DNA of 64,000 nt from Burkholderia seminalis DSM 23518 (GTDB taxonomy: Bacteria; Pseudomonadota; Gammaproteobacteria; Burkholderiales; Burkholderiaceae). Position numbers and translations under genes: made by a program. The DNA is taken from contig NZ_CADFDK010000002.1 in assembly GCF_902832885.1 (NCBI RefSeq), positions 744,001 to 808,000 of the forward strand, written 5' to 3'. This document shows, one piece after another, positions 1-64,000 of this stretch; position 1 is the first letter of the stretch, and each line of letters opens with the position of its first letter. The notes below the pieces were generated by a model. It made no database searches. It saw nothing but the letters and a program-made list of their open reading frames with translations, and was not told where the DNA came from.

Positions 1-375
1 GACGGGCTGCTGAAGACCGATTTCAAGACCGGCCTCGGCACCGTGTCGTATCACGTGCCGTGCCATGCGCGCGTGCAGAACATCGGCCGCAAGACCGCCG
101 ACGCGCTGTCGCTCGTGCCCGATACGCGCGTGAACGTCGTCGAGCGTTGCTCGGGGCATGCGGGCACGTTCGGCGTGAAGAAGGAATTTCATGCGGACGC
201 GATGCGGATCGGCGCACCCGTGTTCAAGGCGATGGCCGAGCCGCGGCCGGACGTCGTGTCGTCCGACTGCGCGCTGGCCGGCCATCACATCGTGCAGGGC
301 ATCGACGAGAAGGGGCTGCCGTCCGCGCCGCTCGCGCATCCGCTCACGCTGCTGCGCCGCGCCTACGGCGTCTGA
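1..375 (+). CDS. (Fe-S)-binding CCG-domain protein, C-terminal part only
   Basis: The reading frame is already open at the left edge, so only the last 124 residues are visible. They contain the cysteine pattern of a CCG domain of the heterodisulfide-reductase subunit B / GlpC / GlcF type: a HVPCHARV segment near residue 20, ERCSGHAG near residue 50 and an SDCALAGHH segment near residue 85. These domains bind an Fe-S cluster and pass electrons. The next gene, DUF3501, follows after 28 bp on the same strand; this pair, often with a rubrerythrin gene upstream, is a common beta-proteobacterial arrangement linked to peroxide and redox handling. The substrate is unknown and the N-terminal ferredoxin-like part lies outside the window. 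Confidence 0.75.
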   Translation, partial: DGLLKTDFKTGLGTVSYHVPCHARVQNIGRKTADALSLVPDTRVNVVERCSGHAGTFGVKKEFHADAMRIGAPVFKAMAEPRPDVVSSDCALAGHHIVQGIDEKGLPSAPLAHPLTLLRRAYGV

Positions 376-403
376 CGACGCCCGCCATCCTCGAGGACCT
401 CTC

Positions 404-985
404 ATGACGCTGACCCGCGACTCCCTGCTGACGCTCGAGGCGTACGCGAAGATCCGCCGGACCGAACACGCGCGGCTCGTCGCGTACAAGCGCCGCCGCG
501 CGGTGGCGCTCGGCAACCATCTGCGCTTCCTGTTCGAGGACGAGACGACGATCCGCTATCAGATCCAGGAGATGCTGCACATCGAGAAGATCTTCGACGA
601 GGCAGGCATCGAAGGCGAGCTGGACGCGTATCTGCCGCTGATACCCGACGGCACCAACCTGAAGGCGACGATGCAGATCGAATACGAGCACGAGGCCGAG
701 CGGCGCGCGGCGCTCGCGCGGCTGATCGGCGTCGAGGATCGCGTGTACGTGCGGGTCGACGGGCATGCGAGCGTCTACGCGATCGCCGACGAGGATCTCG
801 AGCGCGACACCGCCGAGAAGACGTCGGCCGTGCACTTCGTGCGTTTCGAACTCGACGCGCCGATGCGCGCGGCGCTCAAGGGCGGGGCGGCGCTGTCGAT
901 CGGCTGCGATCATCCTGCCTATACGATGCAGCCGCAGCGCATCGACGCGGACGTGACCGCATCGCTGGCCGGCGACCTGCGCTGA
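404..985 (+). CDS. DUF3501 family protein
   Basis: A 193-residue protein starting at ATG 404, just downstream of the CCG-domain gene and probably co-transcribed with it. The sequence matches my memory of the DUF3501 family: a charged N-terminal helix region (MTLTRDSLLTLEAYAKIRR), a middle with FEDETTIRYQIQEMLHIEKI, and a C-terminal half with the SVHFVRFEL-like strand. No signal peptide, membrane segment or catalytic motif is visible, so it is probably cytoplasmic. The biochemical role is unknown; the repeated linkage of this family with rubrerythrin and the CCG Fe-S protein suggests oxidative-stress or electron-transfer work, which is inference. The domain call is quite sure, the function is not. 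Confidence 0.8.
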   Translation: MTLTRDSLLTLEAYAKIRRTEHARLVAYKRRRAVALGNHLRFLFEDETTIRYQIQEMLHIEKIFDEAGIEGELDAYLPLIPDGTNLKATMQIEYEHEAERRAALARLIGVEDRVYVRVDGHASVYAIADEDLERDTAEKTSAVHFVRFELDAPMRAALKGGAALSIGCDHPAYTMQPQRIDADVTASLAGDLR

Positions 986-1197
986 CCGAGCGCCGCGCGT
1001 CCCGCGCGCCCGGTTTCCGCCGTTCCGTTCCGACCCGAAACAGGGGGGCCGCCCGGCTGTCGCCGCGAAGATGTAACACGCGTCACGAATTTGCACGCGG
1101 AGACATACCGTGCATCGCGCGTCACCGCCCTTTCATCACTCGCAGAGAAACAATATCAAGATTGTGTACGAAGATAATCACGGCGAACGGAAATTGA

Positions 1198-1252
1198 ATG
1201 ATTTACCGATTCGTGAATCTCTCGTTACGAATTTTCCCATGATTTACCGATT
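1198..1252. repeat. 14-bp direct repeat, copies 41 bp apart
   Basis: The sequence ATGATTTACCGATT occurs at 1198-1211 and again at 1239-1252 without mismatch. The start-to-start distance of 41 bp is close to four helical turns, so both copies would face the same side of the DNA. This is typical of paired binding sites for one regulator. No protein is known to me for this word. Confidence 0.55.
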
Positions 1253-1459
1253 TTAGGCAGCAGTTCCGGCGATTGTTGCCGGCAAGGGTCGGACCAGCCT
1301 GTAACCGGTTATTTCAAGCCATTCTTCATACCCTGTAGAGCCCCGCCAGGCGGGCCTTTGCAGCGACGGGCATAAAGATCTCGCAAAAAAATTCAAGCGT
1401 AAATGGATTGCGCATCAATGGCAGGTTGTTTCAGTGCGTAACATTAAGTCATTGTCATA

Positions 1460-1487
1460 TTGAGATAAACCCTGAGGATGGTATGCT
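1460..1487 (+). promoter_or_regulatory. Extended -10 sigma-70 promoter
   Basis: TTGAGA (1460-1465) and TATGCT (1482-1487) are separated by 16 bp, and the -10 is preceded by TGG at 1479-1481, giving an extended -10 element. Transcription would start near 1494 and produce a leader of roughly 197 nt before the ATG at 1691. Confidence 0.5.
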
Positions 1488-1488
1488 T

Positions 1489-1690
1489 CGTGCACAAAAA
1501 TTCCCACATTGGAGTGAGACCGTGATTTGTGCGCCATTGCCGGGAATCACGGCACCGTAAAAGTGCGGTGCCGAGCCGGCATGCACAACACCGGATAACC
1601 ATAATGTGCAACCTGGCCGCCCCCGCGACGCGAAGTGTCGCAATGGCGCCGCCAATCGCAGCCCGGCCTGGCTGCGTGGAGAGATCTACT
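1489..1690 (+). promoter_or_regulatory. Structured 5' leader with three stems
   Basis: Three inverted repeats can be read in the predicted leader. The first pairs GTGCACAAA (about 1490) with TTTGTGCGC (about 1526), one mismatch. The second is perfect: CGGCACCG (1550-1557) with CGGTGCCG (1566-1573), loop of 8. The third pairs TGCACA (1582-1587) with TGTGCA (1605-1610). None is followed by a T-run, so they are not simple terminators. The ribosome-binding site GGAGAG (1678-1683) stays outside the stems. It may be a regulated leader or a small RNA; no riboswitch class is recognised. Confidence 0.4.
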
Positions 1691-2632
1691 ATGTTCTTCG
1701 ATGAGCTTAACGATGAAGAGTGGTTTCGTCTTTCAACGCTGATCGCCGATGAACCCATCCGGCTGAATCGTCGCGGGCGTCCGCGCGCCGAACCGCGCGT
1801 CGTCGCCAATGCGGTGCTCTGGATCCTGACGACCGGTGAAGCCTGGTCCAAGCTGCCCGGCCGCTATCCGTCCGGGCCGACGTGCCGCCGCCGCTACGAG
1901 GAGTGGCTTGCGAACGGCACGCTGCTGCAGATGATCGACGTGCTGACCCAGTTCAGCGGGCGCACGTTCGCGTATATTCCGCCGCCGCCGGTGCCTGTGG
2001 TTCCCGCGCGCCGTGTGGAATCCGTGCCCGACAACGATCGCTTGCGCGGCGTGTTCTGGCAAAACCCCGAGTCGTGGCAATTGCCGGTCGCTCAGGCAAA
2101 CGTTTGGGAGGGCGAAGGCGCGTCGGTCAGCGCGAGGCAGGACGATGCGGTGATCGACCGGTCCGACGCATCGTTCGTGGTGCCCGGCGCGCCGTCGACG
2201 GAGTTGCGTCATGCGCATGTGTCGTCGGCGAGCTTCGCCGCGGCCGAACCGCAAGTCGACTCGTATCGCGGCTATACGATCAGCGGCACCGCGCAGCCGG
2301 TGCAGAACCTGATGTATCGCGCGTGGGCCGAGATCTCGCAGGACGACCGGCGCGTGGAACGCTCGGGCCTGATCGGCCCGCGCTTTACCGACGCCGAGGA
2401 AGCCGAGCAGTACGCGCTCGACTGGGCGCGCCAGTGGATCGATCGCCACGGCGCGAGCGACGAGCCGGCGCGCGCGCCGCAAAGCGAGGTGCTGGCCGGT
2501 CTGTCGGCGCTGTCGCGTGCGGAGTCCGACATCAAGCGCTTCATCGCCGAGCGTCATACCGGTGCGCTGACCGAAAGCCGCAACGATCCGGTGCAGTCGG
2601 AACGTCGCGAGTACGCGTACCGCGTCGGCTGA
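1691..2632 (+). CDS. Protein with IS5-type transposase N-terminal domain fused to an unknown C-terminus
   Basis: A 313-residue protein starting at ATG 1691, chosen because GGAGAG lies 7 bp upstream and the transposase-like homology starts there. Residues 1-90 look like the N-terminal domain of IS5-family transposases (DUF4096): MFFDELNDEEWFRLSTLI, a GRPRAEPR segment, an AVLWILTTGEAW segment and the RRYEEW segment. The DDE catalytic core that should follow is absent. Instead there is a linker rich in Pro and Ser (about 100-190) and a second domain (about 195-265) with RGYTISGT and EEAEQYALDWARQWIDRHG. No terminal inverted repeats flank the gene. It therefore looks like a domesticated DNA-binding module, not a working transposase. 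It converges on bceA at the border of the cepacian cluster. Function unknown. Confidence 0.75.
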   Translation: MFFDELNDEEWFRLSTLIADEPIRLNRRGRPRAEPRVVANAVLWILTTGEAWSKLPGRYPSGPTCRRRYEEWLANGTLLQMIDVLTQFSGRTFAYIPPPPVPVVPARRVESVPDNDRLRGVFWQNPESWQLPVAQANVWEGEGASVSARQDDAVIDRSDASFVVPGAPSTELRHAHVSSASFAAAEPQVDSYRGYTISGTAQPVQNLMYRAWAEISQDDRRVERSGLIGPRFTDAEEAEQYALDWARQWIDRHGASDEPARAPQSEVLAGLSALSRAESDIKRFIAERHTGALTESRNDPVQSERREYAYRVG

Positions 2633-2735
2633 TCGCGGTGCCGATGCGAGGCGCGGGCCGTCGTGTGCCACGACGCCCGCGCGTGCCTGCCCGGGTACGT
2701 TCGCGAGACCGTTGTCGGTGTGAACGGGCCTAGCC

Positions 2736-2768
2736 CCCGGGGCGCCGCCGTCGAAGCGGCGCCCCGGG
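2736..2768. terminator. GC hairpin between convergent genes
   Basis: A 13-bp perfect stem (CCCGGGGCGCCGC at 2736-2748 with its complement at 2756-2768) and a 7-nt loop lie between the stop at 2632 and the end of bceA at 2780. The plus-strand side is followed by CGTTT. It probably serves as a bidirectional terminator, although the T-tract is short. Confidence 0.55.
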
Positions 2769-2779
2769 CGTTTGATGCA

Positions 2780-4306
2780 TCACTGGCGGCCGTAGGTATC
2801 GTCGAAGCGGACGATGTCGTCCTCGCCGAGGTACGCGCCCGATTGCACTTCGATCAGTTCGAGCGGCATCTTGCCCGGGTTCTCCAGGCGGTGCGAGACG
2901 CCGAGCGGGATGTAGGTCGATTCGTTTTCGGACAGCAGGAACGTTTCGTCGCCGCGCGTGATGCGCGCGGTGCCGCGCACGACGATCCAGTGTTCGGCGC
3001 GGTGGTGATGCATCTGCAGCGACAGTTGCGCGCCCGGCTTCACGACGATGCGTTTCACCTGGAAGCGCTCGCCCATGTCGACCGAGTCGTAGTGGCCCCA
3101 CGGGCGATGCACCTTGCGGTGATCGGTGGCTTCCGCGCCGCGTTGCGCCTTGATGCGGCCGACGATTTTCTTCACGTCCTGCACGCGCGACTTGTCCGCG
3201 ACGAGCACCGCGTCGGGCGTTTCGACGACGACGAGGTTCTGCGTGCCGACGCAGGCGACGAGCCGGCTTTCCGAATGCGCGAAAGTCGATTCGGCGCCTT
3301 CGAACAGCACATGGCCGCGGCCGACGTTCTGCGCATCGTCCTTCGGCGAGATCTGCCAGATCGCGTCCCACGACCCGACGTCCGACCAGCCGGCGTCGAG
3401 CGGCACGACCACGCTTTCGCACAGTTGCGGCAGGCTCGCGAGCGGCTCCATCACCGCGTAGTCGATCGAGTTCGACGGCGACGCGGCGAACGCCTCGCGA
3501 TCGACACGGAAGAAATCGCCGTCGTCCTTGCCCTGGGCGACGGCCGTTTCGCACGCGGCGTAGATCGCCGGCTCGAGCTGGCGGATCGCCTTCAGCCAGA
3601 CCGACGCGCGCACGATGAAGATCCCGCTGTTCCACCAGTATTCGCCCGATGCGACGTACTGCTGGGCGAGTTCGAGGTGCGGCTTCTCGACGAAACGGTC
3701 GAGGCGGCGCACGTCGAGGCTGCCGGTCGCGGCATCGCCGAGCGGCGCGCCCACGCGGATGTAGCCGTAGCCGGTCTCCGCGTGCTTCGGCACGATGCCC
3801 ATCGTCGCGATCTTGCCTTGCGCGGCGCAGTGCACGCCGGCCGCGACCGCTGCGTGAAAGCGCGGCAGGTCGGCGACCGCGTGGTCGGCCGGCATCACCG
3901 TCATCACCGCATCGTTGCCGCCGGCGACGAGCCGCAGCGCGGCCAGCGTGAGCGCGGGCGCGGTGTCGCGGCCGAGCGGCTCGAGCATGATCGTCGCGCG
4001 CTTGGCCGTCAGGCGCAGCTGTTCGGCGGTCGTGAAGCGGTGATCCTCGCCGCACACGATCAGCACGTCGTCGTTCAGCGGATGGTCGGCCGCGAGGCCG
4101 TCGAGGCGCAGGGCGGTCGACTGCAGCAGCGAATGATCGCCGAGCAGGCCGATCAGCTGTTTCGGAAAACGTTCGCGCGACATCGGCCACAGGCGTGTGC
4201 CGGAGCCGCCGGCAAGAATCACCGGTTGCACCGCGAGGCGCGTGCCGGCGGCGGGGGCGGCGGAAGAAGCATGGCGCGTTTCGGCTGCCACGGCCGGAGC
4301 ATTCAT
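2780..4306 (-). CDS. bceA: BceA, bifunctional mannose-6-phosphate isomerase / mannose-1-phosphate guanylyltransferase
   Basis: A type II PMI-GMP enzyme of 508 residues. It makes GDP-mannose from fructose-6-phosphate via mannose-6- and mannose-1-phosphate, supplying GDP-sugars for cepacian. The guanylyltransferase signature PVILAGGSGTRLWP is at residues 28-41 with the FPKQL lysine just after it. The C-terminal cupin isomerase domain includes the metal-binding segment QMHHHRAEHW near residue 430. The start at 4306 is supported by GGAGAG upstream; an upstream in-frame ATG at 4402 would add 32 residues without family similarity. The gene runs opposite to bceB to bceK and shares the 428-bp divergent control region with bceB. 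Confidence 0.93.
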   Translation of the reverse strand: MNAPAVAAETRHASSAAPAAGTRLAVQPVILAGGSGTRLWPMSRERFPKQLIGLLGDHSLLQSTALRLDGLAADHPLNDDVLIVCGEDHRFTTAEQLRLTAKRATIMLEPLGRDTAPALTLAALRLVAGGNDAVMTVMPADHAVADLPRFHAAVAAGVHCAAQGKIATMGIVPKHAETGYGYIRVGAPLGDAATGSLDVRRLDRFVEKPHLELAQQYVASGEYWWNSGIFIVRASVWLKAIRQLEPAIYAACETAVAQGKDDGDFFRVDREAFAASPSNSIDYAVMEPLASLPQLCESVVVPLDAGWSDVGSWDAIWQISPKDDAQNVGRGHVLFEGAESTFAHSESRLVACVGTQNLVVVETPDAVLVADKSRVQDVKKIVGRIKAQRGAEATDHRKVHRPWGHYDSVDMGERFQVKRIVVKPGAQLSLQMHHHRAEHWIVVRGTARITRGDETFLLSENESTYIPLGVSHRLENPGKMPLELIEVQSGAYLGEDDIVRFDDTYGRQ

Positions 4307-4734
4307 GATGGCACTCTCCACGGTTGAAGTCAGTGCCTGTCGTTGTAGCATGAAGTAAATCGACAATAAAACCGGGCCCATTGCCTGATATTCATCGGGC
4401 ATTCATCTGGAAAAATTTTCCGCGCTAGCATCGGATGCAAATAAAAAAATAAAAAATAATTCCGTGCACCGGCGGCTGGAGCTTGTCTGTAAAGGGATTG
4501 AGCCGAACGTAAAGTTTCCGAAAAATTCTCGATTTCAGATCGATTCGGGAAAACGTGCCGAATTAATTCAAAAAGTTCGCGGCAAGAATTTCCGATTATT
4601 TTTCGAAATACTTGTGCGCTTGAGGGGGGATTTTCTTGTCGCTTCAATAGCGTCATGCAACGTTTGAATCGAAGGTGCGGCACGGGTCGCACGAGGAGCT
4701 GTTCGGCAAACGCCTGTTCAAAGAGGAAGCAGAC
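4307..4734. promoter_or_regulatory. Divergent AT-rich control region between bceA and bceB
   Basis: This 428-bp gene-free stretch is far more AT-rich than the genes around it, with A/T runs at 4440-4460. Towards bceA, an extended -10 reads TGCTACAAC on the minus strand (complement of 4342-4350), with no good -35. Towards bceB, TTGAGG near 4620 and TTCAAT 17 bp later are the best weak pair. A perfect palindrome GAATTAATTC lies at 4560-4569. I see no sigma-54 -24/-12 match. The region must hold the promoters for the whole polysaccharide cluster, so operator sites for its regulators are expected here. Confidence 0.6.
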
Positions 4735-6108
4735 ATGTTGAGCGTGCTGGCGAGAGTCATCGATATCGCGATGGTCGTAGCGGGGGCGCTGATCGCCGCC
4801 GCGCTGCACGACGGCAGTATCTGGCTCAACGACCTGCAGCGCACGACGGTGCTGTTCGACTGCCTGCTCGTCGTCGTGTTCTTTCCGGCCATCGGCATTT
4901 ACCAGTCGTGGCGCGGCAAGCGCCTCGTCGGGCTGGTGGGCCGGGTCGCGTTCGCGTGGCTCGTGGTCGAGCTCGCGGGCATCCTGATGAGCTTCAGCTT
5001 TCACCAGTCGGGCGAGCTGTCGCGGCTGTGGCTCGGCTACTGGGCGCTCGTGACGATGGCGCTGCTCGCCGGCTCGAAGACGTGCGTGCACGTCGTGCTG
5101 CGGCAGCTGCGTCGCGGCGGCTACAACCTGAAGGCGGTCGCGATCGTCGGCGGTACGCCGGCGGCGCGGCGGCTGATCGCGCAGATGCGGGCGCGGCCGG
5201 AAGCCGGTTTCAACCCGGTGTGCGTGTACGACGAAAGCGAGGCGCCGGGCGAAGTCGCGCTCGACGACGTGCGCATCGAGCGGCAGTTCGAATCGCTGGT
5301 GTGGCTGGTGCGCAGCCGCGCGATCAGCGAGCTGTGGCTCACGCTGCCGATCACGGAGGAGCGCCGGATTCACCAGATCGTGACGGTGTTCCGCCACGAC
5401 TTCGTGAATATCCGCTTCATCCCGGACGTGCGCACGCTGTCGTTCTTCAACCAGGAAGTGGTCGAGGTGCTCGGCGTGCCGGCGATCAACCTCGCGGCGT
5501 CGCCGATCACCGACGTGCGGATCCTGCCGAAGTTCGTGTTCGACCGGCTGTTCGCGCTGGCGGCGCTCACGGCGCTCGCGCCGGTGATGGTGCTGATCGC
5601 GGCCCTGATCAAGCTGACGTCGCGCGGGCCGGTGTTCTTTCGCCAGAAGCGCAAGGGCATCGACGGGCACGAGTTCGAGATCTACAAATTTCGCTCGATG
5701 AAGGTGCATCAGGAAGTGGCCGGGCAAGTCACGCAGGCGACGAAGAACGACACGCGCGTGACGCCGGTCGGCCGGTTCCTGCGCCGCACGAGCCTCGACG
5801 AGCTGCCGCAGTTCATCAACGTGCTGAAGGGCGAGATGTCGGTCGTCGGCCCGCGCCCGCATGCGCTCGCGCACGACGACATCTACAAGGATCTGGTCAA
5901 GGGCTACATGTTCCGCTACCGGATCAAGCCGGGCATCACCGGGTGGGCGCAGATCAACGGCTATCGCGGCGAGACCGACCAGATCGAGAAGATGATGGGG
6001 CGCGTGAAGCTCGATCTGTACTACATGCAGAACTGGTCGTTCTGGCTCGACATCAAGATCGTCGTGCTGACGCTCTGGAAAGGCTTTACCGGCAGCAACG
6101 CGTACTGA
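4735..6108 (+). CDS. bceB: BceB, undecaprenyl-phosphate glucosyl-1-phosphate transferase (priming enzyme)
   Basis: A polyisoprenyl-phosphate hexose-1-phosphate transferase of the WbaP/WcaJ type, 457 residues. It starts the repeat unit by transferring a sugar phosphate to undecaprenyl phosphate at the inner membrane. Four hydrophobic segments fill residues 1-120, a soluble nucleotide-fold-like middle follows, then another membrane segment near 275-295 ([13 protein letters not shown]). The C-terminal bacterial sugar-transferase domain shows [27 protein letters not shown] and [11 protein letters not shown] 4735 is chosen because GAGGA sits 8 bp upstream; a GTG at 4675 in frame lacks a ribosome site. 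First gene of the bceB-K operon. Confidence 0.93.
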
Positions 6109-6171
6109 CGCGCCGCGCAGGCGTTCCGGTTTTACGAATTTCGAATCATTGGTCACGAGGTCCGACACATC

Positions 6172-7584
6172 ATGAATCTGACTATCATCGGCAGCGGTTA
6201 CGTAGGTCTTGTCACCGGCGCCTGTCTCGCCGACATCGGGCACGACGTGTTCTGTCTCGACGTCGACCAGGCAAAGATCGACGTCCTGAACAACGGCGGC
6301 GTGCCGATCCACGAGCCGGGCCTGAAGGAAGTCATCGCGCGCAACCGCGCGGCCGGCCGCCTGCGCTTCTCGACCGACGTCGAGGCCGCGGTCGCGCACG
6401 GCGATGTGCAGTTCATCGCGGTCGGCACGCCGCCCGACGAGGACGGCTCGGCGGACCTGCAGTACGTGCTCGCCGCCGCGCGCAACATCGGCCGCTACAT
6501 GACGGGCTTCAAGGTGATCGTCGACAAGTCGACGGTGCCGGTCGGCACGGCCGAGCGCGTGCGCGCGGCGGTTGCCGAGGAGCTCGCGAAGCGCGGCGGC
6601 GACCAGATGTTCTCGGTCGTGTCGAATCCGGAATTCCTGAAGGAAGGCGCGGCCGTCGACGATTTCACGCGTCCGGACCGCATCGTGATCGGCTGCGACG
6701 ACGACGTGCCGGGCGAGCGCGCCCGCGAACTGATGAAGAAGCTGTACGCGCCGTTCAACCGCAACCACGAACGCACGCTGTACATGGACGTGCGCTCGGC
6801 CGAGTTCACGAAGTACGCGGCCAACGCGATGCTCGCGACGCGCATCTCGTTCATGAACGAGCTGGCGAACCTCGCGGACCGCTTCGGCGCGGACATCGAG
6901 GCCGTGCGCCGTGGGATCGGCTCCGATCCGCGCATCGGCTATCACTTCCTGTATGCCGGCTGCGGTTACGGCGGCTCGTGCTTCCCGAAGGACGTCGAGG
7001 CGCTGATCCGCACGGCCGACGAGCACGGGCAGGCGCTGCAGATCCTGAAGGCCGTGTCGTCGGTCAACGCGACGCAAAAGCGCGTGCTCGCCGACAAGAT
7101 CGTCGCGCGTTTCGGCGAGGACCTGACGGGCCGCACGTTCGCGATCTGGGGCCTGGCGTTCAAGCCGAACACCGACGACATGCGCGAAGCGCCGAGCCGC
7201 GAGCTGATCGCCGAGCTGCTGTCGCGCGGTGCGCGCATCGCCGCGTACGACCCGGTCGCGCAGCAGGAAGCGCGCCGCGTGATCGCGCTCGATCTCGCCG
7301 ATCACCCGAGCTGGCTGGCGCGCCTGACCTTCGTCGACGACGAGGCGCAGGCCGCGCGCGACGCCGACGCGCTCGTGATCGTCACCGAATGGAAGATCTT
7401 CAAGAGCCCCGACTTCGTCGCGCTCGGCCGCCTGTGGAAAGCGCCGGTGATCTTCGACGGCCGCAACCTGTACGAGCCGGAGACGATGAGCGAGCAGGGC
7501 ATCGAGTACCACCCGATCGGCCGGCCGGGCTCGCGCCAGGCCGTCGCCGCCCGCGTGCCCGGCGCCGCGCGCGCGAGTGCGTAA
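6172..7584 (+). CDS. bceC: BceC, UDP-glucose 6-dehydrogenase
   Basis: A 470-residue UDP-glucose dehydrogenase, which oxidises UDP-glucose to UDP-glucuronate with two NAD+, giving the glucuronic acid of cepacian. The N-terminal Rossmann motif is [13 protein letters not shown] (residues 4-16), VGTPPDEDG lies near residue 85, and the catalytic cysteine is C270 in [10 protein letters not shown]. The C-terminal UDP-binding domain includes the [17 protein letters not shown] segment near 325-340. Length is normal for the family. It is third in the cluster, 63 bp after bceB. A second UGD gene elsewhere in Burkholderia genomes is common, so this copy may be dedicated to the polysaccharide. Confidence 0.95.
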
Positions 7585-7614
7585 CCCGTTTCCCGTTACT
7601 CGTTACGAGGCGCC

Positions 7615-8058
7615 ATGTTCCGGAACATCCTGATCGTCTGCCACGCGAACGTCTGCCGCAGCCCGGCAGCGGAAATGCTGTTCAAGTCGCACGCCGCGTC
7701 GCGCGGCGGCCCGCGCCCGACCTTTCACTCGGCCGGCGTGCACGCGAATGACGGCGACGGCATCGATCCGGTGATGCGGCAACTGCTCGCCGAGCGGGGC
7801 GTCGATGCGACGACCCACCGCTCGCGGCGGCTGTCGCGCCGGCTGGTGCGCGACGCCGACCTGATTCTCGTCAGCGAGCGCGGACAGATCGCGGCCGTCG
7901 AATCGGTCGATCCGTTCGCGCGCGGCAAGGTCCACCTGCTCGGCAAGTGGGAAGGGGCCGAGATTGCCGACCCGCACGGCGGCCCCGAGGCCGACTACCG
8001 CGAGAGCTACTCACTGATCGAACGTCTGGTTCAAGGATGGCTACAGAAACTATGCTGA
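7615..8058 (+). CDS. bceD: BceD, low-molecular-weight protein tyrosine phosphatase
   Basis: A 147-residue LMW-PTP. The signature C-X5-R-S loop is at the N-terminus: CHANVCRS, nucleophile C9 and R15. The general-acid loop is DPHGG near residue 121. Such Wzb-type phosphatases dephosphorylate the tyrosine-rich tail of the partner kinase, here BceF, and so tune polymerisation and export. The start ATG 7615 follows bceC by 30 bp. The end overlaps the start of bceE (ATG at 8052 inside the last codons), which indicates translational coupling. Confidence 0.95.
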   Translation: MFRNILIVCHANVCRSPAAEMLFKSHAASRGGPRPTFHSAGVHANDGDGIDPVMRQLLAERGVDATTHRSRRLSRRLVRDADLILVSERGQIAAVESVDPFARGKVHLLGKWEGAEIADPHGGPEADYRESYSLIERLVQGWLQKLC

Positions 8059-9230
8059 AACGCCCGATGCGCCCGGTGGCGCTTGCCGTCGCGCTGACGA
8101 CTTTCCTGTCGGCCTGTGCAACCGCTCCCGGCAACTACCTCGACTCGTCGAACCTGAAGGACGAAGGCCGGCAGCAAGCCGCCGAAACCTATCCGGTGCA
8201 TTACATCGACGCCAAAGTGGTGATGGACCAGCTGCAGAAGGCGCAGGTCGACCATCCGCTGCCGCCGGGACGTTACACCGACCCGTCGCAGTACACCTAT
8301 CGCGTGGGCCCGCAGGACATCCTCGGCGTCACCGTGTGGGACCACCCCGAGCTGACGACGCCGCAGGGCCAGTCGTTCTCGAGCGGCGGCAACACGACGC
8401 AATCGGTCGCGGGCGCGCTGCAGCAGCCGTATACGACCGCGCTGCCGGGCCAGGCCGATCCGTATGGCCAGACGGTGGGCGCCGACGGCACGATCTTCTT
8501 CCCGTTCGTCGGCCGGGTGCGCGTGGCGGGCAAGACCGTCGCGCAGATCCGCGACGAGATGGCGTCCGGCCTGTCGCGCTACGTGAAGAATCCGCAGCTC
8601 GACGTGCGCGTGCTGTCGTTCCGCAGCCAGAAGGTGCAGGTGACGGGCGAGGTGAAGCAGCCGGGCCCGCTCGCGATGAGCGACGTGCCGCTGACGCTCG
8701 TCGACGCGATCTCGCGCTCGGGCGGCTCGACCAACGAGGCCGACCTGCAGCGCGTGCGCCTGACCCGCGACGGCAAGCTCTACACGCTCGACGCGAACGG
8801 CGTGCTCGATCGCGGCGAAGTCAACAAGAACGTGATGCTGCAGGCGGGCGACATCATCAACGTGCCGGACCGCAGCGACAGCCGCGTGTTCATCATGGGC
8901 GAGGTCAAGACGCCGGTCACGGTGCCGATGCTCAAGGGCCGGCTGACCATCGCCGACGCGCTGACCGCGGGCGGCGGCATCCTCGACACCGACGCGAACC
9001 CGCGCAAGATCTACGTGATGCGCGGGATGCGCGACAACCCGACGAAGCCCGAAGTGTTCCGTCTCGACATGACGCAACCCGATGCGCTGATGCTGTCGAG
9101 CCGCTTCCCGCTTCAACCGCTCGACGTCGTCTACGTCAGCACGGCCAGCTCGGTGCAGTTCAACCGTGTGCTGCAGCAGGTGCTGCCGACGATCCAGACG
9201 ATCTTCTACATGCGGCAAATCACGCGCTGA
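8052..9230 (+). CDS. bceE: BceE, outer-membrane polysaccharide export lipoprotein (OPX, Wza-like)
   Basis: A 392-residue OPX protein forming the outer-membrane channel for the finished polymer. From ATG 8052 there is a signal peptide with the lipobox LSAC, so C22 would be lipidated. The polysaccharide export domain begins near residue 78 (YRVGPQDILGVTVWDHPEL), followed by SLBB-type repeats including QVTGEVKQPGPLAM and VFIMGEVKTPVTVPML. An alternative ATG at 8037 is in frame but has AAGG directly against it; 8052 places that AAGG 15 bp upstream and overlaps the bceD stop by 7 bp. Either start gives the same mature protein. The gene sits before the kinase bceF, its inner-membrane partner. Confidence 0.93.
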   Translation: MLKRPMRPVALAVALTTFLSACATAPGNYLDSSNLKDEGRQQAAETYPVHYIDAKVVMDQLQKAQVDHPLPPGRYTDPSQYTYRVGPQDILGVTVWDHPELTTPQGQSFSSGGNTTQSVAGALQQPYTTALPGQADPYGQTVGADGTIFFPFVGRVRVAGKTVAQIRDEMASGLSRYVKNPQLDVRVLSFRSQKVQVTGEVKQPGPLAMSDVPLTLVDAISRSGGSTNEADLQRVRLTRDGKLYTLDANGVLDRGEVNKNVMLQAGDIINVPDRSDSRVFIMGEVKTPVTVPMLKGRLTIADALTAGGGILDTDANPRKIYVMRGMRDNPTKPEVFRLDMTQPDALMLSSRFPLQPLDVVYVSTASSVQFNRVLQQVLPTIQTIFYMRQITR

Positions 9231-9280
9231 TAGCCCGCCGGGGCGGCGCCTCCGCCCCGGCACCACTCAAGCGGGAACGA

Positions 9281-11506
9281 ATGGTGAACACGCAAGCGAA
9301 ACACTCCTACGCGGATCTGTCCGTGAAAACCGAGGAAGAGGACGTCGTCCTCGGCCAGTTGCTCCAGGTGATCATGGACGACATCTGGCTGCTGCTCGGC
9401 ATCGCGGTGACGGTCGTCGCGCTCGCCGGCCTCTACTGCTACGTGGCGAAGCCGGTGTACCAGGCCGACGTCCACGTGCGGGTCGAGAGCAACGACAACA
9501 CGTCGCAGGCGCTCACGCAGACGCAGACCGGCGCGACGATCAACACCGGTCCGCAGCAGGCGCAGACCGATGCGGAAATCGAGATCATCAAGAGCCGCGG
9601 CGTCGTCGCGCCGGTGGTCGATCAGTTCAAGCTGAATTTCTCGATCGCGCCGAAGACGCTGCCGGTGATCGGCAGCCTCGCCGCGCGCCTCGCGACGGCG
9701 GGCGTGCCGTCGCGGCCGTGGCTCGGCCTGAAGTCGTATGCGTGGGGCGGCGAAGTCGCCGACGTCGATTCGATCAGCGTCGTGCCGGCGCTCGAAGGCA
9801 AGAAGCTGATGCTGACGGCCGGCCCGGACGGCACCTATTCGCTGGTCGATCCGAACGGGACGCGGCTGCTGTCGGGCCATGTCGGCGAAGCGGCGCAGGG
9901 CGGCGGCGTGACGCTGCTCGTGCAGAAGCTCGTCGCGCGCCCCGGCACGCAGTTCACGGTGGTCCGCTACAACGATCTCGACGCCATCAGCGGCTTCCAG
10001 GCCGGCATCCAGGTGACCGAGCAGGGCAAGCAGACGGGCGTCGTGCAGATCTCGCTCGAAGGCAAGGACCCGGACCAGACCGCCGCGATCGCGAACGCGC
10101 TCGCGCAGTCGTACCTGAACCAGCACGTGGTCGCGAAGCAGGCCGAGGCGACCAAGATGCTCGACTTCCTGAAGGGCGAGGAACCGCGCCTGAAGGCCGA
10201 CCTCGAACGCGCGGAAGCCGCGCTGACGCAGTACCAGCGCACGTCGGGCTCGATCAACGCGAGCGACGAGGCGAAGGTCTACCTCGAAGGCAGCGTGCAG
10301 TACGAACAGCAGATCGCCGCGCAGCGCCTGCAGCTCGCGTCGCTCGCGCAGCGCTTCACCGATTCGCACCCGATGGTGATCGCGGCCAAGCAGCAGCTCG
10401 CGGAACTGCAGGGCGAGAAGGACAAGTTCAGCAACCGCTTCCGCAGCCTGCCGGCCACCGAAGTGAAGGCCGTCCAGCTCCAGCGCGACGCGAAGGTCGC
10501 CGAGGACATCTACGTGCTGCTGCTGAACCGCGTGCAGGAACTGTCGGTGCAGAAGGCCGGCACGGGCGGCAACATCCACCTCGTCGATTCGGCGCTGCGT
10601 CCGGGCGATCCGGTCAAGCCGAAGAAGGTGCTGATCCTGTCGGCGGCCGTGTTCCTGGGCCTGATCCTCGGCACGGGCGTGGTGTTCCTGCGCCGCAACC
10701 TGTTCCAGGGCATCGAGGATCCGGACCGCATCGAGCGCACGTTCAACCTGCCGCTGTACGGGCTGGTGCCGCAAAGCGCCGAGCAGGTGAAGCTCGACGC
10801 GGCGGCCGAGAAGGGCGGCGGCCGCGCGCGGCCGATCCTCGCGAGCCTGCGTCCGAAGGATCTCAGCGTCGAGAGCCTGCGCAGCCTGCGCACCGCGATG
10901 CAGTTCGCGATGATGGACGCGAAGAACCGCGTGATCGTGCTGACGGGCCCGACGCCGGGCATCGGCAAGAGTTTCCTGACGGTCAACCTCGCGGTGCTGC
11001 TCGCCCATTCGGGCAAGCGCGTGCTGCTGATCGACGCCGACATGCGCCGCGGCCTGCTCGACCGCTATTTCGGCCTGACCGCGCAGCCGGGCCTGTCCGA
11101 GTTGCTGAGCGACCAGGCGCCGCTCGAGGATGCCGTGCGCGAAACGCCGGTGCAGGGCCTGTCGTTCATCGCGGCCGGCACGCGTCCGCCGAACCCGTCG
11201 GAGCTGCTGATGTCGTCGCGCCTGCCGCAATACCTCGAAGGGCTCGGCAAGCGCTACGACGTCGTGCTGATCGATTCGCCGCCGGTGCTGGCGGTGACCG
11301 ACGCGACCATCATCGGCCGCATGGCCGGCTCGACGTTCCTCGTGCTGCGCTCGGGCATGCACACCGAAGGCGAGATCGCCGATGCGATCAAGCGCCTGCG
11401 CACCGCGGGTGTCGACCTGGAAGGCGGGATCTTCAACGGCGTGCCGCCGAAGGCGCGCGGCTACGGCCGCGGTTATGCGGCCGTGCATGAATACCTGAGC
11501 GCCTGA
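9281..11506 (+). CDS. bceF: BceF, polysaccharide co-polymerase / bacterial tyrosine kinase (Wzc-like)
   Basis: A 741-residue inner-membrane BY-kinase. The Wzz-type co-polymerase part is bounded by membrane segments near residues 34-55 (LLLGIAVTVVALAGLYCYV) and 450-470, with a long periplasmic coiled-coil region between. The cytoplasmic kinase has Walker A GPTPGIGKS near 556, Walker A' LLIDADMRRG near 582 and Walker B VVLIDSPPVL near 660. The C-terminal tail is short and carries Y728, Y732 and Y738 as likely autophosphorylation sites, the expected targets of BceD. Together with BceE it forms the trans-envelope export complex and controls chain length. Confidence 0.95.
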   Translation: MVNTQAKHSYADLSVKTEEEDVVLGQLLQVIMDDIWLLLGIAVTVVALAGLYCYVAKPVYQADVHVRVESNDNTSQALTQTQTGATINTGPQQAQTDAEIEIIKSRGVVAPVVDQFKLNFSIAPKTLPVIGSLAARLATAGVPSRPWLGLKSYAWGGEVADVDSISVVPALEGKKLMLTAGPDGTYSLVDPNGTRLLSGHVGEAAQGGGVTLLVQKLVARPGTQFTVVRYNDLDAISGFQAGIQVTEQGKQTGVVQISLEGKDPDQTAAIANALAQSYLNQHVVAKQAEATKMLDFLKGEEPRLKADLERAEAALTQYQRTSGSINASDEAKVYLEGSVQYEQQIAAQRLQLASLAQRFTDSHPMVIAAKQQLAELQGEKDKFSNRFRSLPATEVKAVQLQRDAKVAEDIYVLLLNRVQELSVQKAGTGGNIHLVDSALRPGDPVKPKKVLILSAAVFLGLILGTGVVFLRRNLFQGIEDPDRIERTFNLPLYGLVPQSAEQVKLDAAAEKGGGRARPILASLRPKDLSVESLRSLRTAMQFAMMDAKNRVIVLTGPTPGIGKSFLTVNLAVLLAHSGKRVLLIDADMRRGLLDRYFGLTAQPGLSELLSDQAPLEDAVRETPVQGLSFIAAGTRPPNPSELLMSSRLPQYLEGLGKRYDVVLIDSPPVLAVTDATIIGRMAGSTFLVLRSGMHTEGEIADAIKRLRTAGVDLEGGIFNGVPPKARGYGRGYAAVHEYLSA

Positions 11507-11570
11507 TCCGTCTGGCGCGTAACCGGGCGGGCGGCGCGTGCTGCCCGCCCGGCCGACTGGAGAACCATCG

Positions 11571-12530
11571 ATGAAAATTTCCGTGCTCGTTCCGACCTAC
11601 CGGCGTCCCGCCGACCTCGCGCGCTGCCTGCTGGCGCTGCAGCGCCAGCAGCGGCTGCCCGACGAGGTGATCGTCGTCGCGCGCCCGGAGGATGACGCCA
11701 CGCACGAGCGGCTCGCCGATCCGGCGGTCGGCGGCGCGCTGCCGCTGCGCGTCGTGCCGGTCGACGTGCCGGGGCAGGTCGCCGCGCTGAACAAGGGGCT
11801 CGATTCCGCGACCGGCGACATCGTGGCCATCACCGACGACGATGCGGCGCCGCATCGCGACTGGCTCGCCCGCGTCGAAGCGGTATTCGAGGCCGATCCG
11901 CGCGTGGGCGCGGTCGGCGGGCGCGACTGGGTCCACGAGAAAGGCCGCGTGCTCGACGAATCGCGCGAACGCGTCGGCCAGCTCACGCTGTCCGGCAAGA
12001 TCGTCGGCAATCATCACCTCGGCGTCGGCGGCGCGCGCGAAGTCGACATGCTGAAAGGCGCGAACATGAGCTACCGCCGCGCCGCGATCGAGCGGCTGCG
12101 CTTCGACACGCGGCTGCGCGGCGCCGGTGCGCAGGTGCACAACGACATGGGCTTCAGCATGCGCGTGCAGCGCGACGGCTGGACGCTCGTCTACGACCCG
12201 GCGATCGCGGTCGATCATTTTCCGGCCGAGCGTTTCGACGACGACCGGCGCGATGCCGCGTCGCTGAATGCGATCAGCAACGGCGCGTACAACATGCACC
12301 TGATCCTGCGCGAGCACCTGCCGCCGCTGCGGCGCGAGATCGCGTGGTGGTGGTGGGCGCTGGTCGGCACGCGCGTCTACCCGGGCCTCGCGCACGTGCT
12401 GCTGTCGCTGCATACGGCGAAGCGCGAGCGGATCCGCGAGCACTGGCGCGCGGTGCGCCGTGGCGCGCGCGATGCCCGCCGCGCGAACCTTGCCCCCCAC
12501 CATGCGGCGATGCCGCCGGTGACGTCTTGA
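11571..12530 (+). CDS. bceG: BceG, family 2 glycosyltransferase
   Basis: A 319-residue GT2 enzyme (GT-A fold) starting at ATG 11571 with GGAG upstream. The N-terminus ISVLVPTYRRPADLARCLLAL and the acidic segment AITDDDAAPHRDWL near residue 85 fit nucleotide-sugar and metal binding. A C-terminal stretch IAWWWWALVGTRVYPGLAHVLL is hydrophobic, so the protein probably sits on the inner membrane. It would add one sugar to the lipid-linked repeat unit on the cytoplasmic face. The exact donor and linkage cannot be read from sequence. Confidence 0.9.
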   Translation: MKISVLVPTYRRPADLARCLLALQRQQRLPDEVIVVARPEDDATHERLADPAVGGALPLRVVPVDVPGQVAALNKGLDSATGDIVAITDDDAAPHRDWLARVEAVFEADPRVGAVGGRDWVHEKGRVLDESRERVGQLTLSGKIVGNHHLGVGGAREVDMLKGANMSYRRAAIERLRFDTRLRGAGAQVHNDMGFSMRVQRDGWTLVYDPAIAVDHFPAERFDDDRRDAASLNAISNGAYNMHLILREHLPPLRREIAWWWWALVGTRVYPGLAHVLLSLHTAKRERIREHWRAVRRGARDARRANLAPHHAAMPPVTS

Positions 12531-12573
12531 ACGGCCCGCGCGCCTCGCGCGCGGCCACCCCCGGAGGGCTCGC

Positions 12574-13710
12574 ATGACTGCAACGAACGTCCATGTCCAT
12601 CTGTTTTACGGCGCCGATCCGCGTACCTACCGGAAAGGCGAGAACATCGGCTGTCTGTACGGCTATCACCACGCCGAATCCGACGAGTTCCGGCTGACCT
12701 ATTCGCAGGACGGCGGCGAGAACCGCGTCGCCAGCCTTGCACGCCGCGCGCTGAAGGCGGCGCTCGGCTTCGACGTCGTGCATGCGTGGCGCAATCGCGC
12801 CGCGCTGCTGAACACCGACGTGATCTGGACGCATACGGAACAGGAGCATCTGGCGGCGGCGCTGGTCCTCAAGCTCGCCGGTACGCGGGGCAAGCGGCCG
12901 CTGCTGCTCGCGCAGAGCGTGTGGCTGTTCGACAAGTGGGACAGTTTCGGCGGTCCGCGCCGCTGGCTGTACCGCAAGCTGCTCAAGCGCGCCGACGCGC
13001 TGACCACGCTGGCGCGCGACAACGCTGAGCTGTGCCGTCGTTATCTCGGTCGCGAGGCCGAGTTCGTCTACTACGGGCTGAACACCCAGGATTTTCCGCC
13101 GGCCGAGCCGCGGCAGTGGACACCGAACCAGCCGCTGCGGATCGCGGCGATCGGCAACGACCGCGACCGCGACTGGCGCACGTTCCTCGCCGCGTTCGGC
13201 GGCGACGCGCGCTACGACGTGCGGCTCGCGACGCGCCGCCGCGTGCCGCGCGAGTGGCATGCGCCGAACGTGAAGATCGGCTCGGCGTCGGGGCTGGCGA
13301 AGCAGCACGAGCTGTACGCGTGGGCCGACGTGATCGTCGTGCCGTTGCGGCCGAATTTCCATGCGTCGGGTATCACCGTGATGCTCGAGGCGGCGGCCGT
13401 CGGCAAGCCGATGATCGTGTCCGACGTCGGCGGGCTCAGCGACTACTTCCCGCACGATACGGCCGCGTATGTGCCGGCGTTCGACGCACCGGCGATGCGC
13501 CAGGCCGCGGACCGCTTCGTCGCCGATCCGGCGGCGGCGCTCGATTGCGCGCGGGCCGCCGCCGCGTGCCTGCGCGATCGCGACCTGACCACGCAGGCGT
13601 TCGCCGAGCAGCACGTGCGGATCACGCGCGATATGCTGCGCCGGCGCCGCACGCCGGCGGCCGCGGGGCTGGCGATGCCGCTCGCCGATTCGCGCCCGTC
13701 GTCGCGGTGA
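12574..13710 (+). CDS. bceH: BceH, GT-B glycosyltransferase
   Basis: A 378-residue glycosyltransferase of the GT-B type (family 1/4 group). The C-terminal half shows the donor-site pattern: a glycine-rich turn around AAIGNDRDRDW, then VIVVPLRPNFHASGITVMLEAAAVGKPMIVSDVGG, whose glutamate is the conserved E-X7-E-like region residue of this fold. No membrane segment is obvious. It follows bceG by 43 bp and precedes bceI by 10 bp, so the three are one transcription unit. Its job is to add one sugar to the cepacian repeat unit; donor unknown. Confidence 0.9.
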   Translation: MTATNVHVHLFYGADPRTYRKGENIGCLYGYHHAESDEFRLTYSQDGGENRVASLARRALKAALGFDVVHAWRNRAALLNTDVIWTHTEQEHLAAALVLKLAGTRGKRPLLLAQSVWLFDKWDSFGGPRRWLYRKLLKRADALTTLARDNAELCRRYLGREAEFVYYGLNTQDFPPAEPRQWTPNQPLRIAAIGNDRDRDWRTFLAAFGGDARYDVRLATRRRVPREWHAPNVKIGSASGLAKQHELYAWADVIVVPLRPNFHASGITVMLEAAAVGKPMIVSDVGGLSDYFPHDTAAYVPAFDAPAMRQAADRFVADPAAALDCARAAAACLRDRDLTTQAFAEQHVRITRDMLRRRRTPAAAGLAMPLADSRPSSR

Positions 13711-13720
13711 GAGCGGATCG

Positions 13721-15187
13721 ATGAGTACGATTGCCGCCGAGCGCGCACCGTCGCCCAAGCGCAGCCGGCTTCCCGAGCCGAAGCACTGGGTCGGGCAGGC
13801 CGCGCTGTGGTCCTTCACCGCCGCGCTGATCGCCGTGCATCAGGGCAAGGTGCTGACGCTCGCGTTTCCGGTGCTGGCCATCGCGGTCGGCTTCTGGCTG
13901 TATTTCAAGAGCCCGGCGCGCTATGTCGGCTTCATGTGGTGGGTGTGGTTCCTGAGCCCCGAGGTGCGGCGGCTGGCCGACTGGTCGAAGGGCGCGTTCA
14001 CGCCGACGAGCCTGATCCAGGTCGCGCCGCTCGCGGTGACGATGATCGCCGGCTTCGGGCTGATCCGGCATTACCGCGTGCTCGCGCAGCGGCGCGGGAT
14101 TCCCGTGCTGCTGATGCTGTTCGGGCTCGCGTATGCGTATCTCGTCGGGATCGTGTCGAGCGGCGTGATGGCCGCGACCTACGACCTGGCGAACTGGGTG
14201 TACCCGGTGCTGATCGGCTTTCACATCATGGTCAACGCGCGCGACTATCCCGAGTACCGCGACGTGCTGCTGTCCACGTTCATGTGGGGCATGCTGGTGA
14301 TGGGCCTGTACGGCGTCGTGCAGTACTTCGTGATGCCGCAGTGGGACGTGCTGTGGATGATCGGGTCCGACATGGGCTCGCAGGGCGAGCCGGTGCCGTA
14401 CGGCGTGCGCGTGTTCAGCACGATGAATTCGTCGGGGCCGTTCGCGTTCGCGATCATGGGCGCGCTGGTGTTCGTGTTCGCCGCGCCGCAGAAGATCCGC
14501 TGGTTCGCGGGGGCGGCCGGTTTCGTGTCGTTCGCGTTGTGTCTCGTGCGCTCGACGTGGGGCGGCTGGGTGATCGCGCTCGCGATCCAGCTCGCGCAGT
14601 CGAACAACCGCCTGCGGATGCGGATCCTCATCAGCGGCGTCGTGCTGGTCGGGCTGTGCGTGCCGCTCCTGACCGTCGGGCCGGTGGCCGACCGTCTCGG
14701 CGCGCGCCTGCAGTCGATCACGAACCTGAAGGACGACCGCAGCTACGACGACCGCAACAAGTTCTACGCCACCTTCGCGCAGACGGCGTTTACCGACGTC
14801 GCCGGCGAAGGAATGGGCGCGACGGGCGCATCCACGAAGCTGTCGAGCGACAGCGGCGAGCTCGGCAAGTACGGCAGCTTCGACAGCGGCGTGATGAACG
14901 TGCCGTTCGTGCTCGGCTGGCCCGGCACGCTGCTGTATCTCGCCGGCGTCGTGATGCTGTTCGGCCGCACGCTGCGCGCGGCATTCCGGCTGCGCAAGGA
15001 CAAGTTCGTCGGCGCGTGCCTGAGCCTGTGCCTGTCGACCTTCGCGATGCTCGTGTTCACGAACTCGCTGATCGGCACGGGCGGCCTGCTGATGTTCACA
15101 GCCATTTTTTCGATACTTGCCGCGGCGCACTGGCAAAAGGCACAACGCCTGCTGGCCGCCGCGCGTTCACGGGGAGGCGACCATTGA
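13721..15187 (+). CDS. bceI: BceI, polysaccharide polymerase (Wzy/O-antigen ligase-like)
   Basis: A 488-residue polytopic membrane protein with about ten to twelve hydrophobic segments and one larger loop (about residues 320-390). It includes the Wzy_C-type region with RSTWGGWVIAL. These features fit the Wzy polymerase that joins lipid-linked repeat units at the periplasmic face. Sequence conservation in this class is low, so the assignment rests on topology and on its place in the bce operon. The stop codon shares four bases with the TTG start of bceJ. Confidence 0.88.
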   Translation: MSTIAAERAPSPKRSRLPEPKHWVGQAALWSFTAALIAVHQGKVLTLAFPVLAIAVGFWLYFKSPARYVGFMWWVWFLSPEVRRLADWSKGAFTPTSLIQVAPLAVTMIAGFGLIRHYRVLAQRRGIPVLLMLFGLAYAYLVGIVSSGVMAATYDLANWVYPVLIGFHIMVNARDYPEYRDVLLSTFMWGMLVMGLYGVVQYFVMPQWDVLWMIGSDMGSQGEPVPYGVRVFSTMNSSGPFAFAIMGALVFVFAAPQKIRWFAGAAGFVSFALCLVRSTWGGWVIALAIQLAQSNNRLRMRILISGVVLVGLCVPLLTVGPVADRLGARLQSITNLKDDRSYDDRNKFYATFAQTAFTDVAGEGMGATGASTKLSSDSGELGKYGSFDSGVMNVPFVLGWPGTLLYLAGVVMLFGRTLRAAFRLRKDKFVGACLSLCLSTFAMLVFTNSLIGTGGLLMFTAIFSILAAAHWQKAQRLLAAARSRGGDH

Positions 15188-16368
15188 GAATCGCGATCGT
15201 CACGCACGTCGTGCGACATAACGACGGGCAGGGCCGCGTCAATTACGAAATCGCGCGCGCGGCGCTGGCCGAAAACTACGAGGTCACGCTGGTCGCGTCG
15301 CATGTCGCGCCCGAACTGCTGGCTGACCCGCGCGTGCGCTGGGTGCCCGTGAAGGTCGGCGGCTTCTGGCCGTCGAATCTCGTCAAGCAGCAGGTGTTCG
15401 CGCTGAAGAGCGCGGCCTGGCTGCGCGCGCATCGCGGCGAATACGACGTGCTGCACGTGAACGGCTTCATCTCGTGGATCAAGGCCGACGTGAATACCGC
15501 GCACTTCGTGCACGGCGGCTGGTTCAAGAGTCCGTACTATCCGTTCGGGCCGACGAAGGGCATCTGGTCGGCTTACCAGTACGTCTATACGCGCGTGAAC
15601 ACCACGCTCGAGCGCTGGGCGTACCGGCGTTCGCGCGCGATCACGGCCGTGTCGCAGAAGGTGGCCGACGAGATTGCCGGGCTCGGCATCGACAGCCGCA
15701 AGATCAGCGTGATCTACAACGGCGTCGACGGCAGCGCGTTCGCGCACGCGCAGGCCGACCGCGCGGCGTTCAAGCTGCCGGACGACGCGTTCCTGCTGCT
15801 GTTCGTCGGCGACCTGCGCACGCCGCGCAAGAACCTCGGCACCGTGCTGAAGGCGCTGACGAAGCTGCCGGCGAACGTGCATCTGGCGGTGGCCGGCTAT
15901 TTGCCCGGCAGCCCGTATCCGGAAGAGGCGCGCGCGCTCGGCATCGATGCGCGCGTGCATTTCCTCGGCCTCGTGAAAAACATGCCGACGCTGATGCGCT
16001 CGGTCGACGCGTATGTCTTTCCGTCGCGCTACGAAGCGATGAGCCTGTCGCTGCTGGAAGCGATGGCGGCCGGCTTGCCGGTCGTCACCGCGCGCACGGC
16101 GGGCGGCGCGGAGATCATCACGCGCGAATGCGGGATCGTGCTGGAGGATCCGGACGATCCGGCCGCGCTCGCGCAGGCGATCGGCTCGCTCGCGGCCTCG
16201 CGCGACACCTGTCGCGCGATGGGCGACGCGGCCCGCGAACTGATGACCCGTTTCGGCTGGGCGCACATGGGTGCCCAGTACGTCGCGCTTTACCGGCGCA
16301 TCGGTCAACCCACGCAGCCGTCCGCCTTCGAGCGGGTCGAGCATGCAGTCACGCAGGAGCAGTCGTGA
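15184..16368 (+). CDS. bceJ: BceJ, GT4-type glycosyltransferase with TTG start
   Basis: A 394-residue GT-B glycosyltransferase. The N-terminal acceptor domain begins with RIAIVTHVVRHNDGQGRVN; the C-terminal domain has LLFVGDLRTPRKNLGTVLKAL and the donor-site segment VFPSRYEAMSLSLLEAMAAG, whose E residues are typical of family 4. I place the start at TTG 15184: GGGGAGG lies at 15171-15177, 6 bp upstream, and the codon overlaps the bceI stop as TTGA. No ATG or GTG start fits the homology. The rare start plus overlap suggests tight coupling to bceI translation. Confidence 0.88.
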   Translation: MRIAIVTHVVRHNDGQGRVNYEIARAALAENYEVTLVASHVAPELLADPRVRWVPVKVGGFWPSNLVKQQVFALKSAAWLRAHRGEYDVLHVNGFISWIKADVNTAHFVHGGWFKSPYYPFGPTKGIWSAYQYVYTRVNTTLERWAYRRSRAITAVSQKVADEIAGLGIDSRKISVIYNGVDGSAFAHAQADRAAFKLPDDAFLLLFVGDLRTPRKNLGTVLKALTKLPANVHLAVAGYLPGSPYPEEARALGIDARVHFLGLVKNMPTLMRSVDAYVFPSRYEAMSLSLLEAMAAGLPVVTARTAGGAEIITRECGIVLEDPDDPAALAQAIGSLAASRDTCRAMGDAARELMTRFGWAHMGAQYVALYRRIGQPTQPSAFERVEHAVTQEQS

Positions 16369-17534
16369 TGTCCCAAACTTCCCGGCCGATCAAATCGTTG
16401 CAAATCGGCATGCACTGGTTCCCCGAACGCGCGGGCGGCCTCGACCGGATGTACTACTCGCTCGTCGGCGCGCTACCGGGGGCCGGTGTCGAGGTGCGCG
16501 GGCTCGTTGCCGGCTCGCCGAAGGTCGCCGACGACACGGGCGGCGCGATCCAGGGCTTCGGTCCCGCGTCGGAGCCGCTCGCGCGCCGGATGCTCGCCGC
16601 GCGGCGCGCGCTGCGCGACGAGATCCGCAGCGAACGGCCGGACGTGATCTCGTCGCACTTCGCGCTGTACACGTTTCCGGGGCTCGACGTCACGCGCGGG
16701 ATTCCGCAGGTGTCGCACTTCCAGGGGCCGTGGGCCGACGAAAGCCAGGTCGAGGGCGCGGCGTCGCTCGGGCAGCGCGCGAAGCGCTATCTCGAACAGG
16801 CCGTCTATACGCGCTCGTCGCGGCTGATCGTGCTGTCGCAGGCGTTCGGCCAGATCCTGACGAACCGCTACGGGATCGATCCGTCGCGCGTGCGCGTGAT
16901 TCCCGGCTGCGTCGACACCGCGCAGTTCGATACGCCGCTGACGCCCGCCGAGGCGCGGCACAAGCTGCAGTTGCCGCAGGACCGGCCGATCGTGCTGGCC
17001 GTGCGCCGGCTCGTGCGGCGCATGGGGCTGGAGGACCTGATCGACGCGATCGGTCTCATCAAGCAACGCCACCCGGACGTGCTGCTGCTGATCGCCGGCA
17101 AGGGCAAGATCGGCGAGGAACTGCAGCAGCGCATCGACGCCGCCGGGCTGCAGGACAACGTGAAACTGCTCGGCTTCGTGCCCGACAACCATCTCGCGGC
17201 GCTGTACCGCGCGGCGACGGTCAGCGTCGTGCCGACGGTCGCCCTCGAGGGGTTCGGGCTGATCACCGTCGAATCGCTCGCGTCCGGCACGCCCGTGCTG
17301 GTGACGCCGGTCGGCGGGCTGCCGGAGGCGGTGGCCGGGCTGTCGAACGATCTCGTGCTGCCGTCGACGGGCGCCGATGCGATCGCGGAAGGGCTCGGCG
17401 GCGCACTGTCGGGTACGATCGCGCTGCCCGACGAGGCCGCATGCAAGCGCTACGCGCGTGACCATTTCGACAACGCGGTGATCGCGCGACGCGTCGCCGG
17501 CGTGTACGAAGAGGCGATCCAGGCGGCCGGCTGA
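16368..17534 (+). CDS. bceK: BceK, GT4-type glycosyltransferase
   Basis: A 388-residue GT-B glycosyltransferase and the last gene of the operon. ATG 16368 overlaps the bceJ stop (TGATG), with AGGAG at 16355-16359. The N-terminal glycine-rich loop is MHWFPERAGGLDRMYYSL; the C-terminal domain has ALEGFGLITVESLASGTPV, the family 4 donor-binding region. With BceB, G, H and J it makes five sugar transferases here. The cepacian repeat is known to be a heptasaccharide, so the remaining transferases and the flippase must be encoded in another cluster. A hairpin terminator follows 42 bp downstream. Confidence 0.9.
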   Translation: MSQTSRPIKSLQIGMHWFPERAGGLDRMYYSLVGALPGAGVEVRGLVAGSPKVADDTGGAIQGFGPASEPLARRMLAARRALRDEIRSERPDVISSHFALYTFPGLDVTRGIPQVSHFQGPWADESQVEGAASLGQRAKRYLEQAVYTRSSRLIVLSQAFGQILTNRYGIDPSRVRVIPGCVDTAQFDTPLTPAEARHKLQLPQDRPIVLAVRRLVRRMGLEDLIDAIGLIKQRHPDVLLLIAGKGKIGEELQQRIDAAGLQDNVKLLGFVPDNHLAALYRAATVSVVPTVALEGFGLITVESLASGTPVLVTPVGGLPEAVAGLSNDLVLPSTGADAIAEGLGGALSGTIALPDEAACKRYARDHFDNAVIARRVAGVYEEAIQAAG

Positions 17535-17576
17535 ACGCTCGCGGCGCGCAACCGGCGCGCCGACCAGGAAACCGGA

Positions 17577-17638
17577 CCGGCGCAGGCACGTGGCCGGTGC
17601 GCGTGCCGGCCGCCCGACGCGGGTGCGCCGGCTTTTTT
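17577..17638 (+). terminator. Intrinsic terminator of the bceB-K operon
   Basis: An outer 8-bp perfect stem (CCGGCGCA at 17577-17584 with TGCGCCGG at 17624-17631) encloses an inner stem (GGCACG at 17585-17590 with CGTGCC at 17602-17607) and is followed by CTTTTTT (17632-17638). It lies between bceK and the convergent MFS gene. Confidence 0.75.
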
Positions 17639-17663
17639 GCTCGATCCCGATGACCGGCGCGCA

Positions 17664-18899
17664 TCACGCGCGCCTGAGCGTCGCGACCCATACGCCGAGC
17701 GCGGCGATGCTGACGGCCGCGCCGAGCACGCAGACGCCGGTCCATCCGGCGCGCGCATACATCATCGTCGACGCGATCGCACCGAGCCCGCTGCCGGCCG
17801 AGTAGAACAGCATGTAGCAGCCGACGAGGCGCGCGTGCGCATCGGGCCGCGCGCCGAGAATCATGCTCTGGTTGACGACGTGGACGGCCTGCCCGCCGAC
17901 GTCGAGCAGCACGATGCCGACGATCAGCCACGCAATCGACGTGACGCCGAACGCGAGCGGCAGCCACGCGCACGCGAGCAGCGCGAGCGCGGCGCCGGTC
18001 GTCGCTTCGCCGCGCCCGCGATCCGCGAGCCGGCCCGCGCGGGCGGCCGCCGCCGCGCCCAGCGCGCCGACTAGGCCGAATGCACCGATCTGCGTATGCG
18101 ACATCGCGTGCGGCGGCGCGCTCAGCGGCAGCACGAGCGCGCTCCAGAAGATGCTGAACGCCGCGAACATCAGCAGCGCGATCGCACCGCGCACGCGCAG
18201 CACGCGTTCATCGCGCAACAGCGACACCATCGACCGCAGCAGCGCCGCATAACCGATGCGCTCGCGCGGCGCGTCCGTGTCGGGCAACAGCCGCGACAGC
18301 ACGGCGAGCATCGCGATCGCGAGCGCCCCCGACACGAGGTAGACGGCCCGCCAGCCGGCGAGATCGGTGACGACGCCGGCCAGCGAACGCGCGGCCAGCA
18401 GCCCGACCACGACGCCGCCTTGCGCGGCGCCCACCACGCGCCCGCGTTCGCCGGCGCCGGCGAGCGCGGCCGAGCACGCGATCAGCCCTTGCGTCATCGC
18501 GGTGCCGAGCAGCCCGACCGCGACCATCCCCGCGAGCAGCGCGATGCGCGTCGGCGACGCGGCGACGCCGATGCAGGCCGCCGTCAGCAGCAGAAGCTGC
18601 GCGGTGATCAGGCGCTTGCGGTTCAGCAGGTCGCCGAGCGGCACGACGAACAGCAGCGCGAGTGCGCAGCCGAGCTGCGTCGCGGTGATCACGCCGCCGA
18701 CGGCGGCCTGCGACACACCGAAATCGCGCGCGATCGAATCGAGCAGCGGCTGCGCGTAGTAGACGTTCGCGACGCTCGCCGCACAGCAGACGGCCAGCCA
18801 CGCGACGCGCGCCGAGGACAGGCGGCCGCCATCGACCGCATGCGTTGCACGGGGCGGCACGTTCGATGCCGCGACGCCGGAATGACAGGAAGACTCCAT
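17664..18899 (-). CDS. MFS transporter, 12-TM drug/metabolite exporter type
   Basis: A 411-residue major-facilitator protein with twelve hydrophobic segments. The first repeat contains YYAQPLLDSIARDFGVSQA and the loop 2-3 region PLGDLLNRKRLI, close to the classic G-D-x-x-N-R-K/R pattern. ATG 18899 is chosen because AAGGGA lies upstream and the membrane region starts soon after. It is transcribed away from an HxlR regulator gene; the two starts are 130 bp apart around a strong inverted repeat. That arrangement suggests an exporter induced by a small-molecule ligand of the regulator. Substrate unknown. Confidence 0.88.
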   Translation of the reverse strand: MESSCHSGVAASNVPPRATHAVDGGRLSSARVAWLAVCCAASVANVYYAQPLLDSIARDFGVSQAAVGGVITATQLGCALALLFVVPLGDLLNRKRLITAQLLLLTAACIGVAASPTRIALLAGMVAVGLLGTAMTQGLIACSAALAGAGERGRVVGAAQGGVVVGLLAARSLAGVVTDLAGWRAVYLVSGALAIAMLAVLSRLLPDTDAPRERIGYAALLRSMVSLLRDERVLRVRGAIALLMFAAFSIFWSALVLPLSAPPHAMSHTQIGAFGLVGALGAAAAARAGRLADRGRGEATTGAALALLACAWLPLAFGVTSIAWLIVGIVLLDVGGQAVHVVNQSMILGARPDAHARLVGCYMLFYSAGSGLGAIASTMMYARAGWTGVCVLGAAVSIAALGVWVATLRRA

Positions 18900-18918
18900 G
18901 GGTTCCCTTGCGCAAAGT

Positions 18919-18973
18919 AGTTGCAAATTAAAACTGGCATGAAGTGTAGGAAAAGTAGTTTTAAAATGCAACT
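18919..18973. promoter_or_regulatory. Divergent operator: 17-bp inverted half-sites
   Basis: AGTTGCAAATTAAAACT at 18919-18935 and AGTTTTAAAATGCAACT at 18957-18973 are inverted copies with two mismatches and a 21-bp spacer. The site lies between the MFS start (18899) and the HxlR start (19029), in an AT-rich patch, and is the likely binding site of the HxlR protein. Confidence 0.65.
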
Positions 18974-19028
18974 TGTTGTGCGGCGGGCGACGGGCCCGCG
19001 CACGGATGGCACGAGGGTGGAGAGGAAC

Positions 19029-19499
19029 ATGGCCAGGCAGAAAAGTCTTGCGGATTCGCCGTGCCCGGTGGCGCGGGCGACCGATATCGTCGGCGATCGC
19101 TGGGCGTTGCTGATCGTGCGCGATGCGTTCGACGGCGTGCGCCGGTTCGGCGATTTCCGCGCGAGCCTCGGCGTCGCGAGCAACATCCTGTCCGACCGGC
19201 TGAAGATGCTGGTGGACGCCGGCGTGTTCGACGTCGTGCCGGCGTCGGACGGCACCGCGTATCAGGAATACGTGCTGACGAAAAAGGGCGAGGGGTTGTT
19301 TCCGGTGATCGTGATGCTGCGGCAATGGGGCGAGGCGAACCTGTTCGCCCGCGGCGAGCCGCATTCGGTGCTGGTCGATCGCGGCACGGGGCGTGCGATC
19401 CGCAAGCTCGCGCTGCGCCACGAGGACGGCCGGCCCTTGAAGGCGGCCGAGACGGTCGTGAAGAAGATCGGCGACGAAGCGGGCGCGCCCCGGCGGTGA
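19029..19499 (+). CDS. HxlR-family transcriptional regulator
   Basis: A 156-residue winged-helix regulator. The HxlR signature is clear: CPVARATDIVGDRWALLIVRDAF near residues 12-34, RFGDFRASLGVASNILSDRLKMLVDAG around 40-65 and the wing EYVLTKKGEGLFPVI. ATG 19029 is preceded by AGAGGA. The conserved first cysteine (SPCPVAR) is present, so redox or electrophile sensing through it is possible. It is divergent from the MFS exporter, and most likely represses both itself and that gene through the inverted repeat between them. Confidence 0.92.
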   Translation: MARQKSLADSPCPVARATDIVGDRWALLIVRDAFDGVRRFGDFRASLGVASNILSDRLKMLVDAGVFDVVPASDGTAYQEYVLTKKGEGLFPVIVMLRQWGEANLFARGEPHSVLVDRGTGRAIRKLALRHEDGRPLKAAETVVKKIGDEAGAPRR

Positions 19500-19643
19500 G
19501 CGCGTTGCGCGGCGGGCGGCCGGTCGGCTGGACTGTCGCGATCGTCGTTGACCGGAGCCGCGTCGCCATGACCCGTCCGCTGGATGCCGCGGGTTACCGG
19601 CGGCTGCTCCAGCGCGATCCCCGCGACGCGTGAGCACACGCGT

Positions 19644-21083
19644 TCAATCGGCCGCCGGCATTGCCCGATGCACGGGCGCCGCGCCGCGATGCGCATCGGG
19701 CCGCACGCGCGTCGCGAGCAGCGCGGCCGCGACCAGCAATGCGACCGATACGGCCGTTTCGATCCGCAATCCGTCCACGACCTGCCGCGCGCCGCCGCCG
19801 CCCGCGAGCGCGCCGAACGCCGCGACACCCATCGCGCCGCCGGCTTGCCGCGCGGTATTCAGCACGGCCGATGCGATGCCGGCCCGCTCGGGCGCGACGG
19901 ACGCGAGCACGGCCGTCGTCATCGCGGGCACCGCGAACCCCATCCCCGACGGAATCAGCAGGAACGGCACGAGCAGCGCGGCGAGCGGCGTCGACGCATC
20001 GACGAAGTGCAGCGACCCGTAGCCGAGCGCGGCGACCAGTGCGCCCGCCAGCATCGGCCGTCGCGGGCCGTGACACGCGACGACGCGGCCGCTCGCGAGA
20101 TTCGACAGCAGGAAGCCGCCCGTCAGCGGCAGGAACGCCAGGCCGGCCTGCAACGCCGTTTCGCCGCGCGCACGCTGCAGGTAGAGCGCCAGCACGAATA
20201 CGGTGCCGTAGTACGTGAGGTTCACGCAGATCCCGAACAGCACGGCCGCGCTGAACGTGCGATGACGAAACAGCGACAGCGGCAGCATCGGCGTGGCCGT
20301 GCGCGATTCGATCGCGACGAAGGCGAGCGCGGCGAGCGCCGCGAATGCGAAGCCGCCGGCAACGACCGGGTGCGCGATGCCGAGCGGCCGCCATTCGATC
20401 ACGGCGCCGGTCAGCGCGGTCAGCATCGCGATCGCGATGAGCTGGCCGCGCAGGTCGAGCGCGCGGACCGGGCGCGATGGCGCGGCCTGCGCGTGGCGTG
20501 CCGGCACCCAGGCCAACGTGGCGGCAAGCCCCGCCGCGCACAGCGGCAGGTTCACGAGGAAGATGCCGCGCCAGCCCCACGTGGCGGTCAGCAGGCCGCC
20601 GACCACCGGGCCGGCGGCGATCGAGACCGACCCGGCCGCCGTCCACCCGCCGACGGCCCGTGCGCGCAGGTGCGGGTCGTGCCGGCACGCGTCGTTCAGC
20701 AGCGCGAGCGAATTGGGCAGCATCGCCGCGGCGCCGATGCCCTGCCACGCACGGGCCGCGATCAGCATCGCGGGCGCGCGTGCGGCGCCGCACGCGAGCG
20801 ACGCGAGTGCGAACAGCGCGAGGCCCGCGACGTACAGGCGGCGCGCGCCGAAGCGGTCCCCGAGCGCCCCGCCCGACAGCATCAGCACCGCGAACGCGAG
20901 CGTGTACGCATCGACGATCCACTGCAGGCCGGCGACCGGCAGATGCAGGTCCGCCGCGAGAGGCGCAAGCGCGATGTTGACGATCGTCACGTCGAGCTGC
21001 GTGACGACGAAACCGATGCTGACGGTCGCGACGACGCGGGCGAGCGCGGGCGGGAAAGCGGAGGCGGGGGTGGTCGTATTCAT
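19644..21083 (-). CDS. MFS transporter, DHA2 (14-TM, EmrB/QacA) family
   Basis: A 479-residue DHA2-type proton antiporter with about 14 hydrophobic segments. Motif D1 is at the N-terminus (TQLDVTIVNIALAPLAADL), followed by LQWIVDAYTLAFAVLMLSGGALGDRFGARR, with motif A GDRFGARR, and antiporter motif C near residue 150 (GSVSIAAGPVVGGLL). It exports drugs or other lipophilic molecules across the inner membrane. There is no linked EmrA or outer-membrane gene, so it would act alone. The AraC gene upstream on the same strand, 126 bp away, is its likely regulator. Confidence 0.9.
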   Translation of the reverse strand: MNTTTPASAFPPALARVVATVSIGFVVTQLDVTIVNIALAPLAADLHLPVAGLQWIVDAYTLAFAVLMLSGGALGDRFGARRLYVAGLALFALASLACGAARAPAMLIAARAWQGIGAAAMLPNSLALLNDACRHDPHLRARAVGGWTAAGSVSIAAGPVVGGLLTATWGWRGIFLVNLPLCAAGLAATLAWVPARHAQAAPSRPVRALDLRGQLIAIAMLTALTGAVIEWRPLGIAHPVVAGGFAFAALAALAFVAIESRTATPMLPLSLFRHRTFSAAVLFGICVNLTYYGTVFVLALYLQRARGETALQAGLAFLPLTGGFLLSNLASGRVVACHGPRRPMLAGALVAALGYGSLHFVDASTPLAALLVPFLLIPSGMGFAVPAMTTAVLASVAPERAGIASAVLNTARQAGGAMGVAAFGALAGGGGARQVVDGLRIETAVSVALLVAAALLATRVRPDAHRGAAPVHRAMPAAD

Positions 21084-21209
21084 GCGTCCATCGTAGGACG
21101 CGGCGGACGGGCGATGTTTCAGCGGGAGGTGAAGCGTCGATACGCAGGCCGACGCGGCGGCGTCGTTCCTGCTACGCGCGTCGAGGCGTGTCCGGCGAGG
21201 CCGATGCGT

Positions 21210-21983
21210 TCAGTGCCGTTCGCCGCGCCAGCGTCCGGGCGCGACGCCGAAGCGCTTCGTGAACGCATGCGTGAACGTGCTCTGGTCCGCGAAGCCGACC
21301 ATGCCCGCGATGTCGACGAGCGCATGCCGGCCGTCGGCGAGCAGCACGACCGCCGCATCGAGCCGCAGCCGCTGCAGGTAGCGATGGGGCGTTTCGCCGA
21401 ACGCTTCGACGAACAATTGATGGAACCGGCGCATCCGGTAACCGCAGTGCGCGGCGAGATCGGCGATGCGCAGCGGCTCCGCGAGCCGTGCGCGCAGCCA
21501 GCGGTCGATGCGCGCGAAATCGAGGCCCGACGCGGGCGCGGCGATGCCGGCGTCGTCGAGCAGCGCGTCGCACAGGCGCGCGGCGGCCTGCCACTGGAAG
21601 CGGTGCGCGGCGGCGTGCCGTGCGTCGCCGGCCGGCGCATCGTGTTGCACGGCGGCCGCCGCGACCTGCGCGACGAGCGACGTCAGCGCCGGGTCGATCG
21701 ATACGGCGCGCGCCTGGTCGAACAGCCGCTGCGGCACCGCGAGCGATGCCGCGGGCAGGTCGATCACGAGCTGACGATTGTCGCCGAGGCCCGCGTAGTC
21801 GTGGCGCGCGCCGGCCGGAATCAGCCAGGCCGCGTGCCGGTCGATGCGCTGGCCGATCCCGTCCACCGCCATCACCATCGCGCCATCGACGCCGAGCACG
21901 ACCTGGTGGAAGTCGTGCACGTCCGACGCTTCGCACGTGTCGTAGCGGCGCAGCGCGATGGCGGGGGAGGCGATGCGTTCCAT
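21210..21983 (-). CDS. AraC-family transcriptional regulator
   Basis: A 257-residue regulator with an N-terminal cupin-like sensor (residues 1-140, including a QRIDRHAAWLIPAGARHDYAG strand pattern) and a C-terminal double HTH of the AraC/XylS type. The HTH region has CGYRMRRFHQLFVEAFGETPHRYLQRLRLD and the second helix-turn-helix VDIAGMVGFADQSTFTHAFTKRFG. The start at 21983 fits the domain boundary but no good ribosome site is visible. It lies upstream of the DHA2 exporter on the same strand and 25 bp downstream of the FKBP gene, so it may be read from either promoter. Confidence 0.88.
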   Translation of the reverse strand: MERIASPAIALRRYDTCEASDVHDFHQVVLGVDGAMVMAVDGIGQRIDRHAAWLIPAGARHDYAGLGDNRQLVIDLPAASLAVPQRLFDQARAVSIDPALTSLVAQVAAAAVQHDAPAGDARHAAAHRFQWQAAARLCDALLDDAGIAAPASGLDFARIDRWLRARLAEPLRIADLAAHCGYRMRRFHQLFVEAFGETPHRYLQRLRLDAAVVLLADGRHALVDIAGMVGFADQSTFTHAFTKRFGVAPGRWRGERH

Positions 21984-22008
21984 CGGAAGGAAACGGCCGG
22001 GTGCGCGA

Positions 22009-22350
22009 TCAGACGTCGAGCAGTTCGACTTCGAACACGAGCGTCGCATTCGGCGGAATCACGCCGCCTGCGCCGCGCGGGCCGTAGCCGAGTTGCGGCG
22101 GGATCGTCAGCCGGCGCACGCCGCCGACCTTCATGCCCTGCACGCCTTCGTCCCAGCCCTTGATGACCATGCCGCCGCCGAGCACGAACGCGAACGGGTC
22201 GTTGCGGTCCTTGCTCGAATCGAATTTCTGGCCGTCGGTCAGCCAGCCCGTGTAGTGGACGCTGACGGTCTTGCCGGCTTGCGCTTCCGTGCCGGTGCCT
22301 TCGGTCAGGTCTTCGTATTTGAGACCCGATTCGGTCGTGATGACAGACAT
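22009..22350 (-). CDS. FKBP-type peptidyl-prolyl cis-trans isomerase
   Basis: A 113-residue single-domain FKBP without a signal peptide, so cytoplasmic. The active-site pattern is complete: [16 protein letters not shown] (Y32, F43, D44), [16 protein letters not shown] with the conserved V-I-x-G-W, and the IPPQLGYG and [10 protein letters not shown] strands. It catalyses proline isomerisation and would bind FK506-like ligands. AGGAG lies upstream of ATG 22350. In pathogenic Burkholderia small FKBPs of the Mip type influence virulence, but this one is the plain cytoplasmic form. Confidence 0.93.
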
Positions 22351-22927
22351 GACTTCTCCTGAAAGAGGGTTGCGTAAAACCGCTATTGTAGGCGAGCGCG
22401 CCGCGGGCCGGCGCGGGTGGTTTTCGCGGCGCGGCGTGCGGTGCGGGAGCGGCGATGGACCATCCTCGCCGCGCTCGCCCGAAACACGATTGGAACGCGC
22501 GTTTGAATGGTTGCGCGGGCCGCCTCGCCGCGGTTGCACCACGCGGGTGCGCCATGCGTATGAATCGGCGTGGCTGCAGGGGCCGAGGTGCGTCGTGCGG
22601 CATCCGTCCGATGCCGCGAAATGCCCGCCCGACGGGGCTTTCAGGTCGCCGACAGCAGGCGCGGCCGGGCGTCATGCCTCGCGTGCCGGCCGGACGTCGC
22701 GTTCGAATCGCGGCTTGTCCCCACGCCGTTCGGGCGCCGTTTTTTCCGCCTGTTCGACCGTGCCCTGTTTGGAAGCGCGCATCTACCGCGCGGCTTGCGC
22801 GTGCCAGTGCGGGCGGCCTATCTTTACATTTGTCGATGTCAAGATTTTGGTGGCGCGCGACGCGCCGCCCGGGCCTGCGCCGGCCGCGTCGGATGACGCG
22901 CCGCGCCGCGCCGGAACCAGGAGAACC
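22351..22927. other. Gene-free stretch between FKBP and the metal-dependent hydrolase gene
   Basis: I find no credible gene in these 577 bp. The right end becomes AT-richer; at 22824-22842 there is an imperfect inverted repeat with ACAT and ATGT arms around a TTGTCG core (TTACAT to ATGTCAA), placed about 90 bp before the hydrolase start, as an operator might be. The left end must hold the FKBP promoter. No terminator with a T-tract is visible. Confidence 0.5.
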
Positions 22928-23851
22928 ATGAACATGAAGTCAGCCGCTTCCGCCACCGCAGCCGGGATCATGCCGGTGCGCCGCGACCTGCGCTTCGACC
23001 TGCCGGTCGAACGCGCGAAGGACTGGCATGGCCTCGGGTCGCACGTGACCCATTTCTTCAACGCGCTGTCGCTGCTGTTTCCGGCCGGCGAGCGCTTCTT
23101 CATGGATTCGGTGCGCAACTACCGCGACCGGATCGACGATCCCGTGCTGAAGCAGCAGGTGCTCGGTTTCATCGGCCAGGAGGCGATGCACACGCGCGAG
23201 CACATCGAATACAACGAACTGATGCAGGCGAACCGCCTGCCCGCGCGCAAGCTCGACAAGCGCGTCTGGACGGTGCTGGCCTTCATGAAGCGCAAGCTGC
23301 CGCACTCGGTGCAGCTCGCGCATACGGTTGCGGCGGAGCGCTACACGGCGATGCTCGCCGACTGGCTGCTGCGCGACTCGACGCGCCTGGATGGCTCGGT
23401 CGAAGGCTACCGCCAGATGTGGATCTGGCATGCGCTCGAGGAAACCGAGCACAAGGCCGTGTCGTTCGATGTGTGGAATACCGTGATGAAGCCGGGGCCG
23501 CGCCGCTATCTGATCCGCATCGGCGTGTATCTGCTGACGACGCTCACGTTCTGGCCGACCGTGTTCCTGATGCACGCGACGCTGCTGTGGCGCGATCGCG
23601 GCGCCGGTCGTCACGTGCGCGGCATGCTGCGGATGATCGCGTTCCTGTACGGGCCGCGCCGCGGCCTGTTCCCGCGCATCGCGGGCGAATGGCTGAGCTT
23701 TTTCCGGCCGGGCTTCCATCCGTGGGATCACGACAACCATCACCATCTCGCGCGCGTCGACGCGCTCGCCGCCACCTACGGCGAACCGGCCGGCGCGCCC
23801 GCCGGGCGCGGCCGCGCGAACGCGCCGGCATCGCTCGCGTCGGGCCGCTGA
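22928..23851 (+). CDS. Predicted metal-dependent hydrolase (PF10118 family)
   Basis: A 307-residue protein whose sequence fits the Metal_hydrol family: LPVERAKDWHGLGSHVTHFFNALSLLFPAGERFF near the N-terminus, GQEAMHTREHIEYN (E and two His suited to metal binding), a TVAAERYT glutamate, and HALEETEHKAVSFD. The E-x-H-x-x-H spacing resembles di-iron helical-bundle proteins, so an oxygen-dependent di-metal enzyme is also conceivable. A hydrophobic stretch near 195-215 (GVYLLTTLTFWPTVFLMH) may be membrane-associated. ATG 22928 has AGGAG 6 bp upstream. The substrate is unknown. Confidence 0.8.
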   Translation: MNMKSAASATAAGIMPVRRDLRFDLPVERAKDWHGLGSHVTHFFNALSLLFPAGERFFMDSVRNYRDRIDDPVLKQQVLGFIGQEAMHTREHIEYNELMQANRLPARKLDKRVWTVLAFMKRKLPHSVQLAHTVAAERYTAMLADWLLRDSTRLDGSVEGYRQMWIWHALEETEHKAVSFDVWNTVMKPGPRRYLIRIGVYLLTTLTFWPTVFLMHATLLWRDRGAGRHVRGMLRMIAFLYGPRRGLFPRIAGEWLSFFRPGFHPWDHDNHHHLARVDALAATYGEPAGAPAGRGRANAPASLASGR

Positions 23852-24284
23852 CACGACCCGCCGCGCGGCGCATGTTGCGTTCCTGCATCAACCGGCTTCC
23901 TATGACGATTGACCGAAGTCAACGGGAACCGGTTGCGCGGGCGCACGCGTGGCCGGCCGGCCGATTCCGCCTACCCGCGCCGGCCTGCCGATCCGGTCTG
24001 CACGGCATCGCACGCAAACGCCGTGCGCCAGCACCGGCGCGGCTCGGCGCCCGGCGCGCCCGCCTGTTTCGGGGTCTCGCCGCGCGCGCCACCGGGATAA
24101 CACCCATCTAGTCGCCCGCCTGCCGCATCGATATACCGTTCATGACGGCGCCCACCTCGCGCGCGATTCGTGCGCGGGGGGATTTTATTCGGACGGAAAT
24201 GCGGCCAATATGTCGGTTCAATCGTGGTCCGTCGGAGACGGCGGCGAGCCGGCGCACGATACCAACGCCAAGCGGGGAACAACG
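23852..24284. other. Gene-free stretch upstream of the sigma-54 activator gene
   Basis: No credible reading frame. Most of it is very GC-rich; an AT-rich patch at about 24180-24230 (GATTTTATTCGG and following) lies 60-100 bp before the ATG at 24285 and is the likely promoter region. No -24/-12 element with the correct GG-N10-GC spacing was found here, so the activator gene is probably not itself sigma-54 dependent. Confidence 0.45.
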
Positions 24285-25766
24285 ATGGTTGCAAGGTCAC
24301 CCGACGCAAACGGGCAGGCGGCGCCCGAGATGACGGATGTAGCCGTCACCGCTCCCGAGGCCGGACGCAAGCTGTTCGCGATCATGCGGACGCCCGACGA
24401 GCCGCTGCTGGCGCAACTGCGCGGGCTCGGCTGGGAGATCGCGGTCGCGAAGACGGCCGGCGCCGCGCAGAACATGACCTCCGGCATGAGCGTCGCGGCC
24501 GGGCTGGTCGATTTCACGGGCTTCACGTCGCGCGACTATCCGGCGCTGAAAGCGTGCCTGAGCCAGCCGGCGATCGGCTGGATATCCATCGCGCAGGCCG
24601 GCATCACGATCAGCCCTGCCGTGCGCGAACTGATCCGCAGCTATTGTTTCGACTACGTCACGCTGCCGCTGCCCTACGAGTGGATTTCGCACGTGCTCGG
24701 TCATGCGCGCGGGATGGCCGCGCTCGATCGCGTCGATGGCGCGGCCTACGCGGCGTCGATCGGCGAACACGGGATGATCGGCAACTGCGAGGCGATGCAG
24801 CAGCTGTTCAGCACGATCCGCAAGGTCGCGAAGACCGATGCGAGCGTGTTCATCTCGGGCGAGTCGGGCACCGGCAAGGAGTTGACGGCGCTCGCGATTC
24901 ACGAGCGCTCAGGCCGCGGCAAGGGGCCATTCGTCGCGATCAATTGCGGTGCGATTCCGCATCACCTGCTGCAGTCGGAACTGTTCGGCTACGAGCGCGG
25001 CGCATTCACCGGCGCGAACCAGCGGCGCGCGGGCCGGATCGAATCGGCGAACGGCGGCACGCTGTTTCTCGACGAGATCGGCGACATGCCGGTCGAGAGC
25101 CAGGCAAGCCTGCTGCGCTTCCTGCAGGAAGGGAAGATCGAGCGGCTCGGCGGGCAGGAATCGATCGCGGTCGACGTGCGGATCATCTCGGCCACGCACG
25201 TGGATCTCGACGGCGCGGTCGAGGCCGGGCGCTTCCGCGCGGATCTCTATCACCGGCTGTGCGTGCTGCGCATCCACGAGCCGCCGCTGCGCGCGCGCGG
25301 CAAGGACATCGATATCCTCGCGCACTACGTGCTGCAGAAATTCAAGTCCGACAGCGGTCGCAAGATCAGCGGCTTCACATCGGCCGCGCTCGATGCGATG
25401 CGTCGCTACGAATGGCCCGGCAACGTGCGCGAGCTGATCAACCGCGTGCGGCGCGCGATCGTGATGGCCGAGAGCCGGCTGCTGACGCCGCACGATCTCG
25501 GGCTCGACACACCCGGCGAAACCGAGCCCGTGACGCTCGAACAGGCGAGGGCGCTCGCCGAGCGCACCGCGATCGAGAACGCGCTGCTGCGTAACGATCA
25601 CCGGATCAACAAGGCTGCGGCCGAACTCGGCATCTCGCGCGTGACGCTCTACCGGATGATGATCGAGCACGGGCTGAACGATCACGACAACAACGGCGGA
25701 AACGGCGACAACGGCGGGCACGACGGCGCGCCGTCCGGCGACGCGGGGCATCAGCGGGTCGGCTGA
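24285..25766 (+). CDS. Sigma-54-dependent transcriptional activator (VpsR/FleQ-like architecture)
   Basis: A 493-residue enhancer-binding protein. Residues 1-150 form an unusual receiver-like domain starting LFAIMRTPDEPLLAQLRGLGWEIAVAKT, with a possible acidic site in GLVDFTGF; it resembles VpsR-type N-termini more than classic receivers. The AAA+ core has Walker A GESGTGKE near 192, the sigma-54 contact loop GAFTGA near 239, Walker B GGTLFLDEIGD, and the arginine-finger region. The C-terminal Fis-type HTH is NKAAAELGISRVTLYRMM (about 442-460), followed by a low-complexity Asn/Gly/Asp tail. VpsR- and FleQ-like activators bind c-di-GMP and control exopolysaccharide, so a link to the nearby bce cluster is attractive but unproven. 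No partner kinase gene is adjacent. Confidence 0.88.
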   Translation: MVARSPDANGQAAPEMTDVAVTAPEAGRKLFAIMRTPDEPLLAQLRGLGWEIAVAKTAGAAQNMTSGMSVAAGLVDFTGFTSRDYPALKACLSQPAIGWISIAQAGITISPAVRELIRSYCFDYVTLPLPYEWISHVLGHARGMAALDRVDGAAYAASIGEHGMIGNCEAMQQLFSTIRKVAKTDASVFISGESGTGKELTALAIHERSGRGKGPFVAINCGAIPHHLLQSELFGYERGAFTGANQRRAGRIESANGGTLFLDEIGDMPVESQASLLRFLQEGKIERLGGQESIAVDVRIISATHVDLDGAVEAGRFRADLYHRLCVLRIHEPPLRARGKDIDILAHYVLQKFKSDSGRKISGFTSAALDAMRRYEWPGNVRELINRVRRAIVMAESRLLTPHDLGLDTPGETEPVTLEQARALAERTAIENALLRNDHRINKAAAELGISRVTLYRMMIEHGLNDHDNNGGNGDNGGHDGAPSGDAGHQRVG

Positions 25767-26114
25767 GGCCGGCGCCGGTGCCGCACGCACGCACGTAGCG
25801 ATTGTCGCGTGCCGCCGGGCGATCGTCCGTTCGGCACTTGCCGATTCGTCCCGCCGACGGGCATGTAAAGCGCATGAAACATTTCGCCTCGGCAACCGCG
25901 CGAATTCTCGCGGGAAACCGGGCTGAACGGGCCGGCACGTGTCGGTAAAAACGCCGCGCTCCATTGTTCAGCCTTATCCCGCAAGGGTGGGCCGCGACCG
26001 GTCCGACGCGTGCCGCGCGCCGCATGTTTCAGATTCGCAACTTCCGCCCATCCGCCCCCGTTCCGGTCGCCTGTCGGCCGCGCCAAACCCTTGCCCGGAC
26101 AGGCGCGCGCGCGG

Positions 26115-26130
26115 CTGGCCCGCTCCTTGC
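26115..26130 (+). promoter_or_regulatory. Sigma-54 (-24/-12) promoter match
   Basis: CTGGCCCGCTCCTTGC matches the sigma-54 consensus YTGGCACG-N4-TTGC with one change, and keeps the obligatory GG-N10-GC spacing (GG at 26117-26118, GC at 26129-26130). It lies 350 bp downstream of the sigma-54 activator gene and points to the gene-free stretch; a transcript would begin near 26142. Confidence 0.5.
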
Positions 26131-26751
26131 GAAGAGTGTCGTGCGACAGTCGACGACGCGAGGTCCGGCCGGTTCCAGCGGCCCGGACGCACTCCGCGGG
26201 GATGCGGCGGCGGAGCGCGGCACGGCAGCCGCGTTCCGGCGGGCACGGAACGTCTTCGGCCGATCGTCGGGGCACCGGCAGGGTCCGGTTGCCGGAATAA
26301 ACATCACACTGCAAACGGGGTAGAAAAATGAACGATCGCCACACGCCGCGGCCGGCAGGCCGCGATCGCAGTGATGCGGGGCATCGCCGGTCGAACGTCG
26401 CACTTGCAGCCGGCCGGCATGCGTCGACAGGCCATCTCTCCGCGCCCGGGGCGAGGCGGATCCGGCTGGTTGCCGGTCATCCGCGCCGGGTCGGTACTTT
26501 CCTGCACGCCAACCCGAGTCGCATGGGCATGTGCGCACGGGCGCCGATACCGCGGCGCCCGATCTTCGCCTATTGATTCGCGCAGCACCGCATCCGTTCG
26601 CGTGGCCGGTCGTTCCTTGGTCAATCGATCTGCAATCCGAACGATGTGCGAGGTGACGCGCCGCGCACACGACGCAAGACGAGCAGCATTCGATGCAACG
26701 GCGAGCCGCGCGGTGCCGTTGCCATCCGGTTAAAGGGGAGGGGCGGTCGGA

Positions 26752-26784
26752 CGCGCGCGACGGGAAGTGGTACCCGTACGCGCG
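26752..26784. terminator. GC stem between convergent units
   Basis: CGCGCG-ACGGG and CCCGT-A-CGCGCG pair with a one-base bulge around the loop AAGTGGTA. No T-run follows on either side, so it is a weak terminator candidate for the binding-protein gene that ends at 26795. Confidence 0.35.
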
Positions 26785-26794
26785 CGACGCCGTT

Positions 26795-27577
26795 TCAGCC
26801 GCCGTAGATGTCGAAGTCGAAGTACTTCGACGCGAGCCGCTTGTAGGTGCCGTCCTTGACCATGTCGGCGATCGCGCGATCGATCTTCGCCTTCAGGTCG
26901 GTGTCTTCCTTGCGCAGCCCGATGCCGGCGCCGATGCCGAGCACTTTCTCGTCGACGAGTTCGGGCCCGACGAACGTGTAGTTCGCGCCGCGCGGCGATT
27001 TCAGGAACCCGATCGCGGCCTGCACTTCATCCTGGAGCGCCGCGTCGAGGCGGCCCGACGTCAGGTCCGCGTACACGCCGTCCTGGTTCTGGTACGACAC
27101 GACGTTCGCGCCTTGCTTGCCCCAGTACGCCTTCGCATACGTCTCCTGCGTCGTGCCCTGCTCGACGCCGATCGACTTGCCCTTCAGCGATTCGGCCGTC
27201 GGCAGCAGCGGCGAGCCCTTCTTCACGACGAGCCGCGTCGGCTGGTTGTAGATCTTGGTCGTGAAGCCGATCTGCTCCGCGCGCTGCGGCGTGATCGACA
27301 TCGACGACAGCACCGCGTCGAACTTCTTCGCCTTCAGCGCCGGGATCATCCCGTCGAAATCGTTCTCGAGCCACACGCACTTTGCCTTCAGGCGCGCGCA
27401 GATCTCGTTGCCGAGGTCGATGTCGAAGCCGACGAGCTTGCCGTCGGGCGCCTTCGACTCGAACGGCGCATAGCTGGCGTCGGTGCCGAAGCGGATCGTG
27501 GTCCAGTCCTTCGCGACGGCGGGGCCTGCGGATACCGCGAGCAGGGCGATCGAAACAGCGGCAATCAGTCTCTTCAT
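26795..27577 (-). CDS. Periplasmic amino-acid-binding protein (lysine/arginine/ornithine-type)
   Basis: A 260-residue family 3 solute-binding protein. A signal peptide with a VAKD-type end covers about residues 1-22 (MKRLIAAVSIALLAVSAGPAVA). The mature protein starts with IRFGTDASYAPFESKAPDGKLVGFDIDLGNEIC, the family signature, and contains the ligand-binding PTRLVVKKGSPL and GVEQGTT segments, as in ArgT/HisJ. It would capture a basic amino acid in the periplasm. No permease or ATPase gene is next to it, so it must share a membrane complex encoded elsewhere. AAGGAA precedes ATG 27577. Confidence 0.9.
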   Translation of the reverse strand: MKRLIAAVSIALLAVSAGPAVAKDWTTIRFGTDASYAPFESKAPDGKLVGFDIDLGNEICARLKAKCVWLENDFDGMIPALKAKKFDAVLSSMSITPQRAEQIGFTTKIYNQPTRLVVKKGSPLLPTAESLKGKSIGVEQGTTQETYAKAYWGKQGANVVSYQNQDGVYADLTSGRLDAALQDEVQAAIGFLKSPRGANYTFVGPELVDEKVLGIGAGIGLRKEDTDLKAKIDRAIADMVKDGTYKRLASKYFDFDIYGG

Positions 27578-27689
27578 GGTGCGTTCCTTGGCGGGTGCTT
27601 CCGGGTTCTGTGCGACACGGTTCTTACGGATACGGGCCGCGTCCGGGCGCGGTGTCCGCACGGCCATTAACGCAGAAAATAAAATGAGA

Positions 27690-27702
27690 GTCCAGAATGG
27701 AC
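27690..27702. promoter_or_regulatory. Inverted repeat GTCCA-N3-TGGAC upstream of the binding-protein gene
   Basis: A perfect 5-bp inverted repeat with a 3-bp centre in an AT-rich patch, 113 bp upstream of the minus-strand ATG at 27577. Its position in the probable promoter region suggests an operator for an unidentified regulator. Confidence 0.35.
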
Positions 27703-27733
27703 AAAAAATATCGTTTGGTCTCAAACCATCGCC

Positions 27734-27751
27734 GGTCGACGGGTGTCGACC
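27734..27751. promoter_or_regulatory. Inverted repeat GGTCGAC-N4-GTCGACC upstream of the antitoxin promoter
   Basis: Seven-base perfect arms with a GGGT centre end one base before the -35 element of the toxin-antitoxin promoter. It may be a regulator site or a hairpin that insulates the operon from upstream transcription. Confidence 0.4.
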
Positions 27752-27752
27752 C

Positions 27753-27787
27753 TTGCAAAAATACGAAAATGGACTAATCTTGTTAGT
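27753..27787 (+). promoter_or_regulatory. Toxin-antitoxin promoter with overlapping operator
   Basis: TTGCAA (27753-27758), a 16-bp spacer and TAATCT (27775-27780) form a sigma-70 promoter. A palindrome ACTAA-TCTTG-TTAGT (27773-27787) covers the -10, and a third ACTAA occurs at 27802-27806, just before the start codon. This layout is what autorepression by the antitoxin needs. Confidence 0.55.
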
Positions 27788-27811
27788 AAATTCGTTTCGA
27801 GACTAACGATC

Positions 27812-28231
27812 ATGTCACAGCCCGCCTACGATTCGCATTCCGCCCCGCCGCAGGCCTCGGTCGCGCAGATGTCGGCGGCCGGCCTGCGTGCGTTTTTCAA
27901 CATCGCGCGCGACTGGGAACTGACGATCGACGAGCAGATCGTGCTGCTCGGATCGCCCGGCCGTTCGACGTTCTTCAAGTGGAAGGCCGCGCCGGAATCG
28001 GCGCGGCTGCCGCGCGACACGCTCGAGCGGCTGTCGCTGCTGCTCGGCATCTACAAGGCGCTGCAGATCCTGCTGCCGCAGCCCGCCGCGGCCGACGCAT
28101 GGGTCAAGCGGCCCAACGACGCGGCGCCGTTCGGCGGCAAGCGCGCACTCGACCGGATGCTCGCCGGCAACGTCGGCGATCTGGTCGCCGTCCGGCAATA
28201 TCTCGACGCGATGCGAGGTGGCTGGGCGTGA
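27812..28231 (+). CDS. Xre/MbcA/ParS-family antitoxin of a RES-type toxin-antitoxin system
   Basis: A 139-residue protein with the antitoxin layout of the RES-Xre systems. The N-terminal half has a Xre-like helical region (GLRAFFNIARDWELTIDEQIVLLGSPGRSTFFKWK), and the C-terminal half carries the toxin-binding MbcA/ParS part with LLGIYKALQILLP and AADAWVKRPNDAAPFGGKRALDRMLAG. It should bind and block the RES toxin and repress its own promoter. It ends by overlapping the toxin start as GTGA, so the two proteins are translationally coupled. Confidence 0.88.
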   Translation: MSQPAYDSHSAPPQASVAQMSAAGLRAFFNIARDWELTIDEQIVLLGSPGRSTFFKWKAAPESARLPRDTLERLSLLLGIYKALQILLPQPAAADAWVKRPNDAAPFGGKRALDRMLAGNVGDLVAVRQYLDAMRGGWA

Positions 28232-28929
28232 CGATGCCGATCGAGACACAACAATGGCCCACGACCACGGTCGACTGGGTGCCTGCCTACCGAGTCATCC
28301 CCACCCGTTTCCCGGCGATCAACCTGTTCGACCGCGTGGCATCGGCGGACGATTTCGACGCGCTGTACGCGCTCGAATCGCTGACCAACGACCGCATCCG
28401 CAACGAAATCGGCGCACTCGATCTCGTGCCGCCCGCCGAGCGCCGCTACGGGCTGGGCTGGGGGCCGATCATGGCCGCCTTCACGCACCTGAATCCGCAG
28501 GGCAGCCGCTTTTCCGACGGCAGCTACGGCGTGTTCTACTGCACCCGTTCACGCGATACGGCGATCGCCGAAACGCGCTACCACAGCGCGCTGTTCCTGG
28601 CCGCGACGAAGGAGCCGCCGATGCGCCAGCAGATGCGGCTCTACACGGTGATCGCGCAAGGCAGCGTGGTCGACGTGCGCACGTGGCCGCAGCGCGATCC
28701 GGCCTTGCTGCATCCGCTCGACTACGGCGCGGGGCAGGCGTTCGGCCGCGCGGTGCGCAACGCGGGCGGTGCGGGGATCGTCTATCCGTCGGTGCGCGAC
28801 CCGCGCGGCGAATGCCTGGCCGCGTTTCGCACCGCGCTGCTGCGCGATTGCCATCACGCGGCCTATCTCGAATACAACTGGAACGGCTCGGTTGTCGACG
28901 CGGTGTTCGAGCTGAACCAGGTCGGCTAG
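28228..28929 (+). CDS. RES-domain toxin (NAD-degrading type)
   Basis: A 233-residue RES-domain protein. The three namesake residues can be located: the Arg in AYRVIPTRF near residue 22, the Glu in IAETRYH near 112, and the Ser in IVYPSVRDPRG near 190. Family members such as MbcT and Res destroy NAD+ and stop growth when free of the antitoxin. I start at GTG 28228, which overlaps the antitoxin stop and has GAGGTGG 6 bp upstream; ATG 28234 is the alternative and costs two residues. The stop is followed by a short tandem repeat. Confidence 0.88.
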   Translation: MTMPIETQQWPTTTVDWVPAYRVIPTRFPAINLFDRVASADDFDALYALESLTNDRIRNEIGALDLVPPAERRYGLGWGPIMAAFTHLNPQGSRFSDGSYGVFYCTRSRDTAIAETRYHSALFLAATKEPPMRQQMRLYTVIAQGSVVDVRTWPQRDPALLHPLDYGAGQAFGRAVRNAGGAGIVYPSVRDPRGECLAAFRTALLRDCHHAAYLEYNWNGSVVDAVFELNQVG

Positions 28930-28955
28930 CGTTCGCCGCTTCGCGAGCCGTTCCG

Positions 28956-28987
28956 GCACGAAGGCACGAAGGCACGAAGGCGCGAAC
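28956..28987. repeat. Octamer tandem repeat, three perfect copies plus one degenerate
   Basis: GCACGAAG is repeated at 28956, 28964 and 28972, followed by the degenerate GCGCGAAC at 28980. It lies in the 61-bp gap between the toxin stop and the convergent phosphatase gene, outside any frame. Such a tract can vary in copy number by slippage. Confidence 0.75.
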
Positions 28988-28990
28988 GCA

Positions 28991-29722
28991 TTACGGCAAC
29001 GGCCAGTCGCCCGCATGGCGCTCGCGCGCCTCGGCCTGCGTCATCGACCACGTGCTGCCGGTACGCGGCTCGGCGAGCGTGAGCCGACCGGACGGCGCGA
29101 ACGCACCCGTGTCGATGAACCATTGCGCACCGATCCGCTGCGGCGCACGCACGGGCGTATGCCCGGTGCAGGTCAGCGACAGCCCCGCCTGCCGCGCCGG
29201 ATCGGCGAGCCCCTGGACGAGATCGCGGCCCCAGATCAACCGCTCGCGCACGTCGTGCGAGTAGCTGCCGGCATCGAGGTCGGCGTCCGAGCCGAAGAAT
29301 TCCGCATGCAGCACGTTGAAGCGCCCGGGGCCGTCGCCGATCACGCGCACCAGCGGCAGCGCGTCGACACGCGCCGCATGCGCGTGCAGCCGCTCCGGCG
29401 GCAGGTCGGCGCCCCAGTCGCCGCCGATTCCGCGCCACGCATCGGGCGACAGCTTGCCGCGCGACACGAGGCTCAGCACTTCCTCGTGGTTGCCGCGCAC
29501 GACGTGGCACCACGGGCGGTCGAGCAGGTCGAGCGCGGTTTCGGAGGCCGGGCCGCGATCGACCAGGTCGCCGACCGAGAACAGGCGGTCGCGGGCCGGA
29601 TCGAAGCGGATGTCGTGCAGCAGCGCGCGCAGCACGTCCACGCACCCGTGCAGGTCGCCGACGACGAAGTCGCGGCCGGCGGCGTTCGCGGGGTGGCAGC
29701 AGAGGGGGGCGGTGGCGGTCAT
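28991..29722 (-). CDS. PPP-family metallophosphatase (serine/threonine phosphatase-like)
   Basis: A 243-residue protein with all PPP motifs in order: GDLHGC near residue 22, GDLVDRG near 50, RGNHEE near 75, and the C-terminal CTGHTPV around 184. This is the short bacterial form related to E. coli PrpA/PrpB and lambda phosphatase, using a two-metal centre to cleave phosphomonoesters. It is cytoplasmic. ApaH-like dinucleotide hydrolysis is an alternative, as the same fold is shared, but the motif spacing fits the protein phosphatase group better. It converges on the toxin-antitoxin pair and has no obvious operon partner. Confidence 0.88.
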
Positions 29723-29859
29723 CCCCTCATCTTAGGCGCTCCTGCCCATCGCCACGTCACGAGGGAATGGCGATAATCGGGGCACGGCACCCGCCCGAGG
29801 CGCAACGGGCCGTCCCGCGCGCCGTTCGAATCCTTTCCATCCGCTTTCGGAATCACACG

Positions 29860-30513
29860 ATGACGCTTTATCCGCAGGTATTACGCAACCGGCCGCGCAT
29901 GGTCGCGGCATTCGTCGCAGGCGTGCTGTGCGCGGTGCTGCTGCCGTTTGCGCTGCGCCCGGCCGTGCGTGCGCTGATCGGCTGGGATTGCGCGATCTGG
30001 CTGTATCTCGTGCTGATGTGGGTGCGCATGGTCACCGCGCACCATCACAAGGTGCGCGAAGTTGCGATCCGCGAAGACGAAAACGCGACGACCGTGCTGA
30101 CCGTCGTGTGCTCCGCGACCGTCGCGAGCGTCGCCGCGATCGCGATCGAACTCGCCACGGCCAAGAGCGTGGGCTTCAGCGCGGGGCTCAGTCACTACGC
30201 GATCACGGCTGCGACGCTGTTCGGCGCGTGGTTCCTGATTCCGACGATCTTCACGCTGCACTACGCGCGGCTCTATTACGGTTCGCCGGGCAACGATCGC
30301 GCGCTGCGCTTTCCGGACCGCAACCCCGAGCCCGATTACTGGGATTTCCTGTATTTCGCGTTCACGATCGCGGTCGCGTCGCAAACGGCCGACGTGTCGC
30401 TCGCGAACCGTTCCGCGCGGCGCTCGGTGCTCGCGCAGTCGATCCTGTCGTTCTACTTCAACATGGCCGTGCTCGGGCTGTCGATCAACGTCGCGGCCGG
30501 CCTGCTGAGCTGA
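29860..30513 (+). CDS. DUF1345 family integral membrane protein
   Basis: A 217-residue membrane protein with about five to six hydrophobic segments: near residues 15-35, 40-55, 80-105, 110-135, and 190-215. The DUF1345 signature is visible in HYARLYY and [21 protein letters not shown]. No known enzyme motif or transport signature is present. It stands alone, converging with the glutathione S-transferase gene 6 bp further on. ATG 29860 fits the family start although the ribosome site is weak. Function unknown. Confidence 0.85.
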
Positions 30514-30519
30514 CGCCGC

Positions 30520-31188
30520 TTACTTGAGCAGGTCGTACGGGCCGCCGCGCTCCAGCGCCCGCTGGTACGCCGGCCGTGCGTGGATCGCGTCGAGGAAGCG
30601 CGCGATCGCGGGATACCGGTTGCCGCCGCCGCGTGCGGTCGCGGCTTCGAGCGGGAAGCTCATCTGGATGTCGGCCGCGCTGAAGCTGTCGCCGACGAAC
30701 CAGCCGGTGCGTTGCAGCGCGCCGTCGACATGGCCGAGATGCAGCGCGATCTGCGGATCGACGAAGCCCGACTGCAGCGTGTCGGCGATCTTGCGTGCGA
30801 TCGGCCGCGCGAAGAACGGCATCGGTGCCTGGGCGATCCGCAAGGCGACGAGCTTGAGCAGCAGCGGCGGCATCGCCGACCCTTCCGCGTAGTGCAGCCA
30901 GTACGTGTAGTCGTGCCGCTCGGGCGTGCCGGGCGGCGGCGCGAGACGCCCGTTGCCGTAGCGTTCGGCGAGGTACTCGATGATCGCACCCGATTCGGCG
31001 AACGTGCGGCCGTCGTCGGTGACGACCGGCGACTTGCCGAGCGGATGGATCGCGCGCAGCTCGGGCGGCGCGAGCATCGTTTTCGGATCGCGCGCGTAGC
31101 GCACGATCTCGTACGGTACATCCAGTTCTTCGAGCAGCCAGAGCACGCGCTGCGAGCGCGAGTTGTTCAGGTGATGGACGGTGAGCAT
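30520..31188 (-). CDS. Glutathione S-transferase family protein
   Basis: A 222-residue cytosolic GST. The thioredoxin-fold N-terminus is MLTVHHLNNSRSQRVLWLLEEL, with a Ser as the likely catalytic residue and the glutathione-binding GKSPVV and ESGAIIEYL (ES motif, residues about 67-68). The all-helical C-terminal domain follows, including FSAADIQMSFPL with the capping-box-like Asp. ATG 31188 fits the domain start; in-frame ATGs at 31218 and 31221 would add ten or eleven residues. It would conjugate or reduce electrophiles, but the substrate is not readable. Likely stand-alone. Confidence 0.9.
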   Translation of the reverse strand: MLTVHHLNNSRSQRVLWLLEELDVPYEIVRYARDPKTMLAPPELRAIHPLGKSPVVTDDGRTFAESGAIIEYLAERYGNGRLAPPPGTPERHDYTYWLHYAEGSAMPPLLLKLVALRIAQAPMPFFARPIARKIADTLQSGFVDPQIALHLGHVDGALQRTGWFVGDSFSAADIQMSFPLEAATARGGGNRYPAIARFLDAIHARPAYQRALERGGPYDLLK

Positions 31189-31273
31189 GTCGAGGCCGGA
31201 AGGGGACGGAACCGACATCATACCCAGCGCGCGCGGCACGCACGCGCATCCGGTCGCACGCCGTGCCGAACCG

Positions 31274-31981
31274 CTATGCGCGCCGCACCGCGACCCACGC
31301 GCCCCAGAACAGGCTCGCGAAAAAGCGCAGCGGCGCATCGAAGCCCGCATCGCGCAGCAGGTCGAACACGGCGTCCTCGGTGGCGGGCGGATCGGCGCCC
31401 TGCAGGATCTTCGCGAGTTGCGCGCGCACGGCGTCTGGCGTGGCGCCCTTCATGCGCCAGCGCTGCTGCCACGCGTCGAGCAGGCGAGGGTGGTCCGCGT
31501 AGCGGCGATGGTTGCCGGCGAGCACGAGCGGCGCGCCGGGTTTCAGGCGCCGCGCGATCGCGTGCAGCAACGCGGCCTTCGCCGCGTCCCCCGGCACGTG
31601 ATGCAGCACGCCGATCAGCGTCGCGCCGTCGAATGCGGGGGCATCGGGCAGTGCATCGACGCCGTCCTCGACGAATGCCGTGCGCGACCCGAAGCCCGCG
31701 GCCTCGACGTTCGAACGCGCAAGCGCCAGCATCGGCGCGGACGGGTCGACGGCCGTGAATTGCCAGCCCGGTTCGAGCGCGGCCGCCACGCAGATTTCCT
31801 GGCCCGTGCCGCCCGCGCCCGCGACGAGGATCCGCGCATCGGTCGCCCCGATCGTCGACGCGAGCATGCAGGCGGTGAGTTCGTGACACGCATCGTAGCC
31901 GGCGAGCGCGATGCGCGATTGCGCGGCATAGTCCTGCGCGCGCGAGGGATCGAATTTCGCGGCACTGGCGGGAAGCGACAT
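31274..31981 (-). CDS. SAM-dependent class I methyltransferase
   Basis: A 235-residue Rossmann-fold methyltransferase. Motif I is RILVAGAGGTGQEICVAAA near residue 50, motif II FTAVDPSAPMLALARSN near 75, and the post-motif region GATLIGVLHHVPG near 120. The N-terminus (FDPSRAQDYAAQSRIALAGYDACHEL) resembles proteins annotated as small-molecule methyltransferases of the UbiE-like group. AGGAG lies 8 bp before ATG 31981. The acceptor is unknown. It is followed by the GST gene 85 bp later on the same strand, so both could share a transcript. Confidence 0.88.
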   Translation of the reverse strand: MSLPASAAKFDPSRAQDYAAQSRIALAGYDACHELTACMLASTIGATDARILVAGAGGTGQEICVAAALEPGWQFTAVDPSAPMLALARSNVEAAGFGSRTAFVEDGVDALPDAPAFDGATLIGVLHHVPGDAAKAALLHAIARRLKPGAPLVLAGNHRRYADHPRLLDAWQQRWRMKGATPDAVRAQLAKILQGADPPATEDAVFDLLRDAGFDAPLRFFASLFWGAWVAVRRA

Positions 31982-32288
31982 GGCGGGCTCCTGGGGTCGA
32001 GGGCGGACGACGGGTCCGCGAGCATGACATGGAGCGTAGGGGCGCGCGGCCCGCGCAACAAGGCGGGCAGACATTCCGGTATGCCGACTACCCGGCTTGC
32101 GGGCCCAGGCCCGCCAGCCCGTTTTCGCGGGGTCGATTCGCATTTAAAAATGTCCGATCAGCGTATATCGCGATGGCGAATCCGGCGCATACTCGGTGCT
32201 CTCCCCCCGCCTGGCCGTCGCATGCCGGGCCCCGATGCGCCGCGCCACGGGCGCGGCCATGCCGCTCGGCACGCACGAGGAGCGCATG

Positions 32289-33941
32289 ATGTCCGATTGT
32301 CCGCACGATCCGTACGCGCAGCACTACATTCATTGCTTGCCGTTTGGCGCCCAGCCCTGTGGCGCGCTCTGCGCGACACCGCGCACGCATTTCCGCGTGT
32401 GGGCGCCGGGCAGTACGCAGGTTCAACTCGAACTCGATTCCGGCTCCGACCCGACGCTCGTGCCGATGGCGGCCGCCGGCCCGCACTGGTTCGAGGTCTT
32501 CGCCGACTGCGGTGCGGGTACGCGTTACCGCTATCGCCTCGACGATGCCGTGTCGATTCCCGATCCCGCGTCGCGCTCGCAACCCGACGGGCTCAACGGC
32601 CCGAGCGAGGTCGTCGATCCGCGCGCGTTCACGTGGCGCAACACGTTCTGGCGCGGGCGTGCATGGGAAGACATCGCGCTCTACGCGATCCGGCCGCATG
32701 CGGTGGGCGGTTTCGACGGCGTGCGCCGCCGCCTGCCGCGGCTCGCGCGGCTCGGCGTGACCGCGCTGGAGCTGCTCGCGTCGCCGCACGACAGCCTGCC
32801 GTTCGCGCCGCTCGCGGCCGAAGGCGGCCCCGACGCGCTGAAGGCGCTGATCGACGACGCGCACGGCTACGGGCTCGCGGTGCTGCTGGAACTCGACTAC
32901 GCGCGCTTCGGCAGCGGCACCGATGCGCTGCGCCACTACGCTGCGCCGTTCTTCCATACGCGCGACGATCCGCTGCAGGCCGCGCCGCTGGCGCTCGATC
33001 ATCCGGAAGTCTGCGATTTCTTCTGCGACAACGCGCTGTACTGGATCGACGAATACCGTTGCGACGGGCTGCGCCTGCGCGAGGCCGACCGGATCGGCGT
33101 GTCGTGGCTGCGCGAGATCGCGGACCGCGTGCGCGCGGCCGTGCCGGCCGACCGGCTCATCCATCTCGTGCTCGGCAGCGAGCGGCATCCCGCGCACCTC
33201 GCCGATACCCATTTCGATGCGCAGTGGAACGGCTGCGGCGAACGCGCGCTGCACCGTCTGACGGGGCGCGATACGTCGGCCCACGAAGGCATTTCCGCGC
33301 GCCAGTCGATCCACACGCTCGCGCGTGCGCTGACCGCGGCCGGCGCGGCGTTCCAGCCGGCCGCGTCGGGAGAGGGCATCGCGGCCGACAGCGGGCTGGC
33401 GCTGACGTCGCTCGTGCTGTCCGATGGGGCGTGGCGCGACGGCGGCCCGGGCGACCCCGCGCAGGCGTCCGGCCTCGCGGCGCTCGCGCTGTCGCTGCTC
33501 ACGCCGCAGATTCCGCTGATCTTCGATGAAACCGCGCGCGACGCCGATCGTGCGCATGTCGTGCAGTCGGCGCTCGCGGTGCGCGCGAAGCTGATCGCGC
33601 CGCGGTTGTCCGATTGCCGGCCGCAGGATGCGCATGCGCTGAAGGCGGACGGCGACGGCGATGCCGACGCGCTGCTCGCGTCGTGGCGGCTCGCCGACGA
33701 CGAGACGCTGACGATCGCATTGAACCTGTCGCCCGACGCGGTGCGGTTCCACGCGCCGCGAGGGCGCGTCGTGTTCGAGACGCCGGCACGTGCGCGCGAC
33801 CGCGTCGATGAAGGGGAATTGCCGCCATATTCGCTCGTTGCGTGGCTCACGGGCGACGTCAACCACTATGCGCTGACGCACGACGCGCGGCGTATCGACG
33901 ACGGTTCGTGGCGCGGCATGCGTCCGAACCTGAACGCATGA
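32289..33941 (+). CDS. TreZ-like GH13 protein without catalytic residues (probable pseudoenzyme)
   Basis: A 550-residue protein laid out like malto-oligosyltrehalose trehalohydrolase: an N-terminal E-set domain (about 30-110, FRVWAPGSTQVQLEL), a TIM-barrel-like middle and a small C-terminal domain ending in ELPPYSLVAWL. The catalytic motifs are all altered. Region I, normally DVVYNH, reads ELDYAR (201-206). Region II, normally DGLRLDA, reads DGLRLREA, so the nucleophile Asp is R264. The acid/base motif, normally LVAED, reads LVLGS, so the Glu is G296. The QWNDD segment reads QWNGC (312-316). It is therefore unlikely to hydrolyse glycosides. No treY, treS or glg gene is adjacent. A binding or regulatory role for alpha-glucans is possible. 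Start 32289 is set by AGGAG. Confidence 0.8.
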   Translation: MSDCPHDPYAQHYIHCLPFGAQPCGALCATPRTHFRVWAPGSTQVQLELDSGSDPTLVPMAAAGPHWFEVFADCGAGTRYRYRLDDAVSIPDPASRSQPDGLNGPSEVVDPRAFTWRNTFWRGRAWEDIALYAIRPHAVGGFDGVRRRLPRLARLGVTALELLASPHDSLPFAPLAAEGGPDALKALIDDAHGYGLAVLLELDYARFGSGTDALRHYAAPFFHTRDDPLQAAPLALDHPEVCDFFCDNALYWIDEYRCDGLRLREADRIGVSWLREIADRVRAAVPADRLIHLVLGSERHPAHLADTHFDAQWNGCGERALHRLTGRDTSAHEGISARQSIHTLARALTAAGAAFQPAASGEGIAADSGLALTSLVLSDGAWRDGGPGDPAQASGLAALALSLLTPQIPLIFDETARDADRAHVVQSALAVRAKLIAPRLSDCRPQDAHALKADGDGDADALLASWRLADDETLTIALNLSPDAVRFHAPRGRVVFETPARARDRVDEGELPPYSLVAWLTGDVNHYALTHDARRIDDGSWRGMRPNLNA

Positions 33942-34011
33942 GCGGATGACGGCGTGAGGGTTGGAAGGCCGGGCGCATGCGCACCCGGCTGCGCGGCGGG
34001 CGATCCCGGAC

Positions 34012-34605
34012 TTACCAGAACCCGCGAATGCCCGCGATGCCGTAGGCGCCGTGGCGGCGCGCGTCGTCGAGATGCGCGCGCGTCATCCCGCCGAGCGCGA
34101 AAACGGGCATCGTGGCCTGCGCGGCCAGCGCATCGAACCGCGCCCAGCCGAGCGTTGCCGCGCCGGGGTGGCTGAGCGTCGGCAACACCGGCGACAGCGT
34201 GACGAAATCCGCGCCGATGCGGGCGGCCAGCAGCAGATCGTCGAGCGTGTGACAGGCGGCGGACACCCGCCGCTCGGCCGGCAACGGACGCTGCGCGGCG
34301 GCGCGCAACGCGGTGCCGTCGAGATGCCAGCCGGCGCCGTCGAGCCGCATCACGCCGGCTGCATCGATCGGCCCGTTGAGCATCAGCTGCGCGCCGGCCG
34401 CGTCGCAGCGCGCGAGCGCCGCGGCGGCGAGTGGCGCGAACGCGGCCGCATCGAGCGACTTCACGCGCAGTTGCACGAGCGTTTCGCCGCGCGCGAGCAC
34501 GGCCGACAGCCGGTCGAGGAACGCCGCGCAATCGGCCGCCGACGCGGACGCCGGTTCCGGCGTGATCACGCAGCAGCGCGGCAGCGGCGCGGCCGTGCCG
34601 TTCAT
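34012..34605 (-). CDS. Thiamine-phosphate-synthase-like (TenI/ThiE fold) protein
   Basis: A 197-residue TIM-barrel protein of the ThiE/TenI group. The phosphate-binding segments GADFVTLSPVLPTLSHPG and PVFALGGM are present, but the metal-binding motif normally read as N-D-R and the following GVHLGQ are changed to LNGPID and GWHLDG. The sequence resembles the TMP-synthase-like domain usually fused behind a MutT (Nudix) domain, here encoded alone. It may therefore not be a working thiamine phosphate synthase. ATG 34605 is used; an ATG at 34617 adds four residues. It ends a minus-strand group behind the CNNM gene, 22 bp downstream. Confidence 0.78.
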   Translation of the reverse strand: MNGTAAPLPRCCVITPEPASASAADCAAFLDRLSAVLARGETLVQLRVKSLDAAAFAPLAAAALARCDAAGAQLMLNGPIDAAGVMRLDGAGWHLDGTALRAAAQRPLPAERRVSAACHTLDDLLLAARIGADFVTLSPVLPTLSHPGAATLGWARFDALAAQATMPVFALGGMTRAHLDDARRHGAYGIAGIRGFW

Positions 34606-34627
34606 CGCGTGCGGCACTGTAGGGCCG

Positions 34628-35971
34628 TCATTCGTCGGCCTCTTTCGCGACCTTCGGATAGACGCGCACGAGCACGATGCGCGGCCCGTTCATCTTCTTC
34701 ACGACCACGTCGAAGCGGTCGAACGACACGCGTTGCCCTTCGGTCGGCAGGTCGCTCAACGCCTGGATCACGAGGCCGCCGACCGATTCCGCGCGGCCTT
34801 CGTCGATATCGATGCCGAGCGCCTGCTCGAGCGACACGACGGGCAGGCTGCCCTTGCCCATCAGCGTGCCGTCGTCGAGGCGGCTCCAGTCGGCATCGCC
34901 CTGGCGGAACTCGTCGTGGATCTGGCCGACCAGCGCGCCGAGCAGGTTGTCGAGCGTCAGGAAGCCGATCGGCTTCTCGCCCTTGTTGCCGACCAGCGCG
35001 AAGTGCGGCGCGCCCTTGCGGAAGCGGCGGAACAGGTCGAGCGCCGGCGTGTCGGGCCGCACGTACTGCACGGGGCGCACGTAGTCGGACAGGTCTTCGA
35101 GCGCGGCGCCGGCATGACGCGCGAGCAGCAGGTCCTTCAGGTGGATCAGCCCGCTCACCTGTTCGCGCGACGCATCCTCGAACAGCGGATAGCGGCTGAA
35201 GCGGTGCCGCGCGACGATCTCCATGTTGTCGGGCAACGGCAGGTCGCGCCGCAGGCCGATCATTTCATGGGCCGGCCGCATCAGGTCCGACACGGTCATC
35301 GACGAGAAATCGAGCGAATGCGCGAGCGTGTTCCACTCGTCGTCGCTGTACGTGCCGCGCGCCGGTTGGGCGGCATTGCCGGCCGTGCTGCGGCGGCTGC
35401 GCAGGATCAGCTTCAGCTCGTCGGTCGAGTAGTGCGCGTCGCTGCCGTGGTCGGCCGACAGCCCGGCGAGCCGCAGCACCGCGTTGGCGCTGGAGTTGAG
35501 CACCCAGATCGCCGGATACATCGCCCAGTAGAACGCATACAGCGGCAGCGCGACCCACAGGCCGACCTTCTCGGACTGGCGGATCGCCATCGATTTCGGC
35601 GCAAGCTCGCCGACGACGATATGCAGGAACGAGATCAGCGAGAACGCGAATATCAGCGAGATCAGGTGCACGACGCGTTCGGACTGCACGCCGATCAGGT
35701 CGAGCACCGGGGCGAGCAGTTGCGCGAACGCCGGTTCGCCGACCCAGCCGAGGCCGAGCGACGCGAGCGTGATGCCGAGCTGGCACGCGGAGAGGTACGC
35801 GTCGAGGCGGCCGTGCACGATGCCGAGGATGCGCCCGCGCAGGCCGTGCTTGCGGGCCAGTGTCTTGACGCGCGTGGCGCGCAGTTTGACGAGGCCGAAT
35901 TCAGCCGCGACGAAGAACCCGTTGAGGGCCACCAGGAACAACGCGCCGATGAGCGCGAAGATCTGTAACAA
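34628..35971 (-). CDS. CNNM/HlyC-CorC family transporter-like protein
   Basis: A 447-residue protein with the usual three-part plan. The DUF21 (CNNM) membrane domain fills residues 1-190, with helices such as LIGALFLVALNGFFVAAEFGLV and the signature ACQLGITLASLGLGWVGEPAF. A CBS pair lies around 215-335 (FSRYPLFEDASREQVSGLIHLKDLLL is typical), and the CorC_HlyC C-terminal domain covers about 350-440. Such proteins are linked to magnesium or cobalt efflux; the old name hemolysin is misleading. It is an inner-membrane protein. Probably transcribed with the TMP-synthase-like gene. Confidence 0.9.
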   Translation of the reverse strand: MLQIFALIGALFLVALNGFFVAAEFGLVKLRATRVKTLARKHGLRGRILGIVHGRLDAYLSACQLGITLASLGLGWVGEPAFAQLLAPVLDLIGVQSERVVHLISLIFAFSLISFLHIVVGELAPKSMAIRQSEKVGLWVALPLYAFYWAMYPAIWVLNSSANAVLRLAGLSADHGSDAHYSTDELKLILRSRRSTAGNAAQPARGTYSDDEWNTLAHSLDFSSMTVSDLMRPAHEMIGLRRDLPLPDNMEIVARHRFSRYPLFEDASREQVSGLIHLKDLLLARHAGAALEDLSDYVRPVQYVRPDTPALDLFRRFRKGAPHFALVGNKGEKPIGFLTLDNLLGALVGQIHDEFRQGDADWSRLDDGTLMGKGSLPVVSLEQALGIDIDEGRAESVGGLVIQALSDLPTEGQRVSFDRFDVVVKKMNGPRIVLVRVYPKVAKEADE

Positions 35972-36047
35972 AGAATCGCTCCGGTTATGACAGGCCCATC
36001 AGTATAGAGCCGGAAAGGAATTTGTAATGTACTGGACGGCCGAATAC

Positions 36048-36830
36048 TTACACCGGCGCCTCGCAGGGGACGGAGAAGGTGAGGGTGGCCGCCGCACCGT
36101 CGGCGAACGCGGTATGCGAGAACGTGCCGCCGTGCGCGAGCGCGACGCGCTGGCACAGCGCGAGGGTCCATGCGACCCGCTTCGCGTCGCGCTCGCGCAG
36201 CATCTCGCGCCGGGCGAACGCCTCGAACGCGTGCGGTTGCGCGGGATCGGCGAGGGCGGCGGCATTCACGGTGCAGGCGGCGCGCGCGGTGAACCGGGCG
36301 CCGTCGCGCGCGCATTCGAACATCACGCGTGAGCCGGCGGCGCTGGCTTCGACGGCGGTCGTCAGCATCGTCCACAGCGCCTGCGCGATGCGCTCGCGGT
36401 CGGCGGACAGCGACGGCGCGCCGTCGTCCGGCAGCGTCGCGTCGAGCGCGACCTGCCGCGCGTCGGCGAGCGCCGCGCGCACGAGCGCGAGCGTGTCGTC
36501 GAGCAGCGCGCGCAGCGCGAACGGCCGCGGCTCGAGGGCGAGCGTGCGGGTTTCCGCGCGCGGCGCGTCGAGCACGTCGTCGATCAGCGCAACCTGCTGG
36601 TCGATGCCTGTGCGGATGCCCGCGAGCGCGCGCTGCAGGTTCGGATCGGCATTGGCGAGCTGGCGCTCGAGCACGTACGCCCAGCTGTGCATCGCGTTGA
36701 GCGGGCTGCGCAGGTCATGCGACGCGGTGGAGAGCGCCTGATCGCGCAGGAACAGCGCCGCCTGGGCGGCGTAATGCGCTGCGCGTTCGCGCAGCAGGTC
36801 GGCGGCGGGATCGACGGAAGTGGACGTCAC
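36048..36830 (-). CDS. Histidine-kinase-like protein with degenerate ATPase domain
   Basis: A 260-residue protein with a good HisKA dimerisation/phosphoacceptor helix: STASHDLRSPLNAMHSW, phospho-acceptor H38. The expected HATPase part (about 100-260) has lost its ATP-binding boxes: the N box reads ALWTMLTTAVEAS without the Asn, and no DxGxG box is present. There is no membrane segment or sensor domain. The plan, a DHp domain plus a dead catalytic-like domain, matches Spo0B/ChpT-type histidine phosphotransferases, which relay phosphate rather than use ATP. Equally it could be a decayed kinase. It has no response-regulator neighbour. Confidence 0.7.
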   Translation of the reverse strand: MTSTSVDPAADLLRERAAHYAAQAALFLRDQALSTASHDLRSPLNAMHSWAYVLERQLANADPNLQRALAGIRTGIDQQVALIDDVLDAPRAETRTLALEPRPFALRALLDDTLALVRAALADARQVALDATLPDDGAPSLSADRERIAQALWTMLTTAVEASAAGSRVMFECARDGARFTARAACTVNAAALADPAQPHAFEAFARREMLRERDAKRVAWTLALCQRVALAHGGTFSHTAFADGAAATLTFSVPCEAPV

Positions 36831-36897
36831 GGAGCTGGCCTGTCGGAAACGGTTGGCGTGGAAGTCACGCGAATCGCCATTATAGGGACGGTGCGTG

Positions 36898-37821
36898 TCA
36901 CGCCGGCAGCGCGTTCTCGTCCTTTTTCCGGGCGTCGCCGTTCGGCAGCAACTGGCAGGCGAGCAGGCCGGCCAGCATCAGCGCGCAGCCGACGAGCGCG
37001 CGCAGCGTCAGCGTTTCGCCGAGCGCGGCCCAGCCGGCGAGCGCCGCGAACACGCCTTCCATGCTGAAGATCACGGCCGCGTGCGCGGGCGCCGCGTCGC
37101 GCTGCGCGACGACCTGCAGCGTATAACCGACGCCGACCGACAGCAGCCCGCCGTACAGCAGCGTCGGCAGCGCGCCGCGCAGCATCGCGACGCTGACCGG
37201 CTCGACGGCGACGCCGACCGCGAGGCACGCGATGCCGCACACGAGGAACTGCAGGAACGCGAGCACGAGCGGATCGTGCCGTTTCGCGAGATGGCCGACG
37301 GCCATCACGTGCGCGGCGATGATGACGGCGCCCGCGAGCTGGAACCAGTCGCCGTAGAGCACCGAGAAATGCTCGTCGATGCTGAGGAAATACAGGCCGA
37401 TCGCCGCGAGCAGCGCGCCGAACCACGTGCCCGCGCCGATCCGGTGGCGCGCGAACACGCCCATCAGCGGCACGATCACGACGTACAGCGAGCTGATGAA
37501 GCCGGCGTTGGCGATTCGCGTGTATTGCAGGCCGAATTGCTGCAGCGAGATCGATACCGCCAGCAGCCCGCCGAGCACGACGCCCGGCAGCAGCAACGCC
37601 GGTTCGCGGCGGATCGCCGCGCACTGCGCGCGCGACGCCGCGTTGAGCATCAGCAGCGGCACCAGCACCAGCGCGCCGAGCAGGAAGCGCAGCCCGGTGA
37701 ACAGGAACGGCCCGATCACGTCGAGGCTCAGCCGCTGCGCGACGAAAGCCGAGCCCCAGATCGCGGCGGCGGCGAGCATCAGCAGGTTGGCGCGGAGGTG
37801 CTGGCGGGCTTCGGGCTTCAT
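36898..37821 (-). CDS. EamA/DMT superfamily transporter
   Basis: A 307-residue drug/metabolite transporter with ten hydrophobic segments in two EamA repeats. Repeat one starts LLMLAAAAIWGSAFVAQRLSLDVIGPFLFTGLRF; repeat two contains GAVIIAAHVMAVGHLAK and the ALLGETLT-like end AALGETLTLRALVGCALMLAG. It probably exports a metabolite or amino acid. The LysR gene lies 41 bp upstream on the same strand, so they could form one unit with the regulator controlling export. Substrate not readable. Confidence 0.88.
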   Translation of the reverse strand: MKPEARQHLRANLLMLAAAAIWGSAFVAQRLSLDVIGPFLFTGLRFLLGALVLVPLLMLNAASRAQCAAIRREPALLLPGVVLGGLLAVSISLQQFGLQYTRIANAGFISSLYVVIVPLMGVFARHRIGAGTWFGALLAAIGLYFLSIDEHFSVLYGDWFQLAGAVIIAAHVMAVGHLAKRHDPLVLAFLQFLVCGIACLAVGVAVEPVSVAMLRGALPTLLYGGLLSVGVGYTLQVVAQRDAAPAHAAVIFSMEGVFAALAGWAALGETLTLRALVGCALMLAGLLACQLLPNGDARKKDENALPA

Positions 37822-37862
37822 CGGAATTCTTCTGGAGATTGCGGACGGCGAAACCCGCTAGT

Positions 37863-38720
37863 TTACGCCGAGATTGCAAGGCTGTCGGCGAACCGGTGCA
37901 GCGCGGCCGCGGCCCGGGCGTCGCGTACGCGCGAATACAGCACGACCTGCGATTGCGGCAGCGGCGGCAGCCCGAATTTCGCGCCGACGTCGACCAGCGT
38001 GCGCGGTGCGACGCGCCGCGCGAGCGGGCAGACGGCGAGCCCGGCCGCGGCCGCCGCCGTGACCGCCGCGACGCCGCCGCCGATGAAGCGTTCGCGCCAC
38101 GGCCGCGCCGCACGGTCGAGCGCGCGCAGCGCGGCGGCCCGCACGCCGCACGGGCCGGCCAGCACCGCGAGCGGCAGCGGCTCGCCCGCGCGCGGTGCCC
38201 AGTCCGGTGCGGCGAGCCAGGCCAGCGGTTCGGTGAACAGCAGCGTGCCGTCTTCGCGCGGCGGATCCTCGCCCGGCTCGTGCCGCACGATCGCCGCGTC
38301 GAGCCGGCGTTCGTCGTATTGCGCGAGCAGGTTCGTCGACGTCCCGAGATGCATTTCCAGCGACAGCCCGGGGTCCTGCCGGTGCAGGCTCGTGAGCACC
38401 GCCGGCAGGTCGGGCACCGCGACGTGCTCGCTGACGCCGAGCGACAGGCGATACGTACCGGCCGAAATCGCGCCGAGCGCGTGCTCGTGCGCGTCGAGCA
38501 GCGCGCGGGCGGCCGGCAGGAAGTTCTCGCCGTCGGCCGCCAGCTTGACGACGCGCGGCGTGCGCGCGAGCAGCGGCTTGCCGAGGTGGGCCTCCAGGCG
38601 CTTCAGCTTCAGGCTGACGGCCGATTGCGTGGTGCCGAGCGCATCGGCGGCGCGCGTGAAGCTGGCGAGATCGGCGACCAGCACGAATGCACGGACCGCA
38701 TCGAGATCGAGTACTTTCAT
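37863..38720 (-). CDS. LysR-family transcriptional regulator
   Basis: A 285-residue LysR protein. The winged HTH covers residues 1-60 (LDAVRAFVLVADLASFTRAADALGTTQSAVSLKLKRLE), followed by a periplasmic-binding-like effector domain with LSLGVSEHVAVPDLPAVL and DAAIVRHEPGED. It starts at ATG 38720. The divergent tautomerase gene begins 117 bp away and the EamA gene follows on the same strand; either could be its target. The 116-bp intergenic region has nested short inverted repeats overlapping its own start, as expected for autoregulation. Confidence 0.9.
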   Translation of the reverse strand: MKVLDLDAVRAFVLVADLASFTRAADALGTTQSAVSLKLKRLEAHLGKPLLARTPRVVKLAADGENFLPAARALLDAHEHALGAISAGTYRLSLGVSEHVAVPDLPAVLTSLHRQDPGLSLEMHLGTSTNLLAQYDERRLDAAIVRHEPGEDPPREDGTLLFTEPLAWLAAPDWAPRAGEPLPLAVLAGPCGVRAAALRALDRAARPWRERFIGGGVAAVTAAAAAGLAVCPLARRVAPRTLVDVGAKFGLPPLPQSQVVLYSRVRDARAAAALHRFADSLAISA

Positions 38721-38742
38721 TTCAAGTGTAAATGAATGAAAT
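38716..38742. promoter_or_regulatory. Nested inverted repeats at the LysR start
   Basis: TTCATT (38716-38721) pairs with AATGAA (38731-38736), and ATTTCA (38719-38724) pairs with TGAAAT (38737-38742). Both overlap the start codon of the LysR gene, in an AT-rich patch. A LysR box for autoregulation and control of the divergent tautomerase gene is plausible. Confidence 0.4.
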
Positions 38743-38836
38743 ATCCGTCAATGACTGTTCATTATAGTTCGGCGCACCTAACCTGATGTCGTGTTTCCGT
38801 TTCTTCCACGTCAACTTCACCGACAGGAGCAGGACC

Positions 38837-39220
38837 ATGCCATTCACCCGTATCGCCGTACGCGAAGGCAAACCGGCCGCCTACCGCGCGGCGCTCGTCG
38901 ACGGCGTGCATCGCGCGCTGATGCAGACCTTCAACGTGCCCGAGGACGACATCTTCATGGTCGTGACCGAGCATGCGGCCGAGAACTTCGTGTACGGCCG
39001 CCATTACCTCGACATCGAGCGCAGCGACGATCTCGTGATGATCCAGATCACCGCGAACAACACGCGCACCCTCGAGCAGAAGCGGGCGCTGTACCGGACG
39101 ATCGCGGAGAACCTCTCGCAGCAGCCCGGCGTGCGCCAGCAGGACGTTTTCATCAGTCTCGTCGAGGTGCTGAAGGAGGACTGGTCGTTCGGCAACGGCC
39201 TCGCGCAATACGCCGTTTGA
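38837..39220 (+). CDS. Tautomerase family protein (Tautomerase_2-like)
   Basis: A 127-residue protein beginning MPFTRIAVREGK, so that after Met removal Pro1 would be the catalytic amine of the tautomerase superfamily. The middle VPEDDIFMVVTEHAAENFVYGRHYL and the second beta-alpha-beta unit QITANNTRTLEQKRALYRTI fit the two-repeat Tautomerase_2 form. AGGAGC precedes ATG 38837. It lies opposite the LysR regulator, which is its likely controller. The substrate is unknown; malonate-semialdehyde decarboxylase-like or cis-3-chloroacrylate-like chemistry belongs to the same superfamily. Confidence 0.88.
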   Translation: MPFTRIAVREGKPAAYRAALVDGVHRALMQTFNVPEDDIFMVVTEHAAENFVYGRHYLDIERSDDLVMIQITANNTRTLEQKRALYRTIAENLSQQPGVRQQDVFISLVEVLKEDWSFGNGLAQYAV

Positions 39221-39345
39221 TATCCGACAGGCGACAGGGCCAGATCGCCGCCGGCACGATTTGACGGCGTGTACTATGGAAGCTGCTTCACGGGCGACGC
39301 CGGCGGGGTCGATGCGCCGGCGATTCTTCTTGTGCAGGAGCCTTC

Positions 39346-40992
39346 ATGTCGCGTGTGCTGGAAATCGTGTTGTCGCTGTCGCTGGAAGGGTGGCCGGTCA
39401 AGCCCGCGGGTCGCGCCCGCGGCACGCAGCGCGACTTCGGCGCCGAGCTCGTGCGCGCGTGGCGGATCTGCCCGCAGGTGCGGATGCGGCGGGGTCATGA
39501 ACGCGTGACGATCGAGCCGTGCCAGATCGAGGAGGCCGAGGCGAGCCCCGGCGCAAGCTGGTGGACCTGGGTCGAATCGAACGCGCACGGCAGGCGTGTC
39601 GTCGCGTCGCGCACGAAGGCGTTCGCGCCCGGTGTCACCGAGCGCGAACTGTTCGACGCGGAACATGCGGGCATCGTCGTCGCGATGCCGCTGCCCGTAC
39701 CCGTGGCGACGGTCGCCGCCGATGCCGATGCACCGACGGACGAAGTCGACGGCGTCGCGCCTGACGCCGCCGCGCCCCCGGCGGCGGGCGAGCAGCCCGA
39801 TGCGCCGGCGCTGCGCCTCGTCAGCGAACGGCGACGCGGGCGGTGGGCCGACGACAGCGGCGTCGTGGTCGAGATGACGCTCGACGACATCACGCTGTCC
39901 GGCGGCGGCGAGCCGCCGCGCCGCTACGTTGAGTTGCGTCTTGCCGCACCCGACTGGGAAACCGTCGCCGCGCGCACGGCCGCGCTGCACGCGCTGTTTG
40001 CCGCGGCGCGCGAGCTGAGCGGCGCGTGGCCCGCCTTCGTGCAACTGACGAGCGTGATCGACCGCGCCTGCGCGGGCGGCCCGGTGGCCGGCGGGCTGGT
40101 CAAGGCGCAACCGGTCGACCTGACCGGCATCCGCACGCAACGCGCCGCGCTGTTCGCGCTGTCCGGCGACATCACCGCGCAGTGGCTCGGCAACGAGGGC
40201 GGCGTGCTCGAGCGCGACGATCCCGAATTCGTCCACCAGATGCGCGTCGCGCTGCGCCGTCTGCGCACGCTGATGCGCTTCTTCCCGCGTTTTGCCGACC
40301 GCCAGTGGCGCGACACGCTCGGCGTCGACCTGCGCTGGCTCGCCGGGCTGCTCGGCACGGTGCGCGACTGGGACGTGTTTTCGACCGAAAGCCTGCCCGC
40401 GCTGATCGCGGCCGACGGCGGCGACGGCGACTGGGACGGCACGCTCGACGCGGCACGCGCGCAGTCGACGACCGCGCGTGTCGAGCTGCGTCAGGCGTTG
40501 CATTCGGCCCGCTACGCGCGGCTGACGCTCGGCTGGCTCGAATGGCTGAGCACGCTCGCGCTGCCGGCAGCCGAGGGCGGCGACGCGCCGCCGCTGCGGC
40601 GGCATGCGGCCAAGCGCGTGCGCCGGCTGTTCGGCCATCTCTATGCGTCGCCGTCGCTCACGTCGCTCGATACGGCCGCGCGCCACCAGGTGCGGATCGA
40701 TGCGAAGCGGCTGCGCTATGCGCTCGAATTCTTCGCGTCGCTGGCGTCGCGCCGCACGCGCAGCGAGACGGTCAAGACACTCACGCGCGTGCAGGGCGTG
40801 CTCGGCGAAGCGAACGACGCGATGGTCGCGCTGCATCACCTCGAGCAGTTGTCCGCGCCGCCGTACCAGCTCGGTTTCGTGCGCGGCTACGGCGCGGCGC
40901 TCGAACAGCGCGCGGCGCGCGACGCCGAGGCGCTGCTGGCCGGCCTGCGGCCGCCGAAGCTCGACGGCAAGCCGGGCCGAGCGGCGCGCTGA
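39346..40992 (+). CDS. CHAD domain protein with degenerate CYTH N-terminus
   Basis: A 548-residue protein. The C-terminal CHAD domain (about 265-535) shows its histidine- and arginine-rich helices: DPEFVHQMRVALRRLRTLMRFF, HQVRIDAKRLRYALEFFASLA and LGEANDAM. CHAD domains bind polyphosphate. The N-terminal part (1-235) sits where YgiF-type proteins have a CYTH triphosphatase, but the expected ExExK at the start reads EIVLS, so the catalytic tunnel motif is lost; a Pro/Ala-rich insert (about 125-150) breaks the domain. It is probably a polyphosphate-binding protein without hydrolase activity. The following modE gene is 34 bp away, a likely chance neighbour. Confidence 0.8.
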   Translation: MSRVLEIVLSLSLEGWPVKPAGRARGTQRDFGAELVRAWRICPQVRMRRGHERVTIEPCQIEEAEASPGASWWTWVESNAHGRRVVASRTKAFAPGVTERELFDAEHAGIVVAMPLPVPVATVAADADAPTDEVDGVAPDAAAPPAAGEQPDAPALRLVSERRRGRWADDSGVVVEMTLDDITLSGGGEPPRRYVELRLAAPDWETVAARTAALHALFAAARELSGAWPAFVQLTSVIDRACAGGPVAGGLVKAQPVDLTGIRTQRAALFALSGDITAQWLGNEGGVLERDDPEFVHQMRVALRRLRTLMRFFPRFADRQWRDTLGVDLRWLAGLLGTVRDWDVFSTESLPALIAADGGDGDWDGTLDAARAQSTTARVELRQALHSARYARLTLGWLEWLSTLALPAAEGGDAPPLRRHAAKRVRRLFGHLYASPSLTSLDTAARHQVRIDAKRLRYALEFFASLASRRTRSETVKTLTRVQGVLGEANDAMVALHHLEQLSAPPYQLGFVRGYGAALEQRAARDAEALLAGLRPPKLDGKPGRAAR

Positions 40993-40993
40993 C

Positions 40994-40999
40994 TATAAT
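40994..40999 (+). promoter_or_regulatory. Perfect -10 hexamer upstream of modE
   Basis: TATAAT starts one base after the stop codon of the CHAD gene and lies 27 bp before the modE ATG. No good -35 hexamer is visible 16-18 bp upstream, so a weak promoter is the best reading. Confidence 0.4.
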
Positions 41000-41026
41000 G
41001 ACCGCCCGTTTCCCGTACGCCGCCCG

Positions 41027-41863
41027 ATGACCGACGCACCGCACGCTTCCCCGTCCGCCGAACCGCTCGAACTGGGCGGCGAGCTGTGGCTGCGCGCCGG
41101 CGAGCAGACGCTCGGCGGCGCGACGCGCATCGCGCTGCTCGCGGCGATCGGCGATACCGGTTCGATCACGCGCGCGGCGAAGGCCGTCGGCCTTAGCTAC
41201 AAGGCCGCGTGGGATGCGGTCGACACAATGAACAATCTTGCCGGCGAACCGCTCGTCGCGCGTTCGACGGGCGGCAAGGGCGGCGGCGGCACGACGCTGA
41301 CGCCGCGCGCGACGTCGCTGATCGCCGCGTTCCGCACGATCGAGCGCGAGCATCGCCGCTTCATCGAGGCCGCGAGCGCGGCCGTCGCCGGTTTCGACGT
41401 CGACTGGGCGCTGATCGGCCGGATCGGGATGAAGACCAGCGCGCGCAACCAGTTGTTCGGCAAGGTTGCGTCGATCGTGCGCGGCACGGTCAACGACGAG
41501 GTGACGCTGACGCTGCCCGGCGGGCAGCCGGTCGTTGCGGTGCTCACGCACGAAAGCGCCGAGGCGCTCGGCCTGCGCGAAGGCGCGGAGGCCTGCGCAC
41601 TGGTGAAGGCGTCGTGGGTCGTGCTGGCGGTGGACGATGGCGGGCCCGACCTGAAGGTGTCCGCGCGCAACCAGCTGAGGGGCCGCGTGGAAGCCGTCGT
41701 GGCGGGTGCGGTGAACAGCGAGGTGACGCTGGCGCTCGACGGTGGCGGGACGCTGACGGCGGTTGTCACCCACGACAGCGTCGCGGCGCTGCAACTCGAC
41801 GCGGGCCGGCCGGCGATCGCGCTGTTCAAGGCGTCGAGCGTGATTCTCGCGGTGACGGGCTGA
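41027..41863 (+). CDS. modE: ModE, molybdate-responsive transcriptional regulator
   Basis: A 278-residue ModE with the full layout: an N-terminal winged HTH (about 25-105: IGDTGSITRAAKAVGLSYKAAWDAVDTMNN) and two Mop domains starting near 137 (TSARNQLFGKVASIVRGTVN) and 209 (SARNQLRGRVEAVVAGAVN), which bind molybdate. Molybdate-bound ModE dimers repress modABC. It points towards the modABC operon, whose last gene modC ends 167 bp away on the other strand; a matching ModE box lies upstream of modA. Confidence 0.95.
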   Translation: MTDAPHASPSAEPLELGGELWLRAGEQTLGGATRIALLAAIGDTGSITRAAKAVGLSYKAAWDAVDTMNNLAGEPLVARSTGGKGGGGTTLTPRATSLIAAFRTIEREHRRFIEAASAAVAGFDVDWALIGRIGMKTSARNQLFGKVASIVRGTVNDEVTLTLPGGQPVVAVLTHESAEALGLREGAEACALVKASWVVLAVDDGGPDLKVSARNQLRGRVEAVVAGAVNSEVTLALDGGGTLTAVVTHDSVAALQLDAGRPAIALFKASSVILAVTG

Positions 41864-42029
41864 CGCAGCGGCTCGGGCGGCGCGCGTCGAAGATCGCGCG
41901 ACGGACGGGGCGAAGCCGGCGTCGCACGGCACGTGCACGGCACCGACTTCGTTTCCGTTTTCAGCCGGTGCCGCGCCGCGAGTTTCTCTCAGGCGCCCAC
42001 CCGCGTGCCGCGACCACGGCCTCGCGCGC

Positions 42030-42731
42030 TCAGCTGACGCGCGTCGGCCACCCGGCGTGCGGCGGGGCCGCCTGCACGCGTCCTTCGCTCAACTGCACGA
42101 CCTGGTCGCCGAATGCGGCGACGTCGTCGGGGTCGTGCGAGATCAGCACCATCGGGATATCGAGCCGCGCCTGCAGCTCGGCGAGCTCGTGGCGCATGCG
42201 CTGGCGCATCGCGCCGTCGAGCGCCGCGAACGGCTCGTCGAGCAGCAGGATCCGCGGCTGCGCGACCAGCGCGCGCGCCAGCGCGACGCGCTGCTTCTGC
42301 CCGCCCGACAACTGCGACGGATACTGCCCCGCGAGCGTTTCCAGGTCGAACGCGCGCAGCCAGTACGCGACCTCGGGCGGCACCGTCTTCGCGCGCGGAT
42401 TGCGCAGCCCCGACGTGAGCCCGAACGCGATGTTCTGGCGCACGTTCAGATGCGGAAACAGCGCGTAGTCCTGGAACAGGTAGGCGACGCGGCGGTCGCG
42501 GGTCGGCACGTCGATGCGGCGCGCGGCGTCGAACAGCGCCTCGCCGTTCAGCGTGATCGCACCTTCGTCGGGCGACAGCAGTCCGGCGATCGCCTGCAGC
42601 GTCATGCTCTTGCCCGCGCCGGACGGCCCGAACAGCACGACGCGCTGCGTCGTCGCGGTGAACGACACGTCGAGCGTGAAGCGGCGCTCGGCGTTTGCGT
42701 AGGTCTTGCGGATGTCGACGATGAGGCTCAT
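42030..42731 (-). CDS. modC: ModC, molybdate ABC transporter ATP-binding protein (short form)
   Basis: A 233-residue ABC ATPase. Walker A is GPSGAGKS at 35-42, the signature motif LSGGQKQRVALARAL near 138 and Walker B ILLLDEPFAALD near 158. Typical ModC proteins are about 350 residues and end in a TOBE/Mop domain; this one stops after the nucleotide-binding domain. Identity comes from the modB and modA genes upstream on the same strand. It would power molybdate uptake through ModB. The gap to modB is 55 bp. Confidence 0.92.
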   Translation of the reverse strand: MSLIVDIRKTYANAERRFTLDVSFTATTQRVVLFGPSGAGKSMTLQAIAGLLSPDEGAITLNGEALFDAARRIDVPTRDRRVAYLFQDYALFPHLNVRQNIAFGLTSGLRNPRAKTVPPEVAYWLRAFDLETLAGQYPSQLSGGQKQRVALARALVAQPRILLLDEPFAALDGAMRQRMRHELAELQARLDIPMVLISHDPDDVAAFGDQVVQLSEGRVQAAPPHAGWPTRVS

Positions 42732-42786
42732 GCGGCCCTCCGCCGCAACGATCGGGCCGCGGAGCGAGACGGACGGCGCATGCGCT

Positions 42787-43464
42787 TCATGTCTGCTGGC
42801 TCCGTCGGGCGCGCGACGGCACGAGCCAGCCGGTCGCGAGCAGCACGAGCATGCAGGTGATCGACGTCACGAGCACGAGGAAGTTGGCCGTGTGGTCGTC
42901 GCCGGCCTGCACGGCCGCGTAGATGGCGACCGACAGCGTCTGCGTGCGGCCGGGCAGGTTGCCCGCGATCATCAGCGTCGCGCCGAACTCGCCGAGCGCG
43001 CGTGCGAACGCGAGCAGCGCGCCCGCGAGAATGCCGCGCGTGGCAAGCGGCAGCGTCACGCGGAAGAACACCGCGACCTCGCCGAGCCCGAGCGTGCGCG
43101 CGGCGCGCTCGAGATGCGGATCGACACCCTCGAACGCGGCGCGTGCCGACTTCAGGATCAGCGGAAACGCGACGACCATCGACGCGATCACCGCGCCTTG
43201 CCACGTGAAGACCAGCTCGATGCCGAGATCGTCGAGCCACGCGCCGAACACGCCGCGCCGGCCGAGCAGCACGAGCAGGTAATAGCCGAGTACCGTCGGC
43301 GGCAGCACGAGCGGCAGCGTCAGGATGGAATCGACGACATCGCGCAGCGGCGAGCGCCAGCGCGCGAGCACGAACGCGGCCGCGACGCCGAGCACGATGT
43401 CGAGCGCGGTTGCCCAGCCGGCAACCTTCAGCGACAGCAGCAGCGGTACCCAGGCGTCTTGCAT
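42787..43464 (-). CDS. modB: ModB, molybdate ABC transporter permease
   Basis: A 225-residue inner-membrane permease with five hydrophobic segments and the EAA loop typical of ABC importers (RAARTLGLGEVAVFFRVTLPLATRG, near residues 135-160). The N-terminus WVPLLLSLKVAGWATALDIVLGVAAAFVLARW fits ModB of E. coli. It lies between modA and modC and is separated from modA by 10 bp, so all three are one operon on the minus strand. Confidence 0.94.
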   Translation of the reverse strand: MQDAWVPLLLSLKVAGWATALDIVLGVAAAFVLARWRSPLRDVVDSILTLPLVLPPTVLGYYLLVLLGRRGVFGAWLDDLGIELVFTWQGAVIASMVVAFPLILKSARAAFEGVDPHLERAARTLGLGEVAVFFRVTLPLATRGILAGALLAFARALGEFGATLMIAGNLPGRTQTLSVAIYAAVQAGDDHTANFLVLVTSITCMLVLLATGWLVPSRARRSQQT

Positions 43465-43474
43465 CGCGCGCCGC

Positions 43475-44275
43475 TCACTTGCCCGCGGGCTTGAAGCCGA
43501 ACGTCGACAGCACGGCCTGGCCCTGCGGCGACGCGACGAAGTCGATGAACGACTGCGCCTGCGCGGCGTGCCGGCTGTCCTTCACCACGGCGATCGGGTA
43601 GGTGATGGCCGTCCTGGTCGGCACCGTCAGCGCGACCTTCACGCGGCCCGGCATGATCGCGGCGTCCGTGCCGAACACGAAGCCCGCGTCGACCTCGCCG
43701 CGCGCGACGTAGTCGAGGCTCTGGCGCACGTTGGCGGCCAGTACGCCCTTCGCGCTGACGGCGTCCCACACGCCGGCCGCGCGCAACGCGCCTTCGGTGT
43801 AGCGGCCGACCGGCACCGATGCCGGGTCGCCGTACGCGATGCGCTTCACGCCGGGGGCCGTCAGGTCGTTCAGCGACGCCGGTGCCGCCGTGCGGCTGTC
43901 CGCCGGCACGATCAGCACGAGCGAGTTCGCCGCGAAATCGCGGCGCGTGCCGGGCGCGATCACCTTTTCGTCCACCGCGCGATCCATCGCCTTCTGGTCG
44001 GCCGACGCAAACACGTCGGCCGGCGCCCCCTTGGCGATCTGCTGCATCAACACGTCCGACGCGCCGAAGTTGAACAGCACCTTGGTGTCCGGGTGCTGCT
44101 TCTCGTACGCCTCGCCGACGGCCTTGAATGCATTCGTCAGGCTGGCGGCCGCCGATACGACCAGTTCGTCGGCGGCGGAAGCGGGCGCGCTGAACGCGAC
44201 GCCGGCGGCGGCAAGCGTGGCGATCGGCAGCAGGCGGAGCAGGGTGCGGCGAAGCGGACGGACGGTCGGGCGCAT
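43475..44275 (-). CDS. modA: ModA, periplasmic molybdate-binding protein
   Basis: A 266-residue binding protein with a signal peptide ending in the ASA-A context near residue 34. The mature start ELVVSAAASLTNAFKAVGEAYEKQHP is the ModA signature; the oxyanion-binding serines are in this segment and in FNFGASDVLMQQI. It captures molybdate or tungstate in the periplasm and feeds ModBC. It is the first gene of the operon, preceded by a ModE box 34-61 bp upstream of the ATG. Confidence 0.95.
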   Translation of the reverse strand: MRPTVRPLRRTLLRLLPIATLAAAGVAFSAPASAADELVVSAAASLTNAFKAVGEAYEKQHPDTKVLFNFGASDVLMQQIAKGAPADVFASADQKAMDRAVDEKVIAPGTRRDFAANSLVLIVPADSRTAAPASLNDLTAPGVKRIAYGDPASVPVGRYTEGALRAAGVWDAVSAKGVLAANVRQSLDYVARGEVDAGFVFGTDAAIMPGRVKVALTVPTRTAITYPIAVVKDSRHAAQAQSFIDFVASPQGQAVLSTFGFKPAGK

Positions 44276-44308
44276 GGCGGATTCGTTTTTGAATGGGTGG
44301 AAACCGTA

Positions 44309-44336
44309 ATCGTAATATAGGGCGGGTTATAACGCT
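44309..44336. promoter_or_regulatory. ModE box upstream of modA
   Basis: ATCGTAATATA (44309-44319), a 7-bp spacer and TTATAACGCT (44327-44336) match the ModE consensus ATCGnTATATA-N6-7-TATATAnCGAT closely. It overlaps the expected modA promoter, so molybdate-loaded ModE would block transcription of modABC. Confidence 0.75.
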
Positions 44337-44404
44337 CGACATACCGCTCATGCGACGGCGCGCATGAAATGGTCAGACCTGGAACGGGGCGGCCGGGCGG
44401 CCCG

Positions 44405-45103
44405 TCACGTGCGCAGCGCGTGCGCCGATGATTCGGTGCGCTGCAGCGACGACGGCTGCGACGCGGGATGGTAGTTCGGGTTGGCCTTCCAGCGCGCGCG
44501 GACGAACGGGCGCTCGTGGCCGGACAGTTGCAGCGCGACCTTGGTGACCCAGCGATGCGACGGCACCGTGATGCCGTGCAGCGCGACGGTGACGATCGCG
44601 AGGCTCGCGACGACCGCCGGCACCGACCAGCGGTGCGGCACCGCACGCCACGAGCCGGCAATGAACGCGAGCGCGGCGATCGCGCCGACGATGCAGCCGG
44701 TGATCGATTCGGACGGCGAATGCGCGTCGAGTGCGACGCGCGACACGCCGACCGCGATGCCGGCCGCGAGCCCGAGTGCGATGCCGGCGATTCTCACCGG
44801 CGTGCGCGTGCGGATCAGCGCGAGGAAGATCGCGACCGGATACACCGACGTCGACAGCATCGCGTGGCCGCTGAACCCCGTGAAATCCCACGCGCGGATG
44901 CCGATGCCCCAGCCGAGGAACGCGATCTTCGTGAGCGCCACCACGCCGATCGCGGCCGCCAGCACGGCGAGCCATGCGGCCGCGCGCCGCCACGAGTAAC
45001 CGAGCGCCAGCCAGACGGCGATCGTGATCGCGAGCGGCAAGGTCAGGCCGGCGCCGCCGAACGCGGTGATCATGATCCACAGGTGAGACGACAGGGCGAA
45101 CAT
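44405..45103 (-). CDS. PAP2-family membrane phosphatase
   Basis: A 232-residue membrane protein with about six hydrophobic segments. The three PAP2 motifs are visible in order: K-X6-R in KIAFLGWGIGIR near residue 58, the GFSGHAM segment (PSGH-like, His as proton donor) near 75, and SRVALDAHSPSES near 122, with the catalytic His. Members remove phosphate from lipid phosphates such as undecaprenyl pyrophosphate or phosphatidic acid on the periplasmic side. The C-terminal 40 residues are polar and unusual. It lies upstream of, but in the same direction as, modABC without a clear link. Confidence 0.88.
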   Translation of the reverse strand: MFALSSHLWIMITAFGGAGLTLPLAITIAVWLALGYSWRRAAAWLAVLAAAIGVVALTKIAFLGWGIGIRAWDFTGFSGHAMLSTSVYPVAIFLALIRTRTPVRIAGIALGLAAGIAVGVSRVALDAHSPSESITGCIVGAIAALAFIAGSWRAVPHRWSVPAVVASLAIVTVALHGITVPSHRWVTKVALQLSGHERPFVRARWKANPNYHPASQPSSLQRTESSAHALRT

Positions 45104-45362
45104 CGGGACGGGGACGGACGAAGGCGGGGAGAATGCTTAAATCAACGCGCGAGCCTGAAAGAACGACTACAACGGATACAAGCGGCGAAACCCCAGTATA
45201 GCGCCGCGTGTGCATGCGGCCCGTTTTTTGCGCCGCCGGGAACGACGCGCATGCAGGAAAAATCCTGGAAACAATGTTATGGTGCATTGCACAAAGTCGA
45301 ACGATGCATCCGTTGCGGCGCCTTCATGGTGCCCCTATTTTTCCTGACTGCGAGCCCGATCG

Positions 45363-46472
45363 ATGACCAAAAGTCTGACCAAGGTGTGGCTGGGCGGCAT
45401 GAAACGCATGCTCTCTCCGGCCGCGAAGCGCGCGGCGCGCGATGCACAGCGCATCACACGCGACGCACTCGAGGCTGCGGCTTCTCCCGCCGCATCCGAT
45501 CTGTCCCCGCCACGCGAATCGCGCGTGCGCCCGCGTGCCGCCGCATGGGCGGCGGGCGAGTGGACGCGCGGCGAATACCCGATGGCGCCCGCGCTCGGGC
45601 GCCTCGTCCAGCATCTCGCGTACGGCCTGTATGTGCCGCCCGGCCGCCGGCGCGGCGCGATGCCGCTCGTCGTGATGCTGCACGGCTGCCAGCAGTCCGT
45701 CGACGAATTCGTGCAGGGCACGCGGATGAACCTGCTGGCCGACAAGCACGGATTCGCGGTGCTGTATCCGGAGCAGTCGCTGCGGGCGCACGCGCACGGC
45801 TGCTGGCACTGGTATGAAGATACCGACCGTGCGGGCCGCGGCGAGGCGAACGCGGTGGCTTCGCTGGTCGATGCGCTCGTCGACGAACACGGTTTCGATG
45901 CGTCGCGCGTCTACGTGGCGGGGCTGTCGGCCGGCGCGGGGCTCGCGTCGCTTCTTGCGCTGCACCATCCGGACCGCTTCGCGGCGGTGGCGCTGCACTC
46001 GGGCCCCGCGCTCGGCGAGGCGAATTCCGGCATCACGGCGATGGACGTGATGCGGCGCGGCCTGCGGCAGAACCCGGCCGCGGTGATCGACGCCCTGGTC
46101 GATGTGGCCGCGTATCCCGGCATGCCCGCCCTGATCGTCCAGGGCGACGGCGATCACGTCGTCGCGCCGAAGAACGCCGACCAGCTGACGGTGCAGTTCA
46201 TGCGCCTGAACGGGCTGGCCGATGCCCGCGGCGCACTGCGCGGCGGCGAGCGCGTCGAGACGCGCGAAGCAGGCGCGCAGATCACCGACGTCTGCCGCGA
46301 CGGCGAGCCGGTCGTGCGGCTTTGTCACGTAAAAGGGCTCGATCATGCGTGGGCCGGCGGCGACGAAGCCGTGGCGTTTCATGCGGCGGTCGGCCCCGAT
46401 GCGAGCGCGATGATCTGGGCTTTTTTCGAGGCGAATCAACGGACTGTGGCGACCGAACGACGCATCGTCTAA
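45363..46472 (+). CDS. PHB-depolymerase-family esterase
   Basis: A 369-residue alpha/beta hydrolase of the esterase-PHB family (LpqC-like). The oxyanion-hole region is PLVVMLHGCQQSVDEF, the nucleophile elbow GLSAGAGLASLL (Ser in GLSAG near residue 198), and the Asp and His are in QGDGDHVV and LDHAWAGG. The 70-residue N-terminal part is Ala/Arg-rich with no clear signal peptide; a cytoplasmic enzyme acting on short-chain oligomers, or a Tat-independent unusual export, are both possible. Related proteins cleave polyhydroxybutyrate or feruloyl esters. Stand-alone. Confidence 0.85.
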   Translation: MTKSLTKVWLGGMKRMLSPAAKRAARDAQRITRDALEAAASPAASDLSPPRESRVRPRAAAWAAGEWTRGEYPMAPALGRLVQHLAYGLYVPPGRRRGAMPLVVMLHGCQQSVDEFVQGTRMNLLADKHGFAVLYPEQSLRAHAHGCWHWYEDTDRAGRGEANAVASLVDALVDEHGFDASRVYVAGLSAGAGLASLLALHHPDRFAAVALHSGPALGEANSGITAMDVMRRGLRQNPAAVIDALVDVAAYPGMPALIVQGDGDHVVAPKNADQLTVQFMRLNGLADARGALRGGERVETREAGAQITDVCRDGEPVVRLCHVKGLDHAWAGGDEAVAFHAAVGPDASAMIWAFFEANQRTVATERRIV

Positions 46473-46489
46473 GCAACGCTGGCCAAAGC

Positions 46490-46523
46490 CTAGGGTTTTC
46501 CCTATAATTCGGGAAAACCCTAG
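46490..46523. promoter_or_regulatory. 13-bp perfect inverted repeat enclosing the -10 of the DUF3563 gene
   Basis: CTAGGGTTTTCCC (46490-46502) and GGGAAAACCCTAG (46511-46523) are perfect inverted copies with the 8-bp centre TATAATTC, in which TATAAT (46503-46508) is an ideal -10. A protein bound to the repeat would sit exactly on the promoter of the small gene at 46551. Confidence 0.7.
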
Positions 46524-46550
46524 TCCAAGACCATTGAAAGCGAGATCGCC

Positions 46551-46727
46551 ATGTACCTGCTGAGCCACCTCTTCCTGATGCTGACCAAGAACGCCGAAAA
46601 GGCCGCGAAAGAGCGCGCCGACGCGTACCTGGCCGATGCCACCGACATCTACGATCTCGAATTCCGCATGCGCAAGATCGATCGCGAAGCGGCGATGAAT
46701 CGCCCGTACTCGATCGGCTCGCGCTAA
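46551..46727 (+). CDS. DUF3563 family small protein
   Basis: A 58-residue protein, MYLLSHLFLMLTKNAEKA at the start, with charged middle KAAKERADAYLADATDIYDLE and the end NRPYSIGSR. It matches the DUF3563 family, which is small and conserved in Burkholderiales. The N-terminal helix is amphipathic or hydrophobic and the rest helical and charged; the protein might sit on the membrane surface. It is controlled by the inverted-repeat promoter just upstream and ended by a strong hairpin terminator. Function unknown. Confidence 0.85.
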   Translation: MYLLSHLFLMLTKNAEKAAKERADAYLADATDIYDLEFRMRKIDREAAMNRPYSIGSR

Positions 46728-46772
46728 GCAGCGCAGGCGGGCACGCTGGCCCGCCGTTTCGACGAATCGCGC

Positions 46773-46812
46773 AAAAGGGCGCGTGCGGCAAGTGGCCGCA
46801 CGCGCCCTTTTT
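46773..46812. terminator. Strong bidirectional terminator
   Basis: A 17-bp perfect stem (46773-46789 with 46795-46811) and a 5-nt loop AAGTG, flanked by A-run and T-run (CCCTTTTT at 46805-46812). It separates the DUF3563 gene from the convergent ohr gene, and works for both strands. Confidence 0.88.
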
Positions 46813-46834
46813 GCGTGGGCGGTCCTGCGTCGCG

Positions 46835-47254
46835 TCAGACGACCGTCAGGCGCACCGGCACGTTGTTGCGCGTGGCGTTCGAATACGGGCACACGTGGTG
46901 GGCCTTTTCGACCAGTGCCTGCGCGTCGGCCTTGTCGAGGCCGGGCAGCGATACGCGCAGCTCGATGTCGAGCCCGAAGCCGCCGGCGTCGTTCGGGCCG
47001 ATGCCCACTTCCGCCGTGACCTGCGTATCGGCCGGCAGCGCCTGCTTGTTCTGGCCGGCGACGAATTTCATCGCACTCAGGAAACAGGCCGAGTAACCTG
47101 CGGCAAACAGCTGCTCCGGATTCGTGCCTTCCGCACCCGTGCCGCCGAGTTCACGCGGCGCGGCCAGCTTCACTTCCAGCTTGTTGTCGGCGGAAACCGC
47201 GCGGCCGTCGCGGCCGCCCGTGCTCGTGGCGCTGGTCTTGTACAGAATGTTCAT
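46835..47254 (-). CDS. ohr: Ohr, organic hydroperoxide resistance protein (OsmC/Ohr family)
   Basis: A 139-residue thiol peroxidase. The reactive cysteine is C57 (AAGYSACFLSAMKF) and the resolving one C122 (HHVCPYSNATRNN), the Ohr pattern. It reduces organic and lipid hydroperoxides with lipoylated-protein reductants in the cytoplasm. The gene lies downstream of ohrR on the same strand, with its own promoter and OhrR-type palindromes between. The start at 47254 is fixed by the domain start MNILYKTSAT. Confidence 0.94.
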   Translation of the reverse strand: MNILYKTSATSTGGRDGRAVSADNKLEVKLAAPRELGGTGAEGTNPEQLFAAGYSACFLSAMKFVAGQNKQALPADTQVTAEVGIGPNDAGGFGLDIELRVSLPGLDKADAQALVEKAHHVCPYSNATRNNVPVRLTVV

Positions 47255-47323
47255 CGTGCAGCTCCTTGTCGGGAAAAGAGGAAAAGCGGTCCGGTCAAAC
47301 GGGATGTCGCCGGCCACGCACAA

Positions 47324-47364
47324 AATATAGAACACTAATCATTAGTGTGCAAATGAAATTTGCA
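47324..47364 (-). promoter_or_regulatory. ohr promoter with two palindromic operators
   Basis: On the minus strand TTGCAC (47347-47352 complement) and TATATT (47324-47329 complement) are spaced by exactly 17 bp. A perfect 17-bp palindrome (ACACTAAT-C-ATTAGTGT, 47332-47348) fills the spacer, and a second (TGCAAAT-GAA-ATTTGCA, 47348-47364) covers the -35. The second word resembles OhrR sites; both would block RNA polymerase. Confidence 0.72.
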
Positions 47365-47408
47365 AGAAAAACCCGGCAGCGCCGGGCCGGTCGGTCGGCG
47401 CGCGCGTA

Positions 47409-47861
47409 TCAGCGTTCGTTGGCGGCCGACAGCGCGTCGCGCAACTGCTGGAGGTCGGCGCGCAGCCGGATCAGGAATTCGGGCGTCTGCTGCATGGCGC
47501 AAAAGAGATCGGCGGGCACCGAGCGTGCGCGATCCTTCAGTGCGCGGCCCTGCGGCGTGACGCGCACGTTCACGACGCGTTCGTCGGCTGCGCTGCGCAC
47601 GCGTTCGATGTAACCGAGCGCCTCCAGCCGCTTGAGCAGCGGCGTGACGGTCGCCGGGTCGAGATCGAGCCGCGCGGCGATGTCCTTCACCGCGATGTCG
47701 TCGCGTTCCCACAGCACGAGCATCGCCAGATATTGGGGATAGGTCAGCGACAGCTTGTCGAGCAGCGGCTTGTACGCCTTCGTCATCGCGTGCGAAGTCG
47801 AGTACAGCGCGAAGCACAGTTGCTCGTCGAGCGTCTGGGGCAGGGCGGGTAGGCGGTCCAT
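47409..47861 (-). CDS. ohrR: OhrR, MarR-family organic-peroxide sensor
   Basis: A 150-residue MarR regulator. The sensing cysteine C16 is in DEQLCFALYSTSHAM, and a second cysteine C121 (PADLFCAMQQ) lies 105 residues on, the spacing seen in two-cysteine OhrR of Xanthomonas type, which locks as a disulfide after peroxide attack. The winged HTH is IAVKDIAARLDLDPATVTPLLKRLEALGYI. It represses ohr and itself. The start 47861 fits the family; palindromic boxes precede it. Confidence 0.93.
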   Translation of the reverse strand: MDRLPALPQTLDEQLCFALYSTSHAMTKAYKPLLDKLSLTYPQYLAMLVLWERDDIAVKDIAARLDLDPATVTPLLKRLEALGYIERVRSAADERVVNVRVTPQGRALKDRARSVPADLFCAMQQTPEFLIRLRADLQQLRDALSAANER

Positions 47862-47884
47862 GAGTCGAAGGGCGCGGTAGACGC

Positions 47885-47913
47885 GCAAACAATTTGCACG
47901 CAAATTATTTTGC
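47885..47913 (-). promoter_or_regulatory. OhrR-type operator pair upstream of ohrR
   Basis: Two adjacent imperfect palindromes, GCAAACAATTTGC (47885-47897) and GCAAATTATTTTGC (47900-47913), share the GCAAA/TTTGC arms with the site in the ohr promoter. They lie 24-52 bp before the ohrR start, suited to autorepression. Confidence 0.65.
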
Positions 47914-48058
47914 GCGCAAAAAATCGCATTGAACAGGGGGCGCCCGGCGAGGGTTTGCCGGTAGTGGAGGCGGGAAAGGGGGAGATCGGCGGTGCGCCGG
48001 GTGGCGACCCGGCGCGATGAACGGCGTGCCGGCCGGCGCCGTGCGCCGGCCAGGGGTG

Positions 48059-48868
48059 TCAGCGGCCCGACGTGGCCGTCGGCGCGCCCGGCTCCTGCAC
48101 GCCGAAGCAGCCGCGATAGGTCGCGTAGAACGAGCAGTACAGCATCGTGACGATGATGATCGTCACCGGCATCATGATCGTCAGCGCGTAGGCGCCGGCG
48201 CCGAGCGCCTGCAGCAGCAGCGACAGCGCGAGCGACGTGCCGAGCGCGACGGCGAACCACAGCATGCCGTACACGACGAACGCGCCGCGATTGCGCCAGC
48301 AGCTGACGACGCTGAAGAACAGCGCCTTCGCGGGCGGCACGTCATGCCATGCGACCAGCACCGGCGCGAACCAGAACAGCATCGCGACCGGCAGATAGAG
48401 CAGCGTCGCGAAAAACAGCGCGCCGAGCGTGCCTTGCGCGGCCAGCGATTCCGGCGTCGCGCTGGCTTCGTCGGCCGCGCCCATCATCACGTGGAACAGC
48501 GCGCCGCCGTCGACGAACGACGAAGCGGCGAACACCAGCACCATCGACGCGACGTAGATCAGGCCGAGCACCAGCAGCCGCTGGGTCGCGACGGTGCCGT
48601 ACGAGCGGAAGCCGTCGACGAGGATCGTCGGCATCACGGGTTTGCCGGCCACCGTGTCGCGGCACGCGGCCATGAAGCCGACCGCGATGCCGGGGATGAA
48701 GACCAGCGGCAGCGCCGAGCCGATCACGGGCACCATCGACACCAGCGTGATCGCCAGCAGGTACGTGAAGAACAGCGTGATGAAGGCGAGCGGATTCCGG
48801 CGGAACAGCCAGACGCCTTGACGGAACCAGACATAGCCCGTTTTGGCGGGCACTTCGATCAGTTGCAT
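48059..48868 (-). CDS. BPSS1780 family membrane protein
   Basis: A 269-residue inner-membrane protein with about six hydrophobic segments, beginning [26 protein letters not shown], the typical start of the BPSS1780 family as I remember it. Later segments include [21 protein letters not shown] and [26 protein letters not shown]. No known motif. ATG 48868 lies inside the last codons of thrB (10-bp overlap), so its translation is coupled to homoserine kinase. Function unknown. Confidence 0.75.
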
Positions 48869-49857
48869 GCGGTTTGGATCTCGGGAAGCGCGGGCGTATG
48901 CGCGATGCGCTCGCGCAGGATGCGTTCGAAATGACCGGGGTCGTGCGGCTTGAGCATCTCGGCCGCACGCGGCAGGTAGAAGTCGTACAGGCGCGATACC
49001 CAGAAGCGGTACGCGCCCGCGCGGAGCATGTCGCTCCAGTGGCGCCGCTCCTCGGCCGTGAACGGTCGCACGGTCTGGTACGCGCGCAGCAGCGCATCGG
49101 CGCGCGCAGCGTCGAGCACGCCGGTCGCGAGGTCGACGCACCAGTCGTTGACCGTCACCGCGACGTCGAACAGCCACTTGTCGCAGCCGGCGAAATAGAA
49201 GTCGAAGAAGCCGCCGAGCCGCACGTCGTGGCCGGTGCCGGGCGCCGCGTGCGCGAACAGCACGTTGTCGCGGAACAGGTCGCAATGGCAAGGGCCGGCC
49301 GGCAGCGCCGCGTAGTCGTCCGACGCGAAGAAGGCCGCCTGGTGCGCGAGCTCGCCTTCGAGCAGCGCGCGTTGCGCGTCGGTGATGAACGGCACGATCG
49401 CCGGCACGTTTTCCTGCCACCACGGCAGGCTGCGCAGGTTCGGCTGGTGGTTCGGATAGTCGCGCCCGGCGAGGTGCAGGCGCGCGAGCATCTGCCCGAC
49501 CTCGATGCAGTGTTCGACCCCCGGCGCGAGTTCCGCCGCGCCGTCGAGCTTCGTGACGATCGCGGCCGGCTTGCCGTGCAGCTCGCCGAACAACGCGCCG
49601 TCGTCACGCGGAATCGGGTCCGGCACCGGCACGCCGTGGCCGGCCAGGTGGCGCATCAGGTCGAGGTAGAACGGCAGCTGTTGCGCCGAGAGCTTTTCGA
49701 AGATCGTGAGGACGTACTCGCCGCGCGTCGTCGTCAGGAAGAAATTGCTGTTTTCGATACCGGACGGAATGCCGCGGAACGCAAGCACGTCGCCCAGTTC
49801 GTAGTGGCGCATCCATTGCGCGAGATCGGAGTCGGAAACAGCAGTGAAAACGGCCAT
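48859..49857 (-). CDS. thrB: ThrB, homoserine kinase (APH-fold type)
   Basis: A 332-residue homoserine kinase of the aminoglycoside-phosphotransferase-like type found in Pseudomonas and Burkholderia, making O-phosphohomoserine for threonine. The start [25 protein letters not shown] and [15 protein letters not shown] loop fit this group. The catalytic loop CHCDLFRDN near residue 196 and the metal-binding [15 protein letters not shown] are intact. It is flanked on the same strand by the DUF2782 gene (101 bp upstream) and by the overlapping BPSS1780 gene; this trio seems to be an operon. Confidence 0.93.
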
Positions 49858-49958
49858 GCGGGATGCGTCAGGTCAGGGTGTCGGCACGCGGGCGGCGTGC
49901 GTCGCGACAGCAGGTGAAGGGAGGCGGCGCGCCGCGAACGATGCGGCGGGCCACGGAA

Positions 49959-50354
49959 TCAGTAGCGCAGATTCAGCGACGGCAGCCGCGTGATCGGGAT
50001 GCCCGCGTCGTGCGGCTTCGGCGACGTGTCCGGCGTCGAGCTCATCTGGTAGCGCGTGCCGAAATTCGACTTCACGTCGATCTCGACCGGCTTGCCGCGG
50101 TCGCGGTACTCGGTGACCTCGGTGCCGTTCTTGCTCTTTTCGTGGAAGCTCGGCGTGCGGCGGATGTCCGCGAAGTCCACTTTCGACGTGACTTCGGCGC
50201 CCGGCCGGTTGATCTTGCGGAGATCGGGCAGGCCGGCGGCCTCGTTGGCCTCGGCCCGGGCCTGCGCGTCGGCGTCAGGCGTGCCGCCGGCGGCGTAAGC
50301 GGCGCTGGCGGCGGCAAACGCGGCGGCAGCGACGACGAGAATGAGCGGCTTCAT
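49959..50354 (-). CDS. DUF2782 family periplasmic protein
   Basis: A 131-residue protein with a signal peptide (MKPLILVVAAAAFAAASAAYA, cleavage about residue 21) and a short secreted domain. The segment VTEYRDRGKPVEIDVKSNFGTRYQM is the recognisable DUF2782 core. Residues 22-60 are Ala- and charge-rich. It lies upstream of thrB on the same strand and is divergent from amn, starts 130 bp apart. No known role; location should be periplasmic. Confidence 0.85.
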   Translation of the reverse strand: MKPLILVVAAAAFAAASAAYAAGGTPDADAQARAEANEAAGLPDLRKINRPGAEVTSKVDFADIRRTPSFHEKSKNGTEVTEYRDRGKPVEIDVKSNFGTRYQMSSTPDTSPKPHDAGIPITRLPSLNLRY

Positions 50355-50483
50355 GATGAGTCTCCAGTGAACCTACCGATTTTAGCAAATACTGCGCGCC
50401 ATCCGGCCCTGGCGTGCGCAGGGCCGGCCACAAGGGTGACCGGGTTCCGTGGTAATGTCGTTCGATCAGACGAGGTGATGAAA

Positions 50484-52010
50484 ATGAAGAACGATTTGAG
50501 CCGCCGGCACCGCGTGCTGTCGCCCGACAGCCCGTCGGTCGAGGCTTTCGACGACCCGATCGCCGCCGTTGCGCGGCTGTCCGCGATTTACGACACGAAT
50601 ACCGGTTTCCTGCGCGACGCCTTCGCGCGCTATCGCCGCCACGAACCGATTACCGAGCACGTGCGCGCGTGTTATCCGTTCGTGCGGATCCGCACCGACG
50701 TCAACACGCACGTCGATTCGCGCCGCTCGTACGGTTTCGTCGCGGGCCCGGGCGTGTTCGAGACGACGGTCACGCGCCCCGATCTCTTCGCGAACTACTA
50801 TCGCGAGCAGTTGCGCCTGCTGTCGAAGAACCACCATGTCAAGATCGAGATCGGCGTGTCGTCGCAGCCGATTCCGATTCATTTCGCGTTTCCGGAAGGC
50901 ATCCATCTCGAGGGCGAGCTCGACCGCGACCGCCTGCTCGCGATGCGCGACATCTTCGACACGCCCGACCTGTCGTATCTCGACGACCGTATCGTCAACG
51001 GCACGTTCGAGCCGGCGCCGGGCGAGCCGCATCCGCTCGCGCTGTTCACGGCCGCGCGCGTCGATTTCTCGCTGCACCGGTTGCGTCACTACACGGCGAC
51101 GTCGCCCACGCACTTCCAGAACTACGTGCTCTACACGAACTATCAGTTCTACATCGACGAATTCGTGAAGCTGGGCCGCACGGTGATGACGGAAAGCGAC
51201 GATCCCGAGGTGCGCGCCTACCGCAGCCAGTACAGCGCGTTCGTCGAGCCGGGCGATGTCGTCACGTACAACGCGAACCTCGGCAGCGAGCCGTCCGAGG
51301 GCGCCGCGCCGCCGCGCCTGCCGCAGATGCCCGCCTATCACCTGAAGCGCGCGGACGGCAGCGGGATCACGATGGTCAACATCGGTGTCGGTCCGTCGAA
51401 CGCGAAGACGATCACCGATCACATCGCGGTGCTGCGTCCGCACGCGTGGGTGATGCTCGGCCACTGCGCGGGGCTGCGCAACACGCAGCGTCTCGGCGAT
51501 TACGTGCTCGCGCACGGATACGTGCGCGAGGATCACGTGCTCGACGACGACCTGCCGCTGTGGGTGCCGATTCCGGCGCTGGCCGAAGTGCAGCTCGCAC
51601 TCGAGCGCGGGGTGGCCGACGTCACGCGGCTGGAGGGCGCGGAACTGAAGCGCGTGATGCGCACGGGTACGGTCGCGAGCGTCGACAACCGCAACTGGGA
51701 ACTGCGCGATCATCGCGAGCCCGTGCAGCGGCTGTCGCAGAGCCGAGCGATCGCGCTCGACATGGAAAGCGCGACGATCGCCGCGAACGGCTTCCGCTTC
51801 CGCGTGCCGTACGGCACGCTGCTGTGCGTGTCGGACAAGCCGCTGCACGGCGAGCTGAAGCTGCCGGGCATGGCCGACACGTTCTATCGCGGGCAGGTCG
51901 ACCAGCATCTGCAGATCGGCGTGAGGGCGATGGAGATCCTGCGGACCAACGGGCTCGACAAGCTGCATAGCCGCAAACTGCGGAGCTTTGCGGAAGTGGC
52001 GTTTCAGTGA
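50484..52010 (+). CDS. amn: AMP nucleosidase
   Basis: A 508-residue enzyme that cleaves AMP to adenine and ribose-5-phosphate. The AMN N-terminal regulatory domain covers about 1-190 (RRSYGFVAGPGVFETTVTRPDLF is diagnostic) and the phosphorylase-like catalytic domain about 270-490, with MVNIGVGPSNAKTITDHI and ALDMESATIAANGFRFRVPYG. I choose ATG 50484, since GAGG at 50472-50475 then has an 8-bp spacing; ATG 50478 is in frame and adds two residues. It helps set the purine-nucleotide balance. Stand-alone, divergent from DUF2782. Confidence 0.93.
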   Translation: MKNDLSRRHRVLSPDSPSVEAFDDPIAAVARLSAIYDTNTGFLRDAFARYRRHEPITEHVRACYPFVRIRTDVNTHVDSRRSYGFVAGPGVFETTVTRPDLFANYYREQLRLLSKNHHVKIEIGVSSQPIPIHFAFPEGIHLEGELDRDRLLAMRDIFDTPDLSYLDDRIVNGTFEPAPGEPHPLALFTAARVDFSLHRLRHYTATSPTHFQNYVLYTNYQFYIDEFVKLGRTVMTESDDPEVRAYRSQYSAFVEPGDVVTYNANLGSEPSEGAAPPRLPQMPAYHLKRADGSGITMVNIGVGPSNAKTITDHIAVLRPHAWVMLGHCAGLRNTQRLGDYVLAHGYVREDHVLDDDLPLWVPIPALAEVQLALERGVADVTRLEGAELKRVMRTGTVASVDNRNWELRDHREPVQRLSQSRAIALDMESATIAANGFRFRVPYGTLLCVSDKPLHGELKLPGMADTFYRGQVDQHLQIGVRAMEILRTNGLDKLHSRKLRSFAEVAFQ

Positions 52011-52100
52011 CGTAAATGCCGGCCCCGGCCAGGATGCGCGTCGCGATGGTCGACGCAACCGCCTACCGGGGCACGGCCGCTTTCCTTCTGTCAACCGCCG

Positions 52101-52664
52101 TCAGCGCACGACGCCGGCAGCCGGTTCGTGAAACCCGTTCCGATCCATTTCCCGCATCGAATCGCGCACGGCATCGACGACCCGGCCCGCATCCGCGCGC
52201 CGCTTGGTCGCCAGGCGTTGTTCCCCGAGCGCCCGCAATGTCGCGCCACCGAAATACTCCATGATGTCCGGCAGGCGACGCACCGTGCCGCGGCTGCCCC
52301 AGCAGCCGTCGTCGATTTCCGTTGGAAAGACCCACACGCGTGTCGCGACGGTGTCGACCGCCGCGCCTTCCGCGCGTGCGACGGCGGCGGTCACGTCGGC
52401 GATCAGTGCCGCACGCGCGGCGTCCGTGTACTGTCCTTCGGGCACGGTCGGCACGATCCGGTAGAGCGGCGCAGGCGCGACGGCACCGGCGCGATATACG
52501 GCCGCCGGCCGATGGACGAAGATCCAGGTCACGTCCCGCACACGCGGATCGTCGGGATCGAGTCCTTCGTGACGGATCAGTGTCCCGGTCAGCTCGTTCA
52601 TCAGTTGCGCTTCGGCGTGCGGCGCGAGTGCCCCTTCGGGGAGGGTGACGTCGATCATCGGCAT
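52101..52664 (-). CDS. Tautomerase-domain protein
   Basis: A 187-residue protein starting MPMIDVTLPEGALAP, so Pro1 would be exposed after Met removal, the hallmark of the 4-oxalocrotonate tautomerase superfamily. The following LMNELTGTLIRHEGLDPDDPRVRDVTWIFVHRP and a second repeat with TDAARAALIADVTAAVARAEG make a two-repeat form. The last 40 residues are a charged extension. AGGAC precedes ATG 52664. The GlxA-type regulator gene lies 149 bp upstream on the same strand and may control it. Confidence 0.8.
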   Translation of the reverse strand: MPMIDVTLPEGALAPHAEAQLMNELTGTLIRHEGLDPDDPRVRDVTWIFVHRPAAVYRAGAVAPAPLYRIVPTVPEGQYTDAARAALIADVTAAVARAEGAAVDTVATRVWVFPTEIDDGCWGSRGTVRRLPDIMEYFGGATLRALGEQRLATKRRADAGRVVDAVRDSMREMDRNGFHEPAAGVVR

Positions 52665-52813
52665 GGCGGTGTCCTGGTTCGGTGGAGGCGGCGTCGCTCC
52701 GGTTCCGGCGACGTGAATCCAGTGTATGAACCGCATGCCGACGCGCGAAGTGGCGAAACTGCCATTCGACGATGCCATTCCCGACAGCGTGTCCCGCGCC
52801 CCTTCCAGTCGGG

Positions 52814-53806
52814 CTAGCGCGCGAAACGACGACGATATTCGCCGGGAGAAATACCGGTTTCGCGCTTGAACAGTTGCCGGAAACCACTGATGTCCGCGTA
52901 CCCGACGCGTTCGCATACCGCATCGATCGCGAGCTTCGTTTCCGCGAGCAGCCGCTTCGCGACTTCGATCCTGAGCGTCTGCAGATACCGGAGCGGCGGG
53001 GCGCCGACCGCATCCCGGAAGCGGCGATGCAGCGTGCGTTCGCTCATCGCGACGTGGTCGCTCAACCGCGCGAGGCTGAATGGCTCGCGCAGATGCTTTT
53101 CCATCCAGCGTTGCGCGCGCGCGATGGCCGGATCGTCGTGTCGATGGTGGCCCATCCGGTCGAGGTCGATGAACGAGTCCTGCGAGTCGCGGTTCACGTC
53201 GATCAGCATGAGCCGGGCGACGGACGCGGCCAGGCGCGCGTTCGCCAGCTTGTCGACGACCCGCAGCGCGAGAGTCTGGTACGACGTGACGGCGCCGCCG
53301 CACAGGATGCCGTCCTGTTCGGTCAGGACGTCCGACGCGCGTAGCGCCACGTCCGGATAACGCGCGCGGAAGCTCGAGGCTTTCGACCAGTGCGTCGTGG
53401 CGACGCGGCCGTCGAGCAATCCGGCTTCCGCGAGCAGGAACGCGCCGGTGCAGTACGTCGCGATCAGCGTGCCGCGCGCGTGTTGCCGGCGCAGTGCATC
53501 GAACAGCGGGGCGAGCGGTGCGGGCCGGTCCAGCAGCCGGTCGAGATCGGCGACGAACGGACCCGTGAGCCAGATCGCGTCGGCGCGGCTGCCGCCGTCG
53601 ATTGCGCCGTCGACCGGAAGGAGCTGGCCGGAGGCCGTGCGCACGGGCCGTCCATCGACCGATTCGACGCGCCAGCGGAACGGCGCGGCCGCGTGGCCGG
53701 GCGGCATCGATGACGCGAGATGGTTGGCCGCCGTCAGGATGTCGGTCGGCGCGGCGATGCCGGATGCGAGGGCGTGGTCGACGGCCCAGATTCGGATGAG
53801 CGGCAT
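52814..53806 (-). CDS. GlxA-family AraC-type transcriptional regulator
   Basis: A 330-residue regulator with an N-terminal DJ-1/PfpI-like domain (residues 1-190) and a C-terminal AraC double HTH (about 225-330). The nucleophile-elbow segment TYCTGAFLLAEAGLLDG retains the Cys. The HTH part has SLARLSDHVAMSERTLHRRFRDAVG and ERVGYADISGFRQLFKRETG. Such proteins act as transcription factors responding to small metabolites. It probably controls the tautomerase gene downstream; no other target is adjacent. Confidence 0.9.
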   Translation of the reverse strand: MPLIRIWAVDHALASGIAAPTDILTAANHLASSMPPGHAAAPFRWRVESVDGRPVRTASGQLLPVDGAIDGGSRADAIWLTGPFVADLDRLLDRPAPLAPLFDALRRQHARGTLIATYCTGAFLLAEAGLLDGRVATTHWSKASSFRARYPDVALRASDVLTEQDGILCGGAVTSYQTLALRVVDKLANARLAASVARLMLIDVNRDSQDSFIDLDRMGHHRHDDPAIARAQRWMEKHLREPFSLARLSDHVAMSERTLHRRFRDAVGAPPLRYLQTLRIEVAKRLLAETKLAIDAVCERVGYADISGFRQLFKRETGISPGEYRRRFAR

Positions 53807-53942
53807 GAGTGGCGGAAGGGGCCCTGGACGAGGGCAATCCTACCATTCGGCCTCATGCGATATCGGCTGCCGAAAATCAAACGGCCGCCCGGCGATGAAG
53901 CGCGCGGACGGCCGTGCGTAGCGGGTGAACGTGCAGTGTCGC

Positions 53943-54242
53943 TCAGCACTCGCCCTTTTTCGCGTGTCCCGGCGGGCAGTGATAACCGCGACGATCGTCA
54001 TGACCGCGATAGCGCTGGTGCTCTTCCCACTCGCGACGCTCCCAGTAGCGGCGGCCGTCCCAGTAGCGGTCGCCATGCCAGCCGACGATGACCGCCGGCG
54101 CCGGGGCGACCACGACGGGCGCGGGCGCGACGACGACCGGCGCGGGCGTGCCGATGTTGACGTCGACGTTGACGGCATGGGCGAGGCCGGACAGCGAAAG
54201 GCCGAGGCCGGCGAAAGCGAGGGCGATCAGCGAGCGTTGCAT
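53943..54242 (-). CDS. Small secreted PXPV-repeat protein
   Basis: A 99-residue protein with a signal peptide (about 1-22, ending AHA). The mature part begins VNVDVNIGTPAP, then two copies of APAPVVV, followed by a Trp/Tyr/Arg-rich tail (DRYWDGRRYWERREW) and a Cys-containing end. It fits the PXPV-repeat family seen in many proteobacteria. It is probably periplasmic or surface associated; the role is unknown. GGAAAAG precedes ATG 54242. Confidence 0.78.
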   Translation of the reverse strand: MQRSLIALAFAGLGLSLSGLAHAVNVDVNIGTPAPVVVAPAPVVVAPAPAVIVGWHGDRYWDGRRYWERREWEEHQRYRGHDDRRGYHCPPGHAKKGEC

Positions 54243-54632
54243 GTTCTTTTCCGTGATGTCGTTGTAAAGAGGCCGGCACGACGCGATGGAAGCGAGGGGG
54301 ATCGTTCCACCGGGGGGAACGCCGCGCCGACAGAATGCAGTGTGCGGGCACGCGACGGAAAAGGCGAGACGGGTTTGTTACGGAGGGTTGCCGGCCGGCA
54401 GCGGCGGGGTGCGGGTATGCGCCAGCGCCATTTGACAATGGCGAGCCGCGGGTGCGGACAGGCGCTCCGCAACGTGGCACGCGGGCCGTGCGAATTTGAC
54501 ATTCGGCGGCACGCGGCCGCAAAGCGGGATTAACGGTGCGTTACAAACTGACACGCGGCAGGCAGCCGAGGCGCCGCCTGCCGCGTGGCGAACCGCACGC
54601 CGGCCGTCGGGCCGGCGGCTGCCAAGGATGCG
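54243..54632. other. Gene-free stretch with a hairpin after the LOG gene
   Basis: No gene is visible in these 390 bp. A perfect 12-bp stem lies at 54552-54563 and 54576-54587 (CACGCGGCAGGC and its complement), just downstream of the LOG stop on the minus strand and followed there by TCAGTTTGT, a plausible terminator. The left part should hold the promoter of the PXPV-repeat gene. Confidence 0.5.
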
Positions 54633-55391
54633 TTACAGATAGAACATCCGGTCTTCTTCCGGCCGCGGCGGATGACCGTCGTCGTCCGAACCCTCTTCCT
54701 CGCCGCTGTCCTCGTAGAACGCGAGCACCGCGTCGAGCACCTGGTCGGGATCGTCGATCACCTGCATCAGATCCATGTCGTCCGGATTGATCAGGCCCAT
54801 CGGGATCAGCTGGTCGCGGAACCACTGCAGCAGCCCCTTCCAGAACTCGCTGCCGACCAGAATGATCGGCACGAGGCGCGACTTCTTCGTCTGGATCAGC
54901 GTGAGCACTTCGGACAGCTCGTCGAGCGTGCCGAAGCCGCCCGGCATCACGATCACCGCATCCGAGTTCTTCACGAACGTGACCTTGCGCGTGAAGAAGT
55001 GGCGGAAGCGCAGCGAGATGTCCTGGTAGTGGTTGCCGGCCTGCTCGTGCGGCAACTCGATGTTCAGCCCGACCGACGGCGCCTTGCCGGCGTGCGCGCC
55101 CTTGTTCGCGGCTTCCATGATGCCGGGGCCGCCGCCGGAGATCACGGCGAAGCCGGCGTCGGACAGCTTGCGCGCGATCTGCACCGCGAGCTTGTAGTGC
55201 GGCGTGTCGGGTTTGAGGCGGGCAGAACCGTAGATGCTGACAGCCGGGCGGATCTCCGACAGGTACTCGGTCGCCTCGATAAACTCTGCCATAATCGTGA
55301 ACATCTGCCACGATGCGCGCGCCTTCTTGGCCGTCGCGCGTTCTTGATCTGCGAGCGAACGCAGACTCGGAATCACTTTTCTCTTGTTCAT
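54633..55391 (-). CDS. LOG-family protein (lysine-decarboxylase-like fold, TIGR00730)
   Basis: A 252-residue Rossmann-like protein with the LOG signature PGGFGTLDELSEVL near residue 150 and a GGGPGIMEAANKGA segment near 87. LOG proteins release cytokinin bases from nucleotides, or, more generally, cleave purine 5'-monophosphates. The 25-residue C-terminal tail is acidic (EDSGEEEGSDDD) and probably disordered. Start ATG 55391 lies one base from the polA ATG on the other strand. No dedicated terminator except the hairpin downstream. Confidence 0.9.
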   Translation of the reverse strand: MNKRKVIPSLRSLADQERATAKKARASWQMFTIMAEFIEATEYLSEIRPAVSIYGSARLKPDTPHYKLAVQIARKLSDAGFAVISGGGPGIMEAANKGAHAGKAPSVGLNIELPHEQAGNHYQDISLRFRHFFTRKVTFVKNSDAVIVMPGGFGTLDELSEVLTLIQTKKSRLVPIILVGSEFWKGLLQWFRDQLIPMGLINPDDMDLMQVIDDPDQVLDAVLAFYEDSGEEEGSDDDGHPPRPEEDRMFYL

Positions 55392-55392
55392 A

Positions 55393-58146
55393 ATGCCTGA
55401 AGAACGAAATCTGGAAGGTAAGACCCTGCTATTGGTTGACGGTTCGAGCTATCTGTATCGGGCTTACCATGCGATGCCTGATTTGCGTGGCCCTGGCGGG
55501 GAGCCGACCGGAGCGCTCTACGGAATCATCAACATGCTGCGCCGTATGCGCAAGGAAGTCAGTGCAGAGTATAGCGCTTGCGTGTTCGATGCAAAGGGCA
55601 AGACGTTCCGTGACGACCTTTATGCCGACTATAAGGCAAACCGTCCGTCGATGCCGCCCGATCTTGCATTGCAGGTCGAGCCGATCCACGGCGCGGTGCG
55701 CGCGCTCGGCTGGCCGCTGCTGATGGTCGAAGGCGTCGAGGCTGACGACGTGATCGGCACGCTCGCGCGCGAAGCCGAGCGGCACGGGATGAACGTGATC
55801 GTGTCGACCGGCGACAAGGATCTCGCGCAGCTCGTGACCGACCGCGTCACGCTCGTCAACACGATGACCAACGAAACGCTCGACCGCGACGGCGTGATCG
55901 CGAAGTTCGGCGTGCCGCCCGAGCGCATCATCGACTACCTCGCGCTGATCGGCGATACCGTCGACAACGTGCCCGGCGTCGAGAAGTGCGGGCCGAAGAC
56001 GGCCGTGAAATGGCTCGCGCAATACGACAGCCTCGACGGCGTCATCGAGCACGCGGGCGAGATCAAGGGCGTGGTCGGCGACAACCTGCGCCGCGCGCTC
56101 GATTTCCTGCCGCTCGGCCGCAAGCTCGTGACCGTCGAGACGGCCTGCGATCTCGCGCCGCATCTCGAGTCGATCGAAGCGTCGCTGAAGAGCGACGGCG
56201 AAGCGCGCGACATGATGCGCGACATCTTCGCGCGCTACGGCTTCAAGACCTGGCTGCGGGAAGTCGACAGCGCGCCGGCGGAAGGCGGCGGCGCCGATGC
56301 GCCGGAAGGCGAGCCGGCACCGGTGGTGGCGGCCGACATCGTGCGCGAATACGACACGATCCAGACCTGGGAGCAGTTCGACGCCTGGTTCGCGAAGATC
56401 AACGACGCGAAGCTGACCGCGTTCGACACCGAGACGACCGCGCTCGACCCGATGCTCGCGCGCCTCGTCGGCCTGTCGTTCTCGGTCGAGCCGGGCAAGG
56501 CCGCGTATCTGCCGGTCGCGCACCGCGGCCCCGACATGCCCGAGCAACTGCCGATCGACGAGGTGCTCGCGCGCCTGAAGCCTTGGCTCGAATCGGCCGA
56601 CCGCAAGAAGGTCGGCCAGCACCTGAAGTACGACGCGCAGGTGCTCGCGAACTACGACATCGAACTGAACGGCATCGAGCACGACACGCTGCTCGAATCG
56701 TACGTCGTCGAATCGCACCGCACGCACGACATGGACAGCCTCGCGCTGCGTCATCTGGGCGTCAAGACGATCAAGTACGAAGACGTCGCGGGCAAGGGGG
56801 CGAAGCAGATCGGCTTCGACGAAGTGGCGCTTGCGCAAGCCGCCGAATACGCGGCCGAAGATGCGGACATCACGCTGCAGCTTCATCACGTGCTGTATCC
56901 GCAGGTCGCGCGCGAGCCGGGCCTCGAGCGCGTGTATCGCGAGATCGAGATGCCGGTCTCGCGCGTGCTGCGCAAGATGGAGCGCACGGGCGTGCTGATC
57001 GACGATGCGCGGCTGCACGCGCAGAGCACTGAAATCGCGACGCGCCTGATCGAGCTCGAAGGGCAGGCGTACGAGCTGGCGGGCGGCGAATTCAATCTCG
57101 GCTCGCCGAAGCAGATCGGGCAGATCTTCTTCGAGAAGCTGCAGTTGCCCGTCGTGAAGAAGACGCCGAGCGGTGCGCCGTCGACCGACGAAGAGGTGCT
57201 GCAGAAGCTGGCGGAGGACTACCCGCTGCCGAAGCTGCTGCTCGAGCATCGCGGGCTGTCGAAGCTGAAGTCGACCTATACCGACAAGCTGCCGCGCATG
57301 GTGAACCCTTCGACGGGGCGCGTGCACACGAACTATGCGCAGGCCGTCGCGGTGACGGGCCGCCTCGCATCGAACGACCCGAATCTTCAGAACATTCCGG
57401 TGCGCACGGCCGAAGGCCGGCGCATCCGCGAGGCGTTCATCGCGTCGCCGGGTCACCGGATCGTGTCGGCCGACTATTCGCAGATCGAACTGCGGATCAT
57501 GGCGCATATCTCCGGCGACGCGTCGCTGCTGCGCGCGTTCTCGCAGGGCGAGGACATCCACCGTGCGACGGCCGCCGAGGTGTTCGGCGTGACGCCGCTG
57601 GAGGTCAATTCCGACCAGCGCCGGATCGCGAAGGTGATCAACTTCGGGCTCATCTACGGGATGAGCGCGTTCGGCCTCGCGTCGAACCTCGGCATCACGC
57701 GTGACGCGGCGAAGCTCTATATCGACCGTTATTTCGCCCGCTACCCGGGCGTCGCGCAGTACATGGAGGACACGCGCTCGCTGGCGAAGGAAAAGGGCTA
57801 CGTCGAAACCGTTTTCGGCCGCCGCCTGTGGCTGCCGGAAATCAACGGCGGCAACGGCCCGCGCCGCCAGGCGGCCGAGCGCGCGGCCATCAACGCGCCG
57901 ATGCAGGGCACGGCCGCCGACCTGATCAAGCTGTCGATGATCGCGGTGGACGACTGGCTCACGCGCGACAAGCTCGCGTCGCGCATGATCATGCAGGTGC
58001 ACGATGAACTGGTGCTCGAGGTGCCCGACGACGAGCTGTCGCTGGTGCGCGAGAAACTGCCGGAAATGATGTGCGGCGTCGCGAAGCTGAAGGTGCCGCT
58101 CGTCGCCGAGGTCGGTGCCGGCGCGAACTGGGAAGAGGCACACTGA
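55393..58146 (+). CDS. polA: PolA, DNA polymerase I
   Basis: A 917-residue DNA polymerase I with all three activities by motif. The 5'-3' exonuclease domain covers about 1-300 (KTLLLVDGSSYLYRAYHA; SAEYSACVFDAKG; STGDKDLAQLV). The 3'-5' exonuclease domain (about 325-515) keeps AFDTETTALDPM near residue 343. The polymerase domain (about 540-917) has motif A VSADYSQIELRI, the O-helix region RRIAKVINFGLIYGMSAFGLA and motif C MQVHDELVLEV. It fills gaps and removes Okazaki primers. The ATG 55393 is one base from the LOG start; an in-frame TTG at 55384 overlaps the LOG start and has no ribosome site. Confidence 0.95.
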   Translation: MPEERNLEGKTLLLVDGSSYLYRAYHAMPDLRGPGGEPTGALYGIINMLRRMRKEVSAEYSACVFDAKGKTFRDDLYADYKANRPSMPPDLALQVEPIHGAVRALGWPLLMVEGVEADDVIGTLAREAERHGMNVIVSTGDKDLAQLVTDRVTLVNTMTNETLDRDGVIAKFGVPPERIIDYLALIGDTVDNVPGVEKCGPKTAVKWLAQYDSLDGVIEHAGEIKGVVGDNLRRALDFLPLGRKLVTVETACDLAPHLESIEASLKSDGEARDMMRDIFARYGFKTWLREVDSAPAEGGGADAPEGEPAPVVAADIVREYDTIQTWEQFDAWFAKINDAKLTAFDTETTALDPMLARLVGLSFSVEPGKAAYLPVAHRGPDMPEQLPIDEVLARLKPWLESADRKKVGQHLKYDAQVLANYDIELNGIEHDTLLESYVVESHRTHDMDSLALRHLGVKTIKYEDVAGKGAKQIGFDEVALAQAAEYAAEDADITLQLHHVLYPQVAREPGLERVYREIEMPVSRVLRKMERTGVLIDDARLHAQSTEIATRLIELEGQAYELAGGEFNLGSPKQIGQIFFEKLQLPVVKKTPSGAPSTDEEVLQKLAEDYPLPKLLLEHRGLSKLKSTYTDKLPRMVNPSTGRVHTNYAQAVAVTGRLASNDPNLQNIPVRTAEGRRIREAFIASPGHRIVSADYSQIELRIMAHISGDASLLRAFSQGEDIHRATAAEVFGVTPLEVNSDQRRIAKVINFGLIYGMSAFGLASNLGITRDAAKLYIDRYFARYPGVAQYMEDTRSLAKEKGYVETVFGRRLWLPEINGGNGPRRQAAERAAINAPMQGTAADLIKLSMIAVDDWLTRDKLASRMIMQVHDELVLEVPDDELSLVREKLPEMMCGVAKLKVPLVAEVGAGANWEEAH

Positions 58147-58424
58147 CGCACCCCCATGCGGTTCGCGTTTCCCGCGGCATATTGTTGCAGGGATGCTGAA
58201 TATCGAGATGGTTTGCTTGTGGTCAACGCGCAAGCTCCCGGACAATGCATGTCAGTCATGTCATTGACGCGGGGCCGCGCGCCCCGCGTTCCGGGTCGGT
58301 CGCATCGAAGTGCTTCGAACTGCACAACGATGGTGTCCGAACCGGTTAATCCACCGGGCGGCGTGAATGCATCGCATTGGCTTTGCCCGGCGGCAGCAGT
58401 TTCGAATCGCAAAGGGGGAATCAG

Positions 58425-59759
58425 ATGCATCGGATCATCATCGTAGGCGGAGGCGCGGGCGGCCTGGAACTGGCGACGCGGCTCGGCGACCGTTACGGCG
58501 CGCGCGGCAATCGTCCCGCGCGTGCGCTTGTCACGCTCGTCGACCGCAATCCGACCCACATCTGGAAACCGCTGCTGCACGAGGTTGCGGCCGGCAGCAT
58601 GGACCCGTTCACGCAGGAGCTCGAATACGCGGCGCAGGCGCGCTGGCACGGCTTCGAGTTTCAGCAGGGCGAGCTGACCGGGCTCGACCGCACGGCGAAG
58701 CGCGTCACGTTGTCGCCCCTCAACGACAGCGACGGCGCGGAACTGCTGCCGGCGCGCGAGCTGGAATACGACACGCTCGTGATCGCGATCGGCAGTACGA
58801 CCCACTTCTTCGGCGTGCAGGGCGCACCGGAAAACGCGATCGCGCTCGATACGGTCGGGGAGGCCGAGCGCTTCCGCAAGCGGCTGATCGCCGCGTGCAT
58901 GCGCGCCGAACACCAGGCGCCTGCGCCGACCGCCCCGGGCGAAACGGCCGAGCCGCGCATCCAGGTCGTGATCGTCGGCGGCGGCGCGACGGGCGTCGAG
59001 TTGTCCGCGGAACTGCGCAACACGGCGCAGGTGCTGTCCGTGTACGGGCTGCACAAGCTCGATCCGCGCCACGACGTCGGCATCGTGCTGATCGAATCGG
59101 GACCGCGGATCCTGCCGGCATTGCAGGAACGCGTGTCGACCGCGACGGCCGAACTGCTCGAGAAGCTGGGCGTGCGATTGATGCTCGGCGAGCGCGTGAC
59201 CGAGGTCGCGCCGGGGTTCGTGCATACCGCGAGCGGCAAGGCGGTGCGTGCGGACCTGACGGTCTGGGCGGCCGGCATCAAGGCGCCGTCGGTGCTGTCG
59301 CATCTCGACGGCCTGCAGGTCAACAAGCTCGGCCAGCTCGACGTGCGCCGCACGCTACAGACCTTCACCGACGACAACGTGTTCGCGCTCGGCGACTGCG
59401 CGGCGTGCGTGTGGCCTGGCAACGAACGCAACGTGCCGCCGCGCGCGCAGGCTGCGCACCAGCAGGCGAGCTTCCTGCTGAAGGCGATCGGCTGCCGGCT
59501 CGAAGGGCGTCCGCTGCCCGAGTTCACGTACAAGGATTTCGGCTCGCTCGTGTCGCTCGGCCACTTCAGCGCGGTCGGCAACCTGATGGGCGGGCTGATC
59601 GGCGGCAACATGCTGATCGAAGGGCTGTTCGCGCGTTTCATGTACATGTCGCTGTACCGGCTGCACATCGCGGCGCTGCACGGCTATCCGCGGATGATCC
59701 TCGACACGGTCGCGCACTGGCTGCGGCGCACGACGCTGCCGCGCGTCAAGCTGCACTGA
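58425..59759 (+). CDS. ndh: Type II NADH dehydrogenase (NDH-2)
   Basis: A 444-residue flavoprotein with two dinucleotide-binding motifs: FAD at IIIVGGGAGGLELATRLG near residue 4 and NADH at VVIVGGGATGVELSAEL near 185. The final C-terminal region (MYMSLYRLHIAALHGYPRMILDTVAHWLRR) is amphipathic, as in membrane-anchored NDH-2. It oxidises NADH and passes electrons to ubiquinone without proton pumping. GGGGGA precedes ATG 58425. A good terminator follows 19 bp downstream. Other pyridine-nucleotide-disulfide oxidoreductases share the fold, but the full length fits Ndh. Confidence 0.9.
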   Translation: MHRIIIVGGGAGGLELATRLGDRYGARGNRPARALVTLVDRNPTHIWKPLLHEVAAGSMDPFTQELEYAAQARWHGFEFQQGELTGLDRTAKRVTLSPLNDSDGAELLPARELEYDTLVIAIGSTTHFFGVQGAPENAIALDTVGEAERFRKRLIAACMRAEHQAPAPTAPGETAEPRIQVVIVGGGATGVELSAELRNTAQVLSVYGLHKLDPRHDVGIVLIESGPRILPALQERVSTATAELLEKLGVRLMLGERVTEVAPGFVHTASGKAVRADLTVWAAGIKAPSVLSHLDGLQVNKLGQLDVRRTLQTFTDDNVFALGDCAACVWPGNERNVPPRAQAAHQQASFLLKAIGCRLEGRPLPEFTYKDFGSLVSLGHFSAVGNLMGGLIGGNMLIEGLFARFMYMSLYRLHIAALHGYPRMILDTVAHWLRRTTLPRVKLH

Positions 59760-60154
59760 TCGCGCGTTCGCGCGGGGCGGGCGGGTAGCGTGCGCGTCGC
59801 GCAGGTTCCCCGCCCGTTGTTTTTGCAGGAGGCGACGGCATCGCCCGCGGGATTTTCTTTTCAATCGGCAAGCATCCGGCGAGTCGCGATGGCCGGCAGG
59901 CGACGGGCCGGGCGATGATCCGACAGGCCACCAGCGGGCTTGTGCGTGGGGATCGAGGCGGTCGACGCAACACGTCGTAATCGAGTCTTACACATCTGAC
60001 AGTTGACGCGACAACGGATTATTGGGCATCTTGTCCGGGTTTCCGTCCGCGGCGGGGGTGCCCACCGCCGCGACGTCCGCGCCGTGCGCCGGCGCGATGC
60101 TCCGTCATACGCATCCGGAATCGTGACGGCGGCGCCCAATCGAGGAGTGCATTC
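59760..60154. other. Gene-free stretch between ndh and the dienelactone hydrolase gene
   Basis: The left end carries the ndh terminator. The remaining bases show no frame of interest. Near 60010 the word TTGACGCGACAAC could serve as a -35 but no matching -10 is present 16-18 bp on. A promoter for the hydrolase gene is expected within the last 150 bp. Confidence 0.4.
59778..59824 (+). terminator. Intrinsic terminator after ndh
   Basis: CGGGCGGG (59778-59785) pairs with CCCGCCCG (59809-59816), and TTGTTTTT (59817-59824) follows. The position, 19 bp after the ndh stop, is typical. Confidence 0.7.
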
Positions 60155-61030
60155 ATGTTGAAACCCGAAGTCGACAGCCTGGTCCCCCACGTTCCGTTCT
60201 CGCGCCGCAAGTTCATGCAGGCCGCGCTGGGCGGCACCTTCGCGGCGGCCGTGCTGCCCGTTTCGGCGCAGACGGTCACGACCGACAGCGCCGGGCTGGA
60301 CGTCGACACCGTCGAGATCCGCTCGGGCGACGCGAGCGTGCCGGCTTATCGCGCGCAACCGGCCGACAAGACGAACCTGCCGGTCGTGATCGTGATCCAC
60401 GAGATCTTCGGCGTGCACGCGCATATCGCCGACGTCTGCCGCCGTTTCGCGAAGCTCGGTTATCTTGCGATCGCGCCCGACCTGTTCGCGCGGCAGGGCA
60501 ATGCGGCGAAGTATCCGACGATGAAGGAGCTGTACGACCACATCATCAGCAAGGTGCCGGACCGCCAGGTCACCGAGGATCTCGATGCGACGGTGGCGTG
60601 GGCCGGCAAGAACGGCGGCGACCTGACGCGTCTCGGCGTGACGGGCTTCTGCTGGGGCGGGCGCCAGGCGTGGCTCTATGCCGAGCACGATCCGCACGTG
60701 CGCGCGGCCGTTGCATGGTATGGCTTCGTCGAGGGCAAGACCGACGAGATGACGCCGTTCAACCCGGTCGATCATGCGTCGTCGCTGAAGGTGCCGGTAC
60801 TCGGTCTGTACGGCGAGAAGGATACGAACATCACGCAGGCGTCGCTCGCGGACATGCGCAAGGCGATCCAGGCGAGCGACTCGAAGCTCGCGCGCGAATC
60901 GGAGATCGTCGTGTATCCGGATGCCGGTCACGCGTTCTTCGCCGACTACCGGCCGAGCTACGTCAAGGGCGATGCCGAGGACGGCTGGAAGCGCGCGATC
61001 GCGTGGTTCCACAAGTACGGCGTGATGTAA
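60155..61030 (+). CDS. Dienelactone hydrolase family protein with Tat signal
   Basis: A 291-residue alpha/beta hydrolase. The N-terminus has a twin-arginine motif SRRKFMQAALGG followed by a hydrophobic stretch and an SAQT cleavage area, so it is probably exported folded. The catalytic pattern is Cys-Asp-His: TGFCWGGRQAWLY (Cys), YGEKDTNIT (Asp) and YPDAGHAFF (His), with IHEIFGVHAHI at the oxyanion hole. Dienelactone hydrolases open lactones from aromatic degradation, but many family members act on other esters; the exported form suggests a non-classical substrate. It converges with the sulfurtransferase gene. Confidence 0.88.
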   Translation: MLKPEVDSLVPHVPFSRRKFMQAALGGTFAAAVLPVSAQTVTTDSAGLDVDTVEIRSGDASVPAYRAQPADKTNLPVVIVIHEIFGVHAHIADVCRRFAKLGYLAIAPDLFARQGNAAKYPTMKELYDHIISKVPDRQVTEDLDATVAWAGKNGGDLTRLGVTGFCWGGRQAWLYAEHDPHVRAAVAWYGFVEGKTDEMTPFNPVDHASSLKVPVLGLYGEKDTNITQASLADMRKAIQASDSKLARESEIVVYPDAGHAFFADYRPSYVKGDAEDGWKRAIAWFHKYGVM

Positions 61031-61036
61031 ACGAGC

Positions 61037-61058
61037 AGCGGCGGCCCATGCCGCCGCT
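61037..61058. terminator. Short perfect hairpin between convergent genes
   Basis: AGCGGCGGC (61037-61045) and GCCGCCGCT (61050-61058) form a 9-bp stem with the loop CCAT, seven bases after the hydrolase stop. No T-run follows, so termination may be partial. Confidence 0.45.
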
Positions 61059-61084
61059 TCGTCACTGCTGCGTGACGCCGGTGC

Positions 61085-61954
61085 TTACGGCGTCGGGCCG
61101 GTGGCGATCGGCCGCGACGGATCGGCGCTCCATTCGCTCCACGAGCCCGGGTACAGCGATGCGCCGTGCAGCCCCGCCACCTCCATCGCCAGCGCGTTGT
61201 GGCACGCGGTCACGCCGGAGCCGCATTGCAGGATCACGCGGTTCGGCTCGGTGCCGGCCAGTACGGTCGAGAACGCTTCGCGCAATTCATGGCCGGTCTT
61301 GAAGCGGCCGTCGGCATTCAGGTTGTCCTTGAAGAAGCGGTTGCGCGCGCCGGGGATGTGGCCGCCGACACGATCGATCGTTTCGTTTTCGCCGCGGTAG
61401 CGGTCCGGTGCGCGCGCATCGATCACGACGCGCGTGGGCGACGTCACGTTCGCGAGCACGGCTGCCGCGTCGACCGTCGATTCGAGCGGCGCTGCCGCGC
61501 GGAAATCGCCGGCGGCCGGTTGCGGCACGTCGGCCGTCAGCGGCTGGCCCGCTGCTTCCCAGGCCTGCAGGCCGCCGTCGAGCACGGCGACCGAATCGTG
61601 GCCGAGCCAGCGTAGCAGCCACCACAGGCGCGCCGCATACGCGCCGCCTTGCGCGTCGTATGCGACTACCTGCTGGCCTTGCTTGACGCCGCGGCTGGCG
61701 AGCAGCGTGGCGAATGCGTCGCGGGTCGGCAGCGGATGGCGGCCGTTGGTGCCGGTCTTGCGGCCCGACAGGTCGCGGTCGAGATGAAGGTAGTGTGCGC
61801 CGGGGAGGTGGCCGGCCGCATAGGCCGCTTCGCCTGCGCCGGGATCGGCGAGATCGAAGCGGCAGTCGAACAGGACGACGCTGCCGGGCGCCGCGGCCAG
61901 GCGCTCGGCGAGGTTGGCGGCGGAGATGAGCGTGGTGTAATGAGTGTGTGGCAT
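61085..61954 (-). CDS. sseA: Sulfurtransferase (SseA-like 3-mercaptopyruvate type)
   Basis: A 289-residue protein of two tandem rhodanese domains. The catalytic loop in the second domain is QCGSGVTACHN, with the C-G-S-G-V-T pattern typical of 3-mercaptopyruvate sulfurtransferases rather than thiosulfate ones. The first domain (DCRFDLADPGAGEAAYAAGHLPGA) is the inactive structural repeat. It moves sulfur to thiol acceptors in the cytoplasm. A strong terminator of the upstream oxygenase gene lies in front of its start, so it must have its own promoter near 61960-62000. Confidence 0.9.
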   Translation of the reverse strand: MPHTHYTTLISAANLAERLAAAPGSVVLFDCRFDLADPGAGEAAYAAGHLPGAHYLHLDRDLSGRKTGTNGRHPLPTRDAFATLLASRGVKQGQQVVAYDAQGGAYAARLWWLLRWLGHDSVAVLDGGLQAWEAAGQPLTADVPQPAAGDFRAAAPLESTVDAAAVLANVTSPTRVVIDARAPDRYRGENETIDRVGGHIPGARNRFFKDNLNADGRFKTGHELREAFSTVLAGTEPNRVILQCGSGVTACHNALAMEVAGLHGASLYPGSWSEWSADPSRPIATGPTP

Positions 61955-62002
61955 GACGACTCCCTGGAGTGCAATTGGCCTGACACTCCAAGTCTAAACA
62001 AA

Positions 62003-62028
62003 AAAAGACGGGCCGAAGCCCGTCTTTT
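62003..62028 (-). terminator. Bidirectional intrinsic terminator after the Rieske gene
   Basis: A 10-bp perfect stem AAAAGACGGG (62003-62012) / CCCGTCTTTT (62019-62028) with the loop CCGAAG. On the minus strand CCCGTC is followed by a seven-T run, which is ideal for ending the oxygenase transcript. Confidence 0.85.
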
Positions 62029-62071
62029 CGTCTGCCGGATACCATGCGGCGTCAAGGCGCCGCACCGGCCG

Positions 62072-63178
62072 TCAGAGGTCGCCGAGGTGGCGGCGCAGGA
62101 ATTCGTGGAAGTGCTGCATGCCGTCTTCCATCGGGCTCTGGTACGGGCCGACCTGCGACTCGCCGCGTGCCATCAGCGCACGGCGGCCTGCGTCCATCCG
62201 CATGGCGATCTCGTCGTCCTCGACGGCCGTTTCCATATAGGCGGCGCGCTCGGCCTCGACGAATTCGCGTTCGAACAGCGCGATTTCCTCGGGGTAATAG
62301 AACTCGACGATGTTGGTCGTCTTCTGCGGGCCGCGCGGGATCAGCCACGACACGACGAGCACGTGCGGGTACCACTCGATCATCAGGCCCGGGTAGTAGA
62401 CCATCCAGATCGCGCCGAACTCCGGCGGCACGCCGTTGCGGAACTTCAGCACCTGCTCGTGCCATTTCTGGTAAGTCGCGCTGCCCGGTTTCGCGAGCGC
62501 GTTGTGCACGCCGACCGTCTGCACGCTGTACCAGTCGCCGAACTCCCACTTGAGGTCGTCGCACGACACGAAGCTGCCGAGACCCGGGTGGAACGGGACG
62601 ACGTGGTAATCCTCGAGGTAGACCTCGATGAACGTCTTCCAGTTGTAATCGCACTCGTGCACTTCGACGTGATCGAAGTGGTACTCGGAGAAGTCGAAGT
62701 GATGCTTGGTGCCGAGGTGGGCAAGATCGCGCGCGACGTTGCGGCCTTCGGCCTCGAACAGCAGCCCCTGCCAGTTTTGCAGCGGGCTCTTGCCGAGGTT
62801 CAGGCACGGCTTGTCGGGGAAGTGCGGTGCGCCGAGCAACTCGCCTTCCAGGTCGTACGTCCAGCGGTGCAGCGGGCACACGATGTTCTGCGTGCGGCCG
62901 CGCCCGTTGAGCATGATCGCCTGACGGTGGCGGCAGACGTTCGACAGCAGTTCGATCTGGTTCGTCTGGTTGCGGACCAGCACGCGGCCTTCCTGCTCGG
63001 ACGGCAGCGCGAAATAATCCCCCGCCTCGGGCACCATCAATTCGTGCCCGACGTAACGAGGTCCTTTCTTGAAGAGGGTTTCGATCTCGCGCTCGAGTAG
63101 CGCCTCATCGAAATATGCAGTGACTGGAAGCTGGCTGTGGGCCGACTTCAACTGAAGCGCATCGCTCAGATTGGACAT
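62072..63178 (-). CDS. Rieske (2Fe-2S) oxygenase, alpha-subunit type
   Basis: A 368-residue aromatic-ring-hydroxylating oxygenase alpha subunit-like protein. The Rieske cluster is bound by CRHRQAIMLNGR (Cys and His near 82-84) and CPLHRW (about 101-106). The mononuclear iron site has EDYHVVPFHPGL (two His) in the C-terminal domain. It needs an electron-transfer reductase, which is not encoded nearby, so it must use a shared partner. The substrate may be an aromatic or a quaternary amine; not readable. GGGAGTGGGA precedes ATG 63178. It is divergent from xseB. Confidence 0.88.
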   Translation of the reverse strand: MSNLSDALQLKSAHSQLPVTAYFDEALLEREIETLFKKGPRYVGHELMVPEAGDYFALPSEQEGRVLVRNQTNQIELLSNVCRHRQAIMLNGRGRTQNIVCPLHRWTYDLEGELLGAPHFPDKPCLNLGKSPLQNWQGLLFEAEGRNVARDLAHLGTKHHFDFSEYHFDHVEVHECDYNWKTFIEVYLEDYHVVPFHPGLGSFVSCDDLKWEFGDWYSVQTVGVHNALAKPGSATYQKWHEQVLKFRNGVPPEFGAIWMVYYPGLMIEWYPHVLVVSWLIPRGPQKTTNIVEFYYPEEIALFEREFVEAERAAYMETAVEDDEIAMRMDAGRRALMARGESQVGPYQSPMEDGMQHFHEFLRRHLGDL

Positions 63179-63250
63179 TCCCACTCCCGGTGTTAGCGTG
63201 AAAGCAGTGAACAACCCAACCATCGAAAAATCGATTTAGGGAAACGGGGA

Positions 63251-63256
63251 ATTATA
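63251..63256 (-). promoter_or_regulatory. Ideal -10 hexamer upstream of the Rieske gene
   Basis: The minus strand reads TATAAT (complement of 63251-63256), 72 bp before the ATG at 63178. A -35 with the right spacing is poor, so the call rests on the -10 alone. Confidence 0.4.
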
Positions 63257-63409
63257 CCCGGTTCGCCTCGCAAGGCTAGGATTAAGTGCCTGATTTGTGT
63301 CAATTTTTTGTCGGGCGACCCGCGGGAGGCGCACAATGTGCGTCGGAGATGGGGCCGGAATATGTACCGGGGTGCCCACGACGGCAGGTCGGAAAATTCT
63401 CTTTTGCCG

Positions 63410-63415
63410 TAGAAT
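63410..63415 (+). promoter_or_regulatory. Possible -10 for xseB-ispA
   Basis: TAGAAT lies 33 bp before the xseB ATG in an AT-rich patch (TTTTGCCG before it). No convincing -35 is visible at the expected distance; low-confidence promoter for the isoprenoid/repair operon. Confidence 0.3.
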
Positions 63416-63448
63416 GTCCGACTTGTTTTGAAATTTGACACCTCGTCC

Positions 63449-63742
63449 ATGGCGAAAACCGCATCCCCAGGCGCCACGCCGCCCGGCAATGGCACCGAAC
63501 CGTTGCCGGACAATTACGAGATGGCGCTCGCGGAACTCGAGACGCTGGTTGCCCGGATGGAAGGCGGCGCGTTGAGCCTCGAGGATTCACTGACGGCATA
63601 CCGCCGCGGTGCGGCCCTCGTTGCGTTTTGCCAACAGCAGCTCGAGAAAGTGGAGCAGCAGGTTCGCGTGCTCGACGGCGCGACGCTGAAGCCGCTTTCG
63701 TCCGGAACGGCCGCCACGGACGGCGAAGACGACGATCTATGA
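63449..63742 (+). CDS. xseB: XseB, exodeoxyribonuclease VII small subunit
   Basis: A 97-residue protein with the family core NYEMALAELETLVARMEGGALSLEDSLTAYRRG (about 23-55), two long helices that pack on XseA to form exonuclease VII for degrading single-stranded DNA. The N-terminal 20 residues and the acidic C-terminal end (DGEDDDL) are probably disordered. The ATG at 63449 fits the family length; an in-frame TTG at 63428 would add seven residues. The stop overlaps the ispA start as ATGA, a classical gene order with ispA and dxs. Confidence 0.95.
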   Translation: MAKTASPGATPPGNGTEPLPDNYEMALAELETLVARMEGGALSLEDSLTAYRRGAALVAFCQQQLEKVEQQVRVLDGATLKPLSSGTAATDGEDDDL

Positions 63743-64000
63743 CATTCGAACAATGGATGCGGTCCGTGCTTGACCGTGTCGAGAACGCACTCGGCCACTA
63801 TCTGCCCGCCGATACCGCGATGCCCGCGAAACTTCACGAGGCGATGCGCTACGCGGTCCTCGGTGGCGGCAAGCGGGTTCGTCCGCTGCTGTGCCATGCA
63901 GCAGGCGAACTGACCGGCGCGACGGAAGCGGCACGCAATGCGGCGGCGGCGGCGCTGGAGATGATCCACGTCTATTCGCTCGTGCACGACGACATGCCGT
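63739..64000 (+). CDS. ispA: IspA, polyprenyl (farnesyl) diphosphate synthase, 5' part
   Basis: The first 87 residues are visible before the window ends. They show HYLPADTAMPAKLHEAMRYA and the substrate-binding GGGKRVRPLL (conserved Lys and Arg), then the beginning of the first aspartate-rich motif in YSLVHDDMP. The enzyme condenses IPP with DMAPP and GPP to give farnesyl diphosphate for undecaprenyl phosphate, ubiquinone and hopanoids. It overlaps xseB by four bases, and dxs is expected downstream. Confidence 0.95.
   Translation, partial: MTFEQWMRSVLDRVENALGHYLPADTAMPAKLHEAMRYAVLGGGKRVRPLLCHAAGELTGATEAARNAAAAALEMIHVYSLVHDDMP

What the first reader, a model, noticed from the sequence alone, without database searches (positions are those of the whole stretch)
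32289..33941. TreZ-like protein that has lost every GH13 catalytic residue
The fold markers around each catalytic motif are well kept (DGLRL, QWN, ALYWIDEY), but the nucleophile is Arg264, the acid/base is Gly296 and region I lost its Asn-His. A clean loss at all sites with an intact 550-codon frame argues for a selected pseudoenzyme, perhaps an alpha-glucan sensor or an inhibitor of a trehalose enzyme.
Basis: partly seen in the sequence, partly recalled or inferred. Interest (0 to 1): 0.7.

Follow-up and report, generated by a model that had tools for sequence, protein, structure and literature searches.

The report
Genus-wide dead trehalose enzyme, still selected
A gene that once made a trehalose-releasing enzyme has lost its whole active site, yet every Burkholderia genome examined keeps it under strong selection, even genomes in which no other enzyme of that family was found, so it probably does a new, non-hydrolytic job.

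Summary
Window 32289-33941 encodes a 550-aa TreZ-like (GH13_10) protein without catalytic residues: Arg264 at the nucleophile, Gly296 at the acid/base, Ala-Arg for Asn-His in region I; region IV and several cleft loops are deleted. It is no decaying pseudogene: an orthologue is in 65 of 65 Burkholderia genomes, with R264 and G296 in 65 of 65, while 70 of 70 active TreZ compared keep Asp and Glu. Over 300 genome pairs its dN/dS is lower than that of the active TreZ of the same genomes. It sits at what looks like the ancestral treZ locus: in 8 of 29 sister-genus loci the same CNNM gene lies near the active treZ. A separate TreZ over the family cut-off is in 35 of 65 genomes. Best reading: a genus-specific pseudoenzyme whose former catalytic centre became an invariant charged site for a ligand or partner; a new catalytic role is the main rival. 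What it binds is unknown.

The parts
32289..33941 (+). psTreZ, catalytically dead TreZ-like protein (550 aa, stop included in the coordinates)
32277..32282 (+). GAGGAG, ribosome-binding-like site 6 nt before the second ATG
   Evidence: read from sequence
32340..32546 (+). CBM48 domain (residues 18-86)
   Evidence: Pfam PF02922, 29.7 bits, cut-off 22.4
32679..33524 (+). degenerate GH13 (beta/alpha)8 barrel (residues 131-412); eight strands in the model
   Evidence: AlphaFold2 model, pLDDT 84, pTM 0.88
32901..32906 (+). region I: Ala205-Arg206 in place of Asn-His
33078..33080 (+). Arg264 at the nucleophile position (region II)
   Evidence: 65 of 65 R; 70 of 70 active D
33174..33176 (+). Gly296 at the acid/base position (region III)
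   Evidence: 65 of 65 G; 70 of 70 active E
33419..33420 (+). junction (after residue 377) where region IV (FLQNHDQiGNR of active TreZ) is missing
33570..33842 (+). DUF3459 C-terminal domain (residues 428-518)
   Evidence: PF11941, 45.3 bits, cut-off 22
34628..35971 (-). CNNM/CorC-type gene, downstream landmark of the ancestral treZ locus
29767..30513 (+). DUF1345 gene, upstream landmark of the ancestral locus

Best explanation
psTreZ is the vertical descendant of the treZ gene of an ancestral trehalose/glycogen operon (treS, glgB, glgX, treZ, malQ, treY in the sister locus annotated here). In the ancestor of Burkholderia the other operon genes left this locus; treZ stayed, went through a burst of change that removed the catalytic residues and cleft loops, and then came under strong purifying selection in the whole genus (conservation and selection shown; descent supported by synteny and tree; order of events inferred). 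The protein keeps the three-domain TreZ fold (predicted) but should not hydrolyse glycosides (inferred from absence of nucleophile, acid/base and region IV). The former catalytic centre is now an invariant charge-rich edge after strands beta3-beta6 (D203, R206, R262, R264, D267, R268, G296, E298, R299, N314, E318). I take this to be a binding site, for a small, probably anionic ligand or for a partner protein, so that the protein acts as a non-catalytic sensor or scaffold whose job does not need the alpha-glucan pathway (inferred).
Against: No ligand, partner, expression or phenotype was found. The invariant charged residues could merely pack the emptied barrel through salt bridges. The sequence tree alone does not reject joining psTreZ with 23 Burkholderia active TreZ (p-AU 0.189); the descent rests on synteny and the shared N-terminus as well, and 21 of 29 sister loci did not show CNNM in the fetched flanks. 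Genome pairs are not independent, and two of the 25 active genes have a separate origin, which raises the active dN/dS. Selection in GH13-free genomes could partly predate loss of their GH13 genes. 6-residue runs at least 95% conserved are not rare in the barrel (62 of 322 windows), C-face loop residues as a whole are no more conserved than the other face (0.86 v 0.895), and of the 53 switched columns only 22 are at least 97% conserved in psTreZ, the same share (0.415) as the remaining columns (0.433): the new residues at the former centre are fixed, but switched columns in general are not unusually fixed.
Confidence: 0.55

Rival explanations
1. Neofunctionalised enzyme: the scaffold carries a new catalytic site built from the new invariant acidic and basic residues and catalyses something other than glycoside hydrolysis.
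For: New invariant D203, D267, E318, R206, R264, R268 lie after the C-terminal ends of beta3-beta6 by sequence and predicted secondary structure; selection is as strict as for an enzyme.
Confidence: 0.2
2. Sensor or inhibitor tied to the alpha-glucan/GH13 trehalose pathway: it binds glucan or a GH13 partner as ISA2 does in plants.
For: Retains CBM48 and the overall fold; the own genome does have GH13 genes (6 PF00128 matches); plant ISA2 is a precedent (listing and abstract starts).
Against: 26 of 65 genomes lack any PF00128 match and selection is not weaker there; not linked to the active treZ cluster, which lies on another contig in the own genome; conserved aromatic and loop positions of the active enzymes are lost.
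Confidence: 0.12
3. Regulator of the OtsA-OtsB trehalose route or of trehalase, for example by binding trehalose-6-phosphate.
For: OtsA over the cut-off in 65 of 65 genomes; new arginines R206, R264 and R268 at the former catalytic centre would suit an anionic sugar.
Against: Universal presence of both genes is not specific; no linkage seen; OtsB and trehalase were not searched for.
Confidence: 0.1
4. Pseudogene or relic in decay.
For: All catalytic residues lost; long stem branch.
Against: 65 of 65 genomes, frame lengths, low dN/dS, invariant replacement residues.
Confidence: 0.03

Closest known systems
TreZ, malto-oligosyltrehalose trehalohydrolase (GH13_10; TIGR02402; PDB 2bhu, 1eh9; 3m07 deposited as putative alpha amylase)
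   Different: No nucleophile, acid/base, region I Asn-His or region IV; cleft loops deleted; below the equivalog cut-off (220.4 v 538.8 bits).
Plant isoamylase ISA2 (titles and abstract starts seen; its CBM48-GH13 make-up and inactivity recalled)
   Same: A GH13 protein that kept its fold and lost catalysis while being retained.
   Different: ISA2 works in complex with ISA1; psTreZ is kept in 26 of 65 genomes with no PF00128 match.
SLC3 heavy chains rBAT and 4F2hc (recalled, no call)
   Same: GH13-fold proteins with a non-glycosidase role as chaperone or partner.
   Different: Membrane-anchored animal proteins; psTreZ derives from a bacterial TreZ (membrane anchoring was not tested).

Membership tests
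TreZ (TIGR02402 / GH13_10) as an active enzyme | Catalytic Asp nucleophile and Glu acid/base | tested here: not met
   R in 65 of 65 and G in 65 of 65 psTreZ; D and E in 70 of 70 active
TreZ (TIGR02402 / GH13_10) as an active enzyme | Region I Asn-His and region IV His-Asp | tested here: not met
   Asn-His became Ala/Ser-Arg in 65 of 65; region IV stretch absent from the window protein
TreZ (TIGR02402 / GH13_10) as an active enzyme | Score over the curated equivalog cut-off | tested here: not met
   220.4 of 538.8 bits
GH13_10 by descent (TreZ lineage) | Fold and domain order CBM48 - barrel - DUF3459 | tested here: met
GH13_10 by descent (TreZ lineage) | Groups with TreZ in a tree and sits at the ancestral treZ locus | tested here: met
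   the placement among TreZ subgroups is not settled by AU
Selected pseudoenzyme | Catalytic residues lost but frame kept under purifying selection across species | tested here: met
Selected pseudoenzyme | Absence of the ancestral activity in vitro | not testable with these tools
   needs an assay
ISA2-like partner subunit | Obligatory active GH13 partner in the same genome | tested here: not met
   26 of 65 genomes without a PF00128 match at E <= 0.001; the own genome has 6 such matches
ISA2-like partner subunit | Physical complex with another protein | not testable with these tools
   needs a pull-down

The most novel reading that the evidence does not exclude
A whole bacterial genus has turned an orphaned trehalose-releasing enzyme into a core, non-hydrolytic regulator: the dead active site has become an arginine-rich pocket that reads a phosphorylated sugar (for instance trehalose-6-phosphate, whose synthase OtsA is in 65 of 65 genomes) and reports sugar or stress status to another system.
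Probability: 0.08. Interest if true: 0.85.

Novelty: new variant of a known kind. Interest (0 to 1): 0.5.

Why it matters
It gives a clean natural case of enzyme death followed by long selective retention: one stem branch, an active relative still present in sister genera at what looks like the same locus, an active cousin in 35 of 65 of the same genomes as internal control, and 26 of 65 genomes where the dead protein is the only alpha-amylase-family protein detected. It makes the question 'what does a pseudoenzyme do once its pathway is gone' testable, and it warns that this gene could be mistaken for treZ in Burkholderia trehalose-pathway reconstructions.

Tried and rejected
Decay or pseudogene: rejected by frame lengths, dN/dS and invariant replacement residues. 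Burkholderia-specific duplicate of the active TreZ: disfavoured by the tree and synteny, but not rejected by AU (p 0.189). Dependence on GH13 partners: tested by comparing dN/dS in genomes with and without PF00128; no consistent difference. Conserved operon partner: the upstream methyltransferase and GST neighbours vary across the genus, and the genes on both sides of psTreZ are on the other strand, so no partner by linkage. Promoter and terminator scan found none. psTreZ outside Burkholderia: a family search (398 genomes, Burkholderia included) and an order search (399) gave at best 53% and 50% identity outside the genus, at the level of active TreZ; I inspected the catalytic columns of only 45 such proteins (29 sister, 16 further), and the listings are cut. 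Literature (held open library only; judged from titles, abstract starts and the passages named): searches listed 17 of 17, 20 of 34, 4 of 4 and 12 of 15 papers, none of which by title or abstract start concerns an inactive TreZ in Burkholderia; two searches returned zero papers. PMC4974330 (section 3 read) mentions the TreY-TreZ pathway in B. stabilis but reports finding only a treZ gene; which of the two genes is meant cannot be told. PMC12654293 (passages): its treZ primers match the active treZ loci L126 and L128 exactly and no psTreZ locus within 4 mismatches. PMC11046441: 12 passages only, nothing on inactive TreZ in them. ISA2 papers: listing and abstract starts only.

Full report

LOSS OF CATALYSIS. 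In an alignment of 65 psTreZ with 70 active TreZ (25 from Burkholderia, out of 35 genomes with an over-cut-off match; 29 from sister genera; 16 further family members), the nucleophile column is R in 65 of 65 against D in 70 of 70, and the acid/base column G in 65 of 65 against E in 70 of 70. Region I Asn-His is Ala (64) or Ser (1), then Arg (65 of 65). 'Active' here means that the residues are present; no activity was measured. Of 141 columns conserved at 97% or more in the actives and aligned to a psTreZ residue, the psTreZ consensus differs in 53; a further 42 conserved columns (90% or more) are absent from the window protein, among them the dFpGrNWGY loop, region IV and pieces near beta8.

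NOT A PSEUDOGENE. A search of 65 genus genomes found the protein in 65, at 72-97% identity. Frames to the first stop are 538-557 aa in 64 of 65; the 65th (L115) runs on through unknown bases. One row (G059) shows a TGA within the reported match; its frame to the first stop is 544 aa. For 300 pairs of the 25 genomes where both proteins were extracted, Nei-Gojobori dN/dS is 0.164 for psTreZ and 0.254 for active TreZ (117 pairs with psTreZ dS up to 0.4), 0.21 against 0.348 (175 pairs) and 0.293 against 0.382 (8 pairs). Pairs are not independent, and two of the active genes have a separate origin, which raises the active values somewhat; still, the dead protein is at least as constrained as the live one. 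In a tree of 92 rows the 22 psTreZ included form one side of a branch with a stem of 1.11 changes per column and much shorter branches inside: a burst, then constraint.

ORIGIN. In the one sister locus whose genes I annotated throughout (L070, Paraburkholderia metrosideri), treZ lies after treS, glgB and glgX and before malQ and treY. In 8 of 29 sister loci, within the fetched flanks, the CNNM gene (73-84% identical) that lies downstream of psTreZ in the window is found; in 2 of 29 the upstream DUF1345 gene is there too, and L153 has both. The fetched flanks often end inside the operon, so the other 21 are not counter-examples, but neither do they support. In the rows shown, sister TreZ and psTreZ share an N-terminal stretch (about MSxxPxDPxAxxYxxCLPFGAQ) that differs in the 9 Burkholderia active TreZ shown. 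psTreZ is therefore best read as the ancestral treZ left alone after its operon went. The tree agrees (SH-aLRT 98 for a group of all 29 sister rows, 22 psTreZ and one further member), but an AU test does not reject grouping psTreZ with 23 Burkholderia active TreZ (p 0.189). The active TreZ of this genome lies on contig C3 near TreY and other GH13 matches.

INDEPENDENCE FROM THE PATHWAY. Active TreZ is over the cut-off in 35 of 65 genomes, TreY in 34 of 65, any PF00128 match in 39 of 65, glycogen phosphorylase in 6 of 65, one of them weak, OtsA in 65 of 65. So 26 of 65 genomes (25 of them at 94% completeness or more, G057 at 82%) keep psTreZ with no other alpha-amylase-family protein detected; a 27th, G056, has one weak PF00128 match. 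The psTreZ dN/dS is alike in pairs that both lack and both have PF00128: nearest pairs 0.141 (9) and 0.13 (25); binned medians 0.136 v 0.122, 0.132 v 0.154, 0.175 v 0.168, 0.289 v 0.346. Its function does not seem to depend on a GH13 partner, nor on alpha-glucan metabolism by GH13 enzymes.

HOW IT MAY WORK. The barrel strands are the most conserved class of positions (0.954 mean identity in 18 divergent orthologues), and the segments after beta3, beta4 and beta5 (DYARFG, READRI, GSERHP), which held the catalytic residues, are each at least 95% conserved in all columns, while those after beta1, beta2, beta7 and beta8 vary more. D203, R206, R262, R264, D267, R268, G296, E298, R299, N314 and E318 are each 65 of 65. 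Against this: such runs are not rare elsewhere in this protein (62 of 322 barrel windows of six), the C-face loops taken together are not more conserved than the N-face (0.86 v 0.895), and switched columns in general are no more fixed than the remaining ones (22 of 53 against 177 of 409). I infer a remodelled binding site, probably for an anionic ligand or a partner; a new catalytic site is the main rival.

PLACE AMONG KNOWN THINGS. By descent it is of the TreZ lineage of GH13_10; by its defining residues it is not a TreZ. It resembles inactive GH13 proteins such as plant ISA2 (recalled, with titles and abstract starts), but an obligatory GH13 partner is excluded by the 26 genomes. In the held library I found no report of it (searches, judged from listings).

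Noticed in passing
L141, L142 (genomes G062, G010): The active TreZ of Burkholderia has at least two origins: these two group with TreZ of another genus (L170, L174), the other 23 of 25 form their own clade.
   Followed up: partly
L129 (G014), whole frame: Active treZ reads on in frame into a MalQ-like protein, 1044 aa to the end of the fetched stretch: a possible TreZ-MalQ fusion.
   Followed up: partly
G011:C3:881827-884564: TreY matches in two pieces, profile 1-177 and 188-837, as if the frame were broken or split.
   Followed up: no
window 27979-28929 (+): Conserved 316-aa frame without an NCBIfam match, matched near psTreZ in 30 of the 35 loci L088-L122.
   Followed up: no
window 34012-34617 (-): Thiamine-phosphate-synthase-like domain standing alone; its best NCBIfam match is the C-terminal part of a Nudix fusion protein (NF006530 positions 127-313).
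   Followed up: no
26 of 65 genus genomes: No PF00128 match at all: no detectable GH13 metabolism in a large part of a genus of big genomes.
   Followed up: partly
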